NCBI GenBank assembly: GCA_029251085.1
Contig: JAQXDZ010000014.1
Span: forward strand, 1 to 64,000
Source of the DNA: Mariniblastus sp.
GTDB lineage: Bacteria > Planctomycetota > Planctomycetia > Pirellulales > Pirellulaceae
Reading direction: 5' to 3'
DNA: 64,000 bases
The notes below the pieces were generated by a model. The model was not told where the DNA came from. It worked only from the letters and a program-made list of their open reading frames with translations, and ran no database searches. Both the position numbers and the translations under genes were made by a program. Numbering within the stretch: position 1 is the stretch's first letter; the number at the start of each line of letters is the position of its first letter. This document shows positions 1 to 64,000 of this stretch, one piece after another.

Positions 1-1803
1 GCAACATGGCAAAACGCACTTAGCTACTGGAAGAAATGTTACCTCGAAAGATCCGGTGGGTTTACGTACTACCCTGGATCCAAGGATCCGAAAGGAAGCA
101 TGACCTGCGCTGGAATTTCGTCGGTCATTATTGCCGAAGAAAATCTTGTGGAGCCTTCAAGATTAATCAACGGCGAATTTGCGAATTGCTGTGTCGAAGA
201 CGACCTGAAAAAAATGGTCGATGCTGGATTCAACTGGCTGGCAAAACGATACACTGTTCGGGCAAATCCATTACTTCAACGCGCTGATCCAAGAACCCGA
301 CTCTACTTTCTCTATGGACTAGAGCGAGCAGGCAGACTGTCAGGAAGACGATTTGTCGGAGCAAATGACTGGTACCGCGATGGTGCAAAACAATTACTGC
401 GCACCCAACATCCACTCAACCACTATTGGCTTACCCCCGGAGGGCAAGGTGAGAATAATGAACTCGTCGCGACTTCTTTCGCATTGCTCTTCCTTTCCAA
501 AGGCAAACGCCCCATCGTTATTGGCAAATACGACCACGGGGCAGACGACTGGGACTTGCACCCCAATGGAGTGCATTACTTAACCAGGCGGTTGGAAAAA
601 GAATGGAACGTAAAACTGAATTGGCAAACGGTGACCGCAGAGAACTCAACCGTTAGCGATTTAATCGAAGCCCCTGTTTTATTCATGTCTGGCAAAGACC
701 TGATCGGTCTCGATCAAAAACAAAAAGACAATTTAAAAGAATATCTGGAGAACGGAGGGTTTCTTTTTGCCGAAGCCTGCCAGGGGGATGGATGCGGTAA
801 CGACGGCCGTTATGACCGCGAATTTAAACTTCTGATGCTCGACCTGTTTCCTGACAGTCGACTTGAACCGCTACCTCCCAATCATCCAATTTGGAATTCG
901 CAATACCCGATCGTCGCCAGCAAAGAACGACCACTTCTTGGCCTTCAGGCTTGCTGCCGAACCAGTGTCGTCTATTGCCCAGCCAACCTCAGTTGCTACT
1001 GGAACCTCGATCGTCCAGCGATTCTCGACTCTCCCAACGTCAATCAGCGACTGAAACGTCGAGTCGAGTACTGCACCAAAATTGGAATCAACGTAATGGC
1101 TTACGCGACCGATCGAACCAATTTAAAAGAAAAGGGCGACACACCAACCCTCGCAGAAACCAACCGACAACTTCTCAATGACCGCGTACTGGTCTTTCCC
1201 AAACTCGACCACCAGGGCGGTTCTGATGACGCGCCGAATGCCTGGCGAAACGTGCTTCGCAAAATCGAGACGACCGGCCTTGAGGTTAAGTTGGATAAAA
1301 AATTAATCTCGCCTACCAACGAAAGTCTGGCTGACCACCCCTTCATCTTCATGCATGGACGCAGTGGATTTTCGTTCACGCCGGAGGAGCGAACTGCTCT
1401 CCGTCAGCACCTTGAATATGGCGGATTTATTTTTGCAGATTCGATTTGCGCTTCTGAAGAGTTTACCAAAGCGTTCCGAAGAGAAATGACCGCCATCCTT
1501 GGTGACAAACCAATGATCTCAATACCTTCGGATCATGAAATCTGGACCGACCCAACATTTGGCTTCAAAATTGATTCCGTCACACTGCGGACCCGAAAAC
1601 CGGACGGCACTTTTTCAGAAGCCAAGACGAAGCCCAAATTTGAAGGAGCTGAAATCGACGGTCGACTTGCCGTTGTCTTTTCACCTAACGACCTTAGCTG
1701 CGCTTTAGAAAACACGGGGAAATCTCAATGCAGCGGATACACTCGTGAGGATTCCCTCAAGATCAGCACCAACGTAGTTCTCTACAGCTTGCTCAGTGAT
1801 TGA
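1..1803 (+). CDS. DUF4159 domain protein, 5' end cut by the window
   Basis: The frame is open from the first base, so the true start lies upstream; the first visible ATG in frame, at 100, is internal. The first 100 or so visible residues resemble the C-terminal part of a prenyltransferase/squalene-oxidase-type alpha-barrel repeat (GGFTYYPGS and a later LYFLYGLERAG). Two DUF4159-like modules follow: one begins near RPIVIGKYDHGADDWDLHP and contains YLENGGFLFAEACQG, and a second begins near RVLVFPKLDHQGG and contains HLEYGGFIFADSIC. Proteins with this layout are common in planctomycetes, often near MoxR/DUF58 gene sets, but their function is not established. The duplication of the DUF4159 module is my reading from the repeated motif order. 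The next gene is convergent, 28 bases beyond the stop counting to its stop codon region. Confidence 0.8.
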   Translation, partial: ATWQNALSYWKKCYLERSGGFTYYPGSKDPKGSMTCAGISSVIIAEENLVEPSRLINGEFANCCVEDDLKKMVDAGFNWLAKRYTVRANPLLQRADPRTRLYFLYGLERAGRLSGRRFVGANDWYRDGAKQLLRTQHPLNHYWLTPGGQGENNELVATSFALLFLSKGKRPIVIGKYDHGADDWDLHPNGVHYLTRRLEKEWNVKLNWQTVTAENSTVSDLIEAPVLFMSGKDLIGLDQKQKDNLKEYLENGGFLFAEACQGDGCGNDGRYDREFKLLMLDLFPDSRLEPLPPNHPIWNSQYPIVASKERPLLGLQACCRTSVVYCPANLSCYWNLDRPAILDSPNVNQRLKRRVEYCTKIGINVMAYATDRTNLKEKGDTPTLAETNRQLLNDRVLVFPKLDHQGGSDDAPNAWRNVLRKIETTGLEVKLDKKLISPTNESLADHPFIFMHGRSGFSFTPEERTALRQHLEYGGFIFADSICASEEFTKAFRREMTAILGDKPMISIPSDHEIWTDPTFGFKIDSVTLRTRKPDGTFSEAKTKPKFEGAEIDGRLAVVFSPNDLSCALENTGKSQCSGYTREDSLKISTNVVLYSLLSD

Positions 1804-1815
1804 GCGACACATCTG

Positions 1816-2832
1816 CTAGTTCGACCACGGCAACGCCTGCAAATCAACATTCCCGCCGCTAATAATAATTCCGATATCCCGTGGAGTCTCACCCAAAGAA
1901 TTTTTGAAATCTGCCTCTGAAAAACGCTGGATGATCGCCGCTAACGGCACAGCACAACTTGGCTCAATGATTACTTTCGTTCGCTCCCAAAAAAACTTCA
2001 TCGCGGATATCGTCGCGGAATCATCAGCGAGCAAAATCTCATCCACCTCGTCCCGAATAAACGGCCAAGTCAACTGACCAAGGCTGGTCCGTAATCCATC
2101 CGCTACTGTATCGGGCGATAACTGTGGAATAAACTTTCCAGCCTTCTTGGATTGAAACGCATCATCCGCTCCCATCGGTTCGGCTCCGACAATCCTAACC
2201 CCAGGCTTCAATTCCCTCGCAGCCAAACAGGTTCCGGACATCAATCCTCCGCCGCCAATCGGCGCAACGATCATGTCCAGTTCCGGAACTTGTTCCAATA
2301 ATTCTAAAGCCGCAGTCCCCTGGCCTGCGATTACATGAGGATGATCAAACGGAGGAATCAAGACCGCCCCCGTCTCGCGTTGTATTCGAGCGGCCTCTGA
2401 CATTCGAGACTCAAGGGTAGGTTCGCATTCTGTGATTAGCCCCCCATATTCTCGCACCGCGGCCTTCTTAATTTCCGATGAGTTAGACGGCATTACGATA
2501 TGCGCTTTCGCTCCAAACATCCGAGCAGCCAAAGCCAGGGCACCTGCATGATTGCCCGAACTGTGCGTCACGACGCCGCTGGCCAATTCAGCGTCGTTAA
2601 GCTGGGCTACCGAGTTAACAGCTCCACGAAATTTAAAAGCGCCGGACTTTTGAAAGTTCTCACACTTAAAAAAAACATTACACCCAACCCTCTCACTGAT
2701 CGCCGCGCAGGTTAGAACCGGCGTTCGGTGCACGAAGGAACGAATCCGACCGGCGGCACCCCGAACATCGGCAAACTGGACGGACGTTGAATTCGAGTTT
2801 GCAATTCCATTTAAATCCGTATCTCGATTCAT
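1816..2832 (-). CDS. Serine/threonine dehydratase or serine racemase-like PLP enzyme
   Basis: A fold-type II pyridoxal-phosphate enzyme. The Schiff-base lysine sits in KSGAFKFRGA, the cofactor contact in SSGNHAGA, and the phosphate-binding glycine loop is PIGGGGLMSG. There is no C-terminal ACT domain, so it resembles catabolic threonine ammonia-lyase or serine racemase rather than the isoleucine-regulated biosynthetic enzyme. It would deaminate L-threonine or L-serine, or racemise serine; sequence alone does not separate these. I place the start at the ATG at 2832 because a GAGGA Shine-Dalgarno lies just upstream; an ATG at 2850 in the same frame has none. The gene runs divergently from rsfS. 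Confidence 0.88.
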   Translation of the reverse strand: MNRDTDLNGIANSNSTSVQFADVRGAAGRIRSFVHRTPVLTCAAISERVGCNVFFKCENFQKSGAFKFRGAVNSVAQLNDAELASGVVTHSSGNHAGALALAARMFGAKAHIVMPSNSSEIKKAAVREYGGLITECEPTLESRMSEAARIQRETGAVLIPPFDHPHVIAGQGTAALELLEQVPELDMIVAPIGGGGLMSGTCLAARELKPGVRIVGAEPMGADDAFQSKKAGKFIPQLSPDTVADGLRTSLGQLTWPFIRDEVDEILLADDSATISAMKFFWERTKVIIEPSCAVPLAAIIQRFSEADFKNSLGETPRDIGIIISGGNVDLQALPWSN

Positions 2833-3140
2833 TCGATCCTCAACCCTCATAACGCGACGCAGAATAGGACAACATCTTAAACGGACTCAATTTGAATCCA
2901 AAAATAGACCGTTTTGCACGGTCTAAACCGGCACCGCCCAAAATATCTCAGCTAACCAATGACAACCAGAAAACAGTTTTCCCCGTATTCTCCCCCGAAA
3001 CACCCACCTTCTGGACATTCTAGCGAACCCTCTGGTTGGTAGAAACGTCTAAGAATCTTACAATAAAGGGTCGAGATTTTCGCCCTTCGAGTTAGAATCT
3101 CAAACTTCAATTCTGCTTTCTGACTTACCTGGACAACTTC
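2833..3140. other. Divergent intergenic region between dehydratase and rsfS
   Basis: About 308 bases between two divergently read genes, expected to hold both promoters. The only structure I can point to is an 8-bp inverted repeat at 2905-2925, listed separately. No convincing coding sequence is seen. Confidence 0.5.
2905..2925. promoter_or_regulatory. Inverted repeat, possible operator
   Basis: TAGACCGT and its exact complement ACGGTCTA are separated by five bases (TTTGC). The repeat lies about 72 bases upstream of the dehydratase start and about 215 upstream of rsfS, in the divergent gap. There is no T-run on either side, so it is not a good terminator; an operator or a leader hairpin is possible. 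Confidence 0.3.
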
Positions 3141-3581
3141 GTGAACGAATCTAGTTCTACTGAACCTGAAAATGAAGACTCCCCCTCCGGTGCAGCGGCT
3201 CAACGTGTCGACCCTGACCGCAGCTTGGAACTCGCCCGTGCGGCGGCTAAAACCGCTGCCGAGAATGGTGGAACTGATGTAGTTGTTCTCGACATGTCAA
3301 AACACACCGCGATTTTTGATTACTTTGTCATCGCGACAGGCACCAGTCGCAGACAACTGCACGCCATCAGCGAAGAAATCGACAACACCTTGGAAAAGGT
3401 GCTCAAAGATAAACGCATGAACATCGATGGTTACGATGACAGCAAATGGATCGTGCTTGATTACGGCACGGTCGTTGTCCATCTATTCGACGAAGATACT
3501 CGCACGTTTTACAGCCTCGAGGCACTTTGGGGAGACGCCGAAAAAGTCGACATCTCCGATCTGCTTAAAAAGGTACGCTAG
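3141..3581 (+). CDS. rsfS: Ribosome silencing factor RsfS
   Basis: Matches the RsfS/Iojap family, which binds ribosomal protein L14 (uL14) on the 50S subunit and blocks subunit joining when nutrients are scarce. The core begins at LELARAAAKTAAENGGTDVV and includes the typical DYFVIATGTSRRQLHAI segment, then WIVLDYGTVVVHLFDEDTRTFYSLEALWGDA near the end. At 146 residues it is slightly longer than usual because of an acidic N-terminal tail. The start is GTG. The family often sits by nadD or near cell-wall genes, but here it stands alone and is followed by a strong terminator. Confidence 0.93.
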   Translation: MNESSSTEPENEDSPSGAAAQRVDPDRSLELARAAAKTAAENGGTDVVVLDMSKHTAIFDYFVIATGTSRRQLHAISEEIDNTLEKVLKDKRMNIDGYDDSKWIVLDYGTVVVHLFDEDTRTFYSLEALWGDAEKVDISDLLKKVR

Positions 3582-3623
3582 TTTCTAGCCGATCGCCTCG
3601 TGATCAACGCGACTCTAAATAAT

Positions 3624-3661
3624 AAAGCTCCGTGGCTTAAAAAGATTAGCCACGGAGCTTT
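3624..3661. terminator. Bidirectional terminator between rsfS and the DUF1080-ThuA gene
   Basis: A perfect 14-bp stem (AAAGCTCCGTGGCT paired with AGCCACGGAGCTTT) with a 10-base loop. The stem starts with A's and ends with T's, so it can serve both the rightward rsfS transcript and the leftward transcript of the gene ending at 3690. Confidence 0.85.
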
Positions 3662-3689
3662 AATGTTGTTTTCGACAAATTCTCTCGGA

Positions 3690-5267
3690 TTAACCCTTCG
3701 CTTTGGCCTTTGGCTTTCTTTCGGGATAATCTTGGTTAGCCTCTAAATCTGCCTCAGTCGGTGTCGTCGACTCAATACCGGAATCTGGAATCTCTCCATG
3801 GGCTGTCCAGACGATCGAATTTAAAACCAATTTTCGGAAATCATCATTTTTCCAATTGTTATGGAAGTGACCTCCGGTAAAACCGAATCCACGTCCCCGC
3901 CCATCACCTCGCTCAAATGCCCAGGCAACATGCTGCGGTTGTTTCTTAGTTAGCACGGCCTCTCGGACTGCAGGATTGCCACTATGAGGACCATCCTTAC
4001 GGGATAAGGTTTCATTAGGCGGCATCGCTGTCAGTAATGGCGTAACACGAGTCATCTCTGGTGAGAAACGCATGTGATAGTACCATTCGTCCTGAATCTC
4101 AAACGGATTCACACCATTGGTCGTAGGGTGCTCAGGAAACGATTCAAATTTTGCCATCCAGTGAGGATTGACCGACCAGTCAGTTTCAAAATACCCACCA
4201 ATCCAATTTAGAAAACGCTGCCCTGACATTCCTTTGGGAACCTCAACACCATAATGAATACAGGCCAATCCAACCCCGCGCCGCATAATATCTTCAAAGG
4301 CTTCGCCATTTTTATGCAAGTAGTGCCGCCCTCCACCATCGCAATAAACTACCACTGTATCGGCGTTATCAAGCGCTGTCGGATCCGTTGGCCAGCCATT
4401 CTTGTAGACCGTTGTCAAAACGGAGAGACCGGTCTCCGATGCGGCTTCCTCGAGTGCCTTGGCCAACAACATGCAACCTGCATTGTGCTCGTGAGAGCCG
4501 TAACCATGACTAGGCTTGCCAGCGACAAAAACAATCTTTTTTGTTTTATTTTGCAAAGGCAGACGCTTCAATTGAATATCTTTGAATTCAATTTTCATGG
4601 GCGGACCAACATGAATCTGAAACCCAAGAAGACCTGATTTTTTATACTGCTGTTTGTCCTCATCCGTAACGTCGGATGTTACTTTCCCATTGATTCGCGT
4701 TACCAAGTGATTGCCGCGAGCAGAGATTTCCATCTCATTCCAGCCGTCCATATCAATCGCTTTTAACAACTCAGCCGGATCGGAAACGTTTTCTACGTCC
4801 TTGTCTTTTTTGCTTCGCAAAGTCACCTTTTGTCCACGCTGGCAGAGAATACCGCGACCCGTTCGCTCAGAGTAAAGAATTCCGATGAACTTCCCAGACC
4901 GGTCGATGTCCGCCTGGTATCCCGAAAGCCGATCTTTCTCACCGTCAAATAACGCACTCCGGAACTGAACACCGCTGTTTGCCCGATCAGTCCCAGATAC
5001 CTTAAATTTTAGTCGCAGGACAAAGTCATCAACCTCGCCTTGCTCCCAAACTAGAAAACGATTCACATCGACTTTATTGTCCTCTGTTGACTCCCCTACG
5101 ATTGCGCCATCCTCGACACGCCAGAATTTCTCATTCCCAGCCCAACCAGCGAGTGACTTCCCATCGAAAATTGGCTTAAACCCATCACCCTGGGCAGAAA
5201 CATCAGAAACTGGACCAAACTGAAGGACCAATAAAGCGAACGCAAATAATAAAAAAGGCCGAAGCAT
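3690..5267 (-). CDS. DUF1080 (3-keto-disaccharide hydrolase) and ThuA-like two-domain protein
   Basis: A secreted 525-residue protein. The N-terminus is a signal peptide (about 1-25, ending near SDVSAQG). Residues about 30-215 form a DUF1080/LamG-like jelly roll beginning FKPIFDGKSLAGWAG and containing GVQFRS; the family includes 3-keto-disaccharide hydrolases. Residues about 225-480 form a ThuA-like class I glutamine-amidotransferase fold (VVVYCDGGGRHY, GVGLACIHYGVE, WYYHMRF). The tail is lysine-rich (KPKAKAKG). Fusion of the two domains suggests periplasmic breakdown of oxidised sugars, as inferred from DUF1080 and the trehalose-utilisation ThuA name; the actual substrate is unknown. Its leader and promoter lie in 5268-5497. 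Confidence 0.88.
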   Translation of the reverse strand: MLRPFLLFAFALLVLQFGPVSDVSAQGDGFKPIFDGKSLAGWAGNEKFWRVEDGAIVGESTEDNKVDVNRFLVWEQGEVDDFVLRLKFKVSGTDRANSGVQFRSALFDGEKDRLSGYQADIDRSGKFIGILYSERTGRGILCQRGQKVTLRSKKDKDVENVSDPAELLKAIDMDGWNEMEISARGNHLVTRINGKVTSDVTDEDKQQYKKSGLLGFQIHVGPPMKIEFKDIQLKRLPLQNKTKKIVFVAGKPSHGYGSHEHNAGCMLLAKALEEAASETGLSVLTTVYKNGWPTDPTALDNADTVVVYCDGGGRHYLHKNGEAFEDIMRRGVGLACIHYGVEVPKGMSGQRFLNWIGGYFETDWSVNPHWMAKFESFPEHPTTNGVNPFEIQDEWYYHMRFSPEMTRVTPLLTAMPPNETLSRKDGPHSGNPAVREAVLTKKQPQHVAWAFERGDGRGRGFGFTGGHFHNNWKNDDFRKLVLNSIVWTAHGEIPDSGIESTTPTEADLEANQDYPERKPKAKAKG

Positions 5268-5497
5268 ATTTGTTTTCCGTTGAGTGAGCTGAAATGACTT
5301 ACCTTTACCGTCCCCTTAGTTTACCGGCAGGAGCGGGAGCATTGCAAACCTTCCGTTGCTCGATATCAAAAATATTAAAATTCAGACCCGATTAACTACA
5401 GGTTCGAGTGGGGTTCCGATAGACTTTATCCGGAAGAAACTGGGTTTACATTAGGTCTGTAAATTCTAATGCGATCTTATACTAACGAGGATTTCAC

Positions 5498-7351
5498 TTG
5501 TACAACCAAATCTTTTCGCATTTAACATTAGTCTTCGTTCTTGTCGGGAGCTTGCTTTCTCCCTCCGTCACGCTCAGTTCGTTTCAAGGTGATCCCATTC
5601 GCCTGACCCATGGACCGATGTTGGGACACGTAACCGACAACTCGGTTAGAGTGTGGTGTCGCACATCAAAACCCGGTGCATTCAAAGTTCGTCTCGGAGT
5701 CACACCGGATTCATTGACTGACAACCAGCAAGTGGCTCAGACTCGGATCGAAGATGACAACACAGGAACCATTGAAATCTCTGGCCTGCTGCCGGACACA
5801 AAATATCATTATCAAGTCTGGGTTAATGAACGTCCCCATGGCCTACCCGGGTCGTTTCGCACCTTGCCAAGCAAAGAGGATTCAAGAAATGAAAAATACA
5901 ATCCTCAAGGCCTGTTTAATTTTCGATTTGAAATAGGGTCGTGCGCCAATCAAAACCCGCTGCACGGCATTGGCCACAGAACACCTACCTACGAGAACCT
6001 AAATCGCGACTGGGCTGACAAGGTTAACTTCCATATCATGAATGGAGATTGGCTTTACGAAGAACAGCGGGAATATCCACCCGAAGCGTGGCGACTAACT
6101 CAGGGAGTCGACCACTTGCCTAGTGTCGTTGAAATCATGCCAACCGTTGTCGGAGTCTGGGAAAACTACAAACTTTATCTCTCAAGAGGAAATGAATTAG
6201 CAAGGTGGCACCGCAACGTGCCCTCTTACTTCACTTTCGACGATCACGAATTGGTCAATGACATCTGGGGGGCAGGGGAAACGGGGAAAAGGCACCGCCG
6301 AACTGTGTTCAGAGATATTGGGACTTATGCATGGCACAACTATCTTGGCTGGGCCAATCCGATTGAAAATCCCCAACGGCTTCACTTTGGTAAAGGCACC
6401 ATGCAGGCTGGATCCAATCTACTCGTTGACCCCAAAGCGGATTTCACCCAACTGCCGCTGAAGCAAATGCTCAACCTGCATGTCCATTGGGGAACCCCTC
6501 AGGCAGGCGTCAATGACATTCAGTACGACAATGACTCCGGCCACAAAAATTCTTATGTCTATGAAATTGCCAAGGTAATCGACGCCCATACGTTGGAACT
6601 CACCGCCAACGCAAAAATTTCAGACACCGCAAGCTATTCAATTGGCAGGCAATCCTACAGTAAATTCCGCGTAGCCAATTGTGAGTACTTTTTGGTCGAT
6701 ACCCGTGGATCGCGTGACATGCACGATGTGAACCAACGCGATAAAAAAGGCGTCTCGATGCTTGGCAAACCCCAGCGAGACTGGCTCCTTCGATCGATGC
6801 GTGAAAGTGATGCTGACTTCTTTTTTGTGATCTCATCCGTTCCCTTCATGATCCCTCACAGCGGTGCAGGTGGATTCGAGGTCGCCGGCAACAAAGAAGA
6901 GGCGTGGACAGCTTTTTTTGATGAGCGGGAACTGCTGATTAACGAATGGGATAAAATTGGAAAAAAAGTCTTTGTCATGACTGGCGACCTTCACAACAGT
7001 TTTGCGATCAAAGTCACGGATAATGTCTGGGAATTCTGCTGCGGCCCCCACAACAGCGTAAACCACGTTCCTAAAAATGATGAAATGGATCGCCCAGCGA
7101 CCGGCAAATTTAAATTTGGCCCACGTGAGTGCGACATCCGTTGGAGCAGTTACATCCTGCCAGACCTTCCTCGACTTGAAAGGCTTTACCCACATTACTG
7201 CGTTGTCCAGGTCAACAATGTGTTTAACATGCCTAAAAAGCTGGGAGGCAAAAGACTCGTTGCCTACCCTCATCCACAGGTCATCTTTCAGTACTTCGAC
7301 GGGCGAACAGGTGAGTTAGCCTATTCTGAAACGGTTACTGTCGATCACTAA
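5498..7351 (+). CDS. PhoD-like alkaline phosphatase, secreted
   Basis: A 617-residue protein with a signal peptide (about 1-30), a fibronectin-like N-terminal PhoD module (LTHGPMLGHVTDNSVRVWCR, about 35-125) and a PhoD metallophosphatase domain. Metal-binding motifs include FEIGSCANQN, MNGDWLYEEQ, YFTFDDHELVNDIWG (near residue 247) and FVMTGDLHNSF. The family cleaves phosphodiesters and phosphomonoesters outside the cytoplasm using iron and calcium. The start codon is TTG, preceded by ACGAGG seven bases upstream. It may supply phosphate from organic phosphorus, but I see no Pho box. Most planctomycete homologues are annotated only as alkaline phosphatase D family. Confidence 0.87.
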   Translation: MYNQIFSHLTLVFVLVGSLLSPSVTLSSFQGDPIRLTHGPMLGHVTDNSVRVWCRTSKPGAFKVRLGVTPDSLTDNQQVAQTRIEDDNTGTIEISGLLPDTKYHYQVWVNERPHGLPGSFRTLPSKEDSRNEKYNPQGLFNFRFEIGSCANQNPLHGIGHRTPTYENLNRDWADKVNFHIMNGDWLYEEQREYPPEAWRLTQGVDHLPSVVEIMPTVVGVWENYKLYLSRGNELARWHRNVPSYFTFDDHELVNDIWGAGETGKRHRRTVFRDIGTYAWHNYLGWANPIENPQRLHFGKGTMQAGSNLLVDPKADFTQLPLKQMLNLHVHWGTPQAGVNDIQYDNDSGHKNSYVYEIAKVIDAHTLELTANAKISDTASYSIGRQSYSKFRVANCEYFLVDTRGSRDMHDVNQRDKKGVSMLGKPQRDWLLRSMRESDADFFFVISSVPFMIPHSGAGGFEVAGNKEEAWTAFFDERELLINEWDKIGKKVFVMTGDLHNSFAIKVTDNVWEFCCGPHNSVNHVPKNDEMDRPATGKFKFGPRECDIRWSSYILPDLPRLERLYPHYCVVQVNNVFNMPKKLGGKRLVAYPHPQVIFQYFDGRTGELAYSETVTVDH

Positions 7352-7443
7352 CGTCCGTCTTAACTCGCCTCTTCATCCAAACTTATCCTGAACTACCGCA
7401 ACGCTTACCATCACCGAAATCGGCATTTGCAGACACACGACCT

Positions 7444-8922
7444 ATGCAGGAAGCACTCCTCCAACTCGCAACTCCCACTGGGCTCATTCTCATTCTTTTT
7501 GGAACGACGCTGGGCGTTTTCGTGGGAGCAATTCCCGGGCTGACCGGAACGATGTTGATCGCGCTGACACTTCCGCTAACGTTTGGTGCTGACCCCCAAT
7601 ACGCGATGACGCTTCTGATTAGCATTTATGTAGGTGCAATCAGTGGGGGCATGATTTCGGCGACTTTGCTGCGGATGCCCGGAACTCCCGCATCAATCGT
7701 CACGACCTTTGATGGTTACCCCATGGCTCAAAATGGGCAACCCGAACGCGCACTCGGATTAGGGATCATGGCATCCGTCACCGGCGGACTGATCTCATGG
7801 TGTTTCCTACTGACGCTCGCCCAGCCGATCGCGAGATACTCAAAAGAATTTGGCCCGTTCGATTACTTTTCCCTCGTGATGATGGCGTTGGTCCTCATTG
7901 CCACGATCGGTGGAAAGTCAATTTTACGCTCGCTTTTCTCCGGATTTCTCGGCATCTTGCTCGCGATGCCGGGGATTTCCGTGGCCACAGGTGAAACACG
8001 TTTAACCTTCGGGTTCACTGAGCTCAATGATGGATTTCAGTTGCTGCCGGTCTTAATCGGGATGTTCGCCGTCAACCAAATCCTCCGAGACATTATTGAC
8101 TCAGCGAAACCTCAATCAACGACCCCGATTGCCACTCAAGGCCTTGCTTTAAAAATCTCGGACATCAAAAATCATGGTCTGAATTTAATTCGCTCTTCAT
8201 TGATTGGAACCTGGATTGGCATTTTACCGGGCATCGGAGCAAACATTGGCTCGGTCACCGCCTATTCAGTTGCTCGCTCGACGTCCCGCAACCCCGAAAA
8301 ATTTGGCACCGGCTGTGAGGACGGTATCGTCGCAGCCGAAGCCGCAAATAACGCGACTATTGGGGGAGCACTAATTCCACTGGTCGCCATGGGCATCCCG
8401 GGCTCAGTCGTCGAAGCTGTTCTTCTCGGTGCTTTAGTAATTCACGGATTCCAACCCGGTCCCCGCCTGTTCGAACAGAGTCCCGAGTTAGTCTACACGA
8501 TTATTTTCACGTGTCTTTTTGCTAACCTCGCGATGGCTGGCATCATGTGTTGCTCAATCCGCACGCTCGCCTGGCTAACCAAGATCCCTCGAGCTTTTTT
8601 ATTACCCATCATTCTAACATTTTGCGTAGTGGGCTCTTTTGCCATGTCGAACCGCATGTTCGACGTTTGGGTAATGATTAGTTTTGGACTGCTTGGGCTT
8701 TTCTTGGAATCTAAAAAAATCCCACTTGCCCCCTTCGTGATTGGCTTTGTTTTGGGACCGATTGCCGAAGAGAATCTATCTGCCGGCTTGATGGGATCAG
8801 GCGGTGACTGGACACCAATTTTCACAGAACCCAAATCGCTTGCGTTCCTGCTCATTGCGGTTCTACTCTTAGCGATTCCAATCTGCCGCAATCGCTATCG
8901 AGATTGGAGGAGCCAATCATGA
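7444..8922 (+). CDS. TctA-family tripartite tricarboxylate transporter permease
   Basis: A 492-residue polytopic membrane protein of the TctA family, the large permease subunit of tripartite tricarboxylate transporters (TTT). Characteristic features are the glycine-rich segment GVFVGAIPGLTGTMLIAL near the N-terminus, the repeated PGIGANIGSVTAY motif mid-protein, and NATIGGALIPLVAMGIPGS. TTT systems take up organic anions using a periplasmic binding protein (TctC) and a small membrane subunit (TctB). Its stop overlaps the ATG of the next gene (ATGA), so the two are translationally coupled. The usual gene order is TctC-TctB-TctA; here the permease comes first. Confidence 0.92.
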   Translation: MQEALLQLATPTGLILILFGTTLGVFVGAIPGLTGTMLIALTLPLTFGADPQYAMTLLISIYVGAISGGMISATLLRMPGTPASIVTTFDGYPMAQNGQPERALGLGIMASVTGGLISWCFLLTLAQPIARYSKEFGPFDYFSLVMMALVLIATIGGKSILRSLFSGFLGILLAMPGISVATGETRLTFGFTELNDGFQLLPVLIGMFAVNQILRDIIDSAKPQSTTPIATQGLALKISDIKNHGLNLIRSSLIGTWIGILPGIGANIGSVTAYSVARSTSRNPEKFGTGCEDGIVAAEAANNATIGGALIPLVAMGIPGSVVEAVLLGALVIHGFQPGPRLFEQSPELVYTIIFTCLFANLAMAGIMCCSIRTLAWLTKIPRAFLLPIILTFCVVGSFAMSNRMFDVWVMISFGLLGLFLESKKIPLAPFVIGFVLGPIAEENLSAGLMGSGGDWTPIFTEPKSLAFLLIAVLLLAIPICRNRYRDWRSQS

Positions 8923-10283
8923 GTGCTCCATCAAACAAATTGAAAATACAGGGAATTGTATTACTAGCATTGCTGTTGATCACAGCCTGGCGACTAATCA
9001 ATACGATCTCAACCGATCAGCCAAATCAATTCCCTCAAAAGCCAATTCAGATCGTGGTGCCGTATCTCGCAGGCGGGGGCACTGATACATTCGCGCGTAT
9101 CCTCCAAAAATCACTGAATCGTGAAGGCTCACTTGGCGAAGAATTCGTTGTCACCAATAAAGACGGCGGCTCGGCGACAATTGGCAGTCGACAAGTCAAA
9201 GACGCTCCACCCGATGGCTACCAACTCCTTTGTCATCACGAGGGTATCATCGCTACGCAACTTGCGGGGGTCGTCGATTACGGACCCGAAGCTTTTCGCC
9301 CGATTGCTCAAACCGGAAGCATCGTTCTTTTAATGGTCGTAAGAGCCGACTCTAAATATCGTAATTTAAATGAACTTCTTGAAGCGGCCCAGAAAAACCC
9401 AAACACAATTCGTGTTGGTGCAAACCAAGGTTCCCCTGCGTATTTCATCTGCAAACAGCTTCTCGGAGAATTCCCGGGAGCAGATTTTAATTTCATTTCA
9501 GCAGGTGGCGCGAAACGTTACACCTACCTCCTCGGCGGTAAACTTGAGGCAGGGATTTTTTCACTCGCCGAGTACGTCTCCTTTCGAAACTCTAGCGACA
9601 CACCCGCAGCCGATAACATTCTCGCGATCGGCAATTTCGGAGACAAGCGACATCCAACAATCCCCGAAGTAGCCACTTCCACCGAGCAAAACTTAAAAAC
9701 TCGTGCCGAAAACGCCTATTACATCTGGGCTCCCAAAGATACACCCGACCATATCGCCGACATCCTCGCTCGCACCTTTCACGATACTCTGCAATCGCCT
9801 GAAGTTAATCAGGAATTACAAAAGCTCTCGATTGATCCTACATTTCGCAGCGGAGAGGACTTGCGAGAACACCTGGCGGTTCGCGTCAAAGCATTCCAAG
9901 AACTTTCTGTCGATGCAAAAACTGAACTGCCAAATTTCCCGGTCTGGATAATTGGAATCGTGGTAATCCTACTGGTCGCAGTTCTTGTTTTCAAAACCGA
10001 GCCCGAAGCTGCACTGGAAGCACCAACGCCTTCAGACCGTATATACTCAAAGAAATCTTCGATCCTTGGCGCGACTTGTCTTGCAATTTTGATTGCCTAC
10101 GTCGCTGCGTTGCAATTCAAAATCCCGTTCGGAATCGCTACACCCCTGTCAATATTTTTGATGGGGCTATCTATTTCCAAAGCGAAACAAACACAATGGC
10201 TGATTCTTGGGATCATCGGGCTAGGATTTAGCTTAGCTCTAGAAATGATTTTTACACAGTTGTTTTCAGTCGCGCTTCCGTAA
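8919..10283 (+). CDS. TctC substrate-binding domain fused to a TctB-like membrane domain
   Basis: The start is the ATG at 8919, inside the stop of the permease gene and preceded by GGAGGAG; a TTG at 8904 in the same frame is unlikely. Residues about 9-30 form a hydrophobic anchor. Residues about 40-330 are a TctC (Bug-type) periplasmic binding domain: PIQIVVPYLAGGGTDTFAR, GSRQVKDAPPDGYQLL, and a family-typical C-terminal half. The last 130 residues hold four hydrophobic helices (beginning WIIGIVVILLVAVLVF and ending near LALEMIFTQLF), the size and layout of TctB. The fusion would give a two-gene TTT system with the binding domain tethered to the membrane. Substrate unknown. Confidence 0.85.
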   Translation: MSAPSNKLKIQGIVLLALLLITAWRLINTISTDQPNQFPQKPIQIVVPYLAGGGTDTFARILQKSLNREGSLGEEFVVTNKDGGSATIGSRQVKDAPPDGYQLLCHHEGIIATQLAGVVDYGPEAFRPIAQTGSIVLLMVVRADSKYRNLNELLEAAQKNPNTIRVGANQGSPAYFICKQLLGEFPGADFNFISAGGAKRYTYLLGGKLEAGIFSLAEYVSFRNSSDTPAADNILAIGNFGDKRHPTIPEVATSTEQNLKTRAENAYYIWAPKDTPDHIADILARTFHDTLQSPEVNQELQKLSIDPTFRSGEDLREHLAVRVKAFQELSVDAKTELPNFPVWIIGIVVILLVAVLVFKTEPEAALEAPTPSDRIYSKKSSILGATCLAILIAYVAALQFKIPFGIATPLSIFLMGLSISKAKQTQWLILGIIGLGFSLALEMIFTQLFSVALP

Positions 10284-10337
10284 TGTTTACGTCATCGAGT
10301 TTCTCCTAAATTTAGCCTTTATTTCACCATCGAAATC

Positions 10338-11777
10338 ATGACCGCTCAACCGAATATCATTTTTATCATCACCGATCAACAACGTTTCGACACCATTGCG
10401 GAACTAGGCTTTGATTACATGGAGACTCCCAATTTGGATCGCATGGTACGCGAGGGAGTCACATTCGAAAATTGCTTCATCACCGCGGCATCCTGTGCAC
10501 CAGCCCGAGCAAGTCTATTTACGGGCCATTATCCACACACAACGGGGATCTTAAGAAACGCTGACAACTGGACACGCGGCTGGACCTCCGATCTACAAAA
10601 AGCTGGTTACCATACGGTTAACGTTGGAAAAATGCACACGTGGCCATACAACACGCCGATGGGTTTTGACCAACGGTATGTCGTGGAAAATAAAGATCGC
10701 TACCTCGAGGCTCGGTGGTATTTTGACGAGTGGGACAAAGCGCTTCGCGCCAGAGGCTTGGTCAAACAACAACGAGAACTTTACCGCCAGCGAAGCGACT
10801 ACAAAGATAGCCTTGGTGCTTTTGAATGGTTGCTCGACGAAGACATGCACCCGGATGTGTTTGTCGGTGACCTCGCAACGTGGTGGTTGAATAACTATCC
10901 CGTAACTGAGCCACTCTTTCTGGAAATTGGTTTCCCCGGGCCACACCCGCCCTACGACCCCATTCCACGCTATACCGAGCGATATTTAGCGCAGACCGAT
11001 CTCAACATTTTGCCAGTTAGCCAGCAAGAACTCGATTCGCAACCACAACCATTTAAAGGAATGCGAATCCATAATACCGAAGTTGACCATGACTCAGTGC
11101 ATTATCTCTTAGAACCAACTGCCGAACAGAGACATCGGCAGCGAGCTTTCTATCTCGCCAACGTGACAATGATTGATGAAAAAATCGGCGAGATACTTTC
11201 GACTCTCGAAGAAACAGGTTATGCAGAAAACTCGATTGTCATCTTTACCTCTGACCACGGCGACTGCCTCACCGATCACGGACATAGCCAAAAATGGACG
11301 ATGTACGACACCATCACCAAAATGCCAACTATCGTTTGGGCGCCGGGAAGATTCGAAGGAGGGCGACGAATTGAAGGACTGTGCCAGCAATTTGATCTTG
11401 GGCCAACCATCCTAGAACTCGCTGGGGCAACCATCGATTACCCAATGGCCGCCCAATCACTTCTGCCGGTTCTCAATAACTCAGCAGATCAAGATCAGTG
11501 TTTTCGCGACATTGTTTTTGCCGAACAAGCCCGCGATGGAAACCTGACTGAAACCGATTTTATGACAATGGTTCGAACTCGAGACTGGAAGCTTGTTCAT
11601 TTTTTAGAAGAATCGTTTGGGCAACTGTTTGACCTAAAACAAGATCCTACCGAAGTGAACAATTTGTGGGACGCACCTGAACACGATTCCGTCAAGCAAG
11701 AACTCCTAGGGCGACTCAGGGAATGGAGAATTCGAGATGGTTTTAACAGCTCGGAACTGTGGAAAGACGTCCGCTAA
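10338..11777 (+). CDS. Sulfatase (formylglycine-dependent)
   Basis: A type I sulfatase of 479 residues. The active-site signature CAPARASLFTGH gives the CXPXR motif, with Cys53 expected to be converted to formylglycine. Metal-ligand segments are IITDQQR near the N-terminus and FTSDHGDCLTDHG further on. No signal peptide is visible, so it may act in the cytoplasm on imported sulfated compounds, or be exported by another route. It follows the TTT transporter by 54 bases on the same strand, which suggests the transporter could bring in its substrate or product; this link is inference. Planctomycetes carry many such enzymes for sulfated algal polysaccharides. Confidence 0.93.
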   Translation: MTAQPNIIFIITDQQRFDTIAELGFDYMETPNLDRMVREGVTFENCFITAASCAPARASLFTGHYPHTTGILRNADNWTRGWTSDLQKAGYHTVNVGKMHTWPYNTPMGFDQRYVVENKDRYLEARWYFDEWDKALRARGLVKQQRELYRQRSDYKDSLGAFEWLLDEDMHPDVFVGDLATWWLNNYPVTEPLFLEIGFPGPHPPYDPIPRYTERYLAQTDLNILPVSQQELDSQPQPFKGMRIHNTEVDHDSVHYLLEPTAEQRHRQRAFYLANVTMIDEKIGEILSTLEETGYAENSIVIFTSDHGDCLTDHGHSQKWTMYDTITKMPTIVWAPGRFEGGRRIEGLCQQFDLGPTILELAGATIDYPMAAQSLLPVLNNSADQDQCFRDIVFAEQARDGNLTETDFMTMVRTRDWKLVHFLEESFGQLFDLKQDPTEVNNLWDAPEHDSVKQELLGRLREWRIRDGFNSSELWKDVR

Positions 11778-12097
11778 TTTGCGCCCCCTCCGGCAAGGGC
11801 CTTCAGTTAAGCTCTCGTAGATCCGCCCTATCGCTTGGCCGCTTTCCCGTAATTTCCGGCATTGCCCCTTTAAAGATGCAGGCGACACATTAATCCGCCT
11901 ATTCTTGCGCGGTCACCCAACGTTCAAAATCTGCCTTCCCTCTCATTTACGTGATTTTGGCACACCATTCGCTTTCTATAACCTTTGTTGGCCCAGTGAC
12001 TTACCAACACTACTTAATTCCCAGCGAGAATAAGCCGAAAAAAGACAATAGAACAGCCGTTAGCGCGGAAAGCACTTTTCACGAAAGCAGAAAAGCC
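11778..12097. other. Intergenic region upstream of the YXWGXW protein
   Basis: About 320 bases. An in-frame GTG at 11951 could extend the next gene, but those 49 codons read as low-complexity polar sequence without a signal peptide, so I treat them as leader. No other structure stands out. Confidence 0.4.
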
Positions 12098-14287
12098 ATG
12101 GTCAAAATGATAACACTCTGTCACCTATTCGATACTCCAAGACGCTCCTCATCTCTATTTGCCGTGGCTATGCTTGCCACTGTCTTTGGCAGCTTGGAAT
12201 CAATGGGCCAGGAAATGCCTTTGGAATCAAAAAAGAGCTATTCCGTTCTTTTAAATCCACCCTTATCCACAACGGATGCCGATTCCGAGATTGGCCTGCA
12301 AGAGGAAGTTCCTCAGACAAGCCCCGAACCCGAAGTCTTGATGCGCGGCCCGCTTCACGAAGCCTTTGCCGAAGCCTATCTTGCCGACCCCCAACCGAAT
12401 CCGGTCATCACCCAAAAACCGCCGGCTGATATTAAAGAATTACCACCAGAGTTTCGCCCTGAGGGGAAAAACATAATCTGGGTTGCCGGTTACTGGTCCT
12501 GGGACGACGCCAAAGATACTTTCATCTGGATCAGTGGTGTCTGGCGAGATGCTCCACCTAAGCGAAACTGGATTCCGGGTTACTGGGAAGAACTTGACGA
12601 GGGAGCCCGTTGGATTTCTGGGTTCTGGCTCGACGAAACTCAAGACCAGGAAGAACTTAGCTATTTACCCGAGCCACCTAGTAATTTCGAAAGTGGACCG
12701 TCGGGCGATGCTCCCAATGAAAACTATTTTTACTGCCCTGGCCAGTGGGAATTCCAAACAGATCGTCAAGAGTATTTCTGGCGAACAGGTCACTGGCACC
12801 CTCGTGAAAAAAATTGGATCTGGATTCCATCTCGTTATGTTTGGACCCCTCGTGGTTGCGTCTATCGGCGAGGCTATTGGGATTATGAGTTTGAAAAACG
12901 AGGCACTGTTTTCGCGCCAGTCGCTTTTGATGACGACTGTCACTTTCACGACTCGTATCGCTATCGCCCCGACTACTGCATTGACACAGGTGCAAACTTT
13001 TTTGTTCACCTCTTTTACCGGGACAACTGCAACCAGTACTATTTCGGCGATTACTATGAGAATTCAATCCACGACAACCACTATCATTCCTGGGTAAACC
13101 GCCGAAATCTTCATGATCAATACGACCCACTTATGGCGCATTATTGCGGACGCAGCCATCGGTACAACGACTTCCCGTTGTTGAACTGGATCGACACTCA
13201 ACACCGTCACTACGAAACTTATCGGAACTTGCGTCCTCAGATATCTCTTAATGCACACATTAACCTATCGGGCTCATCCAATCACCACGATCACGCTCAT
13301 GACGACTATTTTCGCCGATCGAAACTAGCTAATCGTTACGGTGATCGCGACCACCGTGATGGACGCCATGACGGACATGACCACGGGACTGACCGAAGTC
13401 AAGCTGGAAATCAAACGCAGCGAACACGGGACAGAGACACTCGTTCATCCAAGCCAATCCGTGTAAATGACCGCGATCATCAGCAGCACGTTGAAGCCAA
13501 TCAAATCGCGAAACAAAAATCTGATCGTCGAAAAACCCAAGAAGCAAGATCTGCGGCAGCTCGCCTTGCTGCAGAGGAAGCGCGAGCGAAAACCGCTCAA
13601 AAGCAGCGAGAGCGAGATTTGGAAAAACAAAACCGAGATCTCGAGCGTGAGCAAAAACTCGCAGAAATCAGGCACAAATCAGCGCAAAGCAAGTTAGCTC
13701 GGGACACTCGAAGCGCTGAATTGAAACGCAAACTTGAGTTAGAAAGGCAAGCAAAATCGCAAAAGAAATCGACTCCTTCGCAAACCGTATCTTCGAATAC
13801 TCGACCTCCAAGCAACAGTGCGTCTCGCGCTCAACAAAGAGAAATCGAGAAGACTGCGAAGAAAAGAGCAGATGAACTCAAGCGTGCTCAACAACAGCAG
13901 GTTCTAGCACAGCAACGGGCTGAGCGCGATGAAAAATCAAGAATCGCAAGTCAGGAATACGAGCGGAATAAACGACTGCGTGAATCTCAAGCGAATGCTG
14001 AGCGGGAACGAAGTCGCGCGGCTACTCAACAAAAGATAGCCGAGGCCAAACGAGCATCTCAGATGAAAGAGCAACAAAGAGCGGCTGAAAAGGCACAGCG
14101 AGATCGCGAGGCGGCTAGCCGTCGGGCTCAAAGTCAAGCGAAACTTGCCCAAGAAAAATCGCAACGAGCCGCGAAAGACCAGGCCAGAGAAGCTCAACGT
14201 CAGGCGGATAAAGTGCGTCGTGACCGAGAAACCCAACAGCGGCGCGCCGCTGCCAAAGTGAAAAAGGAGAATCGGAAGAATAAGTGA
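12098..14287 (+). CDS. YXWGXW-type repeat protein with long charged coiled-coil tail
   Basis: Start set at the ATG at 12098, which gives a signal peptide (core FAVAMLATVFGSLES). Residues about 120-280 hold tandem tryptophan-rich repeats: IIWVAGYWSWDDAKDTFIW, WISGVWRDAPPKRNWIPGYW, WISGFW, GQWEFQTDRQEYFWRTGHW, GYWDYEF. These resemble the YXWGXW repeat family seen in planctomycetes. A His/Asp/Tyr-rich stretch follows, then about 270 residues of Arg/Glu/Gln/Lys/Ala-rich sequence predicted to form an extended coiled coil (KQRERDLEKQNRDLEREQK and similar). Likely periplasmic or surface; function unknown. The coiled coil suggests a structural role, which is inference. Confidence 0.78.
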   Translation: MVKMITLCHLFDTPRRSSSLFAVAMLATVFGSLESMGQEMPLESKKSYSVLLNPPLSTTDADSEIGLQEEVPQTSPEPEVLMRGPLHEAFAEAYLADPQPNPVITQKPPADIKELPPEFRPEGKNIIWVAGYWSWDDAKDTFIWISGVWRDAPPKRNWIPGYWEELDEGARWISGFWLDETQDQEELSYLPEPPSNFESGPSGDAPNENYFYCPGQWEFQTDRQEYFWRTGHWHPREKNWIWIPSRYVWTPRGCVYRRGYWDYEFEKRGTVFAPVAFDDDCHFHDSYRYRPDYCIDTGANFFVHLFYRDNCNQYYFGDYYENSIHDNHYHSWVNRRNLHDQYDPLMAHYCGRSHRYNDFPLLNWIDTQHRHYETYRNLRPQISLNAHINLSGSSNHHDHAHDDYFRRSKLANRYGDRDHRDGRHDGHDHGTDRSQAGNQTQRTRDRDTRSSKPIRVNDRDHQQHVEANQIAKQKSDRRKTQEARSAAARLAAEEARAKTAQKQRERDLEKQNRDLEREQKLAEIRHKSAQSKLARDTRSAELKRKLELERQAKSQKKSTPSQTVSSNTRPPSNSASRAQQREIEKTAKKRADELKRAQQQQVLAQQRAERDEKSRIASQEYERNKRLRESQANAERERSRAATQQKIAEAKRASQMKEQQRAAEKAQRDREAASRRAQSQAKLAQEKSQRAAKDQAREAQRQADKVRRDRETQQRRAAAKVKKENRKNK

Positions 14288-14322
14288 AGTGCTTCGACGG
14301 CTTTGATCACGATTGCAGGTTT

Positions 14323-15477
14323 CTATGATTGAAAACGACGTTCGATCTCATCGAGGTCGACACCGAATACACTCATAGAAACCTGTGAAAGTGCCTGTCG
14401 ATCGCCTTCCATTCGAATCGTGCGGTGAAGATGCGTGTAAGATTCACCAGCCTTTAGAGCCAAAGCCGGACTGATCGTTTCCAGTTCAAAAAACCCGCCA
14501 AGCTGACCACCTGACTCATTGGGGCCGTCGTTGTAGCCATTGATGACGTCCCCAGAGTAAGGTTCTTTTTGGATTTCCCAAAGGTTGTTGTTGTAACCGT
14601 TGGGAGCTGCGTCGGGTAAATTAAACTGAACGACCGACAAGATCCCACGATCTCGATCCCAACTACCAAGGTACGGCTGAACCCTTTTGTAAGTCAGCCC
14701 AAGTTTACTTCGCATTTTTCCATCGCCCAGGAAGTAAACTAGCCCGCCAGGTTCATCCACCTGCAATCGCGACTGATCAAGCTTTCCAAAATAGTCAGCG
14801 TTAACGATCGGCCCCAATTCACTCTCACTACCTACCTTAAATGGAACCAGTAGCGTAGCGCCTGCCGCCGGCTTGTTCATACACAGCATCCAGATTCCAA
14901 TTAAGCCGGTCTCCAATTCCCAGGGCGATTCGCCAATATTACCCAGCCGATTCTTGCTCTCATGAGCGGCAACGGACAGACCATCGAGAGAACAACCAAG
15001 ATGCTCCGCCGCCGTCGCTGTATCTAGCAGCGTTACTGTGCGTTCCATTTTCAGGTCAAATACAAACTGACTCCAGTTGGTGAGTTTCGCGACACGCTCG
15101 AATGACGCAGAAGTTTCGTCGTGCCCGGTTAACGCAAACGGTTCGGTGTCCAAGCATGCTGGCGTCCGCCAGTTCTCGTAAAGCATTTCCACGTTGGGAT
15201 CGAAAAACACTGAATACTGACCACCCTCGGGTGAAATCCACATCCGATCCTCACCGCCATAGAGATTAATTTGGGGATCGCAGTTCCCCGCAGCGATTGC
15301 ATCGTAGTTCAGATAACCGTAGCTCGCGCCGGACATCCCTGTCGAAGTTGAGGTCATCGTTCGACCTTGATAAGCGGGAACAACAATTGCTGAAGCCCCC
15401 TCTGAATTTGATAAAACAATCGTCTCAACGTGACGATTGAGAAATTCAAGATCCTGCCCAAACGTGTTTTCGTTCAT
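14323..15477 (-). CDS. DUF6786-like protein (galactose mutarotase-like fold suspected)
   Basis: A 384-residue soluble protein with no signal peptide. The sequence resembles the DUF6786 family found in planctomycetes and Bacteroidetes, with segments ASAIVVPAYQGRTMTSTS, GGEDRMWISPEGGQYSVFF and a C-terminal GGFFELETISPALALKAG typical of aldose-epimerase-like beta-sandwich proteins (the ELETISP segment with a following E/H pair). I assign it by resemblance only; the substrate is unknown. The ATG at 15477 is preferred to a TTG immediately before it. It lies just downstream of a small membrane-protein gene and, further up, a sugar kinase, both on the same strand, which fits a sugar-metabolism context. 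Confidence 0.6.
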   Translation of the reverse strand: MNENTFGQDLEFLNRHVETIVLSNSEGASAIVVPAYQGRTMTSTSTGMSGASYGYLNYDAIAAGNCDPQINLYGGEDRMWISPEGGQYSVFFDPNVEMLYENWRTPACLDTEPFALTGHDETSASFERVAKLTNWSQFVFDLKMERTVTLLDTATAAEHLGCSLDGLSVAAHESKNRLGNIGESPWELETGLIGIWMLCMNKPAAGATLLVPFKVGSESELGPIVNADYFGKLDQSRLQVDEPGGLVYFLGDGKMRSKLGLTYKRVQPYLGSWDRDRGILSVVQFNLPDAAPNGYNNNLWEIQKEPYSGDVINGYNDGPNESGGQLGGFFELETISPALALKAGESYTHLHRTIRMEGDRQALSQVSMSVFGVDLDEIERRFQS

Positions 15478-15483
15478 CAAATT

Positions 15484-15669
15484 TTACATCTCTTTGGGTT
15501 TACCGCTGACATCGTAACGCATCAAACCGAAGTAAAAAAAAGAAAAAATAGCGATCGGAATTGCCGAGAAAAATATATACGAAACCAGGGTGCCACCCAG
15601 AATCCCGAACAAGAGAATCGTTAACCAAGCCCACCAAGTATCCCGCATAAGCCCCTGATAACGTCTCAC
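15484..15669 (-). CDS. Small two-helix membrane protein
   Basis: A 61-residue protein with two hydrophobic stretches (WLTILLFGILGGTLVSYIFF and the following IPIAIFSFFYFGLM) and a short charged tail. The GTG start is supported by GGAG six bases upstream; an internal ATG eight codons in is also preceded by AGGGG. It ends only six bases before the next gene on the same strand, so they are probably co-transcribed. I do not recognise the family; the TM layout and ribosome-binding site argue that it is real. Confidence 0.6.
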   Translation of the reverse strand: MRRYQGLMRDTWWAWLTILLFGILGGTLVSYIFFSAIPIAIFSFFYFGLMRYDVSGKPKEM

Positions 15670-15822
15670 GATAACTCCAAGATGGTTTTTTCAGTCGAAT
15701 TTAAAATACTCTGTCCCGCAGGTTGTTTACCGACCGAGCAGAACATCCGCAACACAGTCTCCATCGCAAACATCGAACTATCATTGAATTGGCTGCAAGT
15801 CGCACACGTGCAATTCGCTTCT

Positions 15823-16914
15823 CTAACGTTTAACCCGCGCACTATCACCAGCCATCAACGCCTCGACTTCCTCAACACTCGCCATCGTGGTGTCTCCCTG
15901 AGTCGTCATCGCCAAAGCTCCGTGAGCAGCTCCATACTCAACCGCCTGTTGAGGATCGCCCGTCTTTAGGAAGCCGTAAATTAAACCCGATGCAAAACTA
16001 TCGCCGCCGCCAACGCGATCAAATATCTCAAGATTCTTTCGATGAACTGCCTGACATAATTTCCCCTCACTCCAACAAAGCGCCCCCCAATCATTGATAG
16101 ACGCGGTTTTGACGGTTCTTAACGTTGTCGCAATCGCCTGAAAATTAGGAAAATCAGAGGTCGCCTGCTCGATCATTTTTGTGTAACCCTCGATTGGCAA
16201 CTCTTTCATTTGCTCATCGAGTCCTTCAACCTTCAAGCCTAAACAGGCGGTAAAATCCTCTTCGTTACCGATCATGACGTCGACAAAAGGTGCCAGCGAT
16301 CGATTCACACGCTGACAGTTCTCTTTCCCACCAAAAGCTGACCAAAGTGAACTGCGAAAATTCAGATCATAAGAAGTCACAGTTCCATGTTTCTTCGCGC
16401 ACTGCAATGCTTCGGCTATCACTTCCGGGGTCGTTTCTGACAGGGCGGCATAGATTCCACCGGTGTGAAACCAGCGAACCCCCAGCTCGCCGAAAATATG
16501 CTCCCAGTCAATATCACCCGGTTTCAATTGAGACGCCGCCGTCGCCCCGCGATCCGAAGTCCCCAAGGCCGCGCGAACTCCATAACCACGCTCGGTAAAA
16601 TTCAAACCGTTTCGGCACGAACGCCCAACACCGTCAAATTCCATCCATTTGACGAACTCCATATCAACACCGCCAGTGAGGATTAAATTCTCTAGCAATC
16701 GCCCCACTTCGTTTTTGGCAAAGGCTGAAACAAGCCCCGCTCGCAGCCCAAAACAGCGCCGCAATCCGCGGGCCACATTGTACTCGCCGCCTCCCTCCCA
16801 AACATCAAAACTACGAGCCGTTCGTACGCGACCATCGGCTGGGTCCAACCGCAACATCACTTCACCTAACGACAAAATATCGAACCGACACGCGTCCGCG
16901 GATTTAAATTGCAT
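15823..16914 (-). CDS. PfkB-family sugar kinase, 2-keto-3-deoxygluconate kinase-like
   Basis: A ribokinase-fold kinase of 363 residues. The N-terminal LSLGEVMLRLDPADGR and GGGEYNVARGL segments and the C-terminal signature DRVGGGDSFASGLIYG (catalytic Asp in GGGDS) define the PfkB family. The opening motif is most like KdgK, which phosphorylates 2-keto-3-deoxygluconate, but fructokinase-type or other sugar kinases cannot be excluded. It leads a leftward group with the small membrane protein and the DUF6786-like protein, separated by about 150 bases. Confidence 0.85.
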   Translation of the reverse strand: MQFKSADACRFDILSLGEVMLRLDPADGRVRTARSFDVWEGGGEYNVARGLRRCFGLRAGLVSAFAKNEVGRLLENLILTGGVDMEFVKWMEFDGVGRSCRNGLNFTERGYGVRAALGTSDRGATAASQLKPGDIDWEHIFGELGVRWFHTGGIYAALSETTPEVIAEALQCAKKHGTVTSYDLNFRSSLWSAFGGKENCQRVNRSLAPFVDVMIGNEEDFTACLGLKVEGLDEQMKELPIEGYTKMIEQATSDFPNFQAIATTLRTVKTASINDWGALCWSEGKLCQAVHRKNLEIFDRVGGGDSFASGLIYGFLKTGDPQQAVEYGAAHGALAMTTQGDTTMASVEEVEALMAGDSARVKR

Positions 16915-17425
16915 GGCATTATCAAAAGTAAAACAGGGACAAAACGAAAAATAATCAACTGGCTTGTACTCTTCAAAGAGAGCAGGATTTTACACAAATA
17001 TGGCCCACCCAACACCGCACACGAAGAACTCTGGCTAAAATTTCTGTTGGATTTAAAAAAATCCAGCGTTGTTCTTTGCAGGAAAAATCTTTCACCACTG
17101 TTTCTAATCAAATTACAAACCCATCTCCCCATACACTCCTTGCGAGATTCCATCCCCCCGCACAATGCATTAGAACCTACCAATTCCCGAGTTCTGAGGT
17201 AACTTGGAGTAGACTTCGTTACGACTCGAAGATGATCCAAAATAATTCAGAAAATCAGGAGTCACCGAGAATGACATTTCTTCATCATAAACCAGTGCCG
17301 GCTTGGACATGGAAAATTAACTTCACCATTACTTTAATTTGACAGACTAAATCAAACCGTCTTATCATTTAGACCTTGGGGCAATTACTTCGACAACTCC
17401 GTCACCTGTATGAAAAGAGTTAGCC
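16915..17425. other. Intergenic region between the sugar kinase and a DUF4190-like gene
   Basis: About 510 bases between divergently read genes. Several overlapping short open frames exist in different phases but none has a ribosome-binding site or recognisable protein sequence. I see no strong hairpin, and no tRNA-like arrangement. Confidence 0.5.
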
Positions 17426-17911
17426 ATGGCCATTCAATTCCCCTGCACGCATTGCAATACGATTCTTCGAATAGACGAAGCGCACATCGGCAAACAGGCG
17501 AGGTGCCCGCAATGTCAAACGCTAAATCTTGTGACGGAAAATATGCAGTTTTCGGAAAGCGATTCTGAACAGAACCAACCTCCCCCGGCGGGACCCAATC
17601 CCTACTCGCCAGGTCTTCCAACCACACCGTCAAATTCCGTTCGAAGCCAGCAACCTCACAGAGGGGGATTAATTCTGGGACTTGGGATCGCCTCGATCCT
17701 TTGCAATGTTTGCCTCATTCCAGGCGTCCTAGCTTGGATTCTTGGCAAACAAGACATGCGGAAAATAAATCAGGGAATCATGGATCCCGAAGGACGCTCG
17801 ATGACGCAGGCCGGGATGGTCATTGGGATGGTCATAACCATCCTCTTCTTCCTATCCGTGGCCGCATGGTTTCTCTTGAGTATCGCCTTGGTTTTTGTTC
17901 AAGGCATTTGA
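17426..17911 (+). CDS. Zinc-ribbon and DUF4190 membrane protein
   Basis: A 161-residue protein. The N-terminus carries a treble-clef/zinc-ribbon (CTHCNTILRIDEAHIGKQ then RCPQC), a planctomycete-typical opening that resembles MJ0042-type motifs. A proline-rich linker (residues about 50-75) leads to a DUF4190 domain with two transmembrane helices (LILGLGIASILCNVCLIPG and MVITILFFLSVAAWFLLSI) around a short cytoplasmic loop. Function is unknown; such proteins are often integral membrane proteins with a soluble metal-binding head. The gene is convergent with rsmG, with only three bases between them. Confidence 0.8.
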   Translation: MAIQFPCTHCNTILRIDEAHIGKQARCPQCQTLNLVTENMQFSESDSEQNQPPPAGPNPYSPGLPTTPSNSVRSQQPHRGGLILGLGIASILCNVCLIPGVLAWILGKQDMRKINQGIMDPEGRSMTQAGMVIGMVITILFFLSVAAWFLLSIALVFVQGI

Positions 17912-17914
17912 CAA

Positions 17915-18547
17915 TCAATTGCTTGCCTTCAATTGCAATATTACACTTTTCCAGTCGACACCGGGAACTTCGTATTCCGTCAACACACGCACATCGACTT
18001 GCTTAAGCAACTCAAGTTCGTCGGCTTCGGATTTCTCTTTAAGCCACTGCGGTCCCTTGACCGCGAGTAATCGACCAAGTGACGGCCAGCAATCAGAAAA
18101 CCAGACGCCCATTTTTTTCAACGGGCCAACCGCTCGCGCGATCGAGTAGTCATACCGAAAATCTTCCAACAGCTCTTCCGCTCGGCAGTGGTAGATCTCG
18201 ACGCTTGCGTTGATAGCCTCTGCAATTTCCCCCAACGCAGCAGCTTTTTTCCCCACCGAATCAGTCAACGATATCTTCAAGTCCGGACGCAGTACGGATA
18301 AAACCAAGCCAGGTACTCCACCACCCGAACCAATATCGAGCACTTCCTTGCCCTCAGGAATTAATTTCGATATTTCGATCGTATCAAGCAGGTCCCGAGT
18401 GACAAACAGTTCGTGGGTAGTGTGACGCGTAAGGTTAAGATCCTGATTAATTTCCCACAGGGCCTGACAGTAATGCTTCAAACGTGGATAAGCCTCAAAC
18501 GGAACATCCAGTTCGTACATCTCAATTGTTTTTTTTAAACTAGCCAC
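17915..18547 (-). CDS. rsmG: 16S rRNA (guanine-527-N7)-methyltransferase RsmG
   Basis: Uses S-adenosylmethionine to methylate N7 of G527 in 16S rRNA, near the decoding centre; loss gives low-level streptomycin resistance in other bacteria. The 210-residue length fits. The SAM-binding motif is VLDIGSGGGVPGLVLSVLRP, preceded by the family-typical NLTRHTTHELFVTRDLLDT and followed by SLTDSVGKKAA and the SIARAVGPLKK segment. In many bacteria rsmG is beside parAB or mnmG; here it is not. Confidence 0.93.
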   Translation of the reverse strand: MASLKKTIEMYELDVPFEAYPRLKHYCQALWEINQDLNLTRHTTHELFVTRDLLDTIEISKLIPEGKEVLDIGSGGGVPGLVLSVLRPDLKISLTDSVGKKAAALGEIAEAINASVEIYHCRAEELLEDFRYDYSIARAVGPLKKMGVWFSDCWPSLGRLLAVKGPQWLKEKSEADELELLKQVDVRVLTEYEVPGVDWKSVILQLKASN

Positions 18548-18676
18548 GAATTCTTTTTACCTTAATTTTGGTTAACCACTGCCGGCACACTTTAACAGAA
18601 TCCTCAACAATCTGAAATCGCTTGCGGCCATTCTTTTACGCATACATCGATCACTCCAATGCAAAAGCGGTGTCAA

Positions 18677-19000
18677 TCAGCCCTCGCTCGAAGACTCTTC
18701 CGCTTCTTCGCCACAGGACCAACAACAATGAAAACCTGCGTCCACTTCCGCTCCGCATGAGCATATCCATGACGGGATCAACACCTCCGACGCCGCAGGA
18801 ACATCACGCATGACCATTCTCGCCGTCTCGATCTGGTTAGCGTGGATGTAAACAGAAACCAGCTCAAGCCCCGTCTCGTTCATGACATCACCCACCACTG
18901 TCGCCTTCACTCCATGTGCTTCAAGGAGAATTCGGACAGAATGGGCTGAAATGGAACTACTAAATTCCGCTACCCGAGCGAGTCGATCCGGTGACCTCAT
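18677..19000 (-). CDS. DUF2007-like domain plus C-terminal zinc ribbon
   Basis: Start at the ATG at 19000, eight bases beyond the cdsA-like gene's stop; an upstream TTG in the same frame overlaps that gene. The N-terminal part (RVAEFSSSISAHSVRILLEAHGVKATVV) resembles DUF2007, a small ferredoxin-like fold called putative signal transducing protein. The C-terminus is a zinc ribbon with four cysteines: WICSCGAEVDAGFHCCWSCG. The same ribbon ends the protein at 23279-23635. Function unknown; probably co-transcribed with the cdsA-like gene. Confidence 0.75.
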   Translation of the reverse strand: MRSPDRLARVAEFSSSISAHSVRILLEAHGVKATVVGDVMNETGLELVSVYIHANQIETARMVMRDVPAASEVLIPSWICSCGAEVDAGFHCCWSCGEEAEESSSEG

Positions 19001-19005
19001 CTCAT

Positions 19006-20133
19006 TTAGACCATGGATGAAAAACAAGACATTCCCGTCGTGACCGCCGCAACCGATTGCTCAACGACTACCTCAACACCTTTTCTCTCAGCATCTGTGA
19101 AGAAACGCGTTAGATGGAAAAAAATCGGAGCAGCGAAACAAATTGAATCGATTCGATCCAACACGCCGGCATGTCCCAGCACCAAGGTGCCATGCTCTTT
19201 GACACCCCGATCTCTCTTAATCGCCGACATCGTCATACTGCCAGAAGATGCCATGATACTGATGATTAAGGCCATAAATCCAGCGCCCCACCATGTGAAT
19301 GGCGTGACCGGCAAGACAACCTGGATGACCATACCGACCAAACTCGTGCAACAAGCAGCCCCCAACAGCCCCTCCCACGTCTTGGTTGCATTGACCGCGG
19401 GTGCAATCACGTGGCGACCAAACAATCGATCCCACAGAAAATGCAAAATATCACTTACTTGCACGATCGCAATGAAAAAGAACAACAATCCATAAGTATC
19501 GTTTTGCCAGGCTTCCCACTTAAGCTCGTCGGAATTCCATTTCGCTAATTTTAAATTTAATAAAGCTGCCGAGTGGCTTAATGAGTAAACGCAAATTAGC
19601 AATCCGAATTGAATCTTGGCAGTCCGCTCGAGGAACCGTTTGTGATCACCAGCAAAAGCAATCCTCGCAGGAATGAATAACGACGCGTAAACCGGGATGA
19701 CAATCGTGAAAAGATCATAGTTATCAATTCCAACCAAAACGTACTGGAGTGGAGTGAAACCAAACAAGACCCAAAACAACGTCCGATGATCCCCGCGACG
19801 AGTCGGTGTCATCGTGATAAATTCACGAAGCGCCCAAAAGGAAACAAAGCCGAACAAAGCAATTGTCACGCTGCGATGCAACATCAACGCAATGACAAGC
19901 ATCACGCAAATCGTCAACCACGACGTGACTCGTTTATTAAAATTTCGAAGGATCGCTGGATCAATATGCGATTCAGGCTTCCGTTTTAAAGTTTGCCCGG
20001 CAGCTAATAAGGCGCCCAGCGAAACCAAAACAACCAACACTAAACCTATCGTCCAACTTCCCGGACCTTCCCCAAAAGAAGACGCAGTTTCGTTTTGAAC
20101 CGCCAGTAAAGTTGTAAGCGTCGCGTCAATCAC
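19006..20133 (-). CDS. Phosphatidate cytidylyltransferase (CdsA-like)
   Basis: A 375-residue membrane protein with about eight hydrophobic helices. The C-terminal signature SAIKRDRGVKEHGTLVLGHA followed by GVLDRID matches the CDP-diglyceride synthetase pattern (S-x-x-K-R, conserved H-x-G-x-x-D-R). The enzyme makes CDP-diacylglycerol from phosphatidate and CTP at the inner membrane. It is longer than the classic 285-residue CdsA and resembles the YnbB-type branch. The upstream gene on the same strand is a PlsC-like acyltransferase, so the pair could make and then activate phosphatidate. Confidence 0.88.
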   Translation of the reverse strand: MIDATLTTLLAVQNETASSFGEGPGSWTIGLVLVVLVSLGALLAAGQTLKRKPESHIDPAILRNFNKRVTSWLTICVMLVIALMLHRSVTIALFGFVSFWALREFITMTPTRRGDHRTLFWVLFGFTPLQYVLVGIDNYDLFTIVIPVYASLFIPARIAFAGDHKRFLERTAKIQFGLLICVYSLSHSAALLNLKLAKWNSDELKWEAWQNDTYGLLFFFIAIVQVSDILHFLWDRLFGRHVIAPAVNATKTWEGLLGAACCTSLVGMVIQVVLPVTPFTWWGAGFMALIISIMASSGSMTMSAIKRDRGVKEHGTLVLGHAGVLDRIDSICFAAPIFFHLTRFFTDAERKGVEVVVEQSVAAVTTGMSCFSSMV

Positions 20134-20258
20134 ATTTCACGTCATCATTGTTCGTCGAATCAATTAATGGCCCAATCACGAAGAGGGCGTCCCTGATTAG
20201 ATTATGCGAGGGCATAAGATAGATTGATAGGGATTCCAACCCGAACCCCTTGAAGAAA

Positions 20259-20867
20259 TCAAGAATCTTTCATTTTTAGTACCGACTTTCGGGCTCGCTG
20301 GAGAAATTCCGCTTTACTCTCCCCAGATTCAAGCCAAATCGGCGCCCCAATCGAGATACAGCTTAGAAGAGGTACCGGCAGGAATTCCCCTTTGGGCATC
20401 ACGCGATTCAAGTTATCTATATAAACAGGCATTAATTCCAAATCAGGTCTCTTCTTTGCCAAGTGGAACAGACCACTTTTGAATTCGCCCATTTTGCCCG
20501 ATAAGTTGCGACTGCCCTCTGGAAACACAATCAGCGAATTAACGTCACCGATTTCTCGCAACATCATATCGATCGGGCTGTTGTGAACTTTTATTTTCTT
20601 TCGATCGATCAGCAAGACATTAAAAACGGTTGCCATGTACCTTCGGACCGGACCACTCTGCCAATAATCCACCGCCGCCACTGGTCGAGTCAAATTACGA
20701 ATGTTCTTAGGAAGTGAAGCCCACAAGACGAGTGCGTCCAGATGGCTGGTATGGTTGGCAAAATAAATTCGCTGACAGGCCTCTGGCTCACAACCAATCC
20801 AGCGCACGGTTGCCCCGCTCAACACTTTCGCGAGTGCTGCTAATACAGGAACCGTGACTTGCTTCAT
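20259..20867 (-). CDS. 1-acyl-glycerol-3-phosphate acyltransferase-like (PlsC family)
   Basis: A short (202-residue) PlsC-type acyltransferase. The catalytic HX4D motif is NHTSHLDALV and the phosphate-binding motif is VFPEGSRNLSG. The family adds the second acyl chain to lysophosphatidate. It lies 125 bases upstream of the cdsA-like gene on the same strand, consistent with a phospholipid module. The short length, with little N-terminal membrane segment, matches the compact family members found beside YnbB-type cytidylyltransferases. Confidence 0.87.
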   Translation of the reverse strand: MKQVTVPVLAALAKVLSGATVRWIGCEPEACQRIYFANHTSHLDALVLWASLPKNIRNLTRPVAAVDYWQSGPVRRYMATVFNVLLIDRKKIKVHNSPIDMMLREIGDVNSLIVFPEGSRNLSGKMGEFKSGLFHLAKKRPDLELMPVYIDNLNRVMPKGEFLPVPLLSCISIGAPIWLESGESKAEFLQRARKSVLKMKDS

Positions 20868-21040
20868 TCAATCTCACCCTAAACAATCGGCAAACTGCCG
20901 TTCTAAATATCCCAGCATTGTTCTTAAGATACAAGCGATTTCAAGACCAAGAATCGACTTCTCAGCTCAATTCCCCAAAGCAGGTAAGATTTCGGGAGCG
21001 GTTGAGTCGTGAATTCGCCTAGAAATCACTGCAACCTCAA

Positions 21041-21982
21041 TCACTGGACCGATGGATGCTGATAAGTGCTGGGCATCAGACTGATCTCTCCAAGCGGAAG
21101 TCCAGCAACCGGTTTCGCGGGTGGAGATTCGAGCTTAGATTTGTCGAACTTTCCGTCTGAGTAATCAAACCGCTTGACCCGCGCGAACCGTGGATCATAA
21201 GTCATCCAGTTTTTGAAACGCGAGAAGTTCGGATCACCGTGAATTCGCTGAATATGAAATTCATCTAAACCGATTTCATTCCAACCCTGATAAGCTGAGC
21301 AAGCACCCAAAAATCCAGCCTCTTTCAACATCGCAAAAACATTCGCATTTAGATTGGAATGCAGGCCATAGGGAAATGCAAAGTATCTTACTTTACGTCC
21401 AATGGCAGACTCGAGTTCTCTCGCTGATGCGATGACTTCATCGATCAAAGTTTTTTCACAAGTCACCTTACCAAGATCTAGGTGCGACCGAGTATGTGCA
21501 CCGATTTCGACACCCGCAAGATCGAGTGCCCGAAGTGACTCAATGGAATTGGTTGGCAAAGGCCTTTGGATATCGAGGTCATGCTCAAAGGCTTGCTGGT
21601 GAAGCGTGTGTTGTGTGGTCACAAAATACGTTACCGGAATTCGCCTTTCAATCAGCATCGGCAAAGCGAAATCACAGTTATCGGAATACCCATCGTCAAA
21701 TGTAATCGCGACCGTTGGGCGTTGATTGAACCCACTGCGAATACGCCGCTGACATTCCTGCAAGTCGACAATTTCAAAATGATCCTGCAACCAATCAATC
21801 TGCCGCTGAAAATCATCGCACCTTATCGTCCAAGGGTTGGGATGGTCATCGGCGACGCGATGGTAAAAAAGAGCTAAAACTGGCACTTGCCCTGAACGCG
21901 CCATGCGACGGTGCATCGACCACCGATAAGGCCAAGACGCAAACCGATAAGCGTCAATAAGTTTGGATTTCCAGTGTGTCAT
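21041..21982 (-). CDS. Polysaccharide deacetylase (NodB-type)
   Basis: A 313-residue carbohydrate esterase family 4-like protein. Metal-binding and catalytic motifs are VAITFDDGYSDNCDFALP (the Asp pair) and GAHTRSHLDLG (two His). The opening VPVLALFYHRVADDHPNPW is typical of planctomycete and proteobacterial XrtA-associated or PgaB-like deacetylases. There is no signal peptide, so it may act on cytoplasmic or lipid-linked sugars. Substrate unknown. The C-terminal 45 residues are polar and probably disordered. Confidence 0.88.
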   Translation of the reverse strand: MTHWKSKLIDAYRFASWPYRWSMHRRMARSGQVPVLALFYHRVADDHPNPWTIRCDDFQRQIDWLQDHFEIVDLQECQRRIRSGFNQRPTVAITFDDGYSDNCDFALPMLIERRIPVTYFVTTQHTLHQQAFEHDLDIQRPLPTNSIESLRALDLAGVEIGAHTRSHLDLGKVTCEKTLIDEVIASARELESAIGRKVRYFAFPYGLHSNLNANVFAMLKEAGFLGACSAYQGWNEIGLDEFHIQRIHGDPNFSRFKNWMTYDPRFARVKRFDYSDGKFDKSKLESPPAKPVAGLPLGEISLMPSTYQHPSVQ

Positions 21983-22358
21983 AGTGCAAAATCAGGCCGG
22001 ATTAAATCAGCATTGTTGACCTTGCCAAACAGACGGAAAAACCCGAGTTTCAAGAGGTCACTGAAGTGTTAGTCATGAATTGCCATCGTCCAATAGTATC
22101 TTCGGGTTCGATTAAGAATTCCTGACACACAACCCTTAAAATCCAAGTAATCCGAACTCGACGAGGAGTTTGGCCTCCGACACCCCTAATCGGTAACCAA
22201 TCGGACGAAGCTGCTGACCAGACAAGGCAATTGAGCTGAATTGACCGCTGGCCGCCAAGCGATCACGTCAATGGGCACGCGCCTGAGCCATTGGCCATTA
22301 CAGCCAACCGCCACCGCAAGCCAAAAGAGAACTGCCCCCAAGGCAGCAAACCGACTAA
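21983..22358. other. Intergenic region, nothing recognised
   Basis: About 375 bases between two leftward genes. It contains short partial inverted repeats around 22260-22320 (GCCATTGGCCATTACAGCC) but no stable stem-loop followed by T's and no coding frame I can support. Confidence 0.4.
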
Positions 22359-23243
22359 CTAGCGAGCATCCATTCGCACCAGTTCTATTTCATAGATGAA
22401 CGGGCACAGTTTCCCAGTCACAAATATTCGCGGCGGCATATCTTGAGTGACGGCAATCCCATTGAGAACACCGTCGGCGGGACGTTCACTCAGCGGCCAC
22501 AATCCCGCGAGGTCGATGATGCCGACAACATTGCCAGTGTTGATATCAATTTCATAAATGAGATCCCATTGATATCGGTTGGCATAAATCTTCCCGCCTG
22601 CATATTCTAATTCGTTTAACTGCCCCACAAAGACACCACCCTCTCGTAAAACGCGAAGAGGTTTTTTTATATCAAATGTTTCGGGGTCGATGAATTTCAA
22701 AACTGAGCTACCATCACTCAAAATTAGATCATTGCCGTCGGTCGCCAACCCCCAGCCTTCCCCTGGATAACTGAATTCTTCAATTGGGTTTAAGTCCATG
22801 TCATAAACCAAGGCCTTTCCAGCCTTCCATGTCAACTGAATCAGGCGATCGCCATACTGCACCATCCCTTCGCCAAACAAATTATCATCAAGCGAGTGCT
22901 GCTTGAGAATCTCCCCGGTTTCAAGCTCGATCTTGCGAACCGTTGACTCTCCATAACGCCCCGTGCTTTCCCATAAAAAACCATCATGGAACAAGAGTCC
23001 CTGCGTAAACGCTTTCTCGTCGTGGGGATACTTCTTAATTACCTTGAATGTGTAACGAGGAGAGTTATCGTTTTGCCGAAGCCATATCGCCAGATAAGTA
23101 CCGCCGACTGAAATAACCAAAAATAATACGATCAAACCCCAGCGCATCGGACGCTGGCCAGTACTGCTGATTCTTTGCGGTGCTACTGGAGTTTCAACAG
23201 CGGGAGGAAAGCCGGTTCGTCGTTTAGGTTTTTTCTTTGCCAT
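22359..23243 (-). CDS. Glutaminyl-peptide cyclotransferase (glutamine cyclotransferase family)
   Basis: A 294-residue protein with a cytoplasmic basic N-terminus, one transmembrane anchor (WGLIVLFLVISVGGTYLAIWL, about 34-54) and a periplasmic five-bladed beta-propeller. Propeller motifs include HDEKAFTQGLLFHDGFLWES, YGESTVRKIELETGEIL, FGEGMVQYGDRLIQLTWK and YEIDINTGNVVGIIDL. These match the plant-type glutaminyl cyclase family (PF05096), which forms N-terminal pyroglutamate on exported peptides. Probably co-oriented but not tightly linked to its neighbours. Confidence 0.88.
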   Translation of the reverse strand: MAKKKPKRRTGFPPAVETPVAPQRISSTGQRPMRWGLIVLFLVISVGGTYLAIWLRQNDNSPRYTFKVIKKYPHDEKAFTQGLLFHDGFLWESTGRYGESTVRKIELETGEILKQHSLDDNLFGEGMVQYGDRLIQLTWKAGKALVYDMDLNPIEEFSYPGEGWGLATDGNDLILSDGSSVLKFIDPETFDIKKPLRVLREGGVFVGQLNELEYAGGKIYANRYQWDLIYEIDINTGNVVGIIDLAGLWPLSERPADGVLNGIAVTQDMPPRIFVTGKLCPFIYEIELVRMDAR

Positions 23244-23278
23244 TCAATCAACAATCAAAAAGTTACAGATCATTTTCT

Positions 23279-23635
23279 TCAGCCAGGAGCGTTGTCGCTG
23301 TCATGCGGTTTCGCACCAGCATCGTACTCCCCACCACAAGACCAACAAACACCAAATCCCTCGTCAACTTCAGCACCACACGAACAAATCCAAGTGGGAA
23401 TTTCATTCTCTGGCTCCTCGTCTAACTCTGCAATGATCGCTTGGGAGGCTTCGAGGTCTTTTTGATAGACGATTATTTCAATTTCGTCAGGACCGTCTAA
23501 CGCGGCACCAAATACCGAGCCTTCCATGCCGCTGACAAAAACAGAGATACCGCTTCCCTCGAGTGCTGCTTTGTAAAAACTAGCATCAACCTCAGTTTCA
23601 GTAACCATCAAACGCGCCATTGGCATCTCTTCCAT
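23279..23635 (-). CDS. DUF2007-like domain plus C-terminal zinc ribbon, second copy
   Basis: Start at the ATG at 23635 because it is preceded by a strong AGGAGGT Shine-Dalgarno; an ATG at 23668 in the same frame is not. The N-terminal part (MARLMVTETEVDASFYKAAL, then GSGISVFVSG) reads as DUF2007, and the C-terminus is a four-cysteine ribbon, WICSCGAEVDEGFGVCWSCG. The ribbon is nearly identical to the one in the protein at 18677-19000, though the front halves are much more diverged. It is 35 bases downstream of nothing coding on this strand and 35 bases upstream of the glutaminyl cyclase start. Function unknown. Confidence 0.75.
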   Translation of the reverse strand: MEEMPMARLMVTETEVDASFYKAALEGSGISVFVSGMEGSVFGAALDGPDEIEIIVYQKDLEASQAIIAELDEEPENEIPTWICSCGAEVDEGFGVCWSCGGEYDAGAKPHDSDNAPG

Positions 23636-23697
23636 TCTTACCTCCTGGGAATCAATAAAACTCCGCATCCAAGACGAGTTTAATGGGTTATGCAGAT

Positions 23698-24732
23698 TTA
23701 GCTATCATTTTCCTTGGCCCAAAGCGAAGCGGGTAACTCAATCGCTTTCGTCAGGCTATCAATTTCTTTCATTTCTTCATCGGAGAAATGCAGATTCTCA
23801 AGGGCAGCACAGTTTTCTAAGATTTGCTCAGGGCGACTCGCCCCACAAAGCACGCTGGTAATTTGCGGCAACCTCAAAATCCAAGCCACTGCCATCTGAG
23901 CAAGCGTTTGCCCTCGATTCAAAGCAACTGTATTGAGACTCGACACCACCTCTAAAACCTCATCTCGCAACTCCTCCGGACGCAAGGTACTGGGAGAGTT
24001 CGCCGCGCGAGAACCATCTGGAACTTCAGATAAATATTTATCCGTAAGCAAGCCCTGATAAAGTGGACAGAACGCAATCATTCCCAGCCCATTCTCCTCA
24101 CAGGCACCGGCGAGCCGGTCTTCGACCCAGCGATTAAATAAAGAATAATTTGGCTGGTGAATCAACAGTCGCTCCCAACCATTGGCCCGGCAAATCCCTA
24201 CCGCCTCCTGCGTCTGCTGCGTCGAATAACTTGAAATCCCAACATACAACGCTTTGCCTTGTTGGACTGCTGTATTCAACGCCCCCAACGTTTCTTCCAA
24301 GGGTGTATCGGGATCGAACCGATGACTATAAAAAATATCAAAGTAATCGACATCCACCCGACGCAAGGACTGGTCAAGACTGGCCAGCATGTATTTACGT
24401 GATCCCCACTCACCGTAAGGCCCGGGCCACATGTCGTAGCCAGCCTTGGAGGAAATTAAAATCTCATCCCGTGGCAGGTCAGCCAATATCCGACCGACAT
24501 TTTTCTCAGCACTTCCGTAGGGCGGTCCGTAATTATTTGCCAAATCAAAATGTGTGATGCCGGCATCAAACGCCGTGTAGATCATCTGTCGCTGATTCTC
24601 GGTCGGAGCATTGCCGCCAAAATTGTGCCAACAACCAAGCGTCACCGCTGGCAGTTTTAGTCCAGATTGACCGCATCGTCTGTAAACCATGCGTCCGTCG
24701 TATCGGTTCGTATCCGGTTGATAAGATTTCAA
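23698..24732 (-). CDS. Aldo/keto reductase, YghZ-like
   Basis: A 344-residue NADPH-dependent aldo/keto reductase. The catalytic tetrad is visible: Asp and Tyr in HFDLANNYGPPYGSAE, Lys in ISSKAGYDMWPGPYGEWGSR and His in FYSHRFDPDTPLEET. The opening YRRCGQSGLKLPAVTLGCWH and overall pattern resemble E. coli YghZ (L-glyceraldehyde 3-phosphate reductase), a detoxifying enzyme for methylglyoxal and related aldehydes. The physiological substrate here is not known. Confidence 0.9.
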   Translation of the reverse strand: MKSYQPDTNRYDGRMVYRRCGQSGLKLPAVTLGCWHNFGGNAPTENQRQMIYTAFDAGITHFDLANNYGPPYGSAEKNVGRILADLPRDEILISSKAGYDMWPGPYGEWGSRKYMLASLDQSLRRVDVDYFDIFYSHRFDPDTPLEETLGALNTAVQQGKALYVGISSYSTQQTQEAVGICRANGWERLLIHQPNYSLFNRWVEDRLAGACEENGLGMIAFCPLYQGLLTDKYLSEVPDGSRAANSPSTLRPEELRDEVLEVVSSLNTVALNRGQTLAQMAVAWILRLPQITSVLCGASRPEQILENCAALENLHFSDEEMKEIDSLTKAIELPASLWAKENDS

Positions 24733-24828
24733 AGTATTCTACCCCGCAGTCAAGCGATCAATATTTAAAATTCTATTTTCTATTGAACCCACGCTTAAAC
24801 AAGCCGCCTTATCAATTTTGAAATAAAG

Positions 24829-26232
24829 TTGTTAACCACAGGTTGGATCGATAAACTTTGTTACCGGCAACCCTTATACCGCCAAAACCACCCTCACACT
24901 CTTTCACAATTCGGCAATCCCTTGACTTCGCACCGTATTCTGTTCGCAACCGATTTACCGTTTTGGCGACGATCGACCGGCGCTGAACAACGAATCGCCC
25001 GCTTGGTCGAATACCTAAGTCAATCAGGATACTGCGTCCGCATTTTCCTCCTGTGTGAAACCACTGAACTCAATCAAGATAATTCAATCATCACGGAAAA
25101 AGATCAGCAAACTATTCGTGCGCAAAATCTCGACATTGAATTTAAACGATCAAGTCATCCACCCCGCCAACTGAGTAAAAAAGCTGCATGGCATTTAAAA
25201 GCGATAAAGCATCACTTGGGAAGCAATCGAACCCAGCAACATCAAACGTCACCTGCACAACCTGCCAGTCAAAACGAGAGCCTCGAAACGGTAATTCCAA
25301 CGACCCTCGCTGATTACAGATGGCCTTGGGCGATCGATGCCTTCCAGGATTCAATTCGCTCGTTCGCACCGGATTCCGTCATCATCGAATACGTCAAACT
25401 GAGCTACCTTTTAGAGGCCTTGACCGCCAGCCAAAGAAAAAACATCCATTGCCTTCTCGACACACATGACGTCCTGCATCTTCGCAACAAGCAGTTTCAA
25501 GAGCGGGGCCTAGTTCACTGGCTCGACATCAGTCAAGAAGAAGAAACTCAAGCAGTCCAACTCTTCGATACAATTCTTGCGATTCAAAATGAAGAAGCCG
25601 ATGTATTTCGCAACCTGGCTCCGAAGCAGAACGTGTTGGTCTGCGGACATGCCCCTCTTCAACTGCCCCCTCTAAAAATTCAACCGACGACCTCAGAAAT
25701 TCTCACCGTTGGATATATTGCTTCGGCCAATGCATCCAATCTCCAGTCATTGACTAATTTCATCAATCAATCATGGAAGCCAATCTCCCAACGATGCAAA
25801 ATCCGCTTAGTCATTGCCGGCATGATCTGCGATGCAATCTCCACATCCTCTCCAGATTTATTTAAAGAACACAGCAATATCGCCCGCCTTGGTTGCGTCA
25901 GTGAGCTGGCAGATTTTTACCACCAAATTGATGTCGCAATTAATCCAGTAGCGTTCGGCACAGGTCTTAAGATTAAGAATTGCGAGGCGATATTTTTTGG
26001 CAAGCCTTTGGTCACGACAACCATAGGCATGGACGGCTTTTCGGCTGTATCAAGCGAATCTTTGATGGTTTGCAACTCCCCCGAAGACTGGGTCGACTGC
26101 CTCGTAGAAATTGCCCAAAACCCGTCCAGGCAAACCTCTCTCCAACAAGCTGCCGCAAAACTGTCCCAAACGGGATTTTCGGACCAAGAAGTTTATTCCG
26201 AGCTAGACAACGCGTTGCGCCATAAAAAATAG
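24829..26232 (+). CDS. Glycosyltransferase, GT4-like (GT-B fold)
   Basis: Opens the glycan cluster. The N-terminal Rossmann half begins RILFATDLPFWRRSTGAEQR, typical for GT4-type enzymes, and the C-terminal half contains YHQIDVAINPVAFGTGLKIK and the acidic GKPLVTTTIGMDGF segment that binds the sugar nucleotide. It transfers a sugar from a nucleotide donor to an unknown acceptor, in the cytoplasm. No ATG is available near the conserved start; TTG codons at 24829 and at about 24922 are the candidates, and I give the longer form. The first 30 residues may therefore not be translated. Confidence 0.8.
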   Translation: MLTTGWIDKLCYRQPLYRQNHPHTLSQFGNPLTSHRILFATDLPFWRRSTGAEQRIARLVEYLSQSGYCVRIFLLCETTELNQDNSIITEKDQQTIRAQNLDIEFKRSSHPPRQLSKKAAWHLKAIKHHLGSNRTQQHQTSPAQPASQNESLETVIPTTLADYRWPWAIDAFQDSIRSFAPDSVIIEYVKLSYLLEALTASQRKNIHCLLDTHDVLHLRNKQFQERGLVHWLDISQEEETQAVQLFDTILAIQNEEADVFRNLAPKQNVLVCGHAPLQLPPLKIQPTTSEILTVGYIASANASNLQSLTNFINQSWKPISQRCKIRLVIAGMICDAISTSSPDLFKEHSNIARLGCVSELADFYHQIDVAINPVAFGTGLKIKNCEAIFFGKPLVTTTIGMDGFSAVSSESLMVCNSPEDWVDCLVEIAQNPSRQTSLQQAAAKLSQTGFSDQEVYSELDNALRHKK

Positions 26233-26341
26233 GGGTCGACTAGCCCAATCGTCGCCAACCTGAAACCGGATGGGGTTGGAATTTCGCTCAAATTCCTATC
26301 CTTATGGGAACAGTCCTTCTTAACGTGCGTCATAATAGACC

Positions 26342-27286
26342 ATGAGCGAATCACCGTTTTATCCGAGCCCACGTATGAACCGCAAACACGGCTTCACATT
26401 GGTCGAATTATTAGTCGTTATTGCAATCATCGGCACACTGATTGGGATGCTGCTACCTGCCGTTCAAATGGTGCGTGAAGCAGCGCGGCGGACAGCCTGT
26501 CAAAACAATCTTCATCAAGTTGCTCTGTCCATTCATAACTACGAATCTGCCAAACAACTCTATCCGCCAGCACGGGCCGCAGATGAATTTTTGACCTGGC
26601 CGGTTTACCTCATGCCGTTCCTCGAAATGAACAACCTTTACGACCAATTCAAGATTCAAGAGAAATACCAATTTCAAGACCCGGAGATTGTTAAAACCAC
26701 CATGCCGGTCATGCTGTGCCCCGCGCGGCCACGAAAAAGCAATGTCAGCCTCGGTGAATCCAAAGGGCCCGTCGGCGCAATCGGAGACTACGCCGGAAAT
26801 GCCGGAACTCCTCGATTCTTTCCTTTCGATGTCTGGGCAAAATTCCAAGACCCCGTCGACGGTGTTTTTAATTCAGGACTGGCAAGCCAAAACCCTGTCG
26901 TCAATGGCAAACTTGAGGGAACCGAACGGGGTCGATATGGGCATGCCGAAATTACGGATGGTTTGTCTAATACTATTTTCATCGGCGAAAAGTACGTCAG
27001 CACCTACGGGGAATTAAAATCACAAGGGTGGGGTGACGGATCGATCTACAACGGCGATGAACCCGAAACCTTCATGCGCATTGGGGGGTTTGCAATGGGA
27101 CTTGCAACGAGCCGTACGCTGATTTTGTCGCCCGGTGAATACCCAATCTTTGGCAGCGGTCATGTCGGAGTCGTTAACTTTGCGTTTGGAGATGGTAGTG
27201 TTCACTCGCTCCCGATCAGCACCGACGAAGAAACTCTTTTTCGACTCTGCTCTCGCAAGGACGGCCTTTCTGTAGATCTCGATTAA
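26342..27286 (+). CDS. DUF1559 pseudopilin-like protein with HX9DG motif
   Basis: The N-terminus has a type IV pilin/type II secretion cleavage and methylation segment (KHGFTLVELLVVIAIIGTLI), so prepilin peptidase should cut after the glycine. The following coiled segment is REAARRTACQNNLHQVALSI, then a DUF1559 beta-rich head, ending with HVGVVNFAFGDGSV, where a His and a DG pair are nine residues apart. Planctomycetes carry dozens of such proteins; their role is unsettled. A second ATG eleven codons in (MNRKHGF) is an alternative start. It interrupts the run of glycosyltransferase genes, which may be coincidental. Confidence 0.9.
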   Translation: MSESPFYPSPRMNRKHGFTLVELLVVIAIIGTLIGMLLPAVQMVREAARRTACQNNLHQVALSIHNYESAKQLYPPARAADEFLTWPVYLMPFLEMNNLYDQFKIQEKYQFQDPEIVKTTMPVMLCPARPRKSNVSLGESKGPVGAIGDYAGNAGTPRFFPFDVWAKFQDPVDGVFNSGLASQNPVVNGKLEGTERGRYGHAEITDGLSNTIFIGEKYVSTYGELKSQGWGDGSIYNGDEPETFMRIGGFAMGLATSRTLILSPGEYPIFGSGHVGVVNFAFGDGSVHSLPISTDEETLFRLCSRKDGLSVDLD

Positions 27287-27335
27287 GTGGATCGAATCAC
27301 GCAAGTTTCCATTTCCCATCCATTTCTCAACGATC

Positions 27336-28742
27336 ATGAATAAACCCTCGGTATATTTTGTAGGCGAACCCACCGAGGTCTCCCACCATGCCGCCCCCCT
27401 CCAGGATCGGCTCAAAATTGCAATAGCCTCTCCATCAGATGTTGTGCGGCAAGCCAATCCCGGCGACCTCGCAATTTTTTACTCTGAACATTTTGACCGA
27501 TTTCGAGACTGCTGCACGAAATTAAAACGCAACAACGTGGCGACGTTGTATTTAATTGATGGCATTCTCGAATGGCGAAACGCGTGGGACAATCTACCCG
27601 ACGAAGTTGCATGCCCCTACACGATGCGTCCGATCCTCGCTCATAAGGCAGCCTGCATTGGCAACTCCCAGGCTCATATTCTCAACCAGTGGGGGAATTC
27701 AGGAAAAACAGAAGTCGTAGGAATCCCGCGACTTGATTCCATACCCGCTCAACCAACTCCTCCCCGTGCCGATCGAGAGTTTCGGATTCTGGTCATGACA
27801 GCCAAAACTCCTGGCTTTACCCCAACCCAAATCAAAGCGGTTAGACAGAGCCTGCAGGACCTCAAACAATGGGCTGACAATAACGCCCAACTCAATTTGA
27901 CCGATCAGTCCCCCACATCCGAATCCCTCGATGTAAAAATCGTATGGCGATTGACTGGAGGCCTGGAGGACGAATTGGGTGTCACCAATAACTTAAACGA
28001 TCTCACTGGCACGGAACTGAACCAAACACTCGCTCAGGTGGATGCAGTGATCACAACTGCCTCGACGGGAATGCTCGAATCCATGCGTCTTGGCATTCCT
28101 ACGGCCTTACTGGATTACCACAACTGCCCGCGTTACGTGAATGCTGGCTGGACGATCTCAGCTTCCAATCACATTCCATCGATCGTCGCGCAACTGGCCC
28201 AACCGACACCTGAGCATCTCTTCTACCAACAGACACAACTCTGCGATGCTTTGCAAAATACAGCCAATGCAACCGACCGACTTGTTGACCTCGTCGAGCA
28301 AATGCTTTCCATCGCGGGGCAGCAGATAACGGCATCACCTAGTCCGGACGAGAACTCACTATCGTTTCCAGAGGCTATTTTAAAGCCAGCCGAAACGTTA
28401 TCTCCATTGTTCTCCCATCAACAACTCTTCCCAGATGCCGCTGAGTTTGAACAAAAACAACTGATCGAAGTCCAGGCACAACTCGCTCACTCTCGCAGAG
28501 AAATCTCTCACCTTCAATCAAAGCAAACGCAACTCCGCGCCGAACTGGATGAGGCCCACCAAATATTCAAACAAATCGAAAAACACCCAATTGCTGGCCC
28601 GATTGTGCGCGTTCGTCAGAAGATGCTTGGTTTAATGGAAAAAATGGGCAAACGGAAAAACAAGCTGGACGGGTCCAGCCCGATTATTGAACCCAATCCA
28701 CTAAATTCGAACGTAGATCCGACAACGAATAACACTAATTAG
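27336..28742 (+). CDS. Glycosyltransferase-like protein with C-terminal coiled coil
   Basis: A 468-residue protein not assigned to a named family with confidence. It has GT-B-like features: VYFVGEP at the N-terminus, DGILEWRNAWD, a C-terminal Rossmann half ending AQVDAVITTASTGMLESMRL and GIPTALLDYHNCPRYVNAGW, which resembles the donor-side loop of CDP-glycerol/UDP-glycosyltransferases. Residues about 375-430 form a coiled coil (KQLIEVQAQLAHSRREISHL), followed by a basic tail. Position between GT genes supports a role in the same glycan pathway; that is inference. Confidence 0.6.
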   Translation: MNKPSVYFVGEPTEVSHHAAPLQDRLKIAIASPSDVVRQANPGDLAIFYSEHFDRFRDCCTKLKRNNVATLYLIDGILEWRNAWDNLPDEVACPYTMRPILAHKAACIGNSQAHILNQWGNSGKTEVVGIPRLDSIPAQPTPPRADREFRILVMTAKTPGFTPTQIKAVRQSLQDLKQWADNNAQLNLTDQSPTSESLDVKIVWRLTGGLEDELGVTNNLNDLTGTELNQTLAQVDAVITTASTGMLESMRLGIPTALLDYHNCPRYVNAGWTISASNHIPSIVAQLAQPTPEHLFYQQTQLCDALQNTANATDRLVDLVEQMLSIAGQQITASPSPDENSLSFPEAILKPAETLSPLFSHQQLFPDAAEFEQKQLIEVQAQLAHSRREISHLQSKQTQLRAELDEAHQIFKQIEKHPIAGPIVRVRQKMLGLMEKMGKRKNKLDGSSPIIEPNPLNSNVDPTTNNTN

Positions 28743-28842
28743 CCTTTTCCGTGCAATAATAGACTGCTCAATAGCCAGTAAAAAATTACCGTTAGTCCCT
28801 ACGAATCAAAGCCAAGACGAAAATTAAAAACCGACTTCTCGA

Positions 28843-29898
28843 ATGATCCAAGAACTCCTTCAATCTGAAACACTTGCAACCATTCCCGTTGAGGACCCAA
28901 TCGTTCTCTGCGCGTCGGACGACAATTACGTCAAGCCACTTGCAGTCACCCTTTACTCCGCCGCTTCATCACTCAAAAATGGAAATCACCTCCACGTCAT
29001 TCTGATGGACGGTGGCATCTCCGAAGCCAACTGGATGGGACTCCGTGAGACACTTGTGGACCTCCCAATTTCCATTCACATCCTAAGACCCAACCTCAAA
29101 GAATTCAGCGACCTCAGTGTCTCTCATCACATCACCCACGCCGCCTACTTTCGACTTTTAGCTGCTCGACTTCTGCCTGATACGATTGAGAAGGTGATCT
29201 ACCTGGATTCCGATGTCCTTGTCCAATGCGACCTAACTGAACTTTGGAATTTTGACGTAGAAGAACACTACTGCCTCGCCGCGGTCGATATTGCGTGCCC
29301 GTTTGTCGATGCCTACGAGGCACAAGCGAAATTGGGAACGCTAAAAAAAGCCATACCTCACTTAGCTGCAATCTCACCAATCCCCAATTGGCGTCAGCTA
29401 AACTTAGATGGTTCAGCACCCTATTTTAACAGTGGCGTCATGGTGCTCAATCTAGATCGCTGGCGAAGCGAATCGATCGACCAAAAGCTACTGACTTGCC
29501 TCCGTGAAAATGCAAATTTTGTTTGGTGCTGGGATCAGTACGCACTCAACGTGGTATTTGCAGGGCAGTGGGGGCAACTCCCGCCAAGATGGAATCAAGG
29601 GGCTCATGTTTTTGAATTTCCCGATGACGACCATTGCCCAATCAATCCAGTAGAGTTTTCTGAAATGCGAGACCACCCAGCACTGATTCACTTTACAACA
29701 GAATTTAAGCCATGGAAATTTCAGCCGTTCCATCCGCTTCGTGAAAAATTCTATGAGAGTCTCGACCAAACAGCATGGGCGGGTTGGCGACCCGAACGTC
29801 CTCAATTCAGTCTCAAACGATGGTGGGATTTAACAGCCGTTTATTGGATTCGAAAATGGGTCGTTAACTATCGAAAGGCGCGGTCGCTCTTCGCTTAG
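28843..29898 (+). CDS. Glycosyltransferase family 8
   Basis: A GT-A enzyme of 351 residues. The family pattern is clear: ILCASDDNYVKPLAVTLYSA-like opening, KVIYLDSDVLVQCDLTELW with the metal-binding DSD near residue 123, the YFNSGVMVLNLDRWR segment and a C-terminal HFTTEFKPWKF. GT8 enzymes are retaining transferases such as LPS galactosyl/glucosyltransferases and galactinol synthases. In this cluster it probably adds a hexose to a lipopolysaccharide-like or exopolysaccharide chain. Confidence 0.9.
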   Translation: MIQELLQSETLATIPVEDPIVLCASDDNYVKPLAVTLYSAASSLKNGNHLHVILMDGGISEANWMGLRETLVDLPISIHILRPNLKEFSDLSVSHHITHAAYFRLLAARLLPDTIEKVIYLDSDVLVQCDLTELWNFDVEEHYCLAAVDIACPFVDAYEAQAKLGTLKKAIPHLAAISPIPNWRQLNLDGSAPYFNSGVMVLNLDRWRSESIDQKLLTCLRENANFVWCWDQYALNVVFAGQWGQLPPRWNQGAHVFEFPDDDHCPINPVEFSEMRDHPALIHFTTEFKPWKFQPFHPLREKFYESLDQTAWAGWRPERPQFSLKRWWDLTAVYWIRKWVVNYRKARSLFA

Positions 29899-29920
29899 CG
29901 TTCAACCCGCGATTTGATTC

Positions 29921-30856
29921 ATGCTTAACCCCAATCCGCAAACTGCATTCCCGAATGAATCCAGCAACGAAGCCCATGAGCTTTCCGCCAGTCAACCACT
30001 GCCCAAAGTTACTATCTTCGCCCTCCCCAAACCCTTCGGCGAAAAAACTGACCTCATTCAAAGAAATGCGATCCAATCGTGGGCTTGCCTGAAACCAGAC
30101 GTCGAAGTCTTGCTACTTGGTGATGAACCTGGAATTAGAGAAACAGCACAGGAACTTGGAGTCCGTCACGTCAGTGGCCTGCAGTGCAATGACCACGGCA
30201 CGCCATTGCTCGACTCCGCATTTCAGCTTGCCCATCAAGAGTCAACCACCAACTACCTTGCCTATTGCAATTGCGACGTCATCCTCACGAGAGACTTTTG
30301 CGAGTCAATCCATCAACTAGCCAACGAAGCTCACTTTTGCCAATTCATTGCTTTTGGCCAACGCACTGATCTCAACATAGATCGTGCTATTGATTTCGAG
30401 CAGTCAATTCAGGTCAAGCGACTGCTAGACGAATGCCAAAGCAAAGGAGTGCGGTCGTCCAATGCCTGCAAAGAGTATTTCATTTTTAACCGCCAACTTT
30501 ATCAAGACATTCCACCCTTTGCCGTTGGACGAGGCAACTGGGACAACTGGATAATTCACTCGGCGAAACAAAATAAAGTCCCGGTCATCAATCTCTCAAA
30601 CACGGTAACCGCAATCCACCAATCTCACGATTACTCGCATGCGTCGCTTAACCGCTGGGGGTGTTACGTCTCCGGCGCAGAGGCTAAAGAAAATCGACGG
30701 CTAGGGGGAGGAAGCCACATTATTTCAGGCTCAACCGCGAACTGGAAAATGACGCGAGACGGTCTTAAAAAAGAGCTACCCAAACTTATCAGCCCAAGTT
30801 TTTGGGCTGACGCACCGCGATTTGCCCGACTCGTGTTTGACCTATTGGTGAGATAA
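29921..30856 (+). CDS. Glycosyltransferase-like GT-A domain protein
   Basis: A 311-residue protein. LPKVTIFALPKPFGEKTDLI begins a nucleotide-sugar fold, and NYLAYCNCDVILTRDFCESI carries an acidic CDV in the position of the DXD motif. Later segments (RGNWDNWIIHSAKQNKVPVI, AIHQSHDYSHASL) resemble hypothetical GT2-like proteins in cyanobacteria and plants. Catalytic activity is inferred. Its stop is three bases before the ATG of the next gene, so the pair is translationally coupled. Confidence 0.7.
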   Translation: MLNPNPQTAFPNESSNEAHELSASQPLPKVTIFALPKPFGEKTDLIQRNAIQSWACLKPDVEVLLLGDEPGIRETAQELGVRHVSGLQCNDHGTPLLDSAFQLAHQESTTNYLAYCNCDVILTRDFCESIHQLANEAHFCQFIAFGQRTDLNIDRAIDFEQSIQVKRLLDECQSKGVRSSNACKEYFIFNRQLYQDIPPFAVGRGNWDNWIIHSAKQNKVPVINLSNTVTAIHQSHDYSHASLNRWGCYVSGAEAKENRRLGGGSHIISGSTANWKMTRDGLKKELPKLISPSFWADAPRFARLVFDLLVR

Positions 30857-30859
30857 CCC

Positions 30860-32122
30860 ATGCTCACCTTTTCCGCGATCGTCGCCGGCCAGATCATTTT
30901 TGCGGCGGCTTTGATTCAGCTTTCAATCGCCATTTCATTCGGACGCTGGTTCTCAAAGAAAACTAGCAAAACCGCGAAGCCTGCCGACCAAGCGATGACG
31001 GCAGTCATCATGTCTGTACGAGGTTGCGACCCCACTTTCGAAGCTTCCCTGACTGGTGTCCTGCTGCAACAGTATGCGGACTACCAAATCCATTTGGTGG
31101 TTGACCATCAAGACGATCCGGCGTGGAATGTCGCTACTGAGATTAAATCGAAATTTGACCGAGACGATCGCCTGTGCATTCACGCAATGAAAACACCGCG
31201 AGACACCTGCAGCCTCAAGTGCCATTCTATCTTACAAGCCGTAGAGCATTTGACGGATGAGATAGAATTCGTAGCATTCCTAGATGCTGACGTGGCACCA
31301 CACTCAACTTGGCTGGCCGAATTAACAGGGCCTCTTCAAGACAAAGAAATCGGAGGAGTCACCGGCAGTCAGTGGTTTGAACCACCGATTCCAACTGGAC
31401 CTGGCTCATTAATCCGAAGCGCCTGGAATGCTGGAGCACTCGTCTTTTCAGTTTACTTTGCCAACCCATGGGCTGGCAGTTTTGCCATGAGACGATCCAC
31501 ATTGGAATCGGCCAATTTGATTTCGACCTGGTCAAAATCAATCGTGGATGATGGACCTCTCAAGAAAGCAATTCAGGAGCAGGGCCTGGAAATTGAGCTT
31601 GCCCCTTCTCTCATCATGATAAATCGTGAACACTGCTCTGCCGCGTACGCGAATCGGTGGGTGACTCGCATGCTAACCTGGTCTCGACTTTACGAAGACA
31701 CTTTCTTTCTTTCTGTGATCCACTCCTGCTTTAGCAATGTTCTCATGCTGACCAATTTCACCATTTTGATCATCGCGATCCTTCTTGGAAACGCTACCGC
31801 TTTCGTTGCCAGTGCGACGGCATTGCTATTAAGCGGCTGCCTCTCCACGTGGGCATATTCAGTTTCCCGAAAGGTTGCCGCGCGGAGCGCACAACTGCGA
31901 GGGGAAACGATTGGCAACACAACGCTTTGGCGATTAATTAAACTATTGCTTTTGGTGCCCGCGTGCCAGCTAATCTACGGTGCATCTTCGATCATGTCAC
32001 TGTGCTGCAAACGAGTTCGCTGGCGGCAGATCGAATACGACTTGAGCTCGGCACCCAATTTCAAAAGGCTGAACTACCAGCCATTTAATCCAGAACCAGA
32101 CAACTCCAGCAACTCGATCTAA
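30860..32122 (+). CDS. Membrane glycosyltransferase family 2 (ceramide glucosyltransferase-like)
   Basis: A 420-residue protein with one N-terminal helix, a GT2 catalytic domain and three C-terminal helices. Motifs: VIMSVRGCDPTFEASLTGVL, FVAFLDADVAPHSTWLAELT (DXD), the catalytic-base region SIVDDGPLKKAIQEQG and ANRWVTRMLTWSR, equivalent to the (Q/R)XXRW signature of processive or lipid-linked GT2/GT21 enzymes. The closest general resemblance is to HpnI/ceramide glucosyltransferase. It probably glycosylates a lipid acceptor at the inner membrane and ends the cluster. Confidence 0.85.
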   Translation: MLTFSAIVAGQIIFAAALIQLSIAISFGRWFSKKTSKTAKPADQAMTAVIMSVRGCDPTFEASLTGVLLQQYADYQIHLVVDHQDDPAWNVATEIKSKFDRDDRLCIHAMKTPRDTCSLKCHSILQAVEHLTDEIEFVAFLDADVAPHSTWLAELTGPLQDKEIGGVTGSQWFEPPIPTGPGSLIRSAWNAGALVFSVYFANPWAGSFAMRRSTLESANLISTWSKSIVDDGPLKKAIQEQGLEIELAPSLIMINREHCSAAYANRWVTRMLTWSRLYEDTFFLSVIHSCFSNVLMLTNFTILIIAILLGNATAFVASATALLLSGCLSTWAYSVSRKVAARSAQLRGETIGNTTLWRLIKLLLLVPACQLIYGASSIMSLCCKRVRWRQIEYDLSSAPNFKRLNYQPFNPEPDNSSNSI

Positions 32123-32170
32123 ACTGGGCTGGCAGTCTAGAAATCCAGAAAACACAAAGGATTGCATCCG

Positions 32171-33274
32171 TCAATTCTTCAAGCTGTCGAGAATCAGTTG
32201 ATCCTCAGGGGCTGCCAAAACCACGACCTCGCCAATCCTCACTGGAAGAATCAACTTCAATTCCCCCCGCGCAACTTTCTTATCGTGTTTCATCGATGCG
32301 ACGAGTTCATCGTGACGTTCAGCGGGGCAGTCGACCGGAAGCTGCATCTTGCGAAACAACTCGGTTTGGCGGGTCACGAAGGAGTCTGGCACCATTTCCA
32401 ATTCACGGGCCAGGCGAGCGGCACAGGTCATGCCGATCGCAATTGCTTCACCGTGGAGAAAACGCCCAAAACCGAAGACAGCCTCAATTGCATGCCCATA
32501 AGTATGGCCGTAATTTAAAATTGCTCGGCGCCCAGACGTTTCTCGTTCGTCTTCCTCGACGATTGCCGCTTTACACTGGCAACAACGAGCGATACAGCGG
32601 GCAAGTGCCTCCGGTTCCCGTTGCCCGATCAGGTCAGCCGTTGACTCGAGAGAGGCAAAAAAATCGACGTCCATGATCAAGCCGTATTTAATTACCTCAG
32701 CGAGCCCCGCTCGAAAATTGGCTTCATCTAGCGTTTCCAAAACTAAGGGGTCGATCAAGACCACTTCCGGTTGCCAAAAAGCGCCGACCATGTTTTTGGC
32801 ACTGGGTAAATTAACACCCACCTTCCCTCCAACGCTACTATCGACCTGCGCTAAAAGCGTTGTTGGGATCTGAATAAACCGAATCCCGCGGGCAAACGAA
32901 GCGGCAAGGAAACCAGCCAAGTCACCGACCACCCCTCCTCCCAACGCCACGACCACGGACTGGCGATCGGTATTAAAATCGACCATCTGCTGCCACAGTT
33001 CATTGCACACAGGGATCGACTTAGACTCTTCGCCTGGATTGACGCAAATTACATCCACCCGTTGAGCAATCTCTGAAATCTGTGAAACAACCGATTCGAG
33101 ATACAACTCAGCGACGTTGCTATCGGTCACTAAAATTACGTGCTCGTTTGAAACAAAGCTGCCAAGTGCCTTTGAAAGCTGGCCTAACAGGCCAGGCTTG
33201 ATTTCAATCGAATAACTCCGACTTGCTAAATTTACAGCAACCTGACTGTCGGCATCGGGAATATAATCGTTCAA
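32171..33274 (-). CDS. aroB: 3-dehydroquinate synthase AroB
   Basis: Converts 3-deoxy-D-arabino-heptulosonate 7-phosphate to 3-dehydroquinate, the second step of the shikimate pathway, using NAD and a metal ion. Diagnostic segments: VVALGGGVVGDLAGFLAASF, FIQIPTTLLAQVDSSVGGKV with the following GVNLPSAKNMVGAFWQP, and the metal-binding ILNYGHTYGHAIE and LHGEAIAIGM. The start is a TTG with GAGG upstream. Length 367 is normal. It is convergent with the end of the glycosyltransferase cluster. Confidence 0.96.
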   Translation of the reverse strand: MNDYIPDADSQVAVNLASRSYSIEIKPGLLGQLSKALGSFVSNEHVILVTDSNVAELYLESVVSQISEIAQRVDVICVNPGEESKSIPVCNELWQQMVDFNTDRQSVVVALGGGVVGDLAGFLAASFARGIRFIQIPTTLLAQVDSSVGGKVGVNLPSAKNMVGAFWQPEVVLIDPLVLETLDEANFRAGLAEVIKYGLIMDVDFFASLESTADLIGQREPEALARCIARCCQCKAAIVEEDERETSGRRAILNYGHTYGHAIEAVFGFGRFLHGEAIAIGMTCAARLARELEMVPDSFVTRQTELFRKMQLPVDCPAERHDELVASMKHDKKVARGELKLILPVRIGEVVVLAAPEDQLILDSLKN

Positions 33275-33347
33275 CTGCTTCGCCTCGCATTACTTTTTTT
33301 AAACCACTCAAACAGATTCCAAAAAACAGATTCCAAAAAAGAATCTC

Positions 33348-34223
33348 TTATGACGCAGAATAGAGCAGTGGAAAAAACTGCCCCTCCATTTTTTGGCCGC
33401 TAGGAATGACAGGCACCCCCGCCAACAATTCATCATCGGTGTGCGACTCGACTCCATCACGCATCAAATTTAGAACGACTGCCCGACGTGGTTGCTCCGT
33501 TGTATTATCAAATGACCCGTGTACCATCAGCGGATGGTGAAATGTACATTGCCCCGGCTCAAGTTCAATGGAAAGAGGATTTTGAAATGCCCCCCACTGC
33601 GTGTCAGTAAGAACATTTTGAATCGCTGTCATGTCCCCAGCCAAACCAGTGATTGGAAGTAAGTCCCAACGATGACTTCCCGGAATGTACTGCAAACAAC
33701 CATTCTCTTTAGTCGCCCGATCCAAGCCTGTCCAGCAGGTCAAATGAGCCATCGGTTGAGTCCGCGTCCAATAAGAATAATCCTGATGCCACGCAACGTT
33801 CCCACCGTGCTTCGCCGGTTTACAAAACAATTGATCATGCCAGAATCGAACTCCCCCGCCGAGCAACTGACTTGCCGGGATTAAGAACGCAGGGTTCCAC
33901 AGCAAGTCGTGAAAACCGGATCGCAGACGCCACGCACCCAAGGCATGGAAAAGCACTCGCTCCGGGTCATCCGACTCGTTGGTATGGTACTCATGCCACA
34001 AATTGCAACCGGCATGCTTGGGGTCAAAGAACTCAGTCAATTCCCGTCTTAAAACTTCAATTTGAGCCGTGTCCAGCAACTGGACTCCAGCAAGGTAACC
34101 TTGGTCGTGAAAGAAATCGACGTCTTCACGGGAAAGACAGTAACGTTCAAAATCATCGTCCTTCAAACTTGGAAACAAAGAAGTAATCGGACGATGTATC
34201 TGTGACAGGTCCTCGATGCTCAT
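33348..34223 (-). CDS. Phytanoyl-CoA dioxygenase (PhyH) family protein
   Basis: A 291-residue Fe(II)/2-oxoglutarate-dependent oxygenase. The first two iron ligands are in [20 protein letters not shown] (HXD) and the distal His in [13 protein letters not shown]; the arginine that would hold 2-oxoglutarate is in the following [10 protein letters not shown]. The family hydroxylates very diverse substrates in bacteria, including small polar molecules such as ectoine; nothing in the sequence identifies this one. It ends 73 bases before the start of aroB on the same strand. Confidence 0.88.
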
Positions 34224-34505
34224 TAATTTTCACTTGGCTCAACTGCGAAACATAGACTATTTAATATTATTGACAGGTAGCGAGGCACCAGCAGTTCAGA
34301 ATGATGATTTACGCGAACGTATGATATCCCAGATCGAGCTGATTGGATTGCACAATCGCAGTGTCTTTGTGTAAAAAATACTTTTAAAAATCACAATCTC
34401 GATTCGCTCGTTTTTTCCAGTTCGTCGCTCAAATGCAACGCCCTACACGCCCTTAGCCTGAGAATTTTAAATTCGCGAAATGCGATTAATTCAACGAGAA
34501 ACTGG

Positions 34506-36311
34506 TCAATGCTGAAAAGATTCAGGATGGGTCGACTCAAGCTGCAACAACATTCTTTGAGCCTTTTGAACCATGTCGCTTCCCTGCCGGGAATCTGGAA
34601 ACCGTCCCCAATCAATGTCTTTGGAATAGCTGATAATTGACTTGTACAACCTGATCTGCTCGTCGACATCCGTCGTCTTCAAAGCAACATCGAGCACCGA
34701 TCGAATGCGATTCAAATTCCCCCGCAACTCACTCAATGCATCGTGCTTAATTTTAATTCGATAAGCAACTGCCGCTTCGAAACAGGCTTGATCACGCGGT
34801 TCTAAATCAACGCCGCTAAGAAAATTGACGAAAGCATCCATCTGTTCGTTAGCTTTGATAGGATTTTCGTCCGCACCTTCAACAGTCCGCAGAAACCGTT
34901 GTTCAATGTCTGTCAGTCGTGAGGAACCTTTGGCAGTCAAAAAATTTCGACGGCTTTTGTAAAGTTTGATTGCGTCACCCACTCGCCCCAATTCCAAAAC
35001 TTGCTCAGCCCGTTCCTCATCAGGGTAAAGCTCGGCAAACTGGTTGATTTCAAGAATCACCGTGTCCGGCTTGCTCGCCCCAAGCTCTATCGCCGCGTAC
35101 AACTCGTCGGCACTTGGAGGTTTGTAGGCCTGCCAAACGCCGTAGACACCAATCGCAACCACAAACAAAAAAGCAAAGAGCAGTCGCCAGACGCCCTTGC
35201 TTTCCCGCGGTTCAAAATCGGCAACATAAGGCTGCTCCCTGGTCTTCTCCGTGACGGTTTCGAAGTAATCTTCCCGCACCGGCATCGTATCAATTGGCTG
35301 GCTCTTATGATCCGTGAACTCAACCGTCTGCATGTCAGAATTTACAATGCTAACTTTTCCAGTCGCCTTCTTAGCGTCAGCTCGCACAGTATTTTCACGC
35401 GTCGCCGGAACACCGACATCGAATGTATCGACATGCCCTTTTCCTTCAGGACGATGAGTTGTTCTCGCCTCACTGCTCTCTCGCAGGGCCGATTCAACCT
35501 CTTCGATTTGATGTGACAAGGCCAGTGAAGTTGGAATCCGATCCTCAGGCCGCTTCGCCATTAGATGCCGTATCAACTGATCGATTTCAGCCGGAACCTC
35601 TGGCAGCGAAGCTGAAATACTCGGCGCTGGTGCCCGCAACAGATTGCTCAACGAACCTTCAACTGAATTTGTTCGAAAGGGAGGCTTACCCGAGAGCAAT
35701 GCGTACATCACAGAACCCAGACTGTAGAGATCACTCCGAATCGTGACCAACTCTCCCTTCGCCTGCTCAGGGCTCATGAAATCCATCGTCCCCAATACAT
35801 TCTGCCCGGTGTTCTGTGATGAACCAAACCGTTTTGCAATTCCAAAATCAGTGATCTTAACGAAGTCAGGCTGAGAATTCTCGTCATAGGTCATCAACAA
35901 GTTACCCGGCTTAAGATCGCGGTGGATAATTCCACGATCATGGGCGTGCCTCAAACCGGCACTGACGTCCTTAACAATCTGCAATACCGCTCGCCAATCA
36001 AACCGATAGCCGCTTTTTTGCATTTGAAAAAGGCTGTTTCCCTCCACCAATTCCATGGAAAAAAACAACATCCCATCTTCTTGCCCGAAGCTTAAGATCC
36101 GAACAATATTGCGGTGGTTCAGCTTCAGAAGCGATTCAATTTCAGCTTCAAACCTGCCGCGAAAGTGGTCGTCGTTTGCATAGTTGGGAGCCAAGACTTT
36201 GACTGCATGCACCTCACCGGTGTCTTGATGAACTCCACGGAATACCGACCCCATTCCACCACGGCCTAAAACGCCTTTGAATTCGTAAGGGCCAATTTTT
36301 TCAAGTGCCAT
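34506..36311 (-). CDS. Membrane-anchored Ser/Thr protein kinase
   Basis: A 601-residue Hanks-type kinase. Kinase domain at about 8-275: glycine loop GVLGRGGMGSVFRG, Lys in HAVKVLAPNY, catalytic loop IIHRDLKPGNLLM, DFG in ITDFGIAKRFG, and APE-equivalent FMSPEQAKGE. A polar linker (about 280-370) follows, then one transmembrane helix (LLFAFLFVVAIGVYGVW, about 374-390) and a periplasmic helical region of about 200 residues with no named domain that I recognise. The layout is typical of planctomycete PknB-like kinases. Substrates are not evident from the neighbours. Confidence 0.93.
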   Translation of the reverse strand: MALEKIGPYEFKGVLGRGGMGSVFRGVHQDTGEVHAVKVLAPNYANDDHFRGRFEAEIESLLKLNHRNIVRILSFGQEDGMLFFSMELVEGNSLFQMQKSGYRFDWRAVLQIVKDVSAGLRHAHDRGIIHRDLKPGNLLMTYDENSQPDFVKITDFGIAKRFGSSQNTGQNVLGTMDFMSPEQAKGELVTIRSDLYSLGSVMYALLSGKPPFRTNSVEGSLSNLLRAPAPSISASLPEVPAEIDQLIRHLMAKRPEDRIPTSLALSHQIEEVESALRESSEARTTHRPEGKGHVDTFDVGVPATRENTVRADAKKATGKVSIVNSDMQTVEFTDHKSQPIDTMPVREDYFETVTEKTREQPYVADFEPRESKGVWRLLFAFLFVVAIGVYGVWQAYKPPSADELYAAIELGASKPDTVILEINQFAELYPDEERAEQVLELGRVGDAIKLYKSRRNFLTAKGSSRLTDIEQRFLRTVEGADENPIKANEQMDAFVNFLSGVDLEPRDQACFEAAVAYRIKIKHDALSELRGNLNRIRSVLDVALKTTDVDEQIRLYKSIISYSKDIDWGRFPDSRQGSDMVQKAQRMLLQLESTHPESFQH

Positions 36312-36603
36312 GTCGAGCTCAGTCTTTCCTGCTGACTAATCAAACCAGATTACGAGCTTCATTGTAGACTTTAAATTCAGCAAACCCTACCTGTTTAAAG
36401 CTAGATTTCAGCTTTGTAAACTTAGGACAGTATATTTTAGACTTATCGATGCCGGTTGTGCCCCGGTTGTGCCAAATCCAAGTTTTCAAAACCGCCCTTC
36501 GCCCGGTCATGCCCTAAACTGCTAAAGACTTCCTCAACAAGCTGTACGGCTCAGCGAAACTCGTCTTCAACGCCAACTATTAATTATCGAGCGTATAAAT
36601 AAC

Positions 36604-37110
36604 GTGTCCCAACATCCCGCAAGCCAATCTGATCTATTGCTGCTCAAAGATTGCTCGGTGAAACGAACTCGGGCGAGCGGCCCAGGTGGGCAACATCGAA
36701 ACAAAGTTGAAACCGCAATCGTAATAACACACATTCCCACCGGGATAATTGGCCAGGCCAGCGAGGCAAGAAGTCAAAATCAAAACAAAACAATGGCGAT
36801 CGGGAGACTAAAAACCAATCTCGCAGTTGCATTTCGAATTGAAAAAACCAGAAAATCAGCGGCGAGCGAACAGTGGAACTCTCGGTTAAAGAACAAGAAA
36901 ATTGAGGTCAGCCACAAGCACCCTGATTTTCCGGCTTTACTTGCCGAAGCACTCGATTTCCTACAATTTGAAGAATTTAACCCGGCCGCTGCAGCAAAGA
37001 CCCTTGGTTGCTCTACCTCTCAGCTCGTCAAATTCATCAAGCGGAACTCTCAAGCCATTGCGATGGTGAACACGCAACGCAGGTCGCTTGGCCTTAAGAA
37101 AATCTCATAA
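36604..37110 (+). CDS. Release-factor-like peptidyl-tRNA hydrolase (GGQ domain only)
   Basis: A 168-residue protein consisting of a class I release factor catalytic domain without the codon-recognition domain. The GGQ motif sits at residues 28-30 (TRASGPGGQHRNKVETAI), followed by RSQNQNKTMAIGRL, as in ArfB/YaeJ and PrfH-type proteins. The C-terminal 60 residues are an extra helical segment (FNPAAAAKTLGCSTSQLVKF) rather than the short basic ArfB tail. It may rescue stalled ribosomes by hydrolysing peptidyl-tRNA. Start is GTG. Confidence 0.82.
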   Translation: MSQHPASQSDLLLLKDCSVKRTRASGPGGQHRNKVETAIVITHIPTGIIGQASEARSQNQNKTMAIGRLKTNLAVAFRIEKTRKSAASEQWNSRLKNKKIEVSHKHPDFPALLAEALDFLQFEEFNPAAAAKTLGCSTSQLVKFIKRNSQAIAMVNTQRRSLGLKKIS

Positions 37111-37435
37111 AGCAGGTGCTGGATAGCATGTTCAGCCAAACTGGCAGCCGAACTGATGCAGTTTTGGCCATCAAACCCAAAAATTTCACGGTTACAAACG
37201 CATATTTTTCATTTTCGTCCCGCTGACAAGCATCTTATGTAGTATCTTTCCATGAAACACAAATAGAAATTTTGTCAGACCGGAAACGTCGCTTACCTGA
37301 AATTAACAGCAAAACACGCTGTTTTAGCTGAGCAGTACCAACGTCGATGAAAAGTGAGTCTTTCGCCGCCTCGAATTTGCACCCAGGCAATCAAGTGAAA
37401 TTTGGCACACAGATTGCTTAACTAAGAATTGGAAG

Positions 37436-37530
37436 TGGTTCGCCAAGAGTTGTTTAACTCCTACTTTTGGCGAAAAGAGACGAGGCAGTGCCTAGACTGC
37501 TCACTTTTTAGAGCAGTCTAGGCCATTTTT
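37436..37530 (+). ncRNA. Candidate small RNA with two stem-loops
   Basis: The first structure pairs TTCGCCAA (37439-37446) with TTGGCGAA (37467-37474) and has an inner five-base stem GAGTT/AACTC with a tetraloop; the second is the terminator at 37490-37530. A possible promoter upstream is TTGGCA at 37402 with AAGAAT or AGAATT 16-17 bases later. No coding frame lies between the preceding gene and this terminator, which is almost 400 bases away, so the terminator probably belongs to its own transcript. It could instead be an attenuated leader for the DUF1549 operon. No match to a known RNA family that I can recognise. Confidence 0.35.
37490..37530 (+). terminator. Strong intrinsic terminator, isolated in intergenic DNA
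   Basis: A perfect 13-bp stem (GCCTAGACTGCTC paired with GAGCAGTCTAGGC), an 8-base loop and a CATTTTT tail. No protein gene ends nearby upstream. Confidence 0.75.
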
Positions 37531-37638
37531 CTGGGATTTTGAGGCCGAGCAGCGGAAGTGAGAACCAAAAGGCCTCCCCAAGTTGTTCGATTTTAATACA
37601 ACAGAATGATACAACTGTGCAGTTTTGAAACACTCAAG

Positions 37639-37668
37639 TTGTGTCCCAAACAGACCTTAGTCTAAAAT
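37639..37668 (+). promoter_or_regulatory. Candidate sigma-70-type promoter for the DUF1549-DUF1501 operon
   Basis: TTGTGT at 37639-37644 and TAAAAT at 37663-37668, 18 bases apart. A start near 37675 would leave an untranslated leader of about 80 bases before the ATG at 37758, which has AGGGA six bases upstream. Confidence 0.45.
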
Positions 37669-37757
37669 AATTTAAGATTTTCAGCGACGATAGCCGCAGT
37701 AAAGAACAGCGGACCGTTTCTGACCGTGCAACTCAAAACCACCACCAGGGACAATCA

Positions 37758-39464
37758 ATGGGCAAGCAGTTCAAGATGAACAATTCGGTAACCGCAGCAA
37801 GCTTGTTTTGTTCTGCAGTTTTGATTCTCGGCTTTGCTACAAACTCGTCCGCTCAAACTTCTCCAGTTTCTCTTCGGACGCCCAGCAACTCGGACACAGA
37901 TTCCACTGTGTTGCAAATCAATAAATTGGTTGAGCAGATCTGGACGGACTATGAACTAAAGCCGTCAAGAGAAGCAACCGACGGCGAATGGTGCCGACGG
38001 GTTTACCTCGACATTATCGGTCGCGTTCCTTCCTACGAAGAAGCGACAGAGTTCATGGAATCTCGCGATTCCGATAAGAAGAAAAAGCTAGTCGAAAAAC
38101 TTCTTTACGACGACGGCTATACAGAGGAATTTGCCAGGAACTGGACAACGGTTTGGACTAACCTGCTAATTGGGCGGACAGGCGGAAACGACAACAACTC
38201 GATGATTAGTCGTCCCGGAATGCAAAAGTATTTGCGGGACTCATTTGCTCGCGAGAAGTCCTACGACAAGATGGTTTACGAGTTGGTCACGGCAACAGGT
38301 TCTACGACGCCTGGCGATGAGAAATTCAACGGTGCCACCAACTTCCTGATTGACAAAGTGAATGAAGAGAAAGCTTCGCTTGCGACAGCGGCAACGACCA
38401 AAATTTTTCTTGGTCTGCAGGTTCAGTGCACACAATGTCACAACCACCCGTTTAACGATTGGAAACAACAAAAGTACTGGGAGATGAATGCGTTCTTTCG
38501 TCAGGTTCGAGCTTATCCAGGCGGAGCCCGTCCGAGAGATGGCGGAGTCGCTCAACTTGCCGACCAGGATTTCCGAGGAGAAAGCCAAGGCAAGTCAGAG
38601 ATATTTTTCGAAATGCGAAACGGCCTCAGCAAGGTAGCCTACCCAGTCTTTGTCGACGGCAGCGAAATCGAACAAAGCGGATTGGTCAACGTCGTTAATC
38701 GGCGCGAAGAACTCGCCAAGATGATGGTCGCGTCTCCTTTCATGACTCGTTCGATCGTGAACCGCATGTGGGCTCACTTCCTTGGCTATGGGTTCACAGC
38801 ACCTGTCGATGACCTCGGACCTCACAACATTCCTTCCAATCCGGAATTACTCGAGTTTCTCTCTGAAGAATTTCGGCGTGCTGAATTCGACCTCCGAAAG
38901 CTGATCTCTTGGGTCGCTTTGAGCAAACCTTACAGCCTTTCCAGCAAACGGTCATCGGGTAACCAAAGTGACGACCCGTTACTTGGCGAATCACCCAAGT
39001 TTTCACATTTCTACCTTCGTCAAATGGAAGCTGAACAGCTCTACGAATCGATGATGGTTGCGACGGAAGCAATTGAACTTCAAGGAAGTTACGAAGAGCG
39101 GGAGCGAAAGAAAAACACGTGGCTTGGCCAATTTAACCAAGCATTCGGTACGGACGAAGGTCAGGAATCGACTAGTTTTAACGGTACGATTCCTCAAGTC
39201 TTGATGTTATTCAATGGAGACATGGTCAAACAGGCGATTGATACCAAGAAGGGAAGTCTGATCGACAACCTTTCAAAATCAGGCAAAAACTACTCGCAAT
39301 CGGTCGAACAATTGTTCATCGCTGGCCTGACGAGAAAACCAAAGAACGACGAAAAGAACCTAGCTAAGCAGTTCCTGAAAGCTAGAAACGGAGACCCTAA
39401 AGAGGCACTTCGAGACGTGTGGTGGGTAATTCTTAACACCAATGAGTTCATCTTTAACCACTAA
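37758..39464 (+). CDS. DUF1549 and DUF1553 domain secreted protein
   Basis: A 568-residue protein with a signal peptide (VTAASLFCSAVLILGFATNS, cleavage near SSAQT). DUF1549 spans about 45-250: INKLVEQIWTDYELKPSREA, WCRRVYLDIIGRVPSYEEA and the CQTC-like LQVQCTQCHNHPFNDWKQQ. DUF1553 spans about 290-555 with SIVNRMWAHFLGYGFTAPVD, DDLGPHNIPSNPELLEFL and RQMEAEQLYESM. The CXXCH-like segment could bind a metal or haem. These proteins are hallmarks of planctomycetes and are paired with DUF1501 proteins, as here; the biochemical role is not established, though polysaccharide breakdown has been suggested. Confidence 0.93.
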   Translation: MGKQFKMNNSVTAASLFCSAVLILGFATNSSAQTSPVSLRTPSNSDTDSTVLQINKLVEQIWTDYELKPSREATDGEWCRRVYLDIIGRVPSYEEATEFMESRDSDKKKKLVEKLLYDDGYTEEFARNWTTVWTNLLIGRTGGNDNNSMISRPGMQKYLRDSFAREKSYDKMVYELVTATGSTTPGDEKFNGATNFLIDKVNEEKASLATAATTKIFLGLQVQCTQCHNHPFNDWKQQKYWEMNAFFRQVRAYPGGARPRDGGVAQLADQDFRGESQGKSEIFFEMRNGLSKVAYPVFVDGSEIEQSGLVNVVNRREELAKMMVASPFMTRSIVNRMWAHFLGYGFTAPVDDLGPHNIPSNPELLEFLSEEFRRAEFDLRKLISWVALSKPYSLSSKRSSGNQSDDPLLGESPKFSHFYLRQMEAEQLYESMMVATEAIELQGSYEERERKKNTWLGQFNQAFGTDEGQESTSFNGTIPQVLMLFNGDMVKQAIDTKKGSLIDNLSKSGKNYSQSVEQLFIAGLTRKPKNDEKNLAKQFLKARNGDPKEALRDVWWVILNTNEFIFNH

Positions 39465-39477
39465 ACATCCCTCCGGC

Positions 39478-39503
39478 GAGCCAAAATAGTTTTCTATTGG
39501 CTC
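39478..39503 (+). other. Hairpin between the DUF1549 and DUF1501 genes
   Basis: GAGCCAA pairs with TTGGCTC, with a further ATAG/CTAT extension after a two-base bulge. There is no T-run, so it is more likely an mRNA processing or stability element, or a weak attenuator, than a full terminator. Confidence 0.35.
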
Positions 39504-39567
39504 ACCCAACGCCTTTCAACTCGATTAGAATAAGACAGCAACTGATTTTTTCACAAAGGACGACGCC

Positions 39568-40836
39568 ATGAACTTCAAAACACCCCAGGGCATGAACCGA
39601 CGCCACTTCATGCGTCATCTCGCTGGTGCATCCGCCATGACTGGTACCGCACTCGCACTGGGCAACACACTCAAGGCAAGCACGAAACAACTCAAGAAAA
39701 ATAAGAAAGCTGCGATCTTGCTCTGGATGGGAGGCGGCCCCTCAACCATGGATATCTGGGATCTTAAACCTGGTTCCAACAACGGCGGCCCGTTCCGACC
39801 AATTTCAACTGCCGGAGATGTGCAAATTTGTGAGCACATGCCCATGATGGCAAAGAACATGGACAAGCTTTCAATCGTGCGTTCCATGAGCACTCGGGAA
39901 GCCGATCACATGCGAGGCCGGTACTACATGCACACGGGCTACGTGCCAAATCCAAACGTGAAGCACCCGGGGTATGGCTCAGTGATTGCCCACGAACTTT
40001 CTGCCACACGTGAAGACCTTGAGATTCCACCTTTTGTTTCCGTTGGCGGTAACAGTGAAGGTCCTGGATTCCTTGGCATGGCTTGGGCTCCTTTCTCAGT
40101 CAATTCGAACGGACAAGTTCGCAATCTAGACATGGGAATCGAACCTGACCGACTGACTCAGCGCATGCAGGCTCTTAAGATGATGGAGTCCGGTTTCATC
40201 GATTCAAATCGCGGAATTGCCGCTGGCGAGCACGCGAAAGTGCTAAGCAAGACCCTTAGTCTAATGACAAGCGAACAGATGAAGGCGTTCAAGGTCATGC
40301 AGGAACCTGAAGACGTTCAAGAACGTTACGGACAAACTAATTTCGGACGCGGATGTTTGATGGCACGTCGTTTGGTCGAATCGGGCGTGCCTTTCGTTGA
40401 GGTTGGTCTTGGCGGTTGGGATAACCACCAAAACATCTTCCAAACTCTCGAAAACACAAAACTTCCTGAACTTGATCGCGGGATGAGTGCTTTGATGGAA
40501 GACTTGGCAGCTCGGGATATGCTCGATGATGTCGCGGTGATCTGGATGGGAGAATTCAGCCGAACGCCAAGAATTAACGGCAACACTGGACGTGACCACT
40601 GGGCGAGAAGCTGGAGTGCAGTCGTCGGAGGAGCGGGAATGAATTCTGGAATCGCCGTCGGTGCAACCAACGAAGACGGAACCAGCGTTGTCGGTCCTTC
40701 ACAGTCTTCAGAAGACTTGATGGCGACAGTCTGCCACTCGCTGGGAATTTCACTCGAAACAACCTTCACTAGCCAAAGTGGTCGACCGATGAAAATCGCC
40801 AATGGCGGCAAGGTCATCAAAGAACTGGTCTCTTAG
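39568..40836 (+). CDS. DUF1501 family protein, Tat-exported
   Basis: A 422-residue protein with a twin-arginine signal (MNRRHFMRHLAGASAMTGTA). The body follows the DUF1501 alkaline-phosphatase-like fold: KAAILLWMGGGPSTMDIWDL, HMPMMAKNMDKLSIVRSMST, FVEVGLGGWDNHQNIF and VIWMGEFSRTPRINGNTGRD followed by HW. The conserved Asp/His positions look intact for metal binding. It is preceded by AAAGGA and follows the DUF1549/DUF1553 gene by about 100 bases, the standard planctomycete pair. Function unknown; export by Tat implies folding with a cofactor in the cytoplasm. Confidence 0.93.
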   Translation: MNFKTPQGMNRRHFMRHLAGASAMTGTALALGNTLKASTKQLKKNKKAAILLWMGGGPSTMDIWDLKPGSNNGGPFRPISTAGDVQICEHMPMMAKNMDKLSIVRSMSTREADHMRGRYYMHTGYVPNPNVKHPGYGSVIAHELSATREDLEIPPFVSVGGNSEGPGFLGMAWAPFSVNSNGQVRNLDMGIEPDRLTQRMQALKMMESGFIDSNRGIAAGEHAKVLSKTLSLMTSEQMKAFKVMQEPEDVQERYGQTNFGRGCLMARRLVESGVPFVEVGLGGWDNHQNIFQTLENTKLPELDRGMSALMEDLAARDMLDDVAVIWMGEFSRTPRINGNTGRDHWARSWSAVVGGAGMNSGIAVGATNEDGTSVVGPSQSSEDLMATVCHSLGISLETTFTSQSGRPMKIANGGKVIKELVS

Positions 40837-41143
40837 AAACAGACGCAGTTTAAATCGCACGACTAAGGCGATTGAAAAAAGCGATTAGAAAAAGCGAAAC
40901 AAGCGAGCCTTCGATTCATCGAAGTGCTCGCTTTTTTAATAGAAATTCACTGCATCCAGCAGCATTCCACTCGTTCTAGAGATGAAATTCAACCCGGTCA
41001 ATTCACAGCGAACCCCGTAGAACAGCTTCAGCGATTGCTATCAGAAATCAGTATAGCCATGGAAGCCACATTTGGCTTACATTTAACGCTTCAATCTCGA
41101 TTTAGAAACTTGTGCTGGATTCTTAGGAAAGGATGCCTGAATC
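40837..41143. other. Intergenic region between DUF1501 gene and lpxD
   Basis: About 307 bases. The first third holds the terminator at 40901-40937; the remaining 200 bases are presumably the lpxD promoter and leader. A long frame starting at 40924 that runs into lpxD in another phase is not credible. Confidence 0.5.
40901..40937 (+). terminator. Intrinsic terminator after the DUF1501 gene
   Basis: AAGCGAGC pairs with GCTCGCTT and the inner CTTCGAT with ATCGAAG, leaving a two-base loop on paper and one bulged T. A run of six or more T's follows. Confidence 0.85.
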
Positions 41144-42190
41144 ATGATGCTTTTAGGCGAACTCACCGAAATTATCGGTGGGCGATTAACGCAGAACCCA
41201 GACCTCGAAATTTCCGGGGCAGCATCTATCTCGCGGGCAACAGCGAGCGACATTACCTTTGTCTCCAGCCCAAAGTATTACGAAGACTTCTTAAATAGCC
41301 CTGCAATTGCAGCGGTTATTGGGTTCGACGCGAATCCCCCCGAAAAGGCCTGCCTGATCGTGGATGATGTTACCCAAGCTTTTGTCGAGATTGCCGAGCG
41401 ATTTAAACCAACCGTACAGCGCACTCAGTCTGGCATTAGTGATCAAGCGATCGTCAGCCCCAAGGCGACGATCCATGAAGAGGCCTGCATCCATCCCGGT
41501 GCGGTCATCATGGACAATGTCCAAATTGGATCTGGGACCATCGTTTATCCCAATGTCACGATCATGGAAAACTGCATCTTAGGCAAAGATGTTCAGGTCT
41601 TTCCCAACTCAGTACTCTACGAAAATACCATCGTCGGCGACCGCTCTATTCTTCACGCTGGCGTGGTTCTGGGGGCTTTTGGATTTGGCTACCAGTCCAA
41701 CACAGGTCGTCATGTTCTCTCCGCTCAAATTGGCAATGTAGTCATTGCCGAAGACGTGGAAATTGGTGCAAACACAACCATTGACCGAGGAACCTATGAT
41801 TCGACGGTAATTGGTGCAGGCACCAAAATCGATAACTTGGTGATGGTGGGTCACAATTGCATGATTGGAGAACATAACTTGCTCTGTTCGCAGGTTGGAA
41901 TTGCCGGAAGTTGTTCAACTGGTGACTACGTCATTATGGGAGGCCAAGTTGGATTGGCCGACCACCTAAATATCGGTTCGCATGTTTCGATCGGTGCAAA
42001 ATCGGGATTGATGCACGACGTCGAAAGTAACCAGCGAATTTTTGGAATTCCCGCAAGACCGGCGAGAACGGAAATGCAAATTCAGGCGGTCACTTCTAAA
42101 CTTCCAGAACTCCGACGAACGGTCAAAAAGCTGTCCAAACAACTTGATCAACTAAACGATTCTGAAGACAACGGGTCTCGAGCTGCCTAG
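41144..42190 (+). CDS. lpxD: UDP-3-O-acylglucosamine N-acyltransferase LpxD
   Basis: Adds the second hydroxyacyl chain to UDP-3-O-acylglucosamine, the third step of lipid A synthesis. The N-terminal uridine-binding domain (LGELTEIIGGRLTQNPDLEI, ISRATASDITFVSSPKY) is followed by a left-handed beta-helix of hexapeptide repeats (IGSGTIVYPNVTIMENCILG) with the catalytic His in VMVGHNCMIGEHNLL. The C-terminal helix ends KLSKQLDQL. Length 348 is normal. lpxI follows by 26 bases on the same strand, making a lipid A mini-operon, evidence of a Gram-negative outer membrane. Confidence 0.95.
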   Translation: MMLLGELTEIIGGRLTQNPDLEISGAASISRATASDITFVSSPKYYEDFLNSPAIAAVIGFDANPPEKACLIVDDVTQAFVEIAERFKPTVQRTQSGISDQAIVSPKATIHEEACIHPGAVIMDNVQIGSGTIVYPNVTIMENCILGKDVQVFPNSVLYENTIVGDRSILHAGVVLGAFGFGYQSNTGRHVLSAQIGNVVIAEDVEIGANTTIDRGTYDSTVIGAGTKIDNLVMVGHNCMIGEHNLLCSQVGIAGSCSTGDYVIMGGQVGLADHLNIGSHVSIGAKSGLMHDVESNQRIFGIPARPARTEMQIQAVTSKLPELRRTVKKLSKQLDQLNDSEDNGSRAA

Positions 42191-42216
42191 CCCTTATCTC
42201 CGCGTCAAAATTCCCC

Positions 42217-43119
42217 ATGGCCACTGTCACCCAAGATTCTAATCCAGCTAACCTTCCGATCAAAAAAATTGGCTTGGTCGCGGGGTGGGGGCACTTTCCA
42301 GTCTGCATCGCACGCACACTGATTGCCCAAGGTTACGAGGTCCACTGCACCGGCATCAAAGACCATGCCGACCCCGTGTTGAAAGAAATTTGCACGTCTT
42401 ATCGGGTATTTGGCATGGGACGGATGGGAGCCCAGTGCCGTTTTTTCCGGAAAGCGGGTGTGGCTCACGCAACCATGGCCGGCAAAATATTTAAAACGCT
42501 TCTCTTTCAAAAAAAATCTAGATTGATAACGCACTTCCCGGATCTGGTATTCTGGCGACACTTCTATCCGATCGTTCTTTCAAAATCGAAAGATCGGCGG
42601 GACGACACCCTCCTTGGGACGGTCGTTGATTTGTATAAATCAGAAGGAATCACATTTTCCCCCGCAACTGATTTTGCTCCGGAGCTACTGGTGAAAGCAG
42701 GGCCACTGACAAAAACCAAACCCAACAACAGTCAATTAAAAGACATTCGTTTTGGCTGGCAAATGGCCAAAGCGATGGGTGCGTTGGATATTGGGCAAAC
42801 TGTCGTTGTCAAGAATCAAGCAGTGCTGGCCGTGGAAGCTATCGAAGGAACCGATCAATGTATTGCTCGAGCTGGTCAACTTTGCGCAGGCGGGTTTACG
42901 GTTGTTAAAGTTTCAAAACCTAACCAAGACATGCGTTTCGATGTACCGACCATCGGAGTGGGAACCATTGAAACCATTGCTCGCGAGGGAGGACGGGTTC
43001 TCGCGATCGAAGCCGATCGTACAATTATACTTGAGGAAAGCGAGACGATTCGAGCCGCTGAAAAACTCGGAGTCGCCGTATTTGCTTATAATGACACCCT
43101 CTTCGACCAAAACAATTGA
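42217..43119 (+). CDS. lpxI: UDP-2,3-diacylglucosamine pyrophosphatase LpxI
   Basis: Hydrolyses UDP-2,3-diacylglucosamine to lipid X and UMP, substituting for LpxH. The 300-residue length and segments KIGLVAGWGHFPVCIARTLI, MGRMGAQCRFFRKAGVAHAT and the C-terminal KVSKPNQDMRFDVPTIGVGT identify the DUF1009/LpxI family. The conserved Asp of RFDVPTIG is present. It sits directly after lpxD, as expected for the same pathway; lpxA and lpxB are not in the window. Confidence 0.93.
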   Translation: MATVTQDSNPANLPIKKIGLVAGWGHFPVCIARTLIAQGYEVHCTGIKDHADPVLKEICTSYRVFGMGRMGAQCRFFRKAGVAHATMAGKIFKTLLFQKKSRLITHFPDLVFWRHFYPIVLSKSKDRRDDTLLGTVVDLYKSEGITFSPATDFAPELLVKAGPLTKTKPNNSQLKDIRFGWQMAKAMGALDIGQTVVVKNQAVLAVEAIEGTDQCIARAGQLCAGGFTVVKVSKPNQDMRFDVPTIGVGTIETIAREGGRVLAIEADRTIILEESETIRAAEKLGVAVFAYNDTLFDQNN

Positions 43120-43147
43120 TCGCACCAACGCAGGCTTACCAGCAACA

Positions 43148-43501
43148 TCATTTTGCGTCGGCAATGATGGCACCAACTTGCTGATTGAACTGACCGCGAG
43201 TTAAAACCTGATCAAAACCCGCTCGACGAGCTTCGTCCAACGACTCTAAATTGACATGCTGAGCATAACCAATTGTCATCGGGCAAACGGCGTCGGGTAG
43301 CCCTCGCACCGCATCGCCCAAAGCGGTGATCTCCAAGCCTGGAGCCTGCAAGTCCACTATCAACAAATGGGGGCGGACTTCCTGAACCAACGTGATTGCC
43401 GCCTCGGCATTAGTCGCAGTTTGCAGAGTGACATCGTTTTGACGAGCATGGGAACTCGCCGTAGAGGCCATCATCAGATCCGCTGTCAGAAAAATAATCA
43501 T
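43148..43501 (-). CDS. Degenerate response-regulator receiver-like protein
   Basis: A 117-residue single domain with the CheY-like strand-helix rhythm. Asp50 in HLLIVDLQAPG stands where the phosphate acceptor belongs, but the N-terminal acidic pair is reduced to one Asp (LTADLMM) and the conserved Lys near the C-terminus appears as Arg in DQVLTRGQF. It may be a pseudo-receiver that works without phosphorylation. It is convergent with lpxI and has no partner kinase beside it. Confidence 0.65.
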   Translation of the reverse strand: MIIFLTADLMMASTASSHARQNDVTLQTATNAEAAITLVQEVRPHLLIVDLQAPGLEITALGDAVRGLPDAVCPMTIGYAQHVNLESLDEARRAGFDQVLTRGQFNQQVGAIIADAK

Positions 43502-43875
43502 TTGCCCCTCGATGACTTCAGGTCACTTATCGGTTGTGCGCTTCGTCGCTCTGTTTATGTGCGCCAACCGTCCTGCCATACTGTACACACAAGCCTCGCC
43601 AGCTTCATAGACGGCTGCTGGTTACGCGCCGTTAATTTAGAGCAACTTTCGGATCCATAAAAAGGACGCGAATAGTAAATCGGGCATATTTTTGCGGAAA
43701 TTCAAACGAAAGGTGATAGCAAAATTCAATTTGCCACTTCCATTTCCCAGAATTTGGAGATTCACCTAAAAATGCCATTGAGACAGCGACTTGCTCCTTG
43801 GTACTCTCCGTCGCCGGAAATGACGGTTCAATTTAAGCATAAAAGGCGGATTTCGCCACGGTCAAGGATGATCTA
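43502..43875. other. Intergenic region upstream of the DsbD-alpha-like gene
   Basis: About 374 bases between divergent genes. A possible promoter for the gene at 43876 is TTGAGA at 43778 with TACTCT at 43802, 18 bases apart, but the match is weak. No stable structure or gene recognised. Confidence 0.35.
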
Positions 43876-44547
43876 ATGCGGTTTCAATCATTGATATCTC
43901 CCATCGCTTTCGCGTTAACCGCGATGGTTTTGTTCTACTGCCAGACTCCTAAAAATGGGACCAGTTCGGCCCAAGCAATTCCTTTAAAAACAGTCGATTC
44001 CTCATATACGACAGTAGGACACACGCCTCAGGAACGCTCGACTCCCAAGATCAAAGGCGAGACAACTGACGACGCCAAAAAACCTTTTCGACTTTCATCT
44101 CGATTTCATCTAAAAAAAGGATCGGATGAAGGCTATTTGATTGTAAAGTTCGAACTGCCTAAGAAGAGCTACATTTACTCACTCACTCAACCTGAGGGAT
44201 TCGTAAAAACGAAAATTACAGTTGCTGCTTCCCCACATTTCTCACTCATTGGCAAACAGACTTTTACGCCGGATCAAAAGCCAAAAATCATTGAGAGAGA
44301 CCCCGATTTTGGCAAACGATTAGAGAAGCACTCCGGGGTGGTTCAGTTTTTTGTCCCCATCAAGTTAAAGAAAACAATCGCAGCCAACCAACTGCTGATC
44401 AAGTGTGAGGTCGACGGGCAAATATGTAACGAGACGACCTGCCTGCCAATTTCCAGCAAAAAAACAACAGCGAAATTCGCTGGCTTTTTTGACCCAAGTA
44501 ATGAAAAAACGGGTGTACCCAAAAAGACGACGCCCCGAAAAAATTAA
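43876..44547 (+). CDS. Stand-alone DsbD alpha-domain-like periplasmic protein
   Basis: A 223-residue exported protein with an N-terminal hydrophobic segment (ISPIAFALTAMVLFYCQ). Residues about 75-200 match the immunoglobulin-like N-terminal domain of DsbD: KKSYIYSLTQPEGFVKTKIT, GKQTFTPDQKPKIIERDPDF, and the cysteine-bearing ILKCEVDGQICNET-type segment with a Cys pair (IC and TTC). In DsbD this domain passes electrons to periplasmic partners. An AAGGA site precedes the ATG. The large DsbD gene is 291 bases downstream on the same strand, so the two probably work together. Confidence 0.75.
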   Translation: MRFQSLISPIAFALTAMVLFYCQTPKNGTSSAQAIPLKTVDSSYTTVGHTPQERSTPKIKGETTDDAKKPFRLSSRFHLKKGSDEGYLIVKFELPKKSYIYSLTQPEGFVKTKITVAASPHFSLIGKQTFTPDQKPKIIERDPDFGKRLEKHSGVVQFFVPIKLKKTIAANQLLIKCEVDGQICNETTCLPISSKKTTAKFAGFFDPSNEKTGVPKKTTPRKN

Positions 44548-44838
44548 GGCAAGGGATTCTCCAGAAAAGATGTGTCCTTCGTCACACAAGTTCCCAACCG
44601 TGAGCTTGCGGAGCGATAAATCCGCCCCTCGCCGAACGGGATAGATGGAGCGATCGAGCAATTTTTGGTACGATAAATCTCGATTCATCACGGCGACTCC
44701 GGCACTGAGTACGTCCCGATGGGTAAAACTACTTAATCGTGTGATTTGATTAAGAGACCTGCTGTAGACGATCAGACGTAAACGACTTAAGACTTGCAAA
44801 TTTTGTTTTAAGCTTTGAACCCGGGAAGACATTTTTCA

Positions 44839-47427
44839 ATGCAGTCACTATTGAACCGTCACTACATTCTCTGTTTCGCATTCCTTGCGCTTGCTCTGGG
44901 CGACCTCGGAAAACCCCAACCTTGTCTGGGACAAGAACAAGGTCTTTTTCTGCAAGACCAACTCGATCAATTTGGCGACATCCAGTCGAGCGATCCAGTA
45001 TCCACAACTTCCAGCTTTCAAATACTAACCGGGACACGCCAGGGGATTCTTAAAGTCACTGCCGATATCATTCCAAATTGGCATGTCTTTTCGATGAAAG
45101 ATACTGACGGCCCCATCCCCACGAATATCAGCGTGGGTGAATCGGATGACTTCAAATTACTTGGAAAGTTTCGTCCGGATCGAAAACCGCACATCGTAAC
45201 CGAAGAGGGGTTCGACAATCCCTGCGAGGAATTTGAGGGCAGTGTGTCGTGGTCCGCTCCGTTCGAAATCGCGACTGAAATCAACCCGGACACACTAGTA
45301 ATTAATTTGGTGATCAACGGGCAAACCTGTCAAACGAATGGCAATTGCAAACAATTCGAATACAACCTTACAAGTAAGTTCGACGGCGTTAGCGACGAAC
45401 TCACCATTACACCCGATTTCATTCAGCCAAAATTGAAAATCGAAGACCAAAAAATCCGTGGAGCACACGCGGAAATCCGTGGACAAATCATTCGAAACTC
45501 CGGCACTGACAAACCGCTCCGGCCAGGCGACGTCGCCCGCTTAGAAATAACCATCACACCTGACATTGACTGGCACGTTTATGCTTACTCGCTCGAAAAG
45601 ACACGGATCAAGTCCACGATCCTTGGCCTGACTCAAACAAACAGCTGGAGCGTTGTGGGACCGAAACTCTCAGAAGAACCTGAGGCTGGCGAGGCGTTTG
45701 GGGATCCCATGTTCGCCTATTACGAACCAGTGACGCTTGATTTTTATATTACCATTCCTCGCAACGCGAAGAAAAATCAACCTTTCCAATTTAGCGGAAT
45801 CATTGGCCTCGAAACCTGTGATGAAACTCACTGCGATCCACCCACTGGTATCGCATTCTCCGCTTTGCTCAATCTTGGAAAAGTCGCCGCTGCTCCGCTT
45901 ATTTGGAGTGACTCTACCTACGAAGCCGCCGAAAACGCGAACAAACCGCACGGAATTTCAGGGGGGGTACTTCCAGTTGGCGATGAAGTCGACGATGAAG
46001 ATGAAGCGGAAGATGAGGCAGTCGCCTTGCTTGCTGATTCGCCCGAGCAAATTGCAATCATGAACAGTCTTTATGACCCTAACGAAAAACAAAAGGTCAT
46101 CCTGTTCGATGATCTCGATAAGTTTCCCGTCGGGACCGGTGGCAGTAGCACACTCGGGAAAACAACCTTCATTACCGCACTCTTTGGAGCGTTTTTTGGG
46201 GGGATGCTGCTGAATCTAATGCCCTGCGTATTTCCTGTCCTTGGATTAAAAGTGATGGGGTTTGTGATGCAGGCCGGCAGCGAACCGGCAAAAATTCGCA
46301 AGCACGGAATTGCCTTCGCGTTTGGACTGGTCGTTTCGATGTGGATCCTTGGGGGAACCGTTCTCTTCATCAAGCTTTCCTTCGGCGAGGCAATTAACTG
46401 GGGAGCCCAAATGGGTAACCCATATTTCGTATGCGGCATTATCGTCCTGCTCTTCCTCTTGGGATTGAACATGGCAGGCGTTTTTGAGATCGGAACATCA
46501 CTTTCTGGCGTCGATGGTGGTCAGAAAAAAGGCTACACCGGCTCCTTTCTTTCCGGCGTGCTTACCACGTTGATTGCCACGCCTTGCTCAGGTCCGTTTT
46601 TGGGTGCTGCCATGAGCTACACGCTGGCACAAGACCCTTTGCCCTCCATGTTTCTCTTTACCGTTTTCGCGTTGGGAATTTCTTCTCCCTACCTCGTGCT
46701 TTCATTTTTCCCGGCGCTCATTTACAAGCTTCCCAAACCCGGCCCTTGGATGGAGACTTTCAAGGCAATAATGGCGTTTACACTTTTTGCAACCGTTGCA
46801 TTCTTCATGCAGGCCTTTGGTGGACAGACCGGAGTCAGCGGCCTCAGCTGGCTTGTGATGGCACTCGTAGTCATTGGACTTGCCGCTTACTGCTACGGTC
46901 AGTGGAGTGAATCAAGCGTCAAGTTTTCAAAACGATTGACCGTCGGCTATCTCTTACCTTTGGCGATCGCTTCGATCGGCATTTGGATGTGCTACGGAGC
47001 AGTCGAGGAATCTAAAAACCTAGTCTCCAATAGTGCTCACAACGCGGGTGGGCTCGCTTGGCAAGAATGGAACCCGGGGAAAGTCGAGTACACGTTGAAA
47101 AATAACGGCCGACCGATCTGGGTGGACTATACCGCCGATTGGTGACCGACTTGTAAAGTAAACGAAAAGCGTGTCTTTTCGAACAAAGATGTTCTCGCGA
47201 AATTAAAAGAACTTAACTTTGAATTCATTTCAGTTGACGATACCAAGCGACGACCTGAAATAGCCTTGGACTTGTTACGGGTCAACCGATCTATCATTCC
47301 GGTCAACGTGATCTACCCACCGAACTATCCGGATGAGCCAGCGATTATGATCGATACGCTATTCGGGCCGACCGAAGCATTGAAAATCCTCGGTAGAATT
47401 CAAGAGGTCGTCGAAGCTTCTAAGTAA
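44839..47427 (+). CDS. dsbD: Thiol:disulfide interchange protein DsbD, probable selenoprotein (UGA = Sec769)
   Basis: Moves electrons from the cytoplasm across the inner membrane to periplasmic thiol partners. After a signal peptide come two DsbD-alpha-like domains (first with NGQTCQTNGNCKQFEY, second with ETCDETHCDPP), then eight helices with redox Cys463 (NLMPCVFPVLG) and Cys583 (ATPCSGPFLG). The C-terminal thioredoxin-like domain begins NNGRPIWVDYTADW; the next codon is TGA (47143-47145) followed by PTCKVNEKRVFSN, and the frame stays open to TAA at 47425, ending GRIQEVVEASK. TGA replaces the first Cys of CXXC, giving UXXC with Cys772. A SECIS-like hairpin follows. Conventional annotation would end the gene at 47145. 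Start at ATG 44839 is preferred over TTG 44815. A sequencing error or pseudogene is the alternative. Confidence 0.85.
47163..47181 (+). promoter_or_regulatory. Bacterial SECIS-like hairpin in the dsbD coding region
   Basis: CGAAAAG pairs perfectly with CTTTTCG, with loop CGTGT. The G at the second loop position (47171) is separated from the UGA by 25 bases. Bacterial SECIS elements recognised by SelB lie immediately downstream of the UGA within the coding region, with a short stem, a small apical loop and a conserved G in its first two positions, so both shape and spacing fit. A four-base outer pairing (TTGT with ACAA) can extend it. Confidence 0.7.
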
Positions 47428-47517
47428 TCAAGCTTGAGATAGCGAGCTAACCATTGCGCCTGCTTAGGCACACGCCGACCCTTTCGGATGCTTGGAACGT
47501 GTCCAACCGCAATTTGA

Positions 47518-48591
47518 CTACAACGTTTTGTCGTGAACTGTGACTCGTTTTTCACCCGCTTTGACGGTGCCGATCACCCAATTTTCGTGTCCGTGCTTGC
47601 TCAATGATCGCTGAATCGATTCGGCATAATAGGGACTTACGATCATTGCCAATCCAACCCCCATATTAAACACGCGGAACATCTCCTCGGTCTCTACTTC
47701 TCCAAGTTTTTGCAGCCAATCAAAAACCGGCGGACGTTCCCACGCTTGGCCATCAATATCAATCGCCATGCCTTCAGGGGTGATTCGCTCGATATTCTCT
47801 TCGAGACCACCGCCGGTGATGTGCGCGATTCCATGAACAACGTTCTTGACCTTGTAATGACTAAGAACATCCCGAATTGCTTTGGTATAAATCAAGGTCG
47901 GCTCGATTAACACGTCACCAATGGACCGATCCGTACCTTCCATTAAGTCTTCTGGTTTTTTATTACCAACATCAAATGCAATTTTGCGAACGAGACTGAA
48001 ACCATTGGAATGCACACCACTAGAAGCGACACCAATCACAACATCCCCGTCGGCAATGGAATGGCCGTCAATTACATGATTTCGTTCAACCACTCCCACG
48101 CAAAAACCAGCCAGATCATAATCTCCCGGTTGGTAGAGATCAGGCATGATCGCCGTCTCTCCGCCCAACAGTGCACAGTCGGCGGCCAGGCAACCGTCGC
48201 TGATACCGCTTACAATTTGCTCAAGTGCGACGGGGTCATCGTGGGACATCGCCACATAATCTAAGAAAAACAGCGGCTCCGCTCCGCAACAAATCGCGTC
48301 GTTCACGCACATCGCCACCAAATCAATACCCACCGTTCGGTGGCTGTTGAGCATCTGCGCCAATTTCAGCTTGGTCCCAACACCGTCGGTGCAAGCCACC
48401 AGCATGGGGTCCTGATAATTTCTTCGGAAAAGCTTACTTTCAAAGTCCAGCTGGAACAGCCCGGCAAATCCGCCATCAAGCTGCCGGACACGAGGTGAAA
48501 AGGTCCGATGCATCAACTTTGGGAGTCGCTTCATCGCCTCGTTGTAAACTTCGAGATCAACGCCGGAATCTTTATAGGAAACGCCTGTCAT
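47518..48591 (-). CDS. purM: Phosphoribosylformylglycinamidine cyclo-ligase PurM
   Basis: Closes the imidazole ring to make aminoimidazole ribonucleotide, the fifth step of purine synthesis, with ATP. Diagnostic segments: [82 protein letters not shown] and [14 protein letters not shown]. The start is taken at the ATG at 48591, giving 357 residues, near the family norm; a TTG eight codons upstream is possible. It is convergent with dsbD. Confidence 0.96.
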
Positions 48592-48896
48592 TAGCTCGCG
48601 GATCGGTCTGGCCAACTCAGCGAGTTGGGTTGTTTTTCGGATGAATTAACTTGCCTATAGTTTCGTCGATTGGCTCGAATCCGGCAACCGTGCCGAATTG
48701 AACAACTAAAACCAATGGCAAAGTGAATCTGTGAGGCATTTTAAAAAAACCGATGAAATATTTACATGAAATCGTGGAAAAATTTCTCCCCATGCATCCA
48801 TCGACGGCGCGTTTAATCCGCCCTTAAGCTAACCCCGTCGCAAAGGAAACAACTGAAAAAAAAGGGTGGGATTGCCACGAGAGTCAAAATCGACCT

Positions 48897-50987
48897 ATGT
48901 TTACACCTATGCGACAACCTCTACCAAAATTTCAATTCACGCACCAATTACCCTACGGTGCGGTCGTTCACGACGACGGGGTCCAGTTTGTAATCTTTAG
49001 TCGTCACGCAAGTGAAATGAGACTGCTGCTTTACCAGTCGGTCGAAGATACGGAACCGACAGAGATCATCACCTTTGACCCCGCCAGTGATCGGTGGGGG
49101 GACATTTGGAGCATTTTTGTTCCTCAGATCTCGTTCGGCCAACTCTATCATTTTCAAGCAAATGGCCCCAACGACCCAGACCGCGGTCTTCGGTTCCATC
49201 CCAATGCCCGATTAATTGACCCCTACGCTAAGGCTCTCGCCGGTACCTTTCAGCAGAGCCGTGATGGAATTATCCGCCCGCCCAAATGTGTCGTTGTTGA
49301 CGACCATTTCGACTGGGGCGGAGATCGCCATCTCCGCCGGGACATGTCCGAATCCGTTATTTATGAGATGCACGTAAAAGGCTTTACGCAACACCCATCC
49401 AGCGGCGTTGCGCACCCCGGCACCTATTTGGGAGTCATCGAAAAAATTCCCTACCTGCAATCGTTAGGGGTCACTGCCGTCGAACTCATGCCAGTCCACG
49501 AGTTCCCAATCCTCGCGATGGACGGCGCTGCTTCAGACAAACCAAATTACTGGGGTTATGACCCGCTCGCGTTTTTCGCCCCCCATCGAGGTTATGCTGC
49601 CGGATCAGAACCGGGCTCCCAGGTTGTTGAATTCAAGCAAATGGTTAAGTCCCTGCATGAAGCAGGAATTGAAGTCATCCTGGATGTCGTCTTCAACCAT
49701 ACCTGCGAAGGAAACAACCGTGGACCAGTCCTGAGCTTTAAAGGGCTTGAGAATCCGGTTTACTACATGCTGGAAAACGACAAACGGAACTATAAAAATT
49801 ATTCCGGGTGTGGAAATACGATCAACGGCAATCACCCCATCGTTCGGGAAATGATTTTCCATTGCCTCCGCCACTGGGTGCATAACTATCACGTCGATGG
49901 ATTTCGATTCGACCTGGCTTCTATCCTGAGTCGCGATCGTAATGGCGAGCTAGTCCCAAACCCGCCGCTTGTTGAGGCGATTGGTGAAGATCCCCTGTTG
50001 GCTGACACCAAGATCATTGCAGAAGCCTGGGATGCAGCCGGCGCCTATCAAGTTGGCTCTTTTGGTGACGATCGCTGGGCAGAGTGGAATGGTCGTTATC
50101 GAGATGACATTCGCGGATACTGGAGAGGCGACCACGGTACCCGTGGGCCTCTCGCTACTCGTCTAGCTGGATCAGCTGACCTTTACCAACCCGGGGGCCG
50201 ACCTCCTTGTTGCAGCATCAACTTTGTGACATCGCACGATGGATTTACACTTAACGATCTTGTGAGTTACTGCGAAAAGCAAAATCTTGCCAACGGTGAA
50301 AATAATCGCGACGGCGACAACAACAACTTTAGTGAAAACTTTGGTATCGAAGGCCCCACCGATGAACCACAAGTCAATCAACTTCGACTTCGCCAAATCA
50401 AAAACATACTGACCACACTTATGCTTAGTCAGGGTGTACCAATGCTGGTCGCAGGCGACGAATTCCAAAGAACCCAACAGGGAAACAACAACGCCTACTG
50501 CCAAGATAATGAGATTTCCTGGTTGGACTGGGATTTAGTTAACGAAAATTCGGAGCTTGTTAGGTTCTGCCGATCGTTAATCGAATTTCGACGCCACCAA
50601 CCAACGGTTCGACGCCACCATTTCCTCACCGGAGTTGCTGACAGTGAAGATTGTTGGCCCGATGTCAGTTGGTACAATCCACAAGGAACAAGCATCGATT
50701 GGCACACAGACGCTTTGCCGATCCTGTGCCTGCTCGCCGCTCCGGTGGAACACCGGGACTCGGAAATATTGGGACGGGATGTCCTACTGATGTTTAATTC
50801 AAGCCACGAATCAGCGGAATTCGTCATTCCGAAAATTGCCAATCCTAGACGCTGGCACCTCTTTATTGACACCGCTGCCGAATCGCCTCAGGACATCTAC
50901 CCCAATCTTGACGGACCCGTGCTCGATAGCGAGCGAGCCTGCCCTTTACCGCTGAAATCACTGAAGGTTTACGTCGCTGGTAACTAA
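48897..50987 (+). CDS. glgX: Glycogen debranching enzyme GlgX
   Basis: A GH13 isoamylase-type enzyme of 696 residues that removes alpha-1,6 branches from glycogen limit dextrins. An N-terminal CBM48-like domain (AVVHDDGVQFVIFSRHASEM) is followed by the (beta/alpha)8 barrel with VILDVVFNHTCEGN, nucleophile Asp339 in GFRFDLASIL, acid/base Glu376 in IIAEAWDAAG and Asp448 in VTSHDGFTLNDL. The C-terminal beta domain contains VLLMFNSSHESAEF. No other glycogen genes are in the window. Confidence 0.95.
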   Translation: MFTPMRQPLPKFQFTHQLPYGAVVHDDGVQFVIFSRHASEMRLLLYQSVEDTEPTEIITFDPASDRWGDIWSIFVPQISFGQLYHFQANGPNDPDRGLRFHPNARLIDPYAKALAGTFQQSRDGIIRPPKCVVVDDHFDWGGDRHLRRDMSESVIYEMHVKGFTQHPSSGVAHPGTYLGVIEKIPYLQSLGVTAVELMPVHEFPILAMDGAASDKPNYWGYDPLAFFAPHRGYAAGSEPGSQVVEFKQMVKSLHEAGIEVILDVVFNHTCEGNNRGPVLSFKGLENPVYYMLENDKRNYKNYSGCGNTINGNHPIVREMIFHCLRHWVHNYHVDGFRFDLASILSRDRNGELVPNPPLVEAIGEDPLLADTKIIAEAWDAAGAYQVGSFGDDRWAEWNGRYRDDIRGYWRGDHGTRGPLATRLAGSADLYQPGGRPPCCSINFVTSHDGFTLNDLVSYCEKQNLANGENNRDGDNNNFSENFGIEGPTDEPQVNQLRLRQIKNILTTLMLSQGVPMLVAGDEFQRTQQGNNNAYCQDNEISWLDWDLVNENSELVRFCRSLIEFRRHQPTVRRHHFLTGVADSEDCWPDVSWYNPQGTSIDWHTDALPILCLLAAPVEHRDSEILGRDVLLMFNSSHESAEFVIPKIANPRRWHLFIDTAAESPQDIYPNLDGPVLDSERACPLPLKSLKVYVAGN

Positions 50988-51155
50988 TTCTTTAGTCTCA
51001 GTTCGTGGAAATGCTACCACCTTCAAAGCACCGAACACCGCGTAATTCGCAGATGTTCGGTCGGATTTCTCTCCGCGTCTTGTTTCTAAGCGGGCACGGG
51101 ATAATACTAAATGAATCGCCGCGATCTGAAATGACTCAAACTTGAGGAGACTTCG

Positions 51156-52283
51156 ATCGATAACAACACCTGCTCATCACAGCAAGGAAGCGTCCAGGCG
51201 ACGCTCCGGCTGACTCGCATTCCCGGCGTCGGGCCAATCGTCTACTCTGAGCTGGTCCAACATTTTGGCTCTGCTTCCAACGTATTCAAAGCCACCGCTG
51301 CTGAACTGGAACAACTTCAAGGAATCGGGCCAAAACTCGTTAACTCGATCCTGAGTGCAAGCGATTTAGCAACGGCCGATTCGATCATTGAGAGATGCCA
51401 GACTCACGGAATTGACATGATCGAAAGGTACGCGAATATTTATCCGGAACGTCTTTCGGAAATTTACGACCCGCCTTCAATCCTGTATTCTCGTGGCAAA
51501 CTGCTTCCTACAGACAACCTAAGCATCGCCATTGTTGGCTCAAGACATGCGACAAGATATGGAATCAAAATTGCATCTCAACTCGCCCGTGGCCTTTCAA
51601 TGGCGGGGATCACGATTATTTCTGGATTAGCTCGAGGTATCGACGCCGCTGCCCACCAAGCGGCGCTGGAGGCTGGAGGCAGGACAATCGCCGTTCTTGG
51701 AGGCGGTCATTTGAAACTTTATCCTGCTGACCACGCTGCGCTTGCTAATGAAATCACGCATCATGGCGCTGTCATTTCAGAATCACCGCCAGACACTCCG
51801 CCTCGCAGTGGATCTTTCCCAAGACGCAACCGCATCGTCTCCGGATTAAGTTTAGGAGTTGTCGTTGTGGAAGCTGCCCAAAGAAGTGGCGCTTTGATTT
51901 CTGCGAGGTTGGCGATGGAGCAGGGAAGGGAAGTGTTCGCTGTCCCTGGACCAATTAACAGTCGCATGTCCAAAGGCTGTCACAAATTGATTCAAGACGG
52001 AGCAAAACTGGTAAGCTCCGTAGACGACGTGCTGGATGAACTTGGTCCGCTTGCCACGCCCATTCAAACCAACGAAGCGGGAGAAATCCGCAATCCGGCC
52101 GAACTTAAGCTGACAGAGCAAGAGCGGAGCATCTTGAATACAATCGAAACAACTCCGACGTTGATCGATTCAATCATTGAGCAAACCAACATCCCCGCAG
52201 CAAGAGTCATGTCAACGATAAGTATTCTTGAAATGCGGTCGTTAATTCATCGCGTGTCGGGTAACTCAGTTGCCCGTCGCTAA
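51156..52283 (+). CDS. dprA: DNA processing protein DprA, probable AUC start
   Basis: Loads RecA on incoming single-stranded DNA during transformation. The Rossmann-like domain contains SIAIVGSRHATRYGIKIASQ, GITIISGLARGIDAAAHQAA, TIAVLGGGHLKLYPADHAAL, PPRSGSFPRRNRIVSGLSLG and AAQRSGALISARLAMEQGRE. The C-terminal 65 residues form a winged-helix-like DprA domain. Upstream of the first ATG (51417) the frame encodes a complete helix-hairpin-helix (LTRIPGVGPIVYSELVQHFG, QLQGIGPKLVNSILSA), so the gene must begin earlier. No ATG, GTG or TTG exists there before the in-frame stop; AUC at 51156 has GAGGAG six bases upstream. A CTG at 51210 is the alternative. Confidence 0.88.
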   Translation: MDNNTCSSQQGSVQATLRLTRIPGVGPIVYSELVQHFGSASNVFKATAAELEQLQGIGPKLVNSILSASDLATADSIIERCQTHGIDMIERYANIYPERLSEIYDPPSILYSRGKLLPTDNLSIAIVGSRHATRYGIKIASQLARGLSMAGITIISGLARGIDAAAHQAALEAGGRTIAVLGGGHLKLYPADHAALANEITHHGAVISESPPDTPPRSGSFPRRNRIVSGLSLGVVVVEAAQRSGALISARLAMEQGREVFAVPGPINSRMSKGCHKLIQDGAKLVSSVDDVLDELGPLATPIQTNEAGEIRNPAELKLTEQERSILNTIETTPTLIDSIIEQTNIPAARVMSTISILEMRSLIHRVSGNSVARR

Positions 52284-52309
52284 ACACACCCCCTTCCCAT
52301 GTTTTGACA

Positions 52310-53077
52310 ATGAAGATCATCACGTACAACATCAATGGCATTCGCTCGGCAATCAAAAAAGGATTATTCGATTGGATCGAAGACCATGACTACGACGTAA
52401 TTTGCTTGCAAGAAACCAAAGCCCACTCAGGTAGCGTCCCTGTCTTATTGCTCGACAGTATTGGTTACCACCACTGTTGGCATTCTGCCAAGCGAAAAGG
52501 CTACAGCGGCGTTGCCACGTTCTCTAAAATCAAACCTCACCACTTCGAGTGTGGCATGGGTCTCGAAAAATATGACGTCGAGGGCCGAATCCTGCGTACT
52601 GACTTTGGAAATTTCTCGATAATCAATTGTTACATTCCCAATGGATCAGCAAGCCAAATCCGTCACAACTTCAAACTGGAATTCCTCAAAGACTTCTCGC
52701 GATGGGTAAAAAAAATAAGAGAGGAGCAACCGCGGGTCATCGTGGTAGGAGACTTCAACATCGCGCAAACACTTTTGGATGTCCCCCAAGCTATCGCGGA
52801 CACGAATCCATCCGGCTTTCGCCCAGACGAACGTTTATGGCTCCAACAGTGGCTCGACGAAGGTCTTGTCGATTCATTCCGCAATCAGAATCCGAGTGAG
52901 CGAAGCTTTACCTGGTGGCCCCCAACCAACCCAACGAGAACCGATCGAGGCGCTTGGCGGATCGACTACCAATTCGTCAGTCCGCCTCTTCAATCGTCAA
53001 TTCATAACGTATCGCACCTAAAAGACATTTTCTATTCTGACCATTGCCCCGTTTTGCTTGAATTCGATGAAAATTAA
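52310..53077 (+). CDS. xth: Exodeoxyribonuclease III (AP endonuclease)
   Basis: A 255-residue exonuclease III-family enzyme that cuts DNA at abasic sites and degrades 3' ends. Motifs: IITYNINGIRSAIKKG, VICLQETKAH (catalytic Glu), GVATFSKI, VVGDFNIAQTLLD (Asp/Asn pair), WPPTNPTRTDRGAWRIDYQF and YSDHCPVLLEF (catalytic Asp-His). The ATG at 52310 is preferred to a TTG two codons earlier. It follows dprA by 26 bases on the same strand and may be co-transcribed as a DNA-processing pair. Confidence 0.94.
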   Translation: MKIITYNINGIRSAIKKGLFDWIEDHDYDVICLQETKAHSGSVPVLLLDSIGYHHCWHSAKRKGYSGVATFSKIKPHHFECGMGLEKYDVEGRILRTDFGNFSIINCYIPNGSASQIRHNFKLEFLKDFSRWVKKIREEQPRVIVVGDFNIAQTLLDVPQAIADTNPSGFRPDERLWLQQWLDEGLVDSFRNQNPSERSFTWWPPTNPTRTDRGAWRIDYQFVSPPLQSSIHNVSHLKDIFYSDHCPVLLEFDEN

Positions 53078-53119
53078 CGTCAAAATGGCGGGCTCAACGA
53101 TCTCCAACCGAGGGTACCC

Positions 53120-54694
53120 ATGCGACCACGCCATTTATCTATCATCACTGCCTGTTTAATTTGGTTCATTTCACCAAGTACTGAACTACTGGCGGAATTG
53201 AAATTACCATCATTCTTTAGCAATCAAATGGTACTTCAACGCGACAAACCCGTATCCATCTGGGGGTGGGCAGACGCCAACACTCAAGTCGACGTCGCGT
53301 TCAATGGAAATACTGTTTCCACAAAATCCAATGACGACGGAAGCTGGCGACTGGCGCTACCGGCAATGAAAGCCAATGGCCAGGGAATGAACATGGTCAT
53401 TGAAAATGGCAAAGACAGAGTTGAAATCAAAAACATCTTGATTGGTGAAGTTTGGTTTGCGAGCGGGCAGTCGAACATGGCATTTAAGCTTCAAGCTTCA
53501 CTCGATGCGAAAACTGACTTACCCAAATCTAAAAATCCAGCGATTCGGTTTTTCCTCGCCACCAACACTCCTGCCGCTCAACCGCAGACCGATATTGCGG
53601 GAACCTGGAACCTTTCGTCTCCAGAAACGTCAGGCAAATTTTCGGCAGTTGCCTATTACTTTGCAAAACAAATTCAGCAAGAAACAGGAATTCCTGTCGG
53701 CATTATCCAATCCTGTTGGGGTGGTAAAAGATCTGAATGTTACACAAGCAGAGAAGCTATGCTCTCTAACTCGCACGGAAAAAAAATGATCGCAGAACTT
53801 GACCGCGCGGCGAAAGCTTTTGACTCCGTTGCGGCCAAGAAAAAGCACGACGCTGCGATGGCTAATTGGGAAAAGAGAACTGCTAGGGTTCGCGCCCAAA
53901 ACAAAAACAAAGCAGCCTCCGAACGTGCCCGACTACCCCGTCGCCCTCTACCGGTAAAACCAACCTACGAAAATGAGCGCAATCCGACGGTTCTTTACAA
54001 TGGAATGATTCATCCGTTCGTTGGCTACACCATGCGGGGAGCAATTTGGTATCAAGGCGAAGCGAACGCTAAAGCGGGCTTGGCTGAGATCTACCAGGAA
54101 ATGTTTACTTTAATGATTCAGGACTGGCGACAACGCTGGGGCGATGAGTTTCCGTTTTACTTCGTCCAATTGGCAAATTTCAAGCCAGTTACAACCGATC
54201 CAGGTCAGCAAAGCGATTGGGCGACCGTACAGGATCAACAAAGAAAAACCTTGGAACTGGCTGGCACAGGCATGGCGACCATCAACGACGTGGGAGACGC
54301 CAGGGACATTCATCCAAAAAACAAAAAGACCGTTGGCCTACGACTGGCTCGCTGGGCTTTAAGCAACGATTACCAGAAACCGGTTACCGTCAGCGGACCA
54401 CTCTACAAGTCTTCCCGAGTAAAAGCTGGAAAGATGATCATCGAATTCGCTCACACGGGTAACGGTTTGAAAACCGGTGATGGAAAGCCTCTCCAGCGGT
54501 TCGAGGTAACTGGAGACAATCAAACTTGGCATTGGGCAGATGCCAAAATCAGCAACAACACAATCATCGTGAGTTGCAAAGAAGTGCCGAATCCCAAGGC
54601 AGTCCGATACGCCTGGGCGGCCAATCCAGAAGGGGCGAATTTAGTTAATTCAGAAAACCTACCCGCGTCAATCTTTTCAACCAAGAACAACTAA
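53120..54694 (+). CDS. Sialate O-acetylesterase-like SGNH esterase, secreted
   Basis: A 524-residue exported protein (signal peptide about 1-25). After a small beta domain (FFSNQMVLQRDKPVSIWGWA) comes an SGNH-type esterase: block I with catalytic Ser in FASGQSNMAFKLQ, GVIQSCWGG-like GIIQSCWGGKRSE, block III WYQGEANAKAG, and the His of DARDIHPKNKKTVG. The C-terminal part is a beta domain with the family-typical VRYAWAANPEGANLVNSENL. It removes O-acetyl groups from sialic acid or other acetylated sugars; in planctomycetes acetylated algal polysaccharides are likely targets, which is inference. Confidence 0.93.
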   Translation: MRPRHLSIITACLIWFISPSTELLAELKLPSFFSNQMVLQRDKPVSIWGWADANTQVDVAFNGNTVSTKSNDDGSWRLALPAMKANGQGMNMVIENGKDRVEIKNILIGEVWFASGQSNMAFKLQASLDAKTDLPKSKNPAIRFFLATNTPAAQPQTDIAGTWNLSSPETSGKFSAVAYYFAKQIQQETGIPVGIIQSCWGGKRSECYTSREAMLSNSHGKKMIAELDRAAKAFDSVAAKKKHDAAMANWEKRTARVRAQNKNKAASERARLPRRPLPVKPTYENERNPTVLYNGMIHPFVGYTMRGAIWYQGEANAKAGLAEIYQEMFTLMIQDWRQRWGDEFPFYFVQLANFKPVTTDPGQQSDWATVQDQQRKTLELAGTGMATINDVGDARDIHPKNKKTVGLRLARWALSNDYQKPVTVSGPLYKSSRVKAGKMIIEFAHTGNGLKTGDGKPLQRFEVTGDNQTWHWADAKISNNTIIVSCKEVPNPKAVRYAWAANPEGANLVNSENLPASIFSTKNN

Positions 54695-54730
54695 TTCGCC
54701 TGCGAGAACTGAACGGCAGCCTATTTGACA

Positions 54731-54767
54731 GTGACAATTACGCGTTAACCAGCGCGTTTATTGTCAC
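54731..54767. terminator. Hairpin between convergent genes, likely bidirectional terminator
   Basis: GTGACAA pairs with TTGTCAC and an inner CGCG with CGCG, with a mismatch and one bulged base between. It lies just after the esterase gene and overlaps the last codon of the leftward anti-sigma factor gene. T-rich sequence is present on both sides but is short. Confidence 0.5.
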
Positions 54768-55195
54768 GCTTTGGCCTCTGAGTTCTGCTTGGTTAGCTCG
54801 AGGGAATTCCCTTTGTCGTTGTAAAGTACAATGTCAACGAAATTCCGAATGAGCATCACACCACGACCGCAATCCTTTTCGAGATTTTCTTCTTGCGTGG
54901 GGTCAGGAACCTTCGCCGGATCAAAACCTTCGCCTTGGTCAGTTATCTTCGAATAAAATCGGTCGCCACAAATCTCAATCACGAGATGAACGGTCTTGTC
55001 GGGGCTTCGATTATTCCCGTGATCAATTGCATTCATCACCGCCTCTTCCATGGCCATGTGAATACCGAAGGTGTCCTTGTTACCCCAACCGTTTTTCTCC
55101 AACTGCTCAAGGACCATACCAACTATTGTTGCGCAGCAATCTGGCTCACTTGGAATGTGATCGTCGTACCGCCAATGCTGAGTTGTACTTTCCAT
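54764..55195 (-). CDS. Anti-sigma regulatory factor (RsbW-like HATPase)
   Basis: A 143-residue GHKL-ATPase without a histidine phosphorylation domain, typical of RsbW/SpoIIAB anti-sigma kinases. ATP-binding boxes: N box EEAVMNAIDHGNNRSPDKTV, G1 ITDQGEGFDPAKV, and G2 CGRGVMLIRNFVD. Such proteins hold a sigma factor and phosphorylate their STAS antagonist on Ser. The STAS gene lies 71 bases upstream on the same strand, giving a classic partner-switch pair. The target sigma factor is not in the window. Confidence 0.88.
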   Translation of the reverse strand: MESTTQHWRYDDHIPSEPDCCATIVGMVLEQLEKNGWGNKDTFGIHMAMEEAVMNAIDHGNNRSPDKTVHLVIEICGDRFYSKITDQGEGFDPAKVPDPTQEENLEKDCGRGVMLIRNFVDIVLYNDKGNSLELTKQNSEAKA

Positions 55196-55266
55196 GATTA
55201 ACCTGAATCTTCAATCTATTCAAAAACTCGTTGGAGCCCCTAGCCCATCCTCAAAGCCCACTCTCT

Positions 55267-55620
55267 TTAGAGTGACTCGATTGCCTCGATTTGATTATCT
55301 TTAATCTGAAACAATGAATCGAGATTTGTATAGCTAAACAAATCTCGCACCTCAGGACGCAAGTTGCTCAATCTCAATTGCAGTCCATTTTTTTTACTCT
55401 CACTCTCTAGTTTGATCAATTTGTTAATCGCAGCACTAGAGAAAAAACTAACACCTTCAAAATTCAAAACAATTCCCGTCACACTCGTCGCATCCACCAG
55501 AGAGAGCAACTCGCGACCGAGTGACTCAATCCGAGCAGGATTCATCACTCGTTGATCGACAAACTTGACAATGGTTGCATTTTCGAGAACTTCTGTGGCA
55601 ATGCATTCAAATCCTGACAT
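55267..55620 (-). CDS. STAS-domain anti-sigma factor antagonist
   Basis: A 117-residue single STAS domain, the antagonist partner of RsbW-type kinases. The phosphorylation segment is VSFFSSAAINKLIKLE, with Ser in the position of SpoIIAA Ser58. The ATG at 55620 has GAGGA upstream and is preferred to a GTG just before it. Located upstream of the RsbW-like gene on the same strand, consistent with a shared transcript. Confidence 0.88.
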   Translation of the reverse strand: MSGFECIATEVLENATIVKFVDQRVMNPARIESLGRELLSLVDATSVTGIVLNFEGVSFFSSAAINKLIKLESESKKNGLQLRLSNLRPEVRDLFSYTNLDSLFQIKDNQIEAIESL

Positions 55621-55623
55621 CAC

Positions 55624-55979
55624 ATTTCCTCAAAAACACGGTTGGTATCGCCTATTTATCATACCTCGCCAATCCATTGCGTCAAAAACAAATCAGCACC
55701 TTTTCGAGTCATTCTTACTCGAAATTCTCCCAAACTCTTCCGCTGAAATTGCCCAAAAAGAACCAGCACAATTTCCGTCCCGACACCCTCTGCCTCTTTC
55801 TTAAAATAAAAAACACTAGCTGATACGTCCCCGAATGATCGACCAGAATCTCATCCGTCTACGCATCAAACTAGCATTTTTGTTTCCAATTTGCGGCTCC
55901 ATTCTCCGTTATTTAGTTACTCCAAACCAACCACGACTGCAGTCAGAGTTTGCTTCGCTTTCAATAAATTCGAAAACGA
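55624..55979. other. Intergenic region upstream of the STAS gene
   Basis: About 356 bases between two leftward genes. Overlapping short frames on the plus strand lack ribosome-binding sites. It presumably holds the STAS-rsbW promoter; I see no strong hairpin. Confidence 0.4.
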
Positions 55980-56333
55980 TCATTCTCTTCTGATGGAAAA
56001 TCCATTCAGGAAAACCACCGTTCCTAAAAACAGAATGGGCCAACAAAGCCACGTTGGCGTTGAAATCTTTTTTTGAACCCCCAAGCCAGACTTTTCCGGC
56101 TTAGATTCGGTTCGGGTAATATTTGGATAGGAAGCTCGATAATAATTAGTCGAACGGGCTTCCGAAGTTGGCCGAACTGCTGCCACCTCTCGCTCCACAG
56201 TCGCGTGATCCGCGAGAAGATTTGAGAATCGGGGTGTCAACACGTAGGTATCAACCAGGTTTAACTGAATCCCGATAAATATCAGTACCAGCCCCAGCGT
56301 CATGATTGAAGTACGTCGCATTATTTTTTCCAT
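55980..56333 (-). CDS. Small membrane protein, two helices, unknown
   Basis: A 117-residue protein with an N-terminal helix (TSIMTLGLVLIFIGIQLNLV), a polar extracytoplasmic stretch of about 60 residues (with TPRFSNLL and NYYRASYPN) and a C-terminal helix (WLCWPILFLGTVVFLNG) followed by a charged end. I do not recognise a family. The tidy signal-anchor layout and its clear ATG argue that it is real. An inverted repeat at 56375-56397 lies in its leader. Confidence 0.55.
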   Translation of the reverse strand: MEKIMRRTSIMTLGLVLIFIGIQLNLVDTYVLTPRFSNLLADHATVEREVAAVRPTSEARSTNYYRASYPNITRTESKPEKSGLGVQKKISTPTWLCWPILFLGTVVFLNGFSIRRE

Positions 56334-56731
56334 TCAAGGTTGGGAAAAGAACTGCACTTCGCTAACACCGAGTCCTCATGGAAAATTTCTCCATGAGCAA
56401 GTGTTGCACCCAACAAGAGCAGCTAAACCTTGTTAACCTATCGTTTTTCTGACGTTTTCTTCTTGAATCAGGGACTCACAAATATCTACCCTGAAAAGAA
56501 TCGGTTCCGTTTTTTTGGGTTCTATTGAAAACAACCGTTGCCGCGACTGCGAACTTTGGAAGAAAGCAGAAGTTATCCCACGTTTAACGATTGGTTCGGC
56601 TTTTCCAACGATCCGGGTATCGAGTCACAAAACCATCATTTAAACTGATTGTTAAGTACTTACATTTGACTAGCTCAGATTTTCATCCTGAGTGGCTGTA
56701 GAACCAATTACCACGAAAAACCGGCAACCCC
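56334..56731. other. Divergent intergenic region with a leader hairpin
   Basis: About 398 bases between a leftward small gene and the large rightward acyltransferase gene. CTCATGG at 56375-56381 pairs with CCATGAG at 56391-56397 around a nine-base loop. The rest is AT-rich and probably contains both promoters. Confidence 0.45.
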
Positions 56732-59700
56732 ATGAGCCAGCCTACCGAACCCTCAACCCATGGAATTTGGTCCTCCAGCTTCCAAGGCCTTTTATGGACC
56801 CAGTGGCTGACCTCAATCAACGATAATGTGTTCCGCTGGTTTGTCATTGGTGTTGGTAAAAATCAATTTGCCCCTGAAGACCAGGGGACGCTTCTAATTA
56901 TTGGCTCGTCATTTTTCATCATTCCCTACATCTTGTTTGCGTCAGTTGCTGGTTGGCTGGCTGATAGATTCAAGAAACGAAATGTCATCATCGGCTGCAA
57001 GATTGCAGAAATTGCGATCATGATCATCGGAATCATCGCGGTCAGTCTTCTGGGAACTCCTGACCCAGCTTCCGGGATCGACCCCTATTTCTGGGTATTG
57101 CTCGCTGCTGTTTTCTTGATGGGACTTCAGAGTGCACTCTTTTCACCGGCCAAAGTTGGTACCATCCCCGAGCTTTTAAATGAAAAAACGATTGCCGCCG
57201 GGAATGGAGTTTTCAACCTCGCAACCCTCTCCGCCACTGTCATCGGCATGGCGCTTGGCGGAGCACTTTCCGATATCACTCATCGCGGGCAGGACAACAT
57301 TGGCTTAGCGGCAGGCGTGCTCATTGGAATTGCCATTATTGGAACCCTGTTGAGCTTCTTAGTTTGGTCTCTACCAGCAGCAAATGCCAAAGCCAAATTC
57401 CCGATCACCTTAATAGGTGAAACCATTAAGGATCTTTTCCAGCTATTCTCATACCGCACGCTGTTCCGAATTGCGCTTGGCATTTCTTTTTTCTGGGCAG
57501 TCGCCGCTTTGGCTCAACTCAATATCGATGTTTTTGCAACCGAGAGCGGCGGCATCATCGAGTCTGACCGAACGCCGCTCCTGATTGCTGTCGTGTTAGG
57601 CATTGGATTTGGTAGCGTTGCCGCTGGATTAATATCTGCCGGCAGAATCGAATTAGGCTTGGTTCCCATCGGTGCAATTGGAGTTGCAATTTTCTCGTTT
57701 CTATTGTGGCTGACCCCTCCCGATTTCATCAACGGAGATCCGTACAACTTCGACAAGGTACTAACATTCATCTTCCTTGCGGGCCTTGGATTCAGTGCTG
57801 GTGTCTTTGACGTCCCCTTGGCATCCTACCTACAACACAACAGCCCGATTAAGAAACGCGGCTCAATCCTCGCCGCCACCAACTGCCTAGCCTTCAGCAG
57901 TATCCTTCTCTTCTTTGGTGTGATGTTGTTTTGCACGCAAACAACTGAACCAGGAACCATTGCTCAATTGCCCGCCGAACTTACAGCAAAAAGTTTGAAT
58001 GAAACACAAACCAAAGAACTAGAAGAGACAATTGGTCGTTTTGAAAAAACGCCAATAAGCGATCAACCGGGAATCGAGAAGTTCGTCAGCGAGACCACCG
58101 CTCCCCTACGTCCTGCGACACTTACACTCTTAATCGCCAAAGATACAGAACGCCGAGCAAATGCCTCCCAACCACTTCGACTCGAAGATTATGTCGCCGA
58201 ATTTAGCCCAGAAAACTCCAACTTCAATGAACAAGACGCGGTCGCTTTTCAGCGGCAAATCTTTAAAGTTCAGCGGCAAATCCGTCCACTTCCACTTCTT
58301 AGCTCCCGCCAAATATTTTTGGTGATCTGTATTTTGACCATCCCGGTAATCGCATACTCGCTCTACCTTTTAATTAAACAAACCGTCCGCCTTTTGTTCT
58401 TCATGGCGTTCCAAATAATTTACCGTGTCAAAATCAACGGAATTGAAAATCTACCCAAACAAGGTGGCGCTGTTGTTGTCGCCAATCATTCCTCATGGCT
58501 CGACGGAGCGATTCTACTTGTGTTAGTCCCTCGCTTACCTCGCGTCATTGCTTGGGCGGGTAACTTCTCGCATTGGGCTTTGCAAAAATGGGCTGCCTTC
58601 TGTGGAATCATTTTGATCGCCGGTGGCCCCAGATCGATTCGCAACGGACTGAAAACAGCAAAACAAACGATCGAACAGGGTGGGGTCGTTGGCCTGTTCC
58701 CCGAAGGCGGTATCTCTCGGGATTGTCAGATCAAAAATTTCAAGCCAGGGCTCACAAAAATCATCAATTTGAAAGAAAACAAAACTCCCGTCATCCCCGT
58801 TTACTTTGACCAACTCTGGGGAAGCATATTTAGTTTCTCTCAAGGAAAGAGTATAAAAAAGTGGCCTCGTTCCTTTCGTCGCCCGCTTTCGGTCCACATT
58901 GGCAAACCGATTGAAAAAGCTGATACGATGTTTGCAATTCGTCAATCTGTTCAAGAGCTTAGTGCAACTACCATGGATAATCCCGCTGGAAAATTTGTCT
59001 CTGCCCCTTCGGCATTTATCAAAGCCTGTAAACGCAACAAGTTCCGCTCAAAAATCGGTGACTCCACAAATCAGGAAGAAACCGGAGGGAAGCTGCTAAC
59101 CCGTGCGTTGATTTTGAGACGACTGTTGAAAAAACACGTGCTCGACAATCAAGAAGAAAATGTAGGGGTCCTGATCCCGCCATCCGTTGGCGGCGCGATT
59201 GTCAACCTTTCCCTGGCACTCGACAAACGCGTGGCGATCAACCTGAATTACTCACTTTCAAACGATCTGATTAATCACTGCGTTAAAGAAGCGGAAATAA
59301 AAACCGTCTTAACAACTCGAAAGGTTGCCGAAAAATTCAACTTCGACTTTGACTGCAATATTTTTTATCTTGATGACCTCAAAGAAAAAGTCAGTGGATT
59401 AGACAAACTGGTCGGTGCATTCCAAAGCTTCGTGCTGCCCAATGCCCTCCTCGACTTAAATCTTGGACTCAATCAAATCAAACCTGATGACACGCTGACG
59501 ATTGTGTTTACCTCAGGATCCACTGGAGTTCCCAAGGGTGTAATGCTGACTCATAAAAACATCATGAGCAACGTACTGGGAATCGAACGCGTTGGCTCGC
59601 TCGTTCCAGATGACACCTTGATTGGCGTGTTGCCGTTTTTCCATTCGATGGGATACACGGTCACCCTTTGGGTGCCTATGACGACCGACTCGCGTGGAGT

Positions 59701-60595
59701 TTATCACTTCAATCCACTCGATGCTAAAATTGTCGGCAAGATTGCTAAGAAGTTTTCAGCCACCATCATTGTCGCCACCCCAACCTTCCTACGCTCCTAC
59801 ATGAGACGGTGCACTCCAGACCAATTTAATTCGCTCAACATGGTCATTGCCGGAGCAGAACGTTTACCTCCTGAACTATGTGAAGAGTTTGAAAACAAAT
59901 TTGGTGTCCGGCCGGTAGAAGGATACGGCACGACCGAACTCTCACCGGTCGCAGCGGTTAACATTCCGTACTCACGTCAAACTAAAAAAGAGTTTCAAAT
60001 CGACGCGAAAGAGGGTACGGTCGGCAGGCCAATGCCAAACCTCGCAGCTCGCGTAACCGACCTCGACTCGGGCGAAGTCCTCGGCCCCAACCAAGCGGGA
60101 ATGCTTTGGATCTGCGGCCCAAGTGTGATGAAGGGTTACCTCAACAAGCCCGAAGCAACCGCTGAGGTACTCGACGGCCGATGGTACAAGACCGGTGACG
60201 TCGCCATCATTGATGATGACGGATTTATCAAAATCACGGGTCGAATGAGTCGCTTTTCGAAGATTGGCGGCGAAATGGTACCTCACCTTAAAATTGAGGA
60301 AGTCCTTTCAGAATTCCTTGACTCGACACCCTCTGATGACTCCGACGACCATTTACTAGTTGCCGTAACTGCCGTGCCTGACGACAAAAAGGGAGAGCGA
60401 TTAATTGTTCTCTACACAAAGACGACCAAGACGGTAGAAGAAATGCAGCAGTCACTAAAGGACGCGGGATTGCCTAACATCTTTATTCCGATGGCCCCAG
60501 GTTTCATTCAGGTGGACCACCTTCCTATTCTCGGCACTGGTAAACTTGACCTTCGTGGAATCAAAGAAATTGCACTTGAGAAAGCAGGGAGTTAG
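56732..60595 (+). CDS. Three-part lysophospholipid transporter, acyltransferase and acyl-ACP synthetase
   Basis: A 1287-residue fusion equivalent to LplT plus Aas. Residues about 1-405 are a major-facilitator transporter (LLWTQWLTSINDNVFRWFVI, FASVAGWLADRFKKRNVI). A linker and two helices precede a PlsC acyltransferase at about 570-760, with HX4D in VVANHSSWLDGAIL (His586, Asp591) and FPEGGIS near 656. Residues about 800-1285 are an AMP-forming acyl-ACP synthetase: FTSGSTGVPKGVMLTHKN at 926, YGTTELSP near 1065 and WYKTGDVAIIDDDGF near 1151. In E. coli LplT flips lysophosphatidylethanolamine inward and Aas reacylates it. The fusion probably does the same in one polypeptide. Confidence 0.93.
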   Translation: MSQPTEPSTHGIWSSSFQGLLWTQWLTSINDNVFRWFVIGVGKNQFAPEDQGTLLIIGSSFFIIPYILFASVAGWLADRFKKRNVIIGCKIAEIAIMIIGIIAVSLLGTPDPASGIDPYFWVLLAAVFLMGLQSALFSPAKVGTIPELLNEKTIAAGNGVFNLATLSATVIGMALGGALSDITHRGQDNIGLAAGVLIGIAIIGTLLSFLVWSLPAANAKAKFPITLIGETIKDLFQLFSYRTLFRIALGISFFWAVAALAQLNIDVFATESGGIIESDRTPLLIAVVLGIGFGSVAAGLISAGRIELGLVPIGAIGVAIFSFLLWLTPPDFINGDPYNFDKVLTFIFLAGLGFSAGVFDVPLASYLQHNSPIKKRGSILAATNCLAFSSILLFFGVMLFCTQTTEPGTIAQLPAELTAKSLNETQTKELEETIGRFEKTPISDQPGIEKFVSETTAPLRPATLTLLIAKDTERRANASQPLRLEDYVAEFSPENSNFNEQDAVAFQRQIFKVQRQIRPLPLLSSRQIFLVICILTIPVIAYSLYLLIKQTVRLLFFMAFQIIYRVKINGIENLPKQGGAVVVANHSSWLDGAILLVLVPRLPRVIAWAGNFSHWALQKWAAFCGIILIAGGPRSIRNGLKTAKQTIEQGGVVGLFPEGGISRDCQIKNFKPGLTKIINLKENKTPVIPVYFDQLWGSIFSFSQGKSIKKWPRSFRRPLSVHIGKPIEKADTMFAIRQSVQELSATTMDNPAGKFVSAPSAFIKACKRNKFRSKIGDSTNQEETGGKLLTRALILRRLLKKHVLDNQEENVGVLIPPSVGGAIVNLSLALDKRVAINLNYSLSNDLINHCVKEAEIKTVLTTRKVAEKFNFDFDCNIFYLDDLKEKVSGLDKLVGAFQSFVLPNALLDLNLGLNQIKPDDTLTIVFTSGSTGVPKGVMLTHKNIMSNVLGIERVGSLVPDDTLIGVLPFFHSMGYTVTLWVPMTTDSRGVYHFNPLDAKIVGKIAKKFSATIIVATPTFLRSYMRRCTPDQFNSLNMVIAGAERLPPELCEEFENKFGVRPVEGYGTTELSPVAAVNIPYSRQTKKEFQIDAKEGTVGRPMPNLAARVTDLDSGEVLGPNQAGMLWICGPSVMKGYLNKPEATAEVLDGRWYKTGDVAIIDDDGFIKITGRMSRFSKIGGEMVPHLKIEEVLSEFLDSTPSDDSDDHLLVAVTAVPDDKKGERLIVLYTKTTKTVEEMQQSLKDAGLPNIFIPMAPGFIQVDHLPILGTGKLDLRGIKEIALEKAGS

Positions 60596-60643
60596 TTAGG
60601 CACCGACTGCTCATGTGTGACCTGCAATGATTGCCATTCAGAT

Positions 60644-61600
60644 TTAGCCATCTGGAGCTAACATCCGCATGGCTAAATTGAATGAACACACATTCCTCAA
60701 CTTTAAATAGGACATGGTCAGACGTGGGTTGATTTCTATCAATTGGTCACCCTCGGGGCCAAGCACCATATCCAGACCGATATACCCTTGAGTCGGTGGT
60801 AACAACCGAACCGTCTTCTCAGCCAACCGACGTGCCCGGCATTCAAAATCCTTGCGAACGGGAAATCGAGAACCGACGAATTCGCCAAACGGTTCATCAT
60901 CAAAGACTTGCTCGGTCGCGGGAAGAAAAGTGAAGTCGCCACCGTGGCAGATCACCGAGACGCTGACTGGAAGGCCTTGATAGAACGGCTCTACCCAGTA
61001 CCCCAAACCTGTTAACTGGCTCTCCACCCGCTCCAGTTCGGCATACTCTTGAATCAGAATAAGCCCCTCTCCCCCAACGCCATCGTTGGGCTTAACAACC
61101 ATCGGAAAATCGAAATTGTCCATCGGACCGTTCCAAAATTCAATAAATTCCGTTCCCCTCGAAACCCCATCGAAACCCTGATTTTGCAAATAATCAAACG
61201 AGGCCCGCTTGCTTGAGGCGATCCTCACCAACTCCTCACTTGGGCTCACTAACTTGTCACGAAACGGTTCCAGCCACTGAACACACCCAAGCAGACGGCC
61301 TCCGGTTTCCGGAGCAATCAGTAAAATCCGATCAACCTTTTTCGCCAAATCTTCTAGGACCCCTCTTAAGTCAACTTGCTGAGTAACAGGGTGGAGCGTC
61401 AGCCCGTCTACACTGGGGAAATCGCCAACTGCCCGTTCGTCAACCGGCAAAATCACTTCGATCCCCCCAATAAGAAAATCATGAGCAATTGCCTGCAGCA
61501 TACGCATCCCCTGTGACCGAATTGCGGACCCACAATGAAGGGAAACCCCATCTATCCAGAGCCCCCCTCCGGTCAACCATTCAAATATTAGTATTTGCAT
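60644..61600 (-). CDS. ATP-grasp ligase-like protein
   Basis: A 318-residue ATP-grasp enzyme. The nucleotide-binding core is FPMVVKPNDGVGGEGLILIQ, and the metal ligands are in IGLDMVLGPEGDQLIEINPR. The opening MQILIFEWLTGGGLW resembles the ATP-grasp proteins linked to tetrahydromethanopterin/methanofuran genes (MfnD-like, tyramine-glutamate ligase) known in planctomycetes and methylotrophs. That assignment is tentative because no other C1-pathway gene is in the window. It would join an amine or amino acid to a carboxylate using ATP. Confidence 0.72.
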   Translation of the reverse strand: MQILIFEWLTGGGLWIDGVSLHCGSAIRSQGMRMLQAIAHDFLIGGIEVILPVDERAVGDFPSVDGLTLHPVTQQVDLRGVLEDLAKKVDRILLIAPETGGRLLGCVQWLEPFRDKLVSPSEELVRIASSKRASFDYLQNQGFDGVSRGTEFIEFWNGPMDNFDFPMVVKPNDGVGGEGLILIQEYAELERVESQLTGLGYWVEPFYQGLPVSVSVICHGGDFTFLPATEQVFDDEPFGEFVGSRFPVRKDFECRARRLAEKTVRLLPPTQGYIGLDMVLGPEGDQLIEINPRLTMSYLKLRNVCSFNLAMRMLAPDG

Positions 61601-61745
61601 TTAACTTGCCCAACTTAAAGTTCGAAGCTATATACTTCAGTGGTTTTAGATTTGCTTTACAACCCGCATAAAAACCGTACAATTCGGTATCCATTAAAAT
61701 CAGCTCGAAATTACAAACGGCCTGAACACCAAGAAGGAAGAAATC

Positions 61746-62096
61746 GTGACATTGATCAACCGCTTCGAAGGCGACAACGTCCTTATCGTTTACTTTCAGG
61801 ATGTTAGAATCATCGATGATTCGAGAATCAGTAGCCTCGGACAAGAACTCGGTGAACTGATCAACAACACCAGCAACTCTCGTATCATATTAAATTTCCA
61901 AAACGTTGGCTTTATGTCTTCGGCTATGATTGGAAAACTGGTCCTGTTCGGCAAAAAATGCAAAGAGGCAAAAGTTAAATTGCGACTTTGTACCATTGGT
62001 GATAACGTCGAAGAAGTCTTTAAACTGATGCGACTGAACAAGGTTTTCGACATTGATAAAAATGAAGAAACCTCGATCAAGAAAATCAAAAAGTAA
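61746..62096 (+). CDS. STAS-domain protein, anti-anti-sigma-like
   Basis: A 116-residue STAS domain with start GTG preceded by GAAGGAAG. The candidate phosphorylation segment is VGFMSSAMIGKLVLFG, similar to the SSAxIxKL motif of the STAS protein at 55267-55620. No RsbW-like gene is adjacent, so it may share the partner encoded at 54764-55195 or respond to another kinase. C-terminal lysine-rich tail (SIKKIKK). Confidence 0.87.
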   Translation: MTLINRFEGDNVLIVYFQDVRIIDDSRISSLGQELGELINNTSNSRIILNFQNVGFMSSAMIGKLVLFGKKCKEAKVKLRLCTIGDNVEEVFKLMRLNKVFDIDKNEETSIKKIKK

Positions 62097-62158
62097 GTTA
62101 GCTTGCCAAAGCTTCCCCTCGAACTTTAGCAATGCCTGACCTTTGCTCCACCACGGAA

Positions 62159-62186
62159 ACTCCTTCGGTCTAATGATCGGAGGAGT
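62159..62186. terminator. Hairpin between the STAS gene and the DUF368 gene
   Basis: ACTCCTTCGG pairs with TCGGAGGAGT (two G-T pairs) around an eight-base loop. It overlaps the end of the leftward DUF368 gene and lies 60 bases after the STAS stop. The following T-run is short (CATTTTG), so termination strength is uncertain. Confidence 0.4.
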
Positions 62187-63216
62187 CATTTTGAAGGTTG
62201 CCAGAATCTGAATCCAGATAGGCCCCCACTCTCGCGACTCCGATTGTCGTCGCCACGCCACCGCTGATCAGCAATAACGATACAGCAATCTGTCCCAGGC
62301 TTGGTCGCACCCAGGCCATACTCCAGTCCTCCGGATCGATCTCTGCTCGATTTTCCAACGTCACTACCGCCCCTTTAATCATGTCGCCAGGAACTGGTTG
62401 CACACCCTCCTGAAACGGCCATAAACCCGCGGTTGAGCCCAATAACAACCCGAGCAGCATTCCCAGCGTTGCCTTTTGATACTTTCGGAGCAGCCACTCA
62501 AGTAAATTGCCAACCAACAGGACTCCGGCAACGACCCCTAATCCAACAGGTAATAAAACCGATAATCCCGGGGAAACCGCAGCGCCCAAGTCTCGACTCG
62601 ATAATGCATCTTTAAATTGATCAATTGCTCCAAGAATTGGCACATACTGCCCCAACAGAAGGAGTAAATAACCGCCCGACAATCCAGGCAGAATCATCGC
62701 ACTTGCACCGGCTAATCCAGCGATGAAAAGCATCAAGACATTGGAACTGCTTTGACCAACAATTCCGTTTGACTGCAAAATTGCCAGGATGACCATCGCA
62801 AAAAAAGAAAGCAACGCGGATCCGACCAACACGGGAGATGCAGGACGTGCCAACTTCCAAACGATTGGAACCCCGCCTAACGTTAACCCGATGAAAATGC
62901 TGTACATCACCCATCGCTGATGAACGACCAACTCTTTCAGTGTTCCAGCGAGTAACAGAATCCCGATTCCTGCAGATGCGACCACCGCGCTCATCACGAT
63001 AATGGAACGAACTCGAAATCGAAAACGGCTCAAATCTGCCAAGGCATCAATAAAGGCCGGGTAAATACCGGAAGCTAAAAGCATCGTGCCGCCACTGATT
63101 CCCGGCACGAGATTGGCAAGCCCCATTAAAAAACCACCGAAAATAGACCGCAACAGCAATGCCTTCCCTGAAACGTGCTTTAAAGCATCAGGAACTTTTG
63201 TTTTTTTGTCTTCCAT
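62170..63216 (-). CDS. DUF368 (PopT) polyprenyl-phosphate transporter
   Basis: A 348-residue membrane protein with about nine helices and the DUF368 repeats: GFLMGLANLVPGISGGTMLL near the N-terminus and the mirrored AGLAGASAMILPGLSGGYLL in the second half. DUF368/PopT proteins have recently been shown to recycle undecaprenyl phosphate across the membrane for cell-wall and glycan synthesis, together with DedA-family proteins. In this window it could serve the glycan cluster at 24.8-32.1 kb or lipid A-linked O-chains, though the distance makes that only a suggestion. Confidence 0.9.
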   Translation of the reverse strand: MEDKKTKVPDALKHVSGKALLLRSIFGGFLMGLANLVPGISGGTMLLASGIYPAFIDALADLSRFRFRVRSIIVMSAVVASAGIGILLLAGTLKELVVHQRWVMYSIFIGLTLGGVPIVWKLARPASPVLVGSALLSFFAMVILAILQSNGIVGQSSSNVLMLFIAGLAGASAMILPGLSGGYLLLLLGQYVPILGAIDQFKDALSSRDLGAAVSPGLSVLLPVGLGVVAGVLLVGNLLEWLLRKYQKATLGMLLGLLLGSTAGLWPFQEGVQPVPGDMIKGAVVTLENRAEIDPEDWSMAWVRPSLGQIAVSLLLISGGVATTIGVARVGAYLDSDSGNLQNDSSDH

Positions 63217-63653
63217 AAAATCTGAAATCCACTTAATTAAAAAACGCCCTAACGTTCTCAGTCGACCAACTACCCCAACCTAAAACACGACGTGGTTTAC
63301 CTCTTTCGCCGTAACTTACATTTCGTTGCCACACATTCATGATATTAGGGCAACAACTTCAAGGGAACACCGTTTACCTAAAGGCCTCAGGGGATAACGT
63401 CACATTCAGGGACCAGCAATCGCTGGTTAGTTTAGCCGAAGATATCTCAATAAAGTTTATCAAGTAGCTTGGTTAAGACTATCCAACCCTTTATAAACGG
63501 GGTTGGAGACTTCAAAGAATCACTCAACTATTTACCTCGACCTCAAAAGCAACCTTTTCGGGTTGATTGCGTGACCGCCCTTCATTTGAATTTGTCTGGC
63601 AGCGGCCTTTCACCACCGGCACACAAACTAACACTGGCTCGTTCAAAACAATC
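63217..63653. other. Intergenic region upstream of ispE
   Basis: About 437 bases between divergent genes. A short open frame at 63469-63720 overlaps the ispE start in a different phase and has no protein-like features. I see no clear promoter or structured element. Confidence 0.4.
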
Positions 63654-64000
63654 ATGCTCTTGCGTTCTAGTATTAACAAAATCGAGATTGCGGCGCCCGC
63701 CAAGATCAACTGGTTCTTAGAGCTCCTCAACCGCCGAGCAGATGGGTTTCATGAACTTGAAACGGTAATGTCCACGGTTTCAATTTTTGATCAAATGAGT
63801 TTCACTCGACGCAAGGACGAGAACTTCAGCCTTTCCATCCGCACGCCGGACCACGGAAGCCTCCCGAAGGAGAAAGACTCAATTCCCTGTGACCATCGAA
63901 ACCTAATCATTCGCTCACTTGCTTTGCTTCGGGAGACGGCTCGTCAACAGCAGTCTGCTAACTGCTGTAAGGACGGTATTGCGATTGAGCTGGATAAACA
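63654..64000 (+). CDS. ispE: 4-diphosphocytidyl-2-C-methyl-D-erythritol kinase IspE, 3' end cut by the window
   Basis: The window ends inside this gene, so only the first 115 codons are visible. Translation from the ATG at 63654 gives a GHMP-kinase opening: IEIAAPAKINWFLELLNRRA then DGFHELETVMSTVSIFDQM, the family signature with the substrate-binding Lys in PAKIN and the conserved DGFHELET loop. IspE phosphorylates CDP-methylerythritol in the non-mevalonate isoprenoid pathway, supplying precursors for undecaprenyl phosphate, quinones and hopanoids. The ATP-binding glycine loop lies beyond the window edge. Confidence 0.9.
   Translation, partial: MLLRSSINKIEIAAPAKINWFLELLNRRADGFHELETVMSTVSIFDQMSFTRRKDENFSLSIRTPDHGSLPKEKDSIPCDHRNLIIRSLALLRETARQQQSANCCKDGIAIELDK

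Follow-up and report, generated by a model that had tools for sequence, protein, structure and literature searches.

A DsbD-type membrane thiol reductase with a predicted selenocysteine in its gamma domain in Mariniblastus sp.

The window analysed here, the whole 64,000-nucleotide stretch of Mariniblastus sp. DNA, very probably carries the gene for a DsbD-type membrane thiol reductase of full length, with a predicted selenocysteine (Sec) in the UxxC motif of its gamma domain (Table 1). DsbD is a membrane protein that takes reducing power to the cell envelope, the electrons being relayed from cytoplasmic thioredoxin to a membrane Cys pair, then to the gamma domain and on to the N-terminal domain. 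An earlier sequence-only reading had proposed that this planctomycete makes a selenoprotein DsbD, and the proposal is supported by the sel genes of the genome, by a column which holds either UGA or Cys among homologs and by conservation of the stretch after the TGA.

Table 1. Coordinates of dsbD, its domains and redox residues, the putative hairpin and the upstream gene in the window
Feature	Position	Strand	Remarks
Separate small gene upstream of dsbD	43876..44547	+	Weak DsbD_N match (21.8 bits, cut-off 25)
dsbD with in-frame UGA	44839..47427	+	862 residues from ATG 44839, predicted Sec at 769
Cys164...Cys170, probable redox pair	45328..45348	+	First N-terminal domain
Second N-terminal beta-sandwich domain	45523..45849	+	Marginal Pfam DsbD_N (residues 229-337)
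DsbD_TM domain	46180..46809	+	Residues 448-657, with Cys463 and Cys583
Thioredoxin-like gamma domain	47089..47322	+	Pfam Thioredoxin_7 (residues 751-828)
UGA codon	47143..47145	+	Predicted selenocysteine 769, UxxC position 1
TGT codon	47152..47154	+	Cys772, UxxC position 2
Putative bacterial SECIS hairpin	47163..47181	+	7-bp stem (47163-47169 with 47175-47181), loop CGUGU (47170-47174)

Read with the standard code, the dsbD frame stops at the TGA; with TGA translated as U it is open from 44815 to 47427 with one TGA inside. The codons read TGG (47140-47142), TGA (47143-47145), CCG ACT TGT AAA (PTCK) and, after an extension of 93 codons past the UGA, TAA (47425-47427), so the continuing frame described from the letters alone is borne out. 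The same reading had placed the TGA on the first catalytic Cys of DsbD, which agrees with the codons and with an alignment to the gamma chains of E. coli cDsbD, where ADWCVACK is aligned to ADW[U]PTCK (E about 0.005). The protein is matched by Pfam DsbD_TM (PF02683; 57.9 bits, cut-off 27.1), by Thioredoxin_7 (52.4 bits, cut-off 27) and, just below the cut-off of 25, by DsbD_N (24.8 bits), a family which is above its cut-off in five of seven relatives scanned. The Thioredoxin_7 match runs across the UGA codon, which argues against the TGA being a true stop, that is, against a gamma-less DsbD being made while what follows has its own start or is a remnant in decay. In favor of such a stop, UGA is an ordinary stop in the window too, since it ends eight of the 36 ORFs of more than 250 codons (dsbD being one of the eight, and all 36 being mechanical ORF calls and not proven genes).

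When 17 ORFs of the 64-kb window were compared (more than 100 codons, ending in TGA, with an in-frame extension of more than 25 codons), dsbD ranked first in ORF length, in length of extension and in strength of its SECIS-like stem; judged by ORF size and hairpin, there was no second convincing case among the other UGA-extended ORFs of the window. Across the genome the pattern TGGTGAnnnnnnTGYAAR occurs at seven places, one of which is dsbD. Decoding of the UGA by an altered code or another suppressor tRNA, without Sec, would likewise keep the frame open across it. This explanation was rejected as exceedingly improbable, given that U769 is the sole UGA of the 862-residue protein, that TGA terminates other ORFs of the window and that tRNA-Sec, selA, selB and selD are all present.

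The genome itself (5.49 Mb, 171 contigs, 92.7% complete) has a tRNA-Sec (selC) above the Rfam cut-off with anticodon TCA, and selA, selB and selD, each above its curated cut-off, the four genes being spread over four different contigs. All four had been put forward as genes to look for if the protein contains Sec, and all four are there. It is worth mentioning that selD (L019, C164:3027-3935) sits in an open frame of 738 codons, which is long for SelD alone and perhaps a fusion. Among 114 genomes, selB was found in 35 of 39 with a UGA-DsbD and in 34 of 75 others (Fisher p 2e-6, a guide only as the genomes are related). Here selB was counted only above its cut-off, since other elongation factors give selB matches in all 114 genomes. 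The four UGA-DsbD genomes without selB above the cut-off are G002 (89% complete), G004 (80%), G023 (71%) and G051 (78%), and six further hand-picked UGA-DsbD genomes all possess it (6/6).

A search for the membrane and gamma domains together (TM+gamma) gave matches in 117 of 117 genomes. In at least 39 of the 117 the gamma region contains a TGA in frame, and in all 39 this TGA is the first position of the CxxC motif. From 182 matching segments, 24 were dropped as not spanning TM+gamma, and removal of 20 identical copies from the other 158 left 138 distinct sequences; column 1 of CxxC is TGA in 83 of these, TGC in 35 and TGT in 20. Outside this column none of the 138 has a TGA in frame. The alignment with homologs suggested in the sequence-only reading thus returned UGA (83) or Cys (55) in every sequence, although the pattern that supplied many of the UGA sequences demands TGA and so skews the 83:55 ratio, at least 39 of 117 genomes being the less biased figure. 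That pattern, scanned against genome contigs, gave 89 stretches, namely 68 with TM+gamma, seven partial DsbD and 14 without a DsbD match or with a weak one. By the ranks in their records, the 75 DsbD loci belong to Planctomycetota (46), Verrucomicrobiota (26) or are unranked (3); the exact DNA pattern misses variants such as DFTGPNUATC and so does not bound the spread outside the matched phyla. The UGA-DsbD is also present in K23_9 (L144, its record titled complete genome/chromosome) and in the named strain Persicirhabdus sediminis KCTC 22039 (L129). A sequencing or assembly error in an ordinary Cys codon, for which the draft state of the genome in 171 contigs might speak, was therefore rejected, its probability being practically negligible since other genomes, the complete chromosome and the named strain included, carry the same TGA.

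The changes beyond the TGA are mostly at third positions. Between the window and L022, substitutions at codon positions 1, 2 and 3 number 7, 4 and 34 in the 93 codons after the UGA, and 14, 8 and 119 in the 300 codons before it, and against six close relatives the window shows a third-position excess after the UGA as before it. The stretch after the UGA is under purifying selection and evolves like coding sequence; conservation beyond the TGA, on which the selenoprotein proposal had been made to depend, is apparent in these six relatives and in the protein alignment. A true stop or pseudogene is very unlikely and was rejected on this selection, on a stop codon that is invariably TGA and invariably at the catalytic Cys, and on the links of the UGA to selB and to the hairpin described below.

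A number of variants were seen among the loci. In G021 the dsbD copy is in two parts in different frames, upstream of the UGA. A DsbD subgroup (L055, L061, L064, L067, L069) keeps UxxC, with GPG or GPN replacing the ADW motif before the UGA, and in two genomes of the genus of the window, G016 (L031, L076) and G025 (L063, L075), a UGA-DsbD and a Cys-DsbD occur together. The 14 pattern loci without or with weak DsbD match (L081, L095, L106, L117, L120, L132, L137, L140, L143, L154, L158, L159, L160, L164), many with the motif DFYADWU..CK, come from Armatimonadota, Zixiibacteriota, Gemmatimonadota, Krumholzibacteriota, Cyanobacteriota and other records, and are perhaps other UxxC thioredoxin-like proteins.

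For Sec to be inserted, SelB would carry Sec-tRNA to the UGA, steered by a small downstream hairpin. In the UGA sequences a stem starts about 15-20 nt past the UGA and has GU in its loop. A stem that scores at least 5 and holds GU in its loop occurs in 71 of 78 UGA sequences, the other seven falling short of the stem threshold, and in none of 55 Cys sequences; the stem score alone was reached by eight of the 55, none with a GU loop (five of the 138 sequences were lost from this count to identical downstream DNA or N). In a comparison with random synonymous codons, p was 0.05 or less for 51% of UGA and 5% of Cys sequences, and 0.06 for the window. The hairpin of the window shows no excess fold stability over 64 nt (z-score 0.91; 161 of 200 shuffles fold as stably or more so), and a search of 46900-47600 against Rfam gave no match. 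Its weakness by energy alone is a point for a true stop, and the case for the hairpin rests on comparison because the window hairpin by itself is unremarkable.

The comparison is clearest in the DYTADW group, which includes the window (32 distinct sequences). Here 95.1% of cells pair, and changes on both sides occur in 35 cells against a shuffled mean of 14.8, with none of 500 shuffles as high; pairing falls to 31-65% when the 3′ side is slid by 1-3 columns. Less striking are the number of pairs with both sides changed (5, a value reached in 11 of 500 shuffles) and that of further pair types (10, reached in 100 of 500). The third positions of the Glu and Phe codons covary (GAG with TTC in 24, GAA with TTT in 6, other combinations in two), and the Asn and Ser codons behave likewise (AAC with TCG in 14, AAT with TCA in 9, nine exceptions). 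As read from these alignments, the synonymous covariation in the stem is unexplained by selection on the protein, although some changes are shared through relatedness of the sequences. In the second group, which is DFTADW-like, the stem differs in sequence and its commonest loop is GGUC (19/45), the loop known from E. coli fdhF.

In an alignment of 28 Sec proteins, hand-picked as the window and 27 of 30 listed loci, Cys463 and Cys583, which lie in opposite halves of the membrane domain, are invariant, as are position 769, Cys772 and Pro821, while Cys164 and Cys170 are present in at least 90%. In the structure model (mean pLDDT 78.4, pTM 0.51) two beta-sandwich regions at the N-terminus are followed by helices of the membrane part and by a thioredoxin-like part, in which a helix starts at 770 and a strand covers 822-826. 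Pro821 thus lies just before this strand, which fits an earlier remark on a cis-Pro-like segment in the extension. By Foldseek the gamma part of the model matches cDsbD crystal structures with a TM by target of 0.69-0.74; matches to adhesin and pilus domains were set aside as loose beta-sandwich likenesses. E. coli DsbD (2fwe, 2fwf, 4ip6, 1uc7) has in common with the window protein the membrane and gamma domains, a probable N-terminal domain, the relay cysteines and the ADWCxxC motif. However, the latter has Sec for the first gamma Cys and, in its model, two N-terminal beta-sandwich domains, and the two are distant in sequence.

The top Foldseek match overall was to the N-terminal domain of ScsB of Proteus mirabilis (6c29, E 1e-6), presumably a Cys protein, which loosely shares the pair of N-terminal beta-sandwich domains. 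The window protein might then be a selenoprotein but a ScsB-like reductase with a special substrate (e.g., in metal stress) and not a general DsbD, and the cut-off of the NCBIfam DsbD subfamily NF001419, a model narrower than the family, is indeed missed (114 bits, cut-off 330). However, the likeness to 6c29 is a weak and loose structural match (TM by target 0.41, rmsd 12.9), cDsbD is well matched by the gamma part and the UGA-dsbD is the only DsbD_TM gene found in the 92.7% complete genome, so that a ScsB-like protein would need a general role too. This alternative to a general Sec-containing DsbD is unlikely.

The small gene upstream of dsbD is a possible DsbD partner. A copy with 69-75% identity is present near dsbD in five loci of relatives, and weaker matches occur in other UGA-DsbD loci, some inside dsbD itself. 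Pfam-annotated neighbors at 39568-54694 of the window include DUF1501, LpxD, LpxI, an AIR synthase-like protein (47518-48615, minus strand), alpha-amylase/CBM48, DprA, an endonuclease/exonuclease/phosphatase family protein and a SASA esterase; none of the Pfam-annotated genes in this interval accounts for the UGA.

Sec has precedents in domains of the DsbD-gamma type, since the published UxxC selenoproteins of PF13098 and cd02953 (the latter presumably the DsbD-gamma domain model) probably belong, by the parts of their descriptions available, to the same domain family as the gamma domain of the window. The likeness to these "thiol:disulfide interchange protein" or "Trx-like 2" selenoproteins is one of description, as they are known by domain name and the available text gives no full-length membrane architecture for them. 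"Trx-like 2 (Thiol disulfide interchange protein)", cd02953 with UxxC, is listed with 22 sequences in the part available (PMC2398784), and three cases of a thiol:disulfide interchange selenoprotein in genomes are given in another partly available source (PMC1794560). A selenoprotein review counts 119 families or subfamilies, and its table, as far as available, includes "Thiol:disulfide interchange protein" (PF13098, UxxC) and TsoB but no entry that was found for a DsbD_TM selenoprotein (PMC13188914). TsoB, a rhodanese/DsbD fusion-like selenoprotein, aligns with the window protein in its DsbD-like part (141.9 bits with NF045694, far short of the cut-off of 805). It differs in having two Sec as UxxxxU, according to the available part of the review (PMC13188914), and no rhodanese domain is among the Pfam matches of the window DsbD. 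Selenoproteins are reported from planctomycetes (PMC4807772). In the freely accessible journal literature, as far as available, no Sec-DsbD was found beyond TsoB and the UxxC "thiol:disulfide interchange" families. What the present analysis adds is the architecture of the whole protein, its occurrence across Planctomycetota and Verrucomicrobiota, a hairpin that covaries and repeated exchange between Sec and Cys.

A quick maximum-likelihood tree built from the 138 sequences requires at least 10 changes between Sec and Cys, eight of them forced by starred branches. The clade of the window DsbD contains both planctomycete and Akkermansiaceae proteins, which points to transfer of dsbD between the phyla. 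The same-genus Cys relatives L033 and L034 are nested in this Sec clade and are without the GU-loop stem.

By analogy with the known relay, electrons would probably pass from cytoplasmic thioredoxin to the membrane pair Cys463/Cys583 and on to Sec769/Cys772, which probably alternates between a selenenylsulfide and a reduced form and would pass them to the N-terminal pair Cys164/Cys170 and to envelope substrates. The likely gain from Sec would be faster exchange by a better nucleophile, or a guard against over-oxidation. As no other DsbD_TM gene was found in the genome, its envelope thiol chemistry may need selenium, and envelope thiol reduction may thus depend on it. It is conceivable, if distinctly doubtful, that this reduction is gated by selenium, full-length Sec-DsbD being made when selenium is replete and the UGA acting as a stop when it is poor, to leave a gamma-less membrane protein. 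If so, one codon would turn on or off the sole DsbD-type electron conduit that was found in the genome.

The predicted Sec lies in a transmembrane electron conduit and not in a soluble enzyme, and reading the gene by the standard code removes the catalytic domain of DsbD. Because its tree requires at least 10 exchanges between Sec and Cys, the family offers matched Sec and Cys forms with which it may be asked directly what selenium buys in thiol-disulfide exchange.
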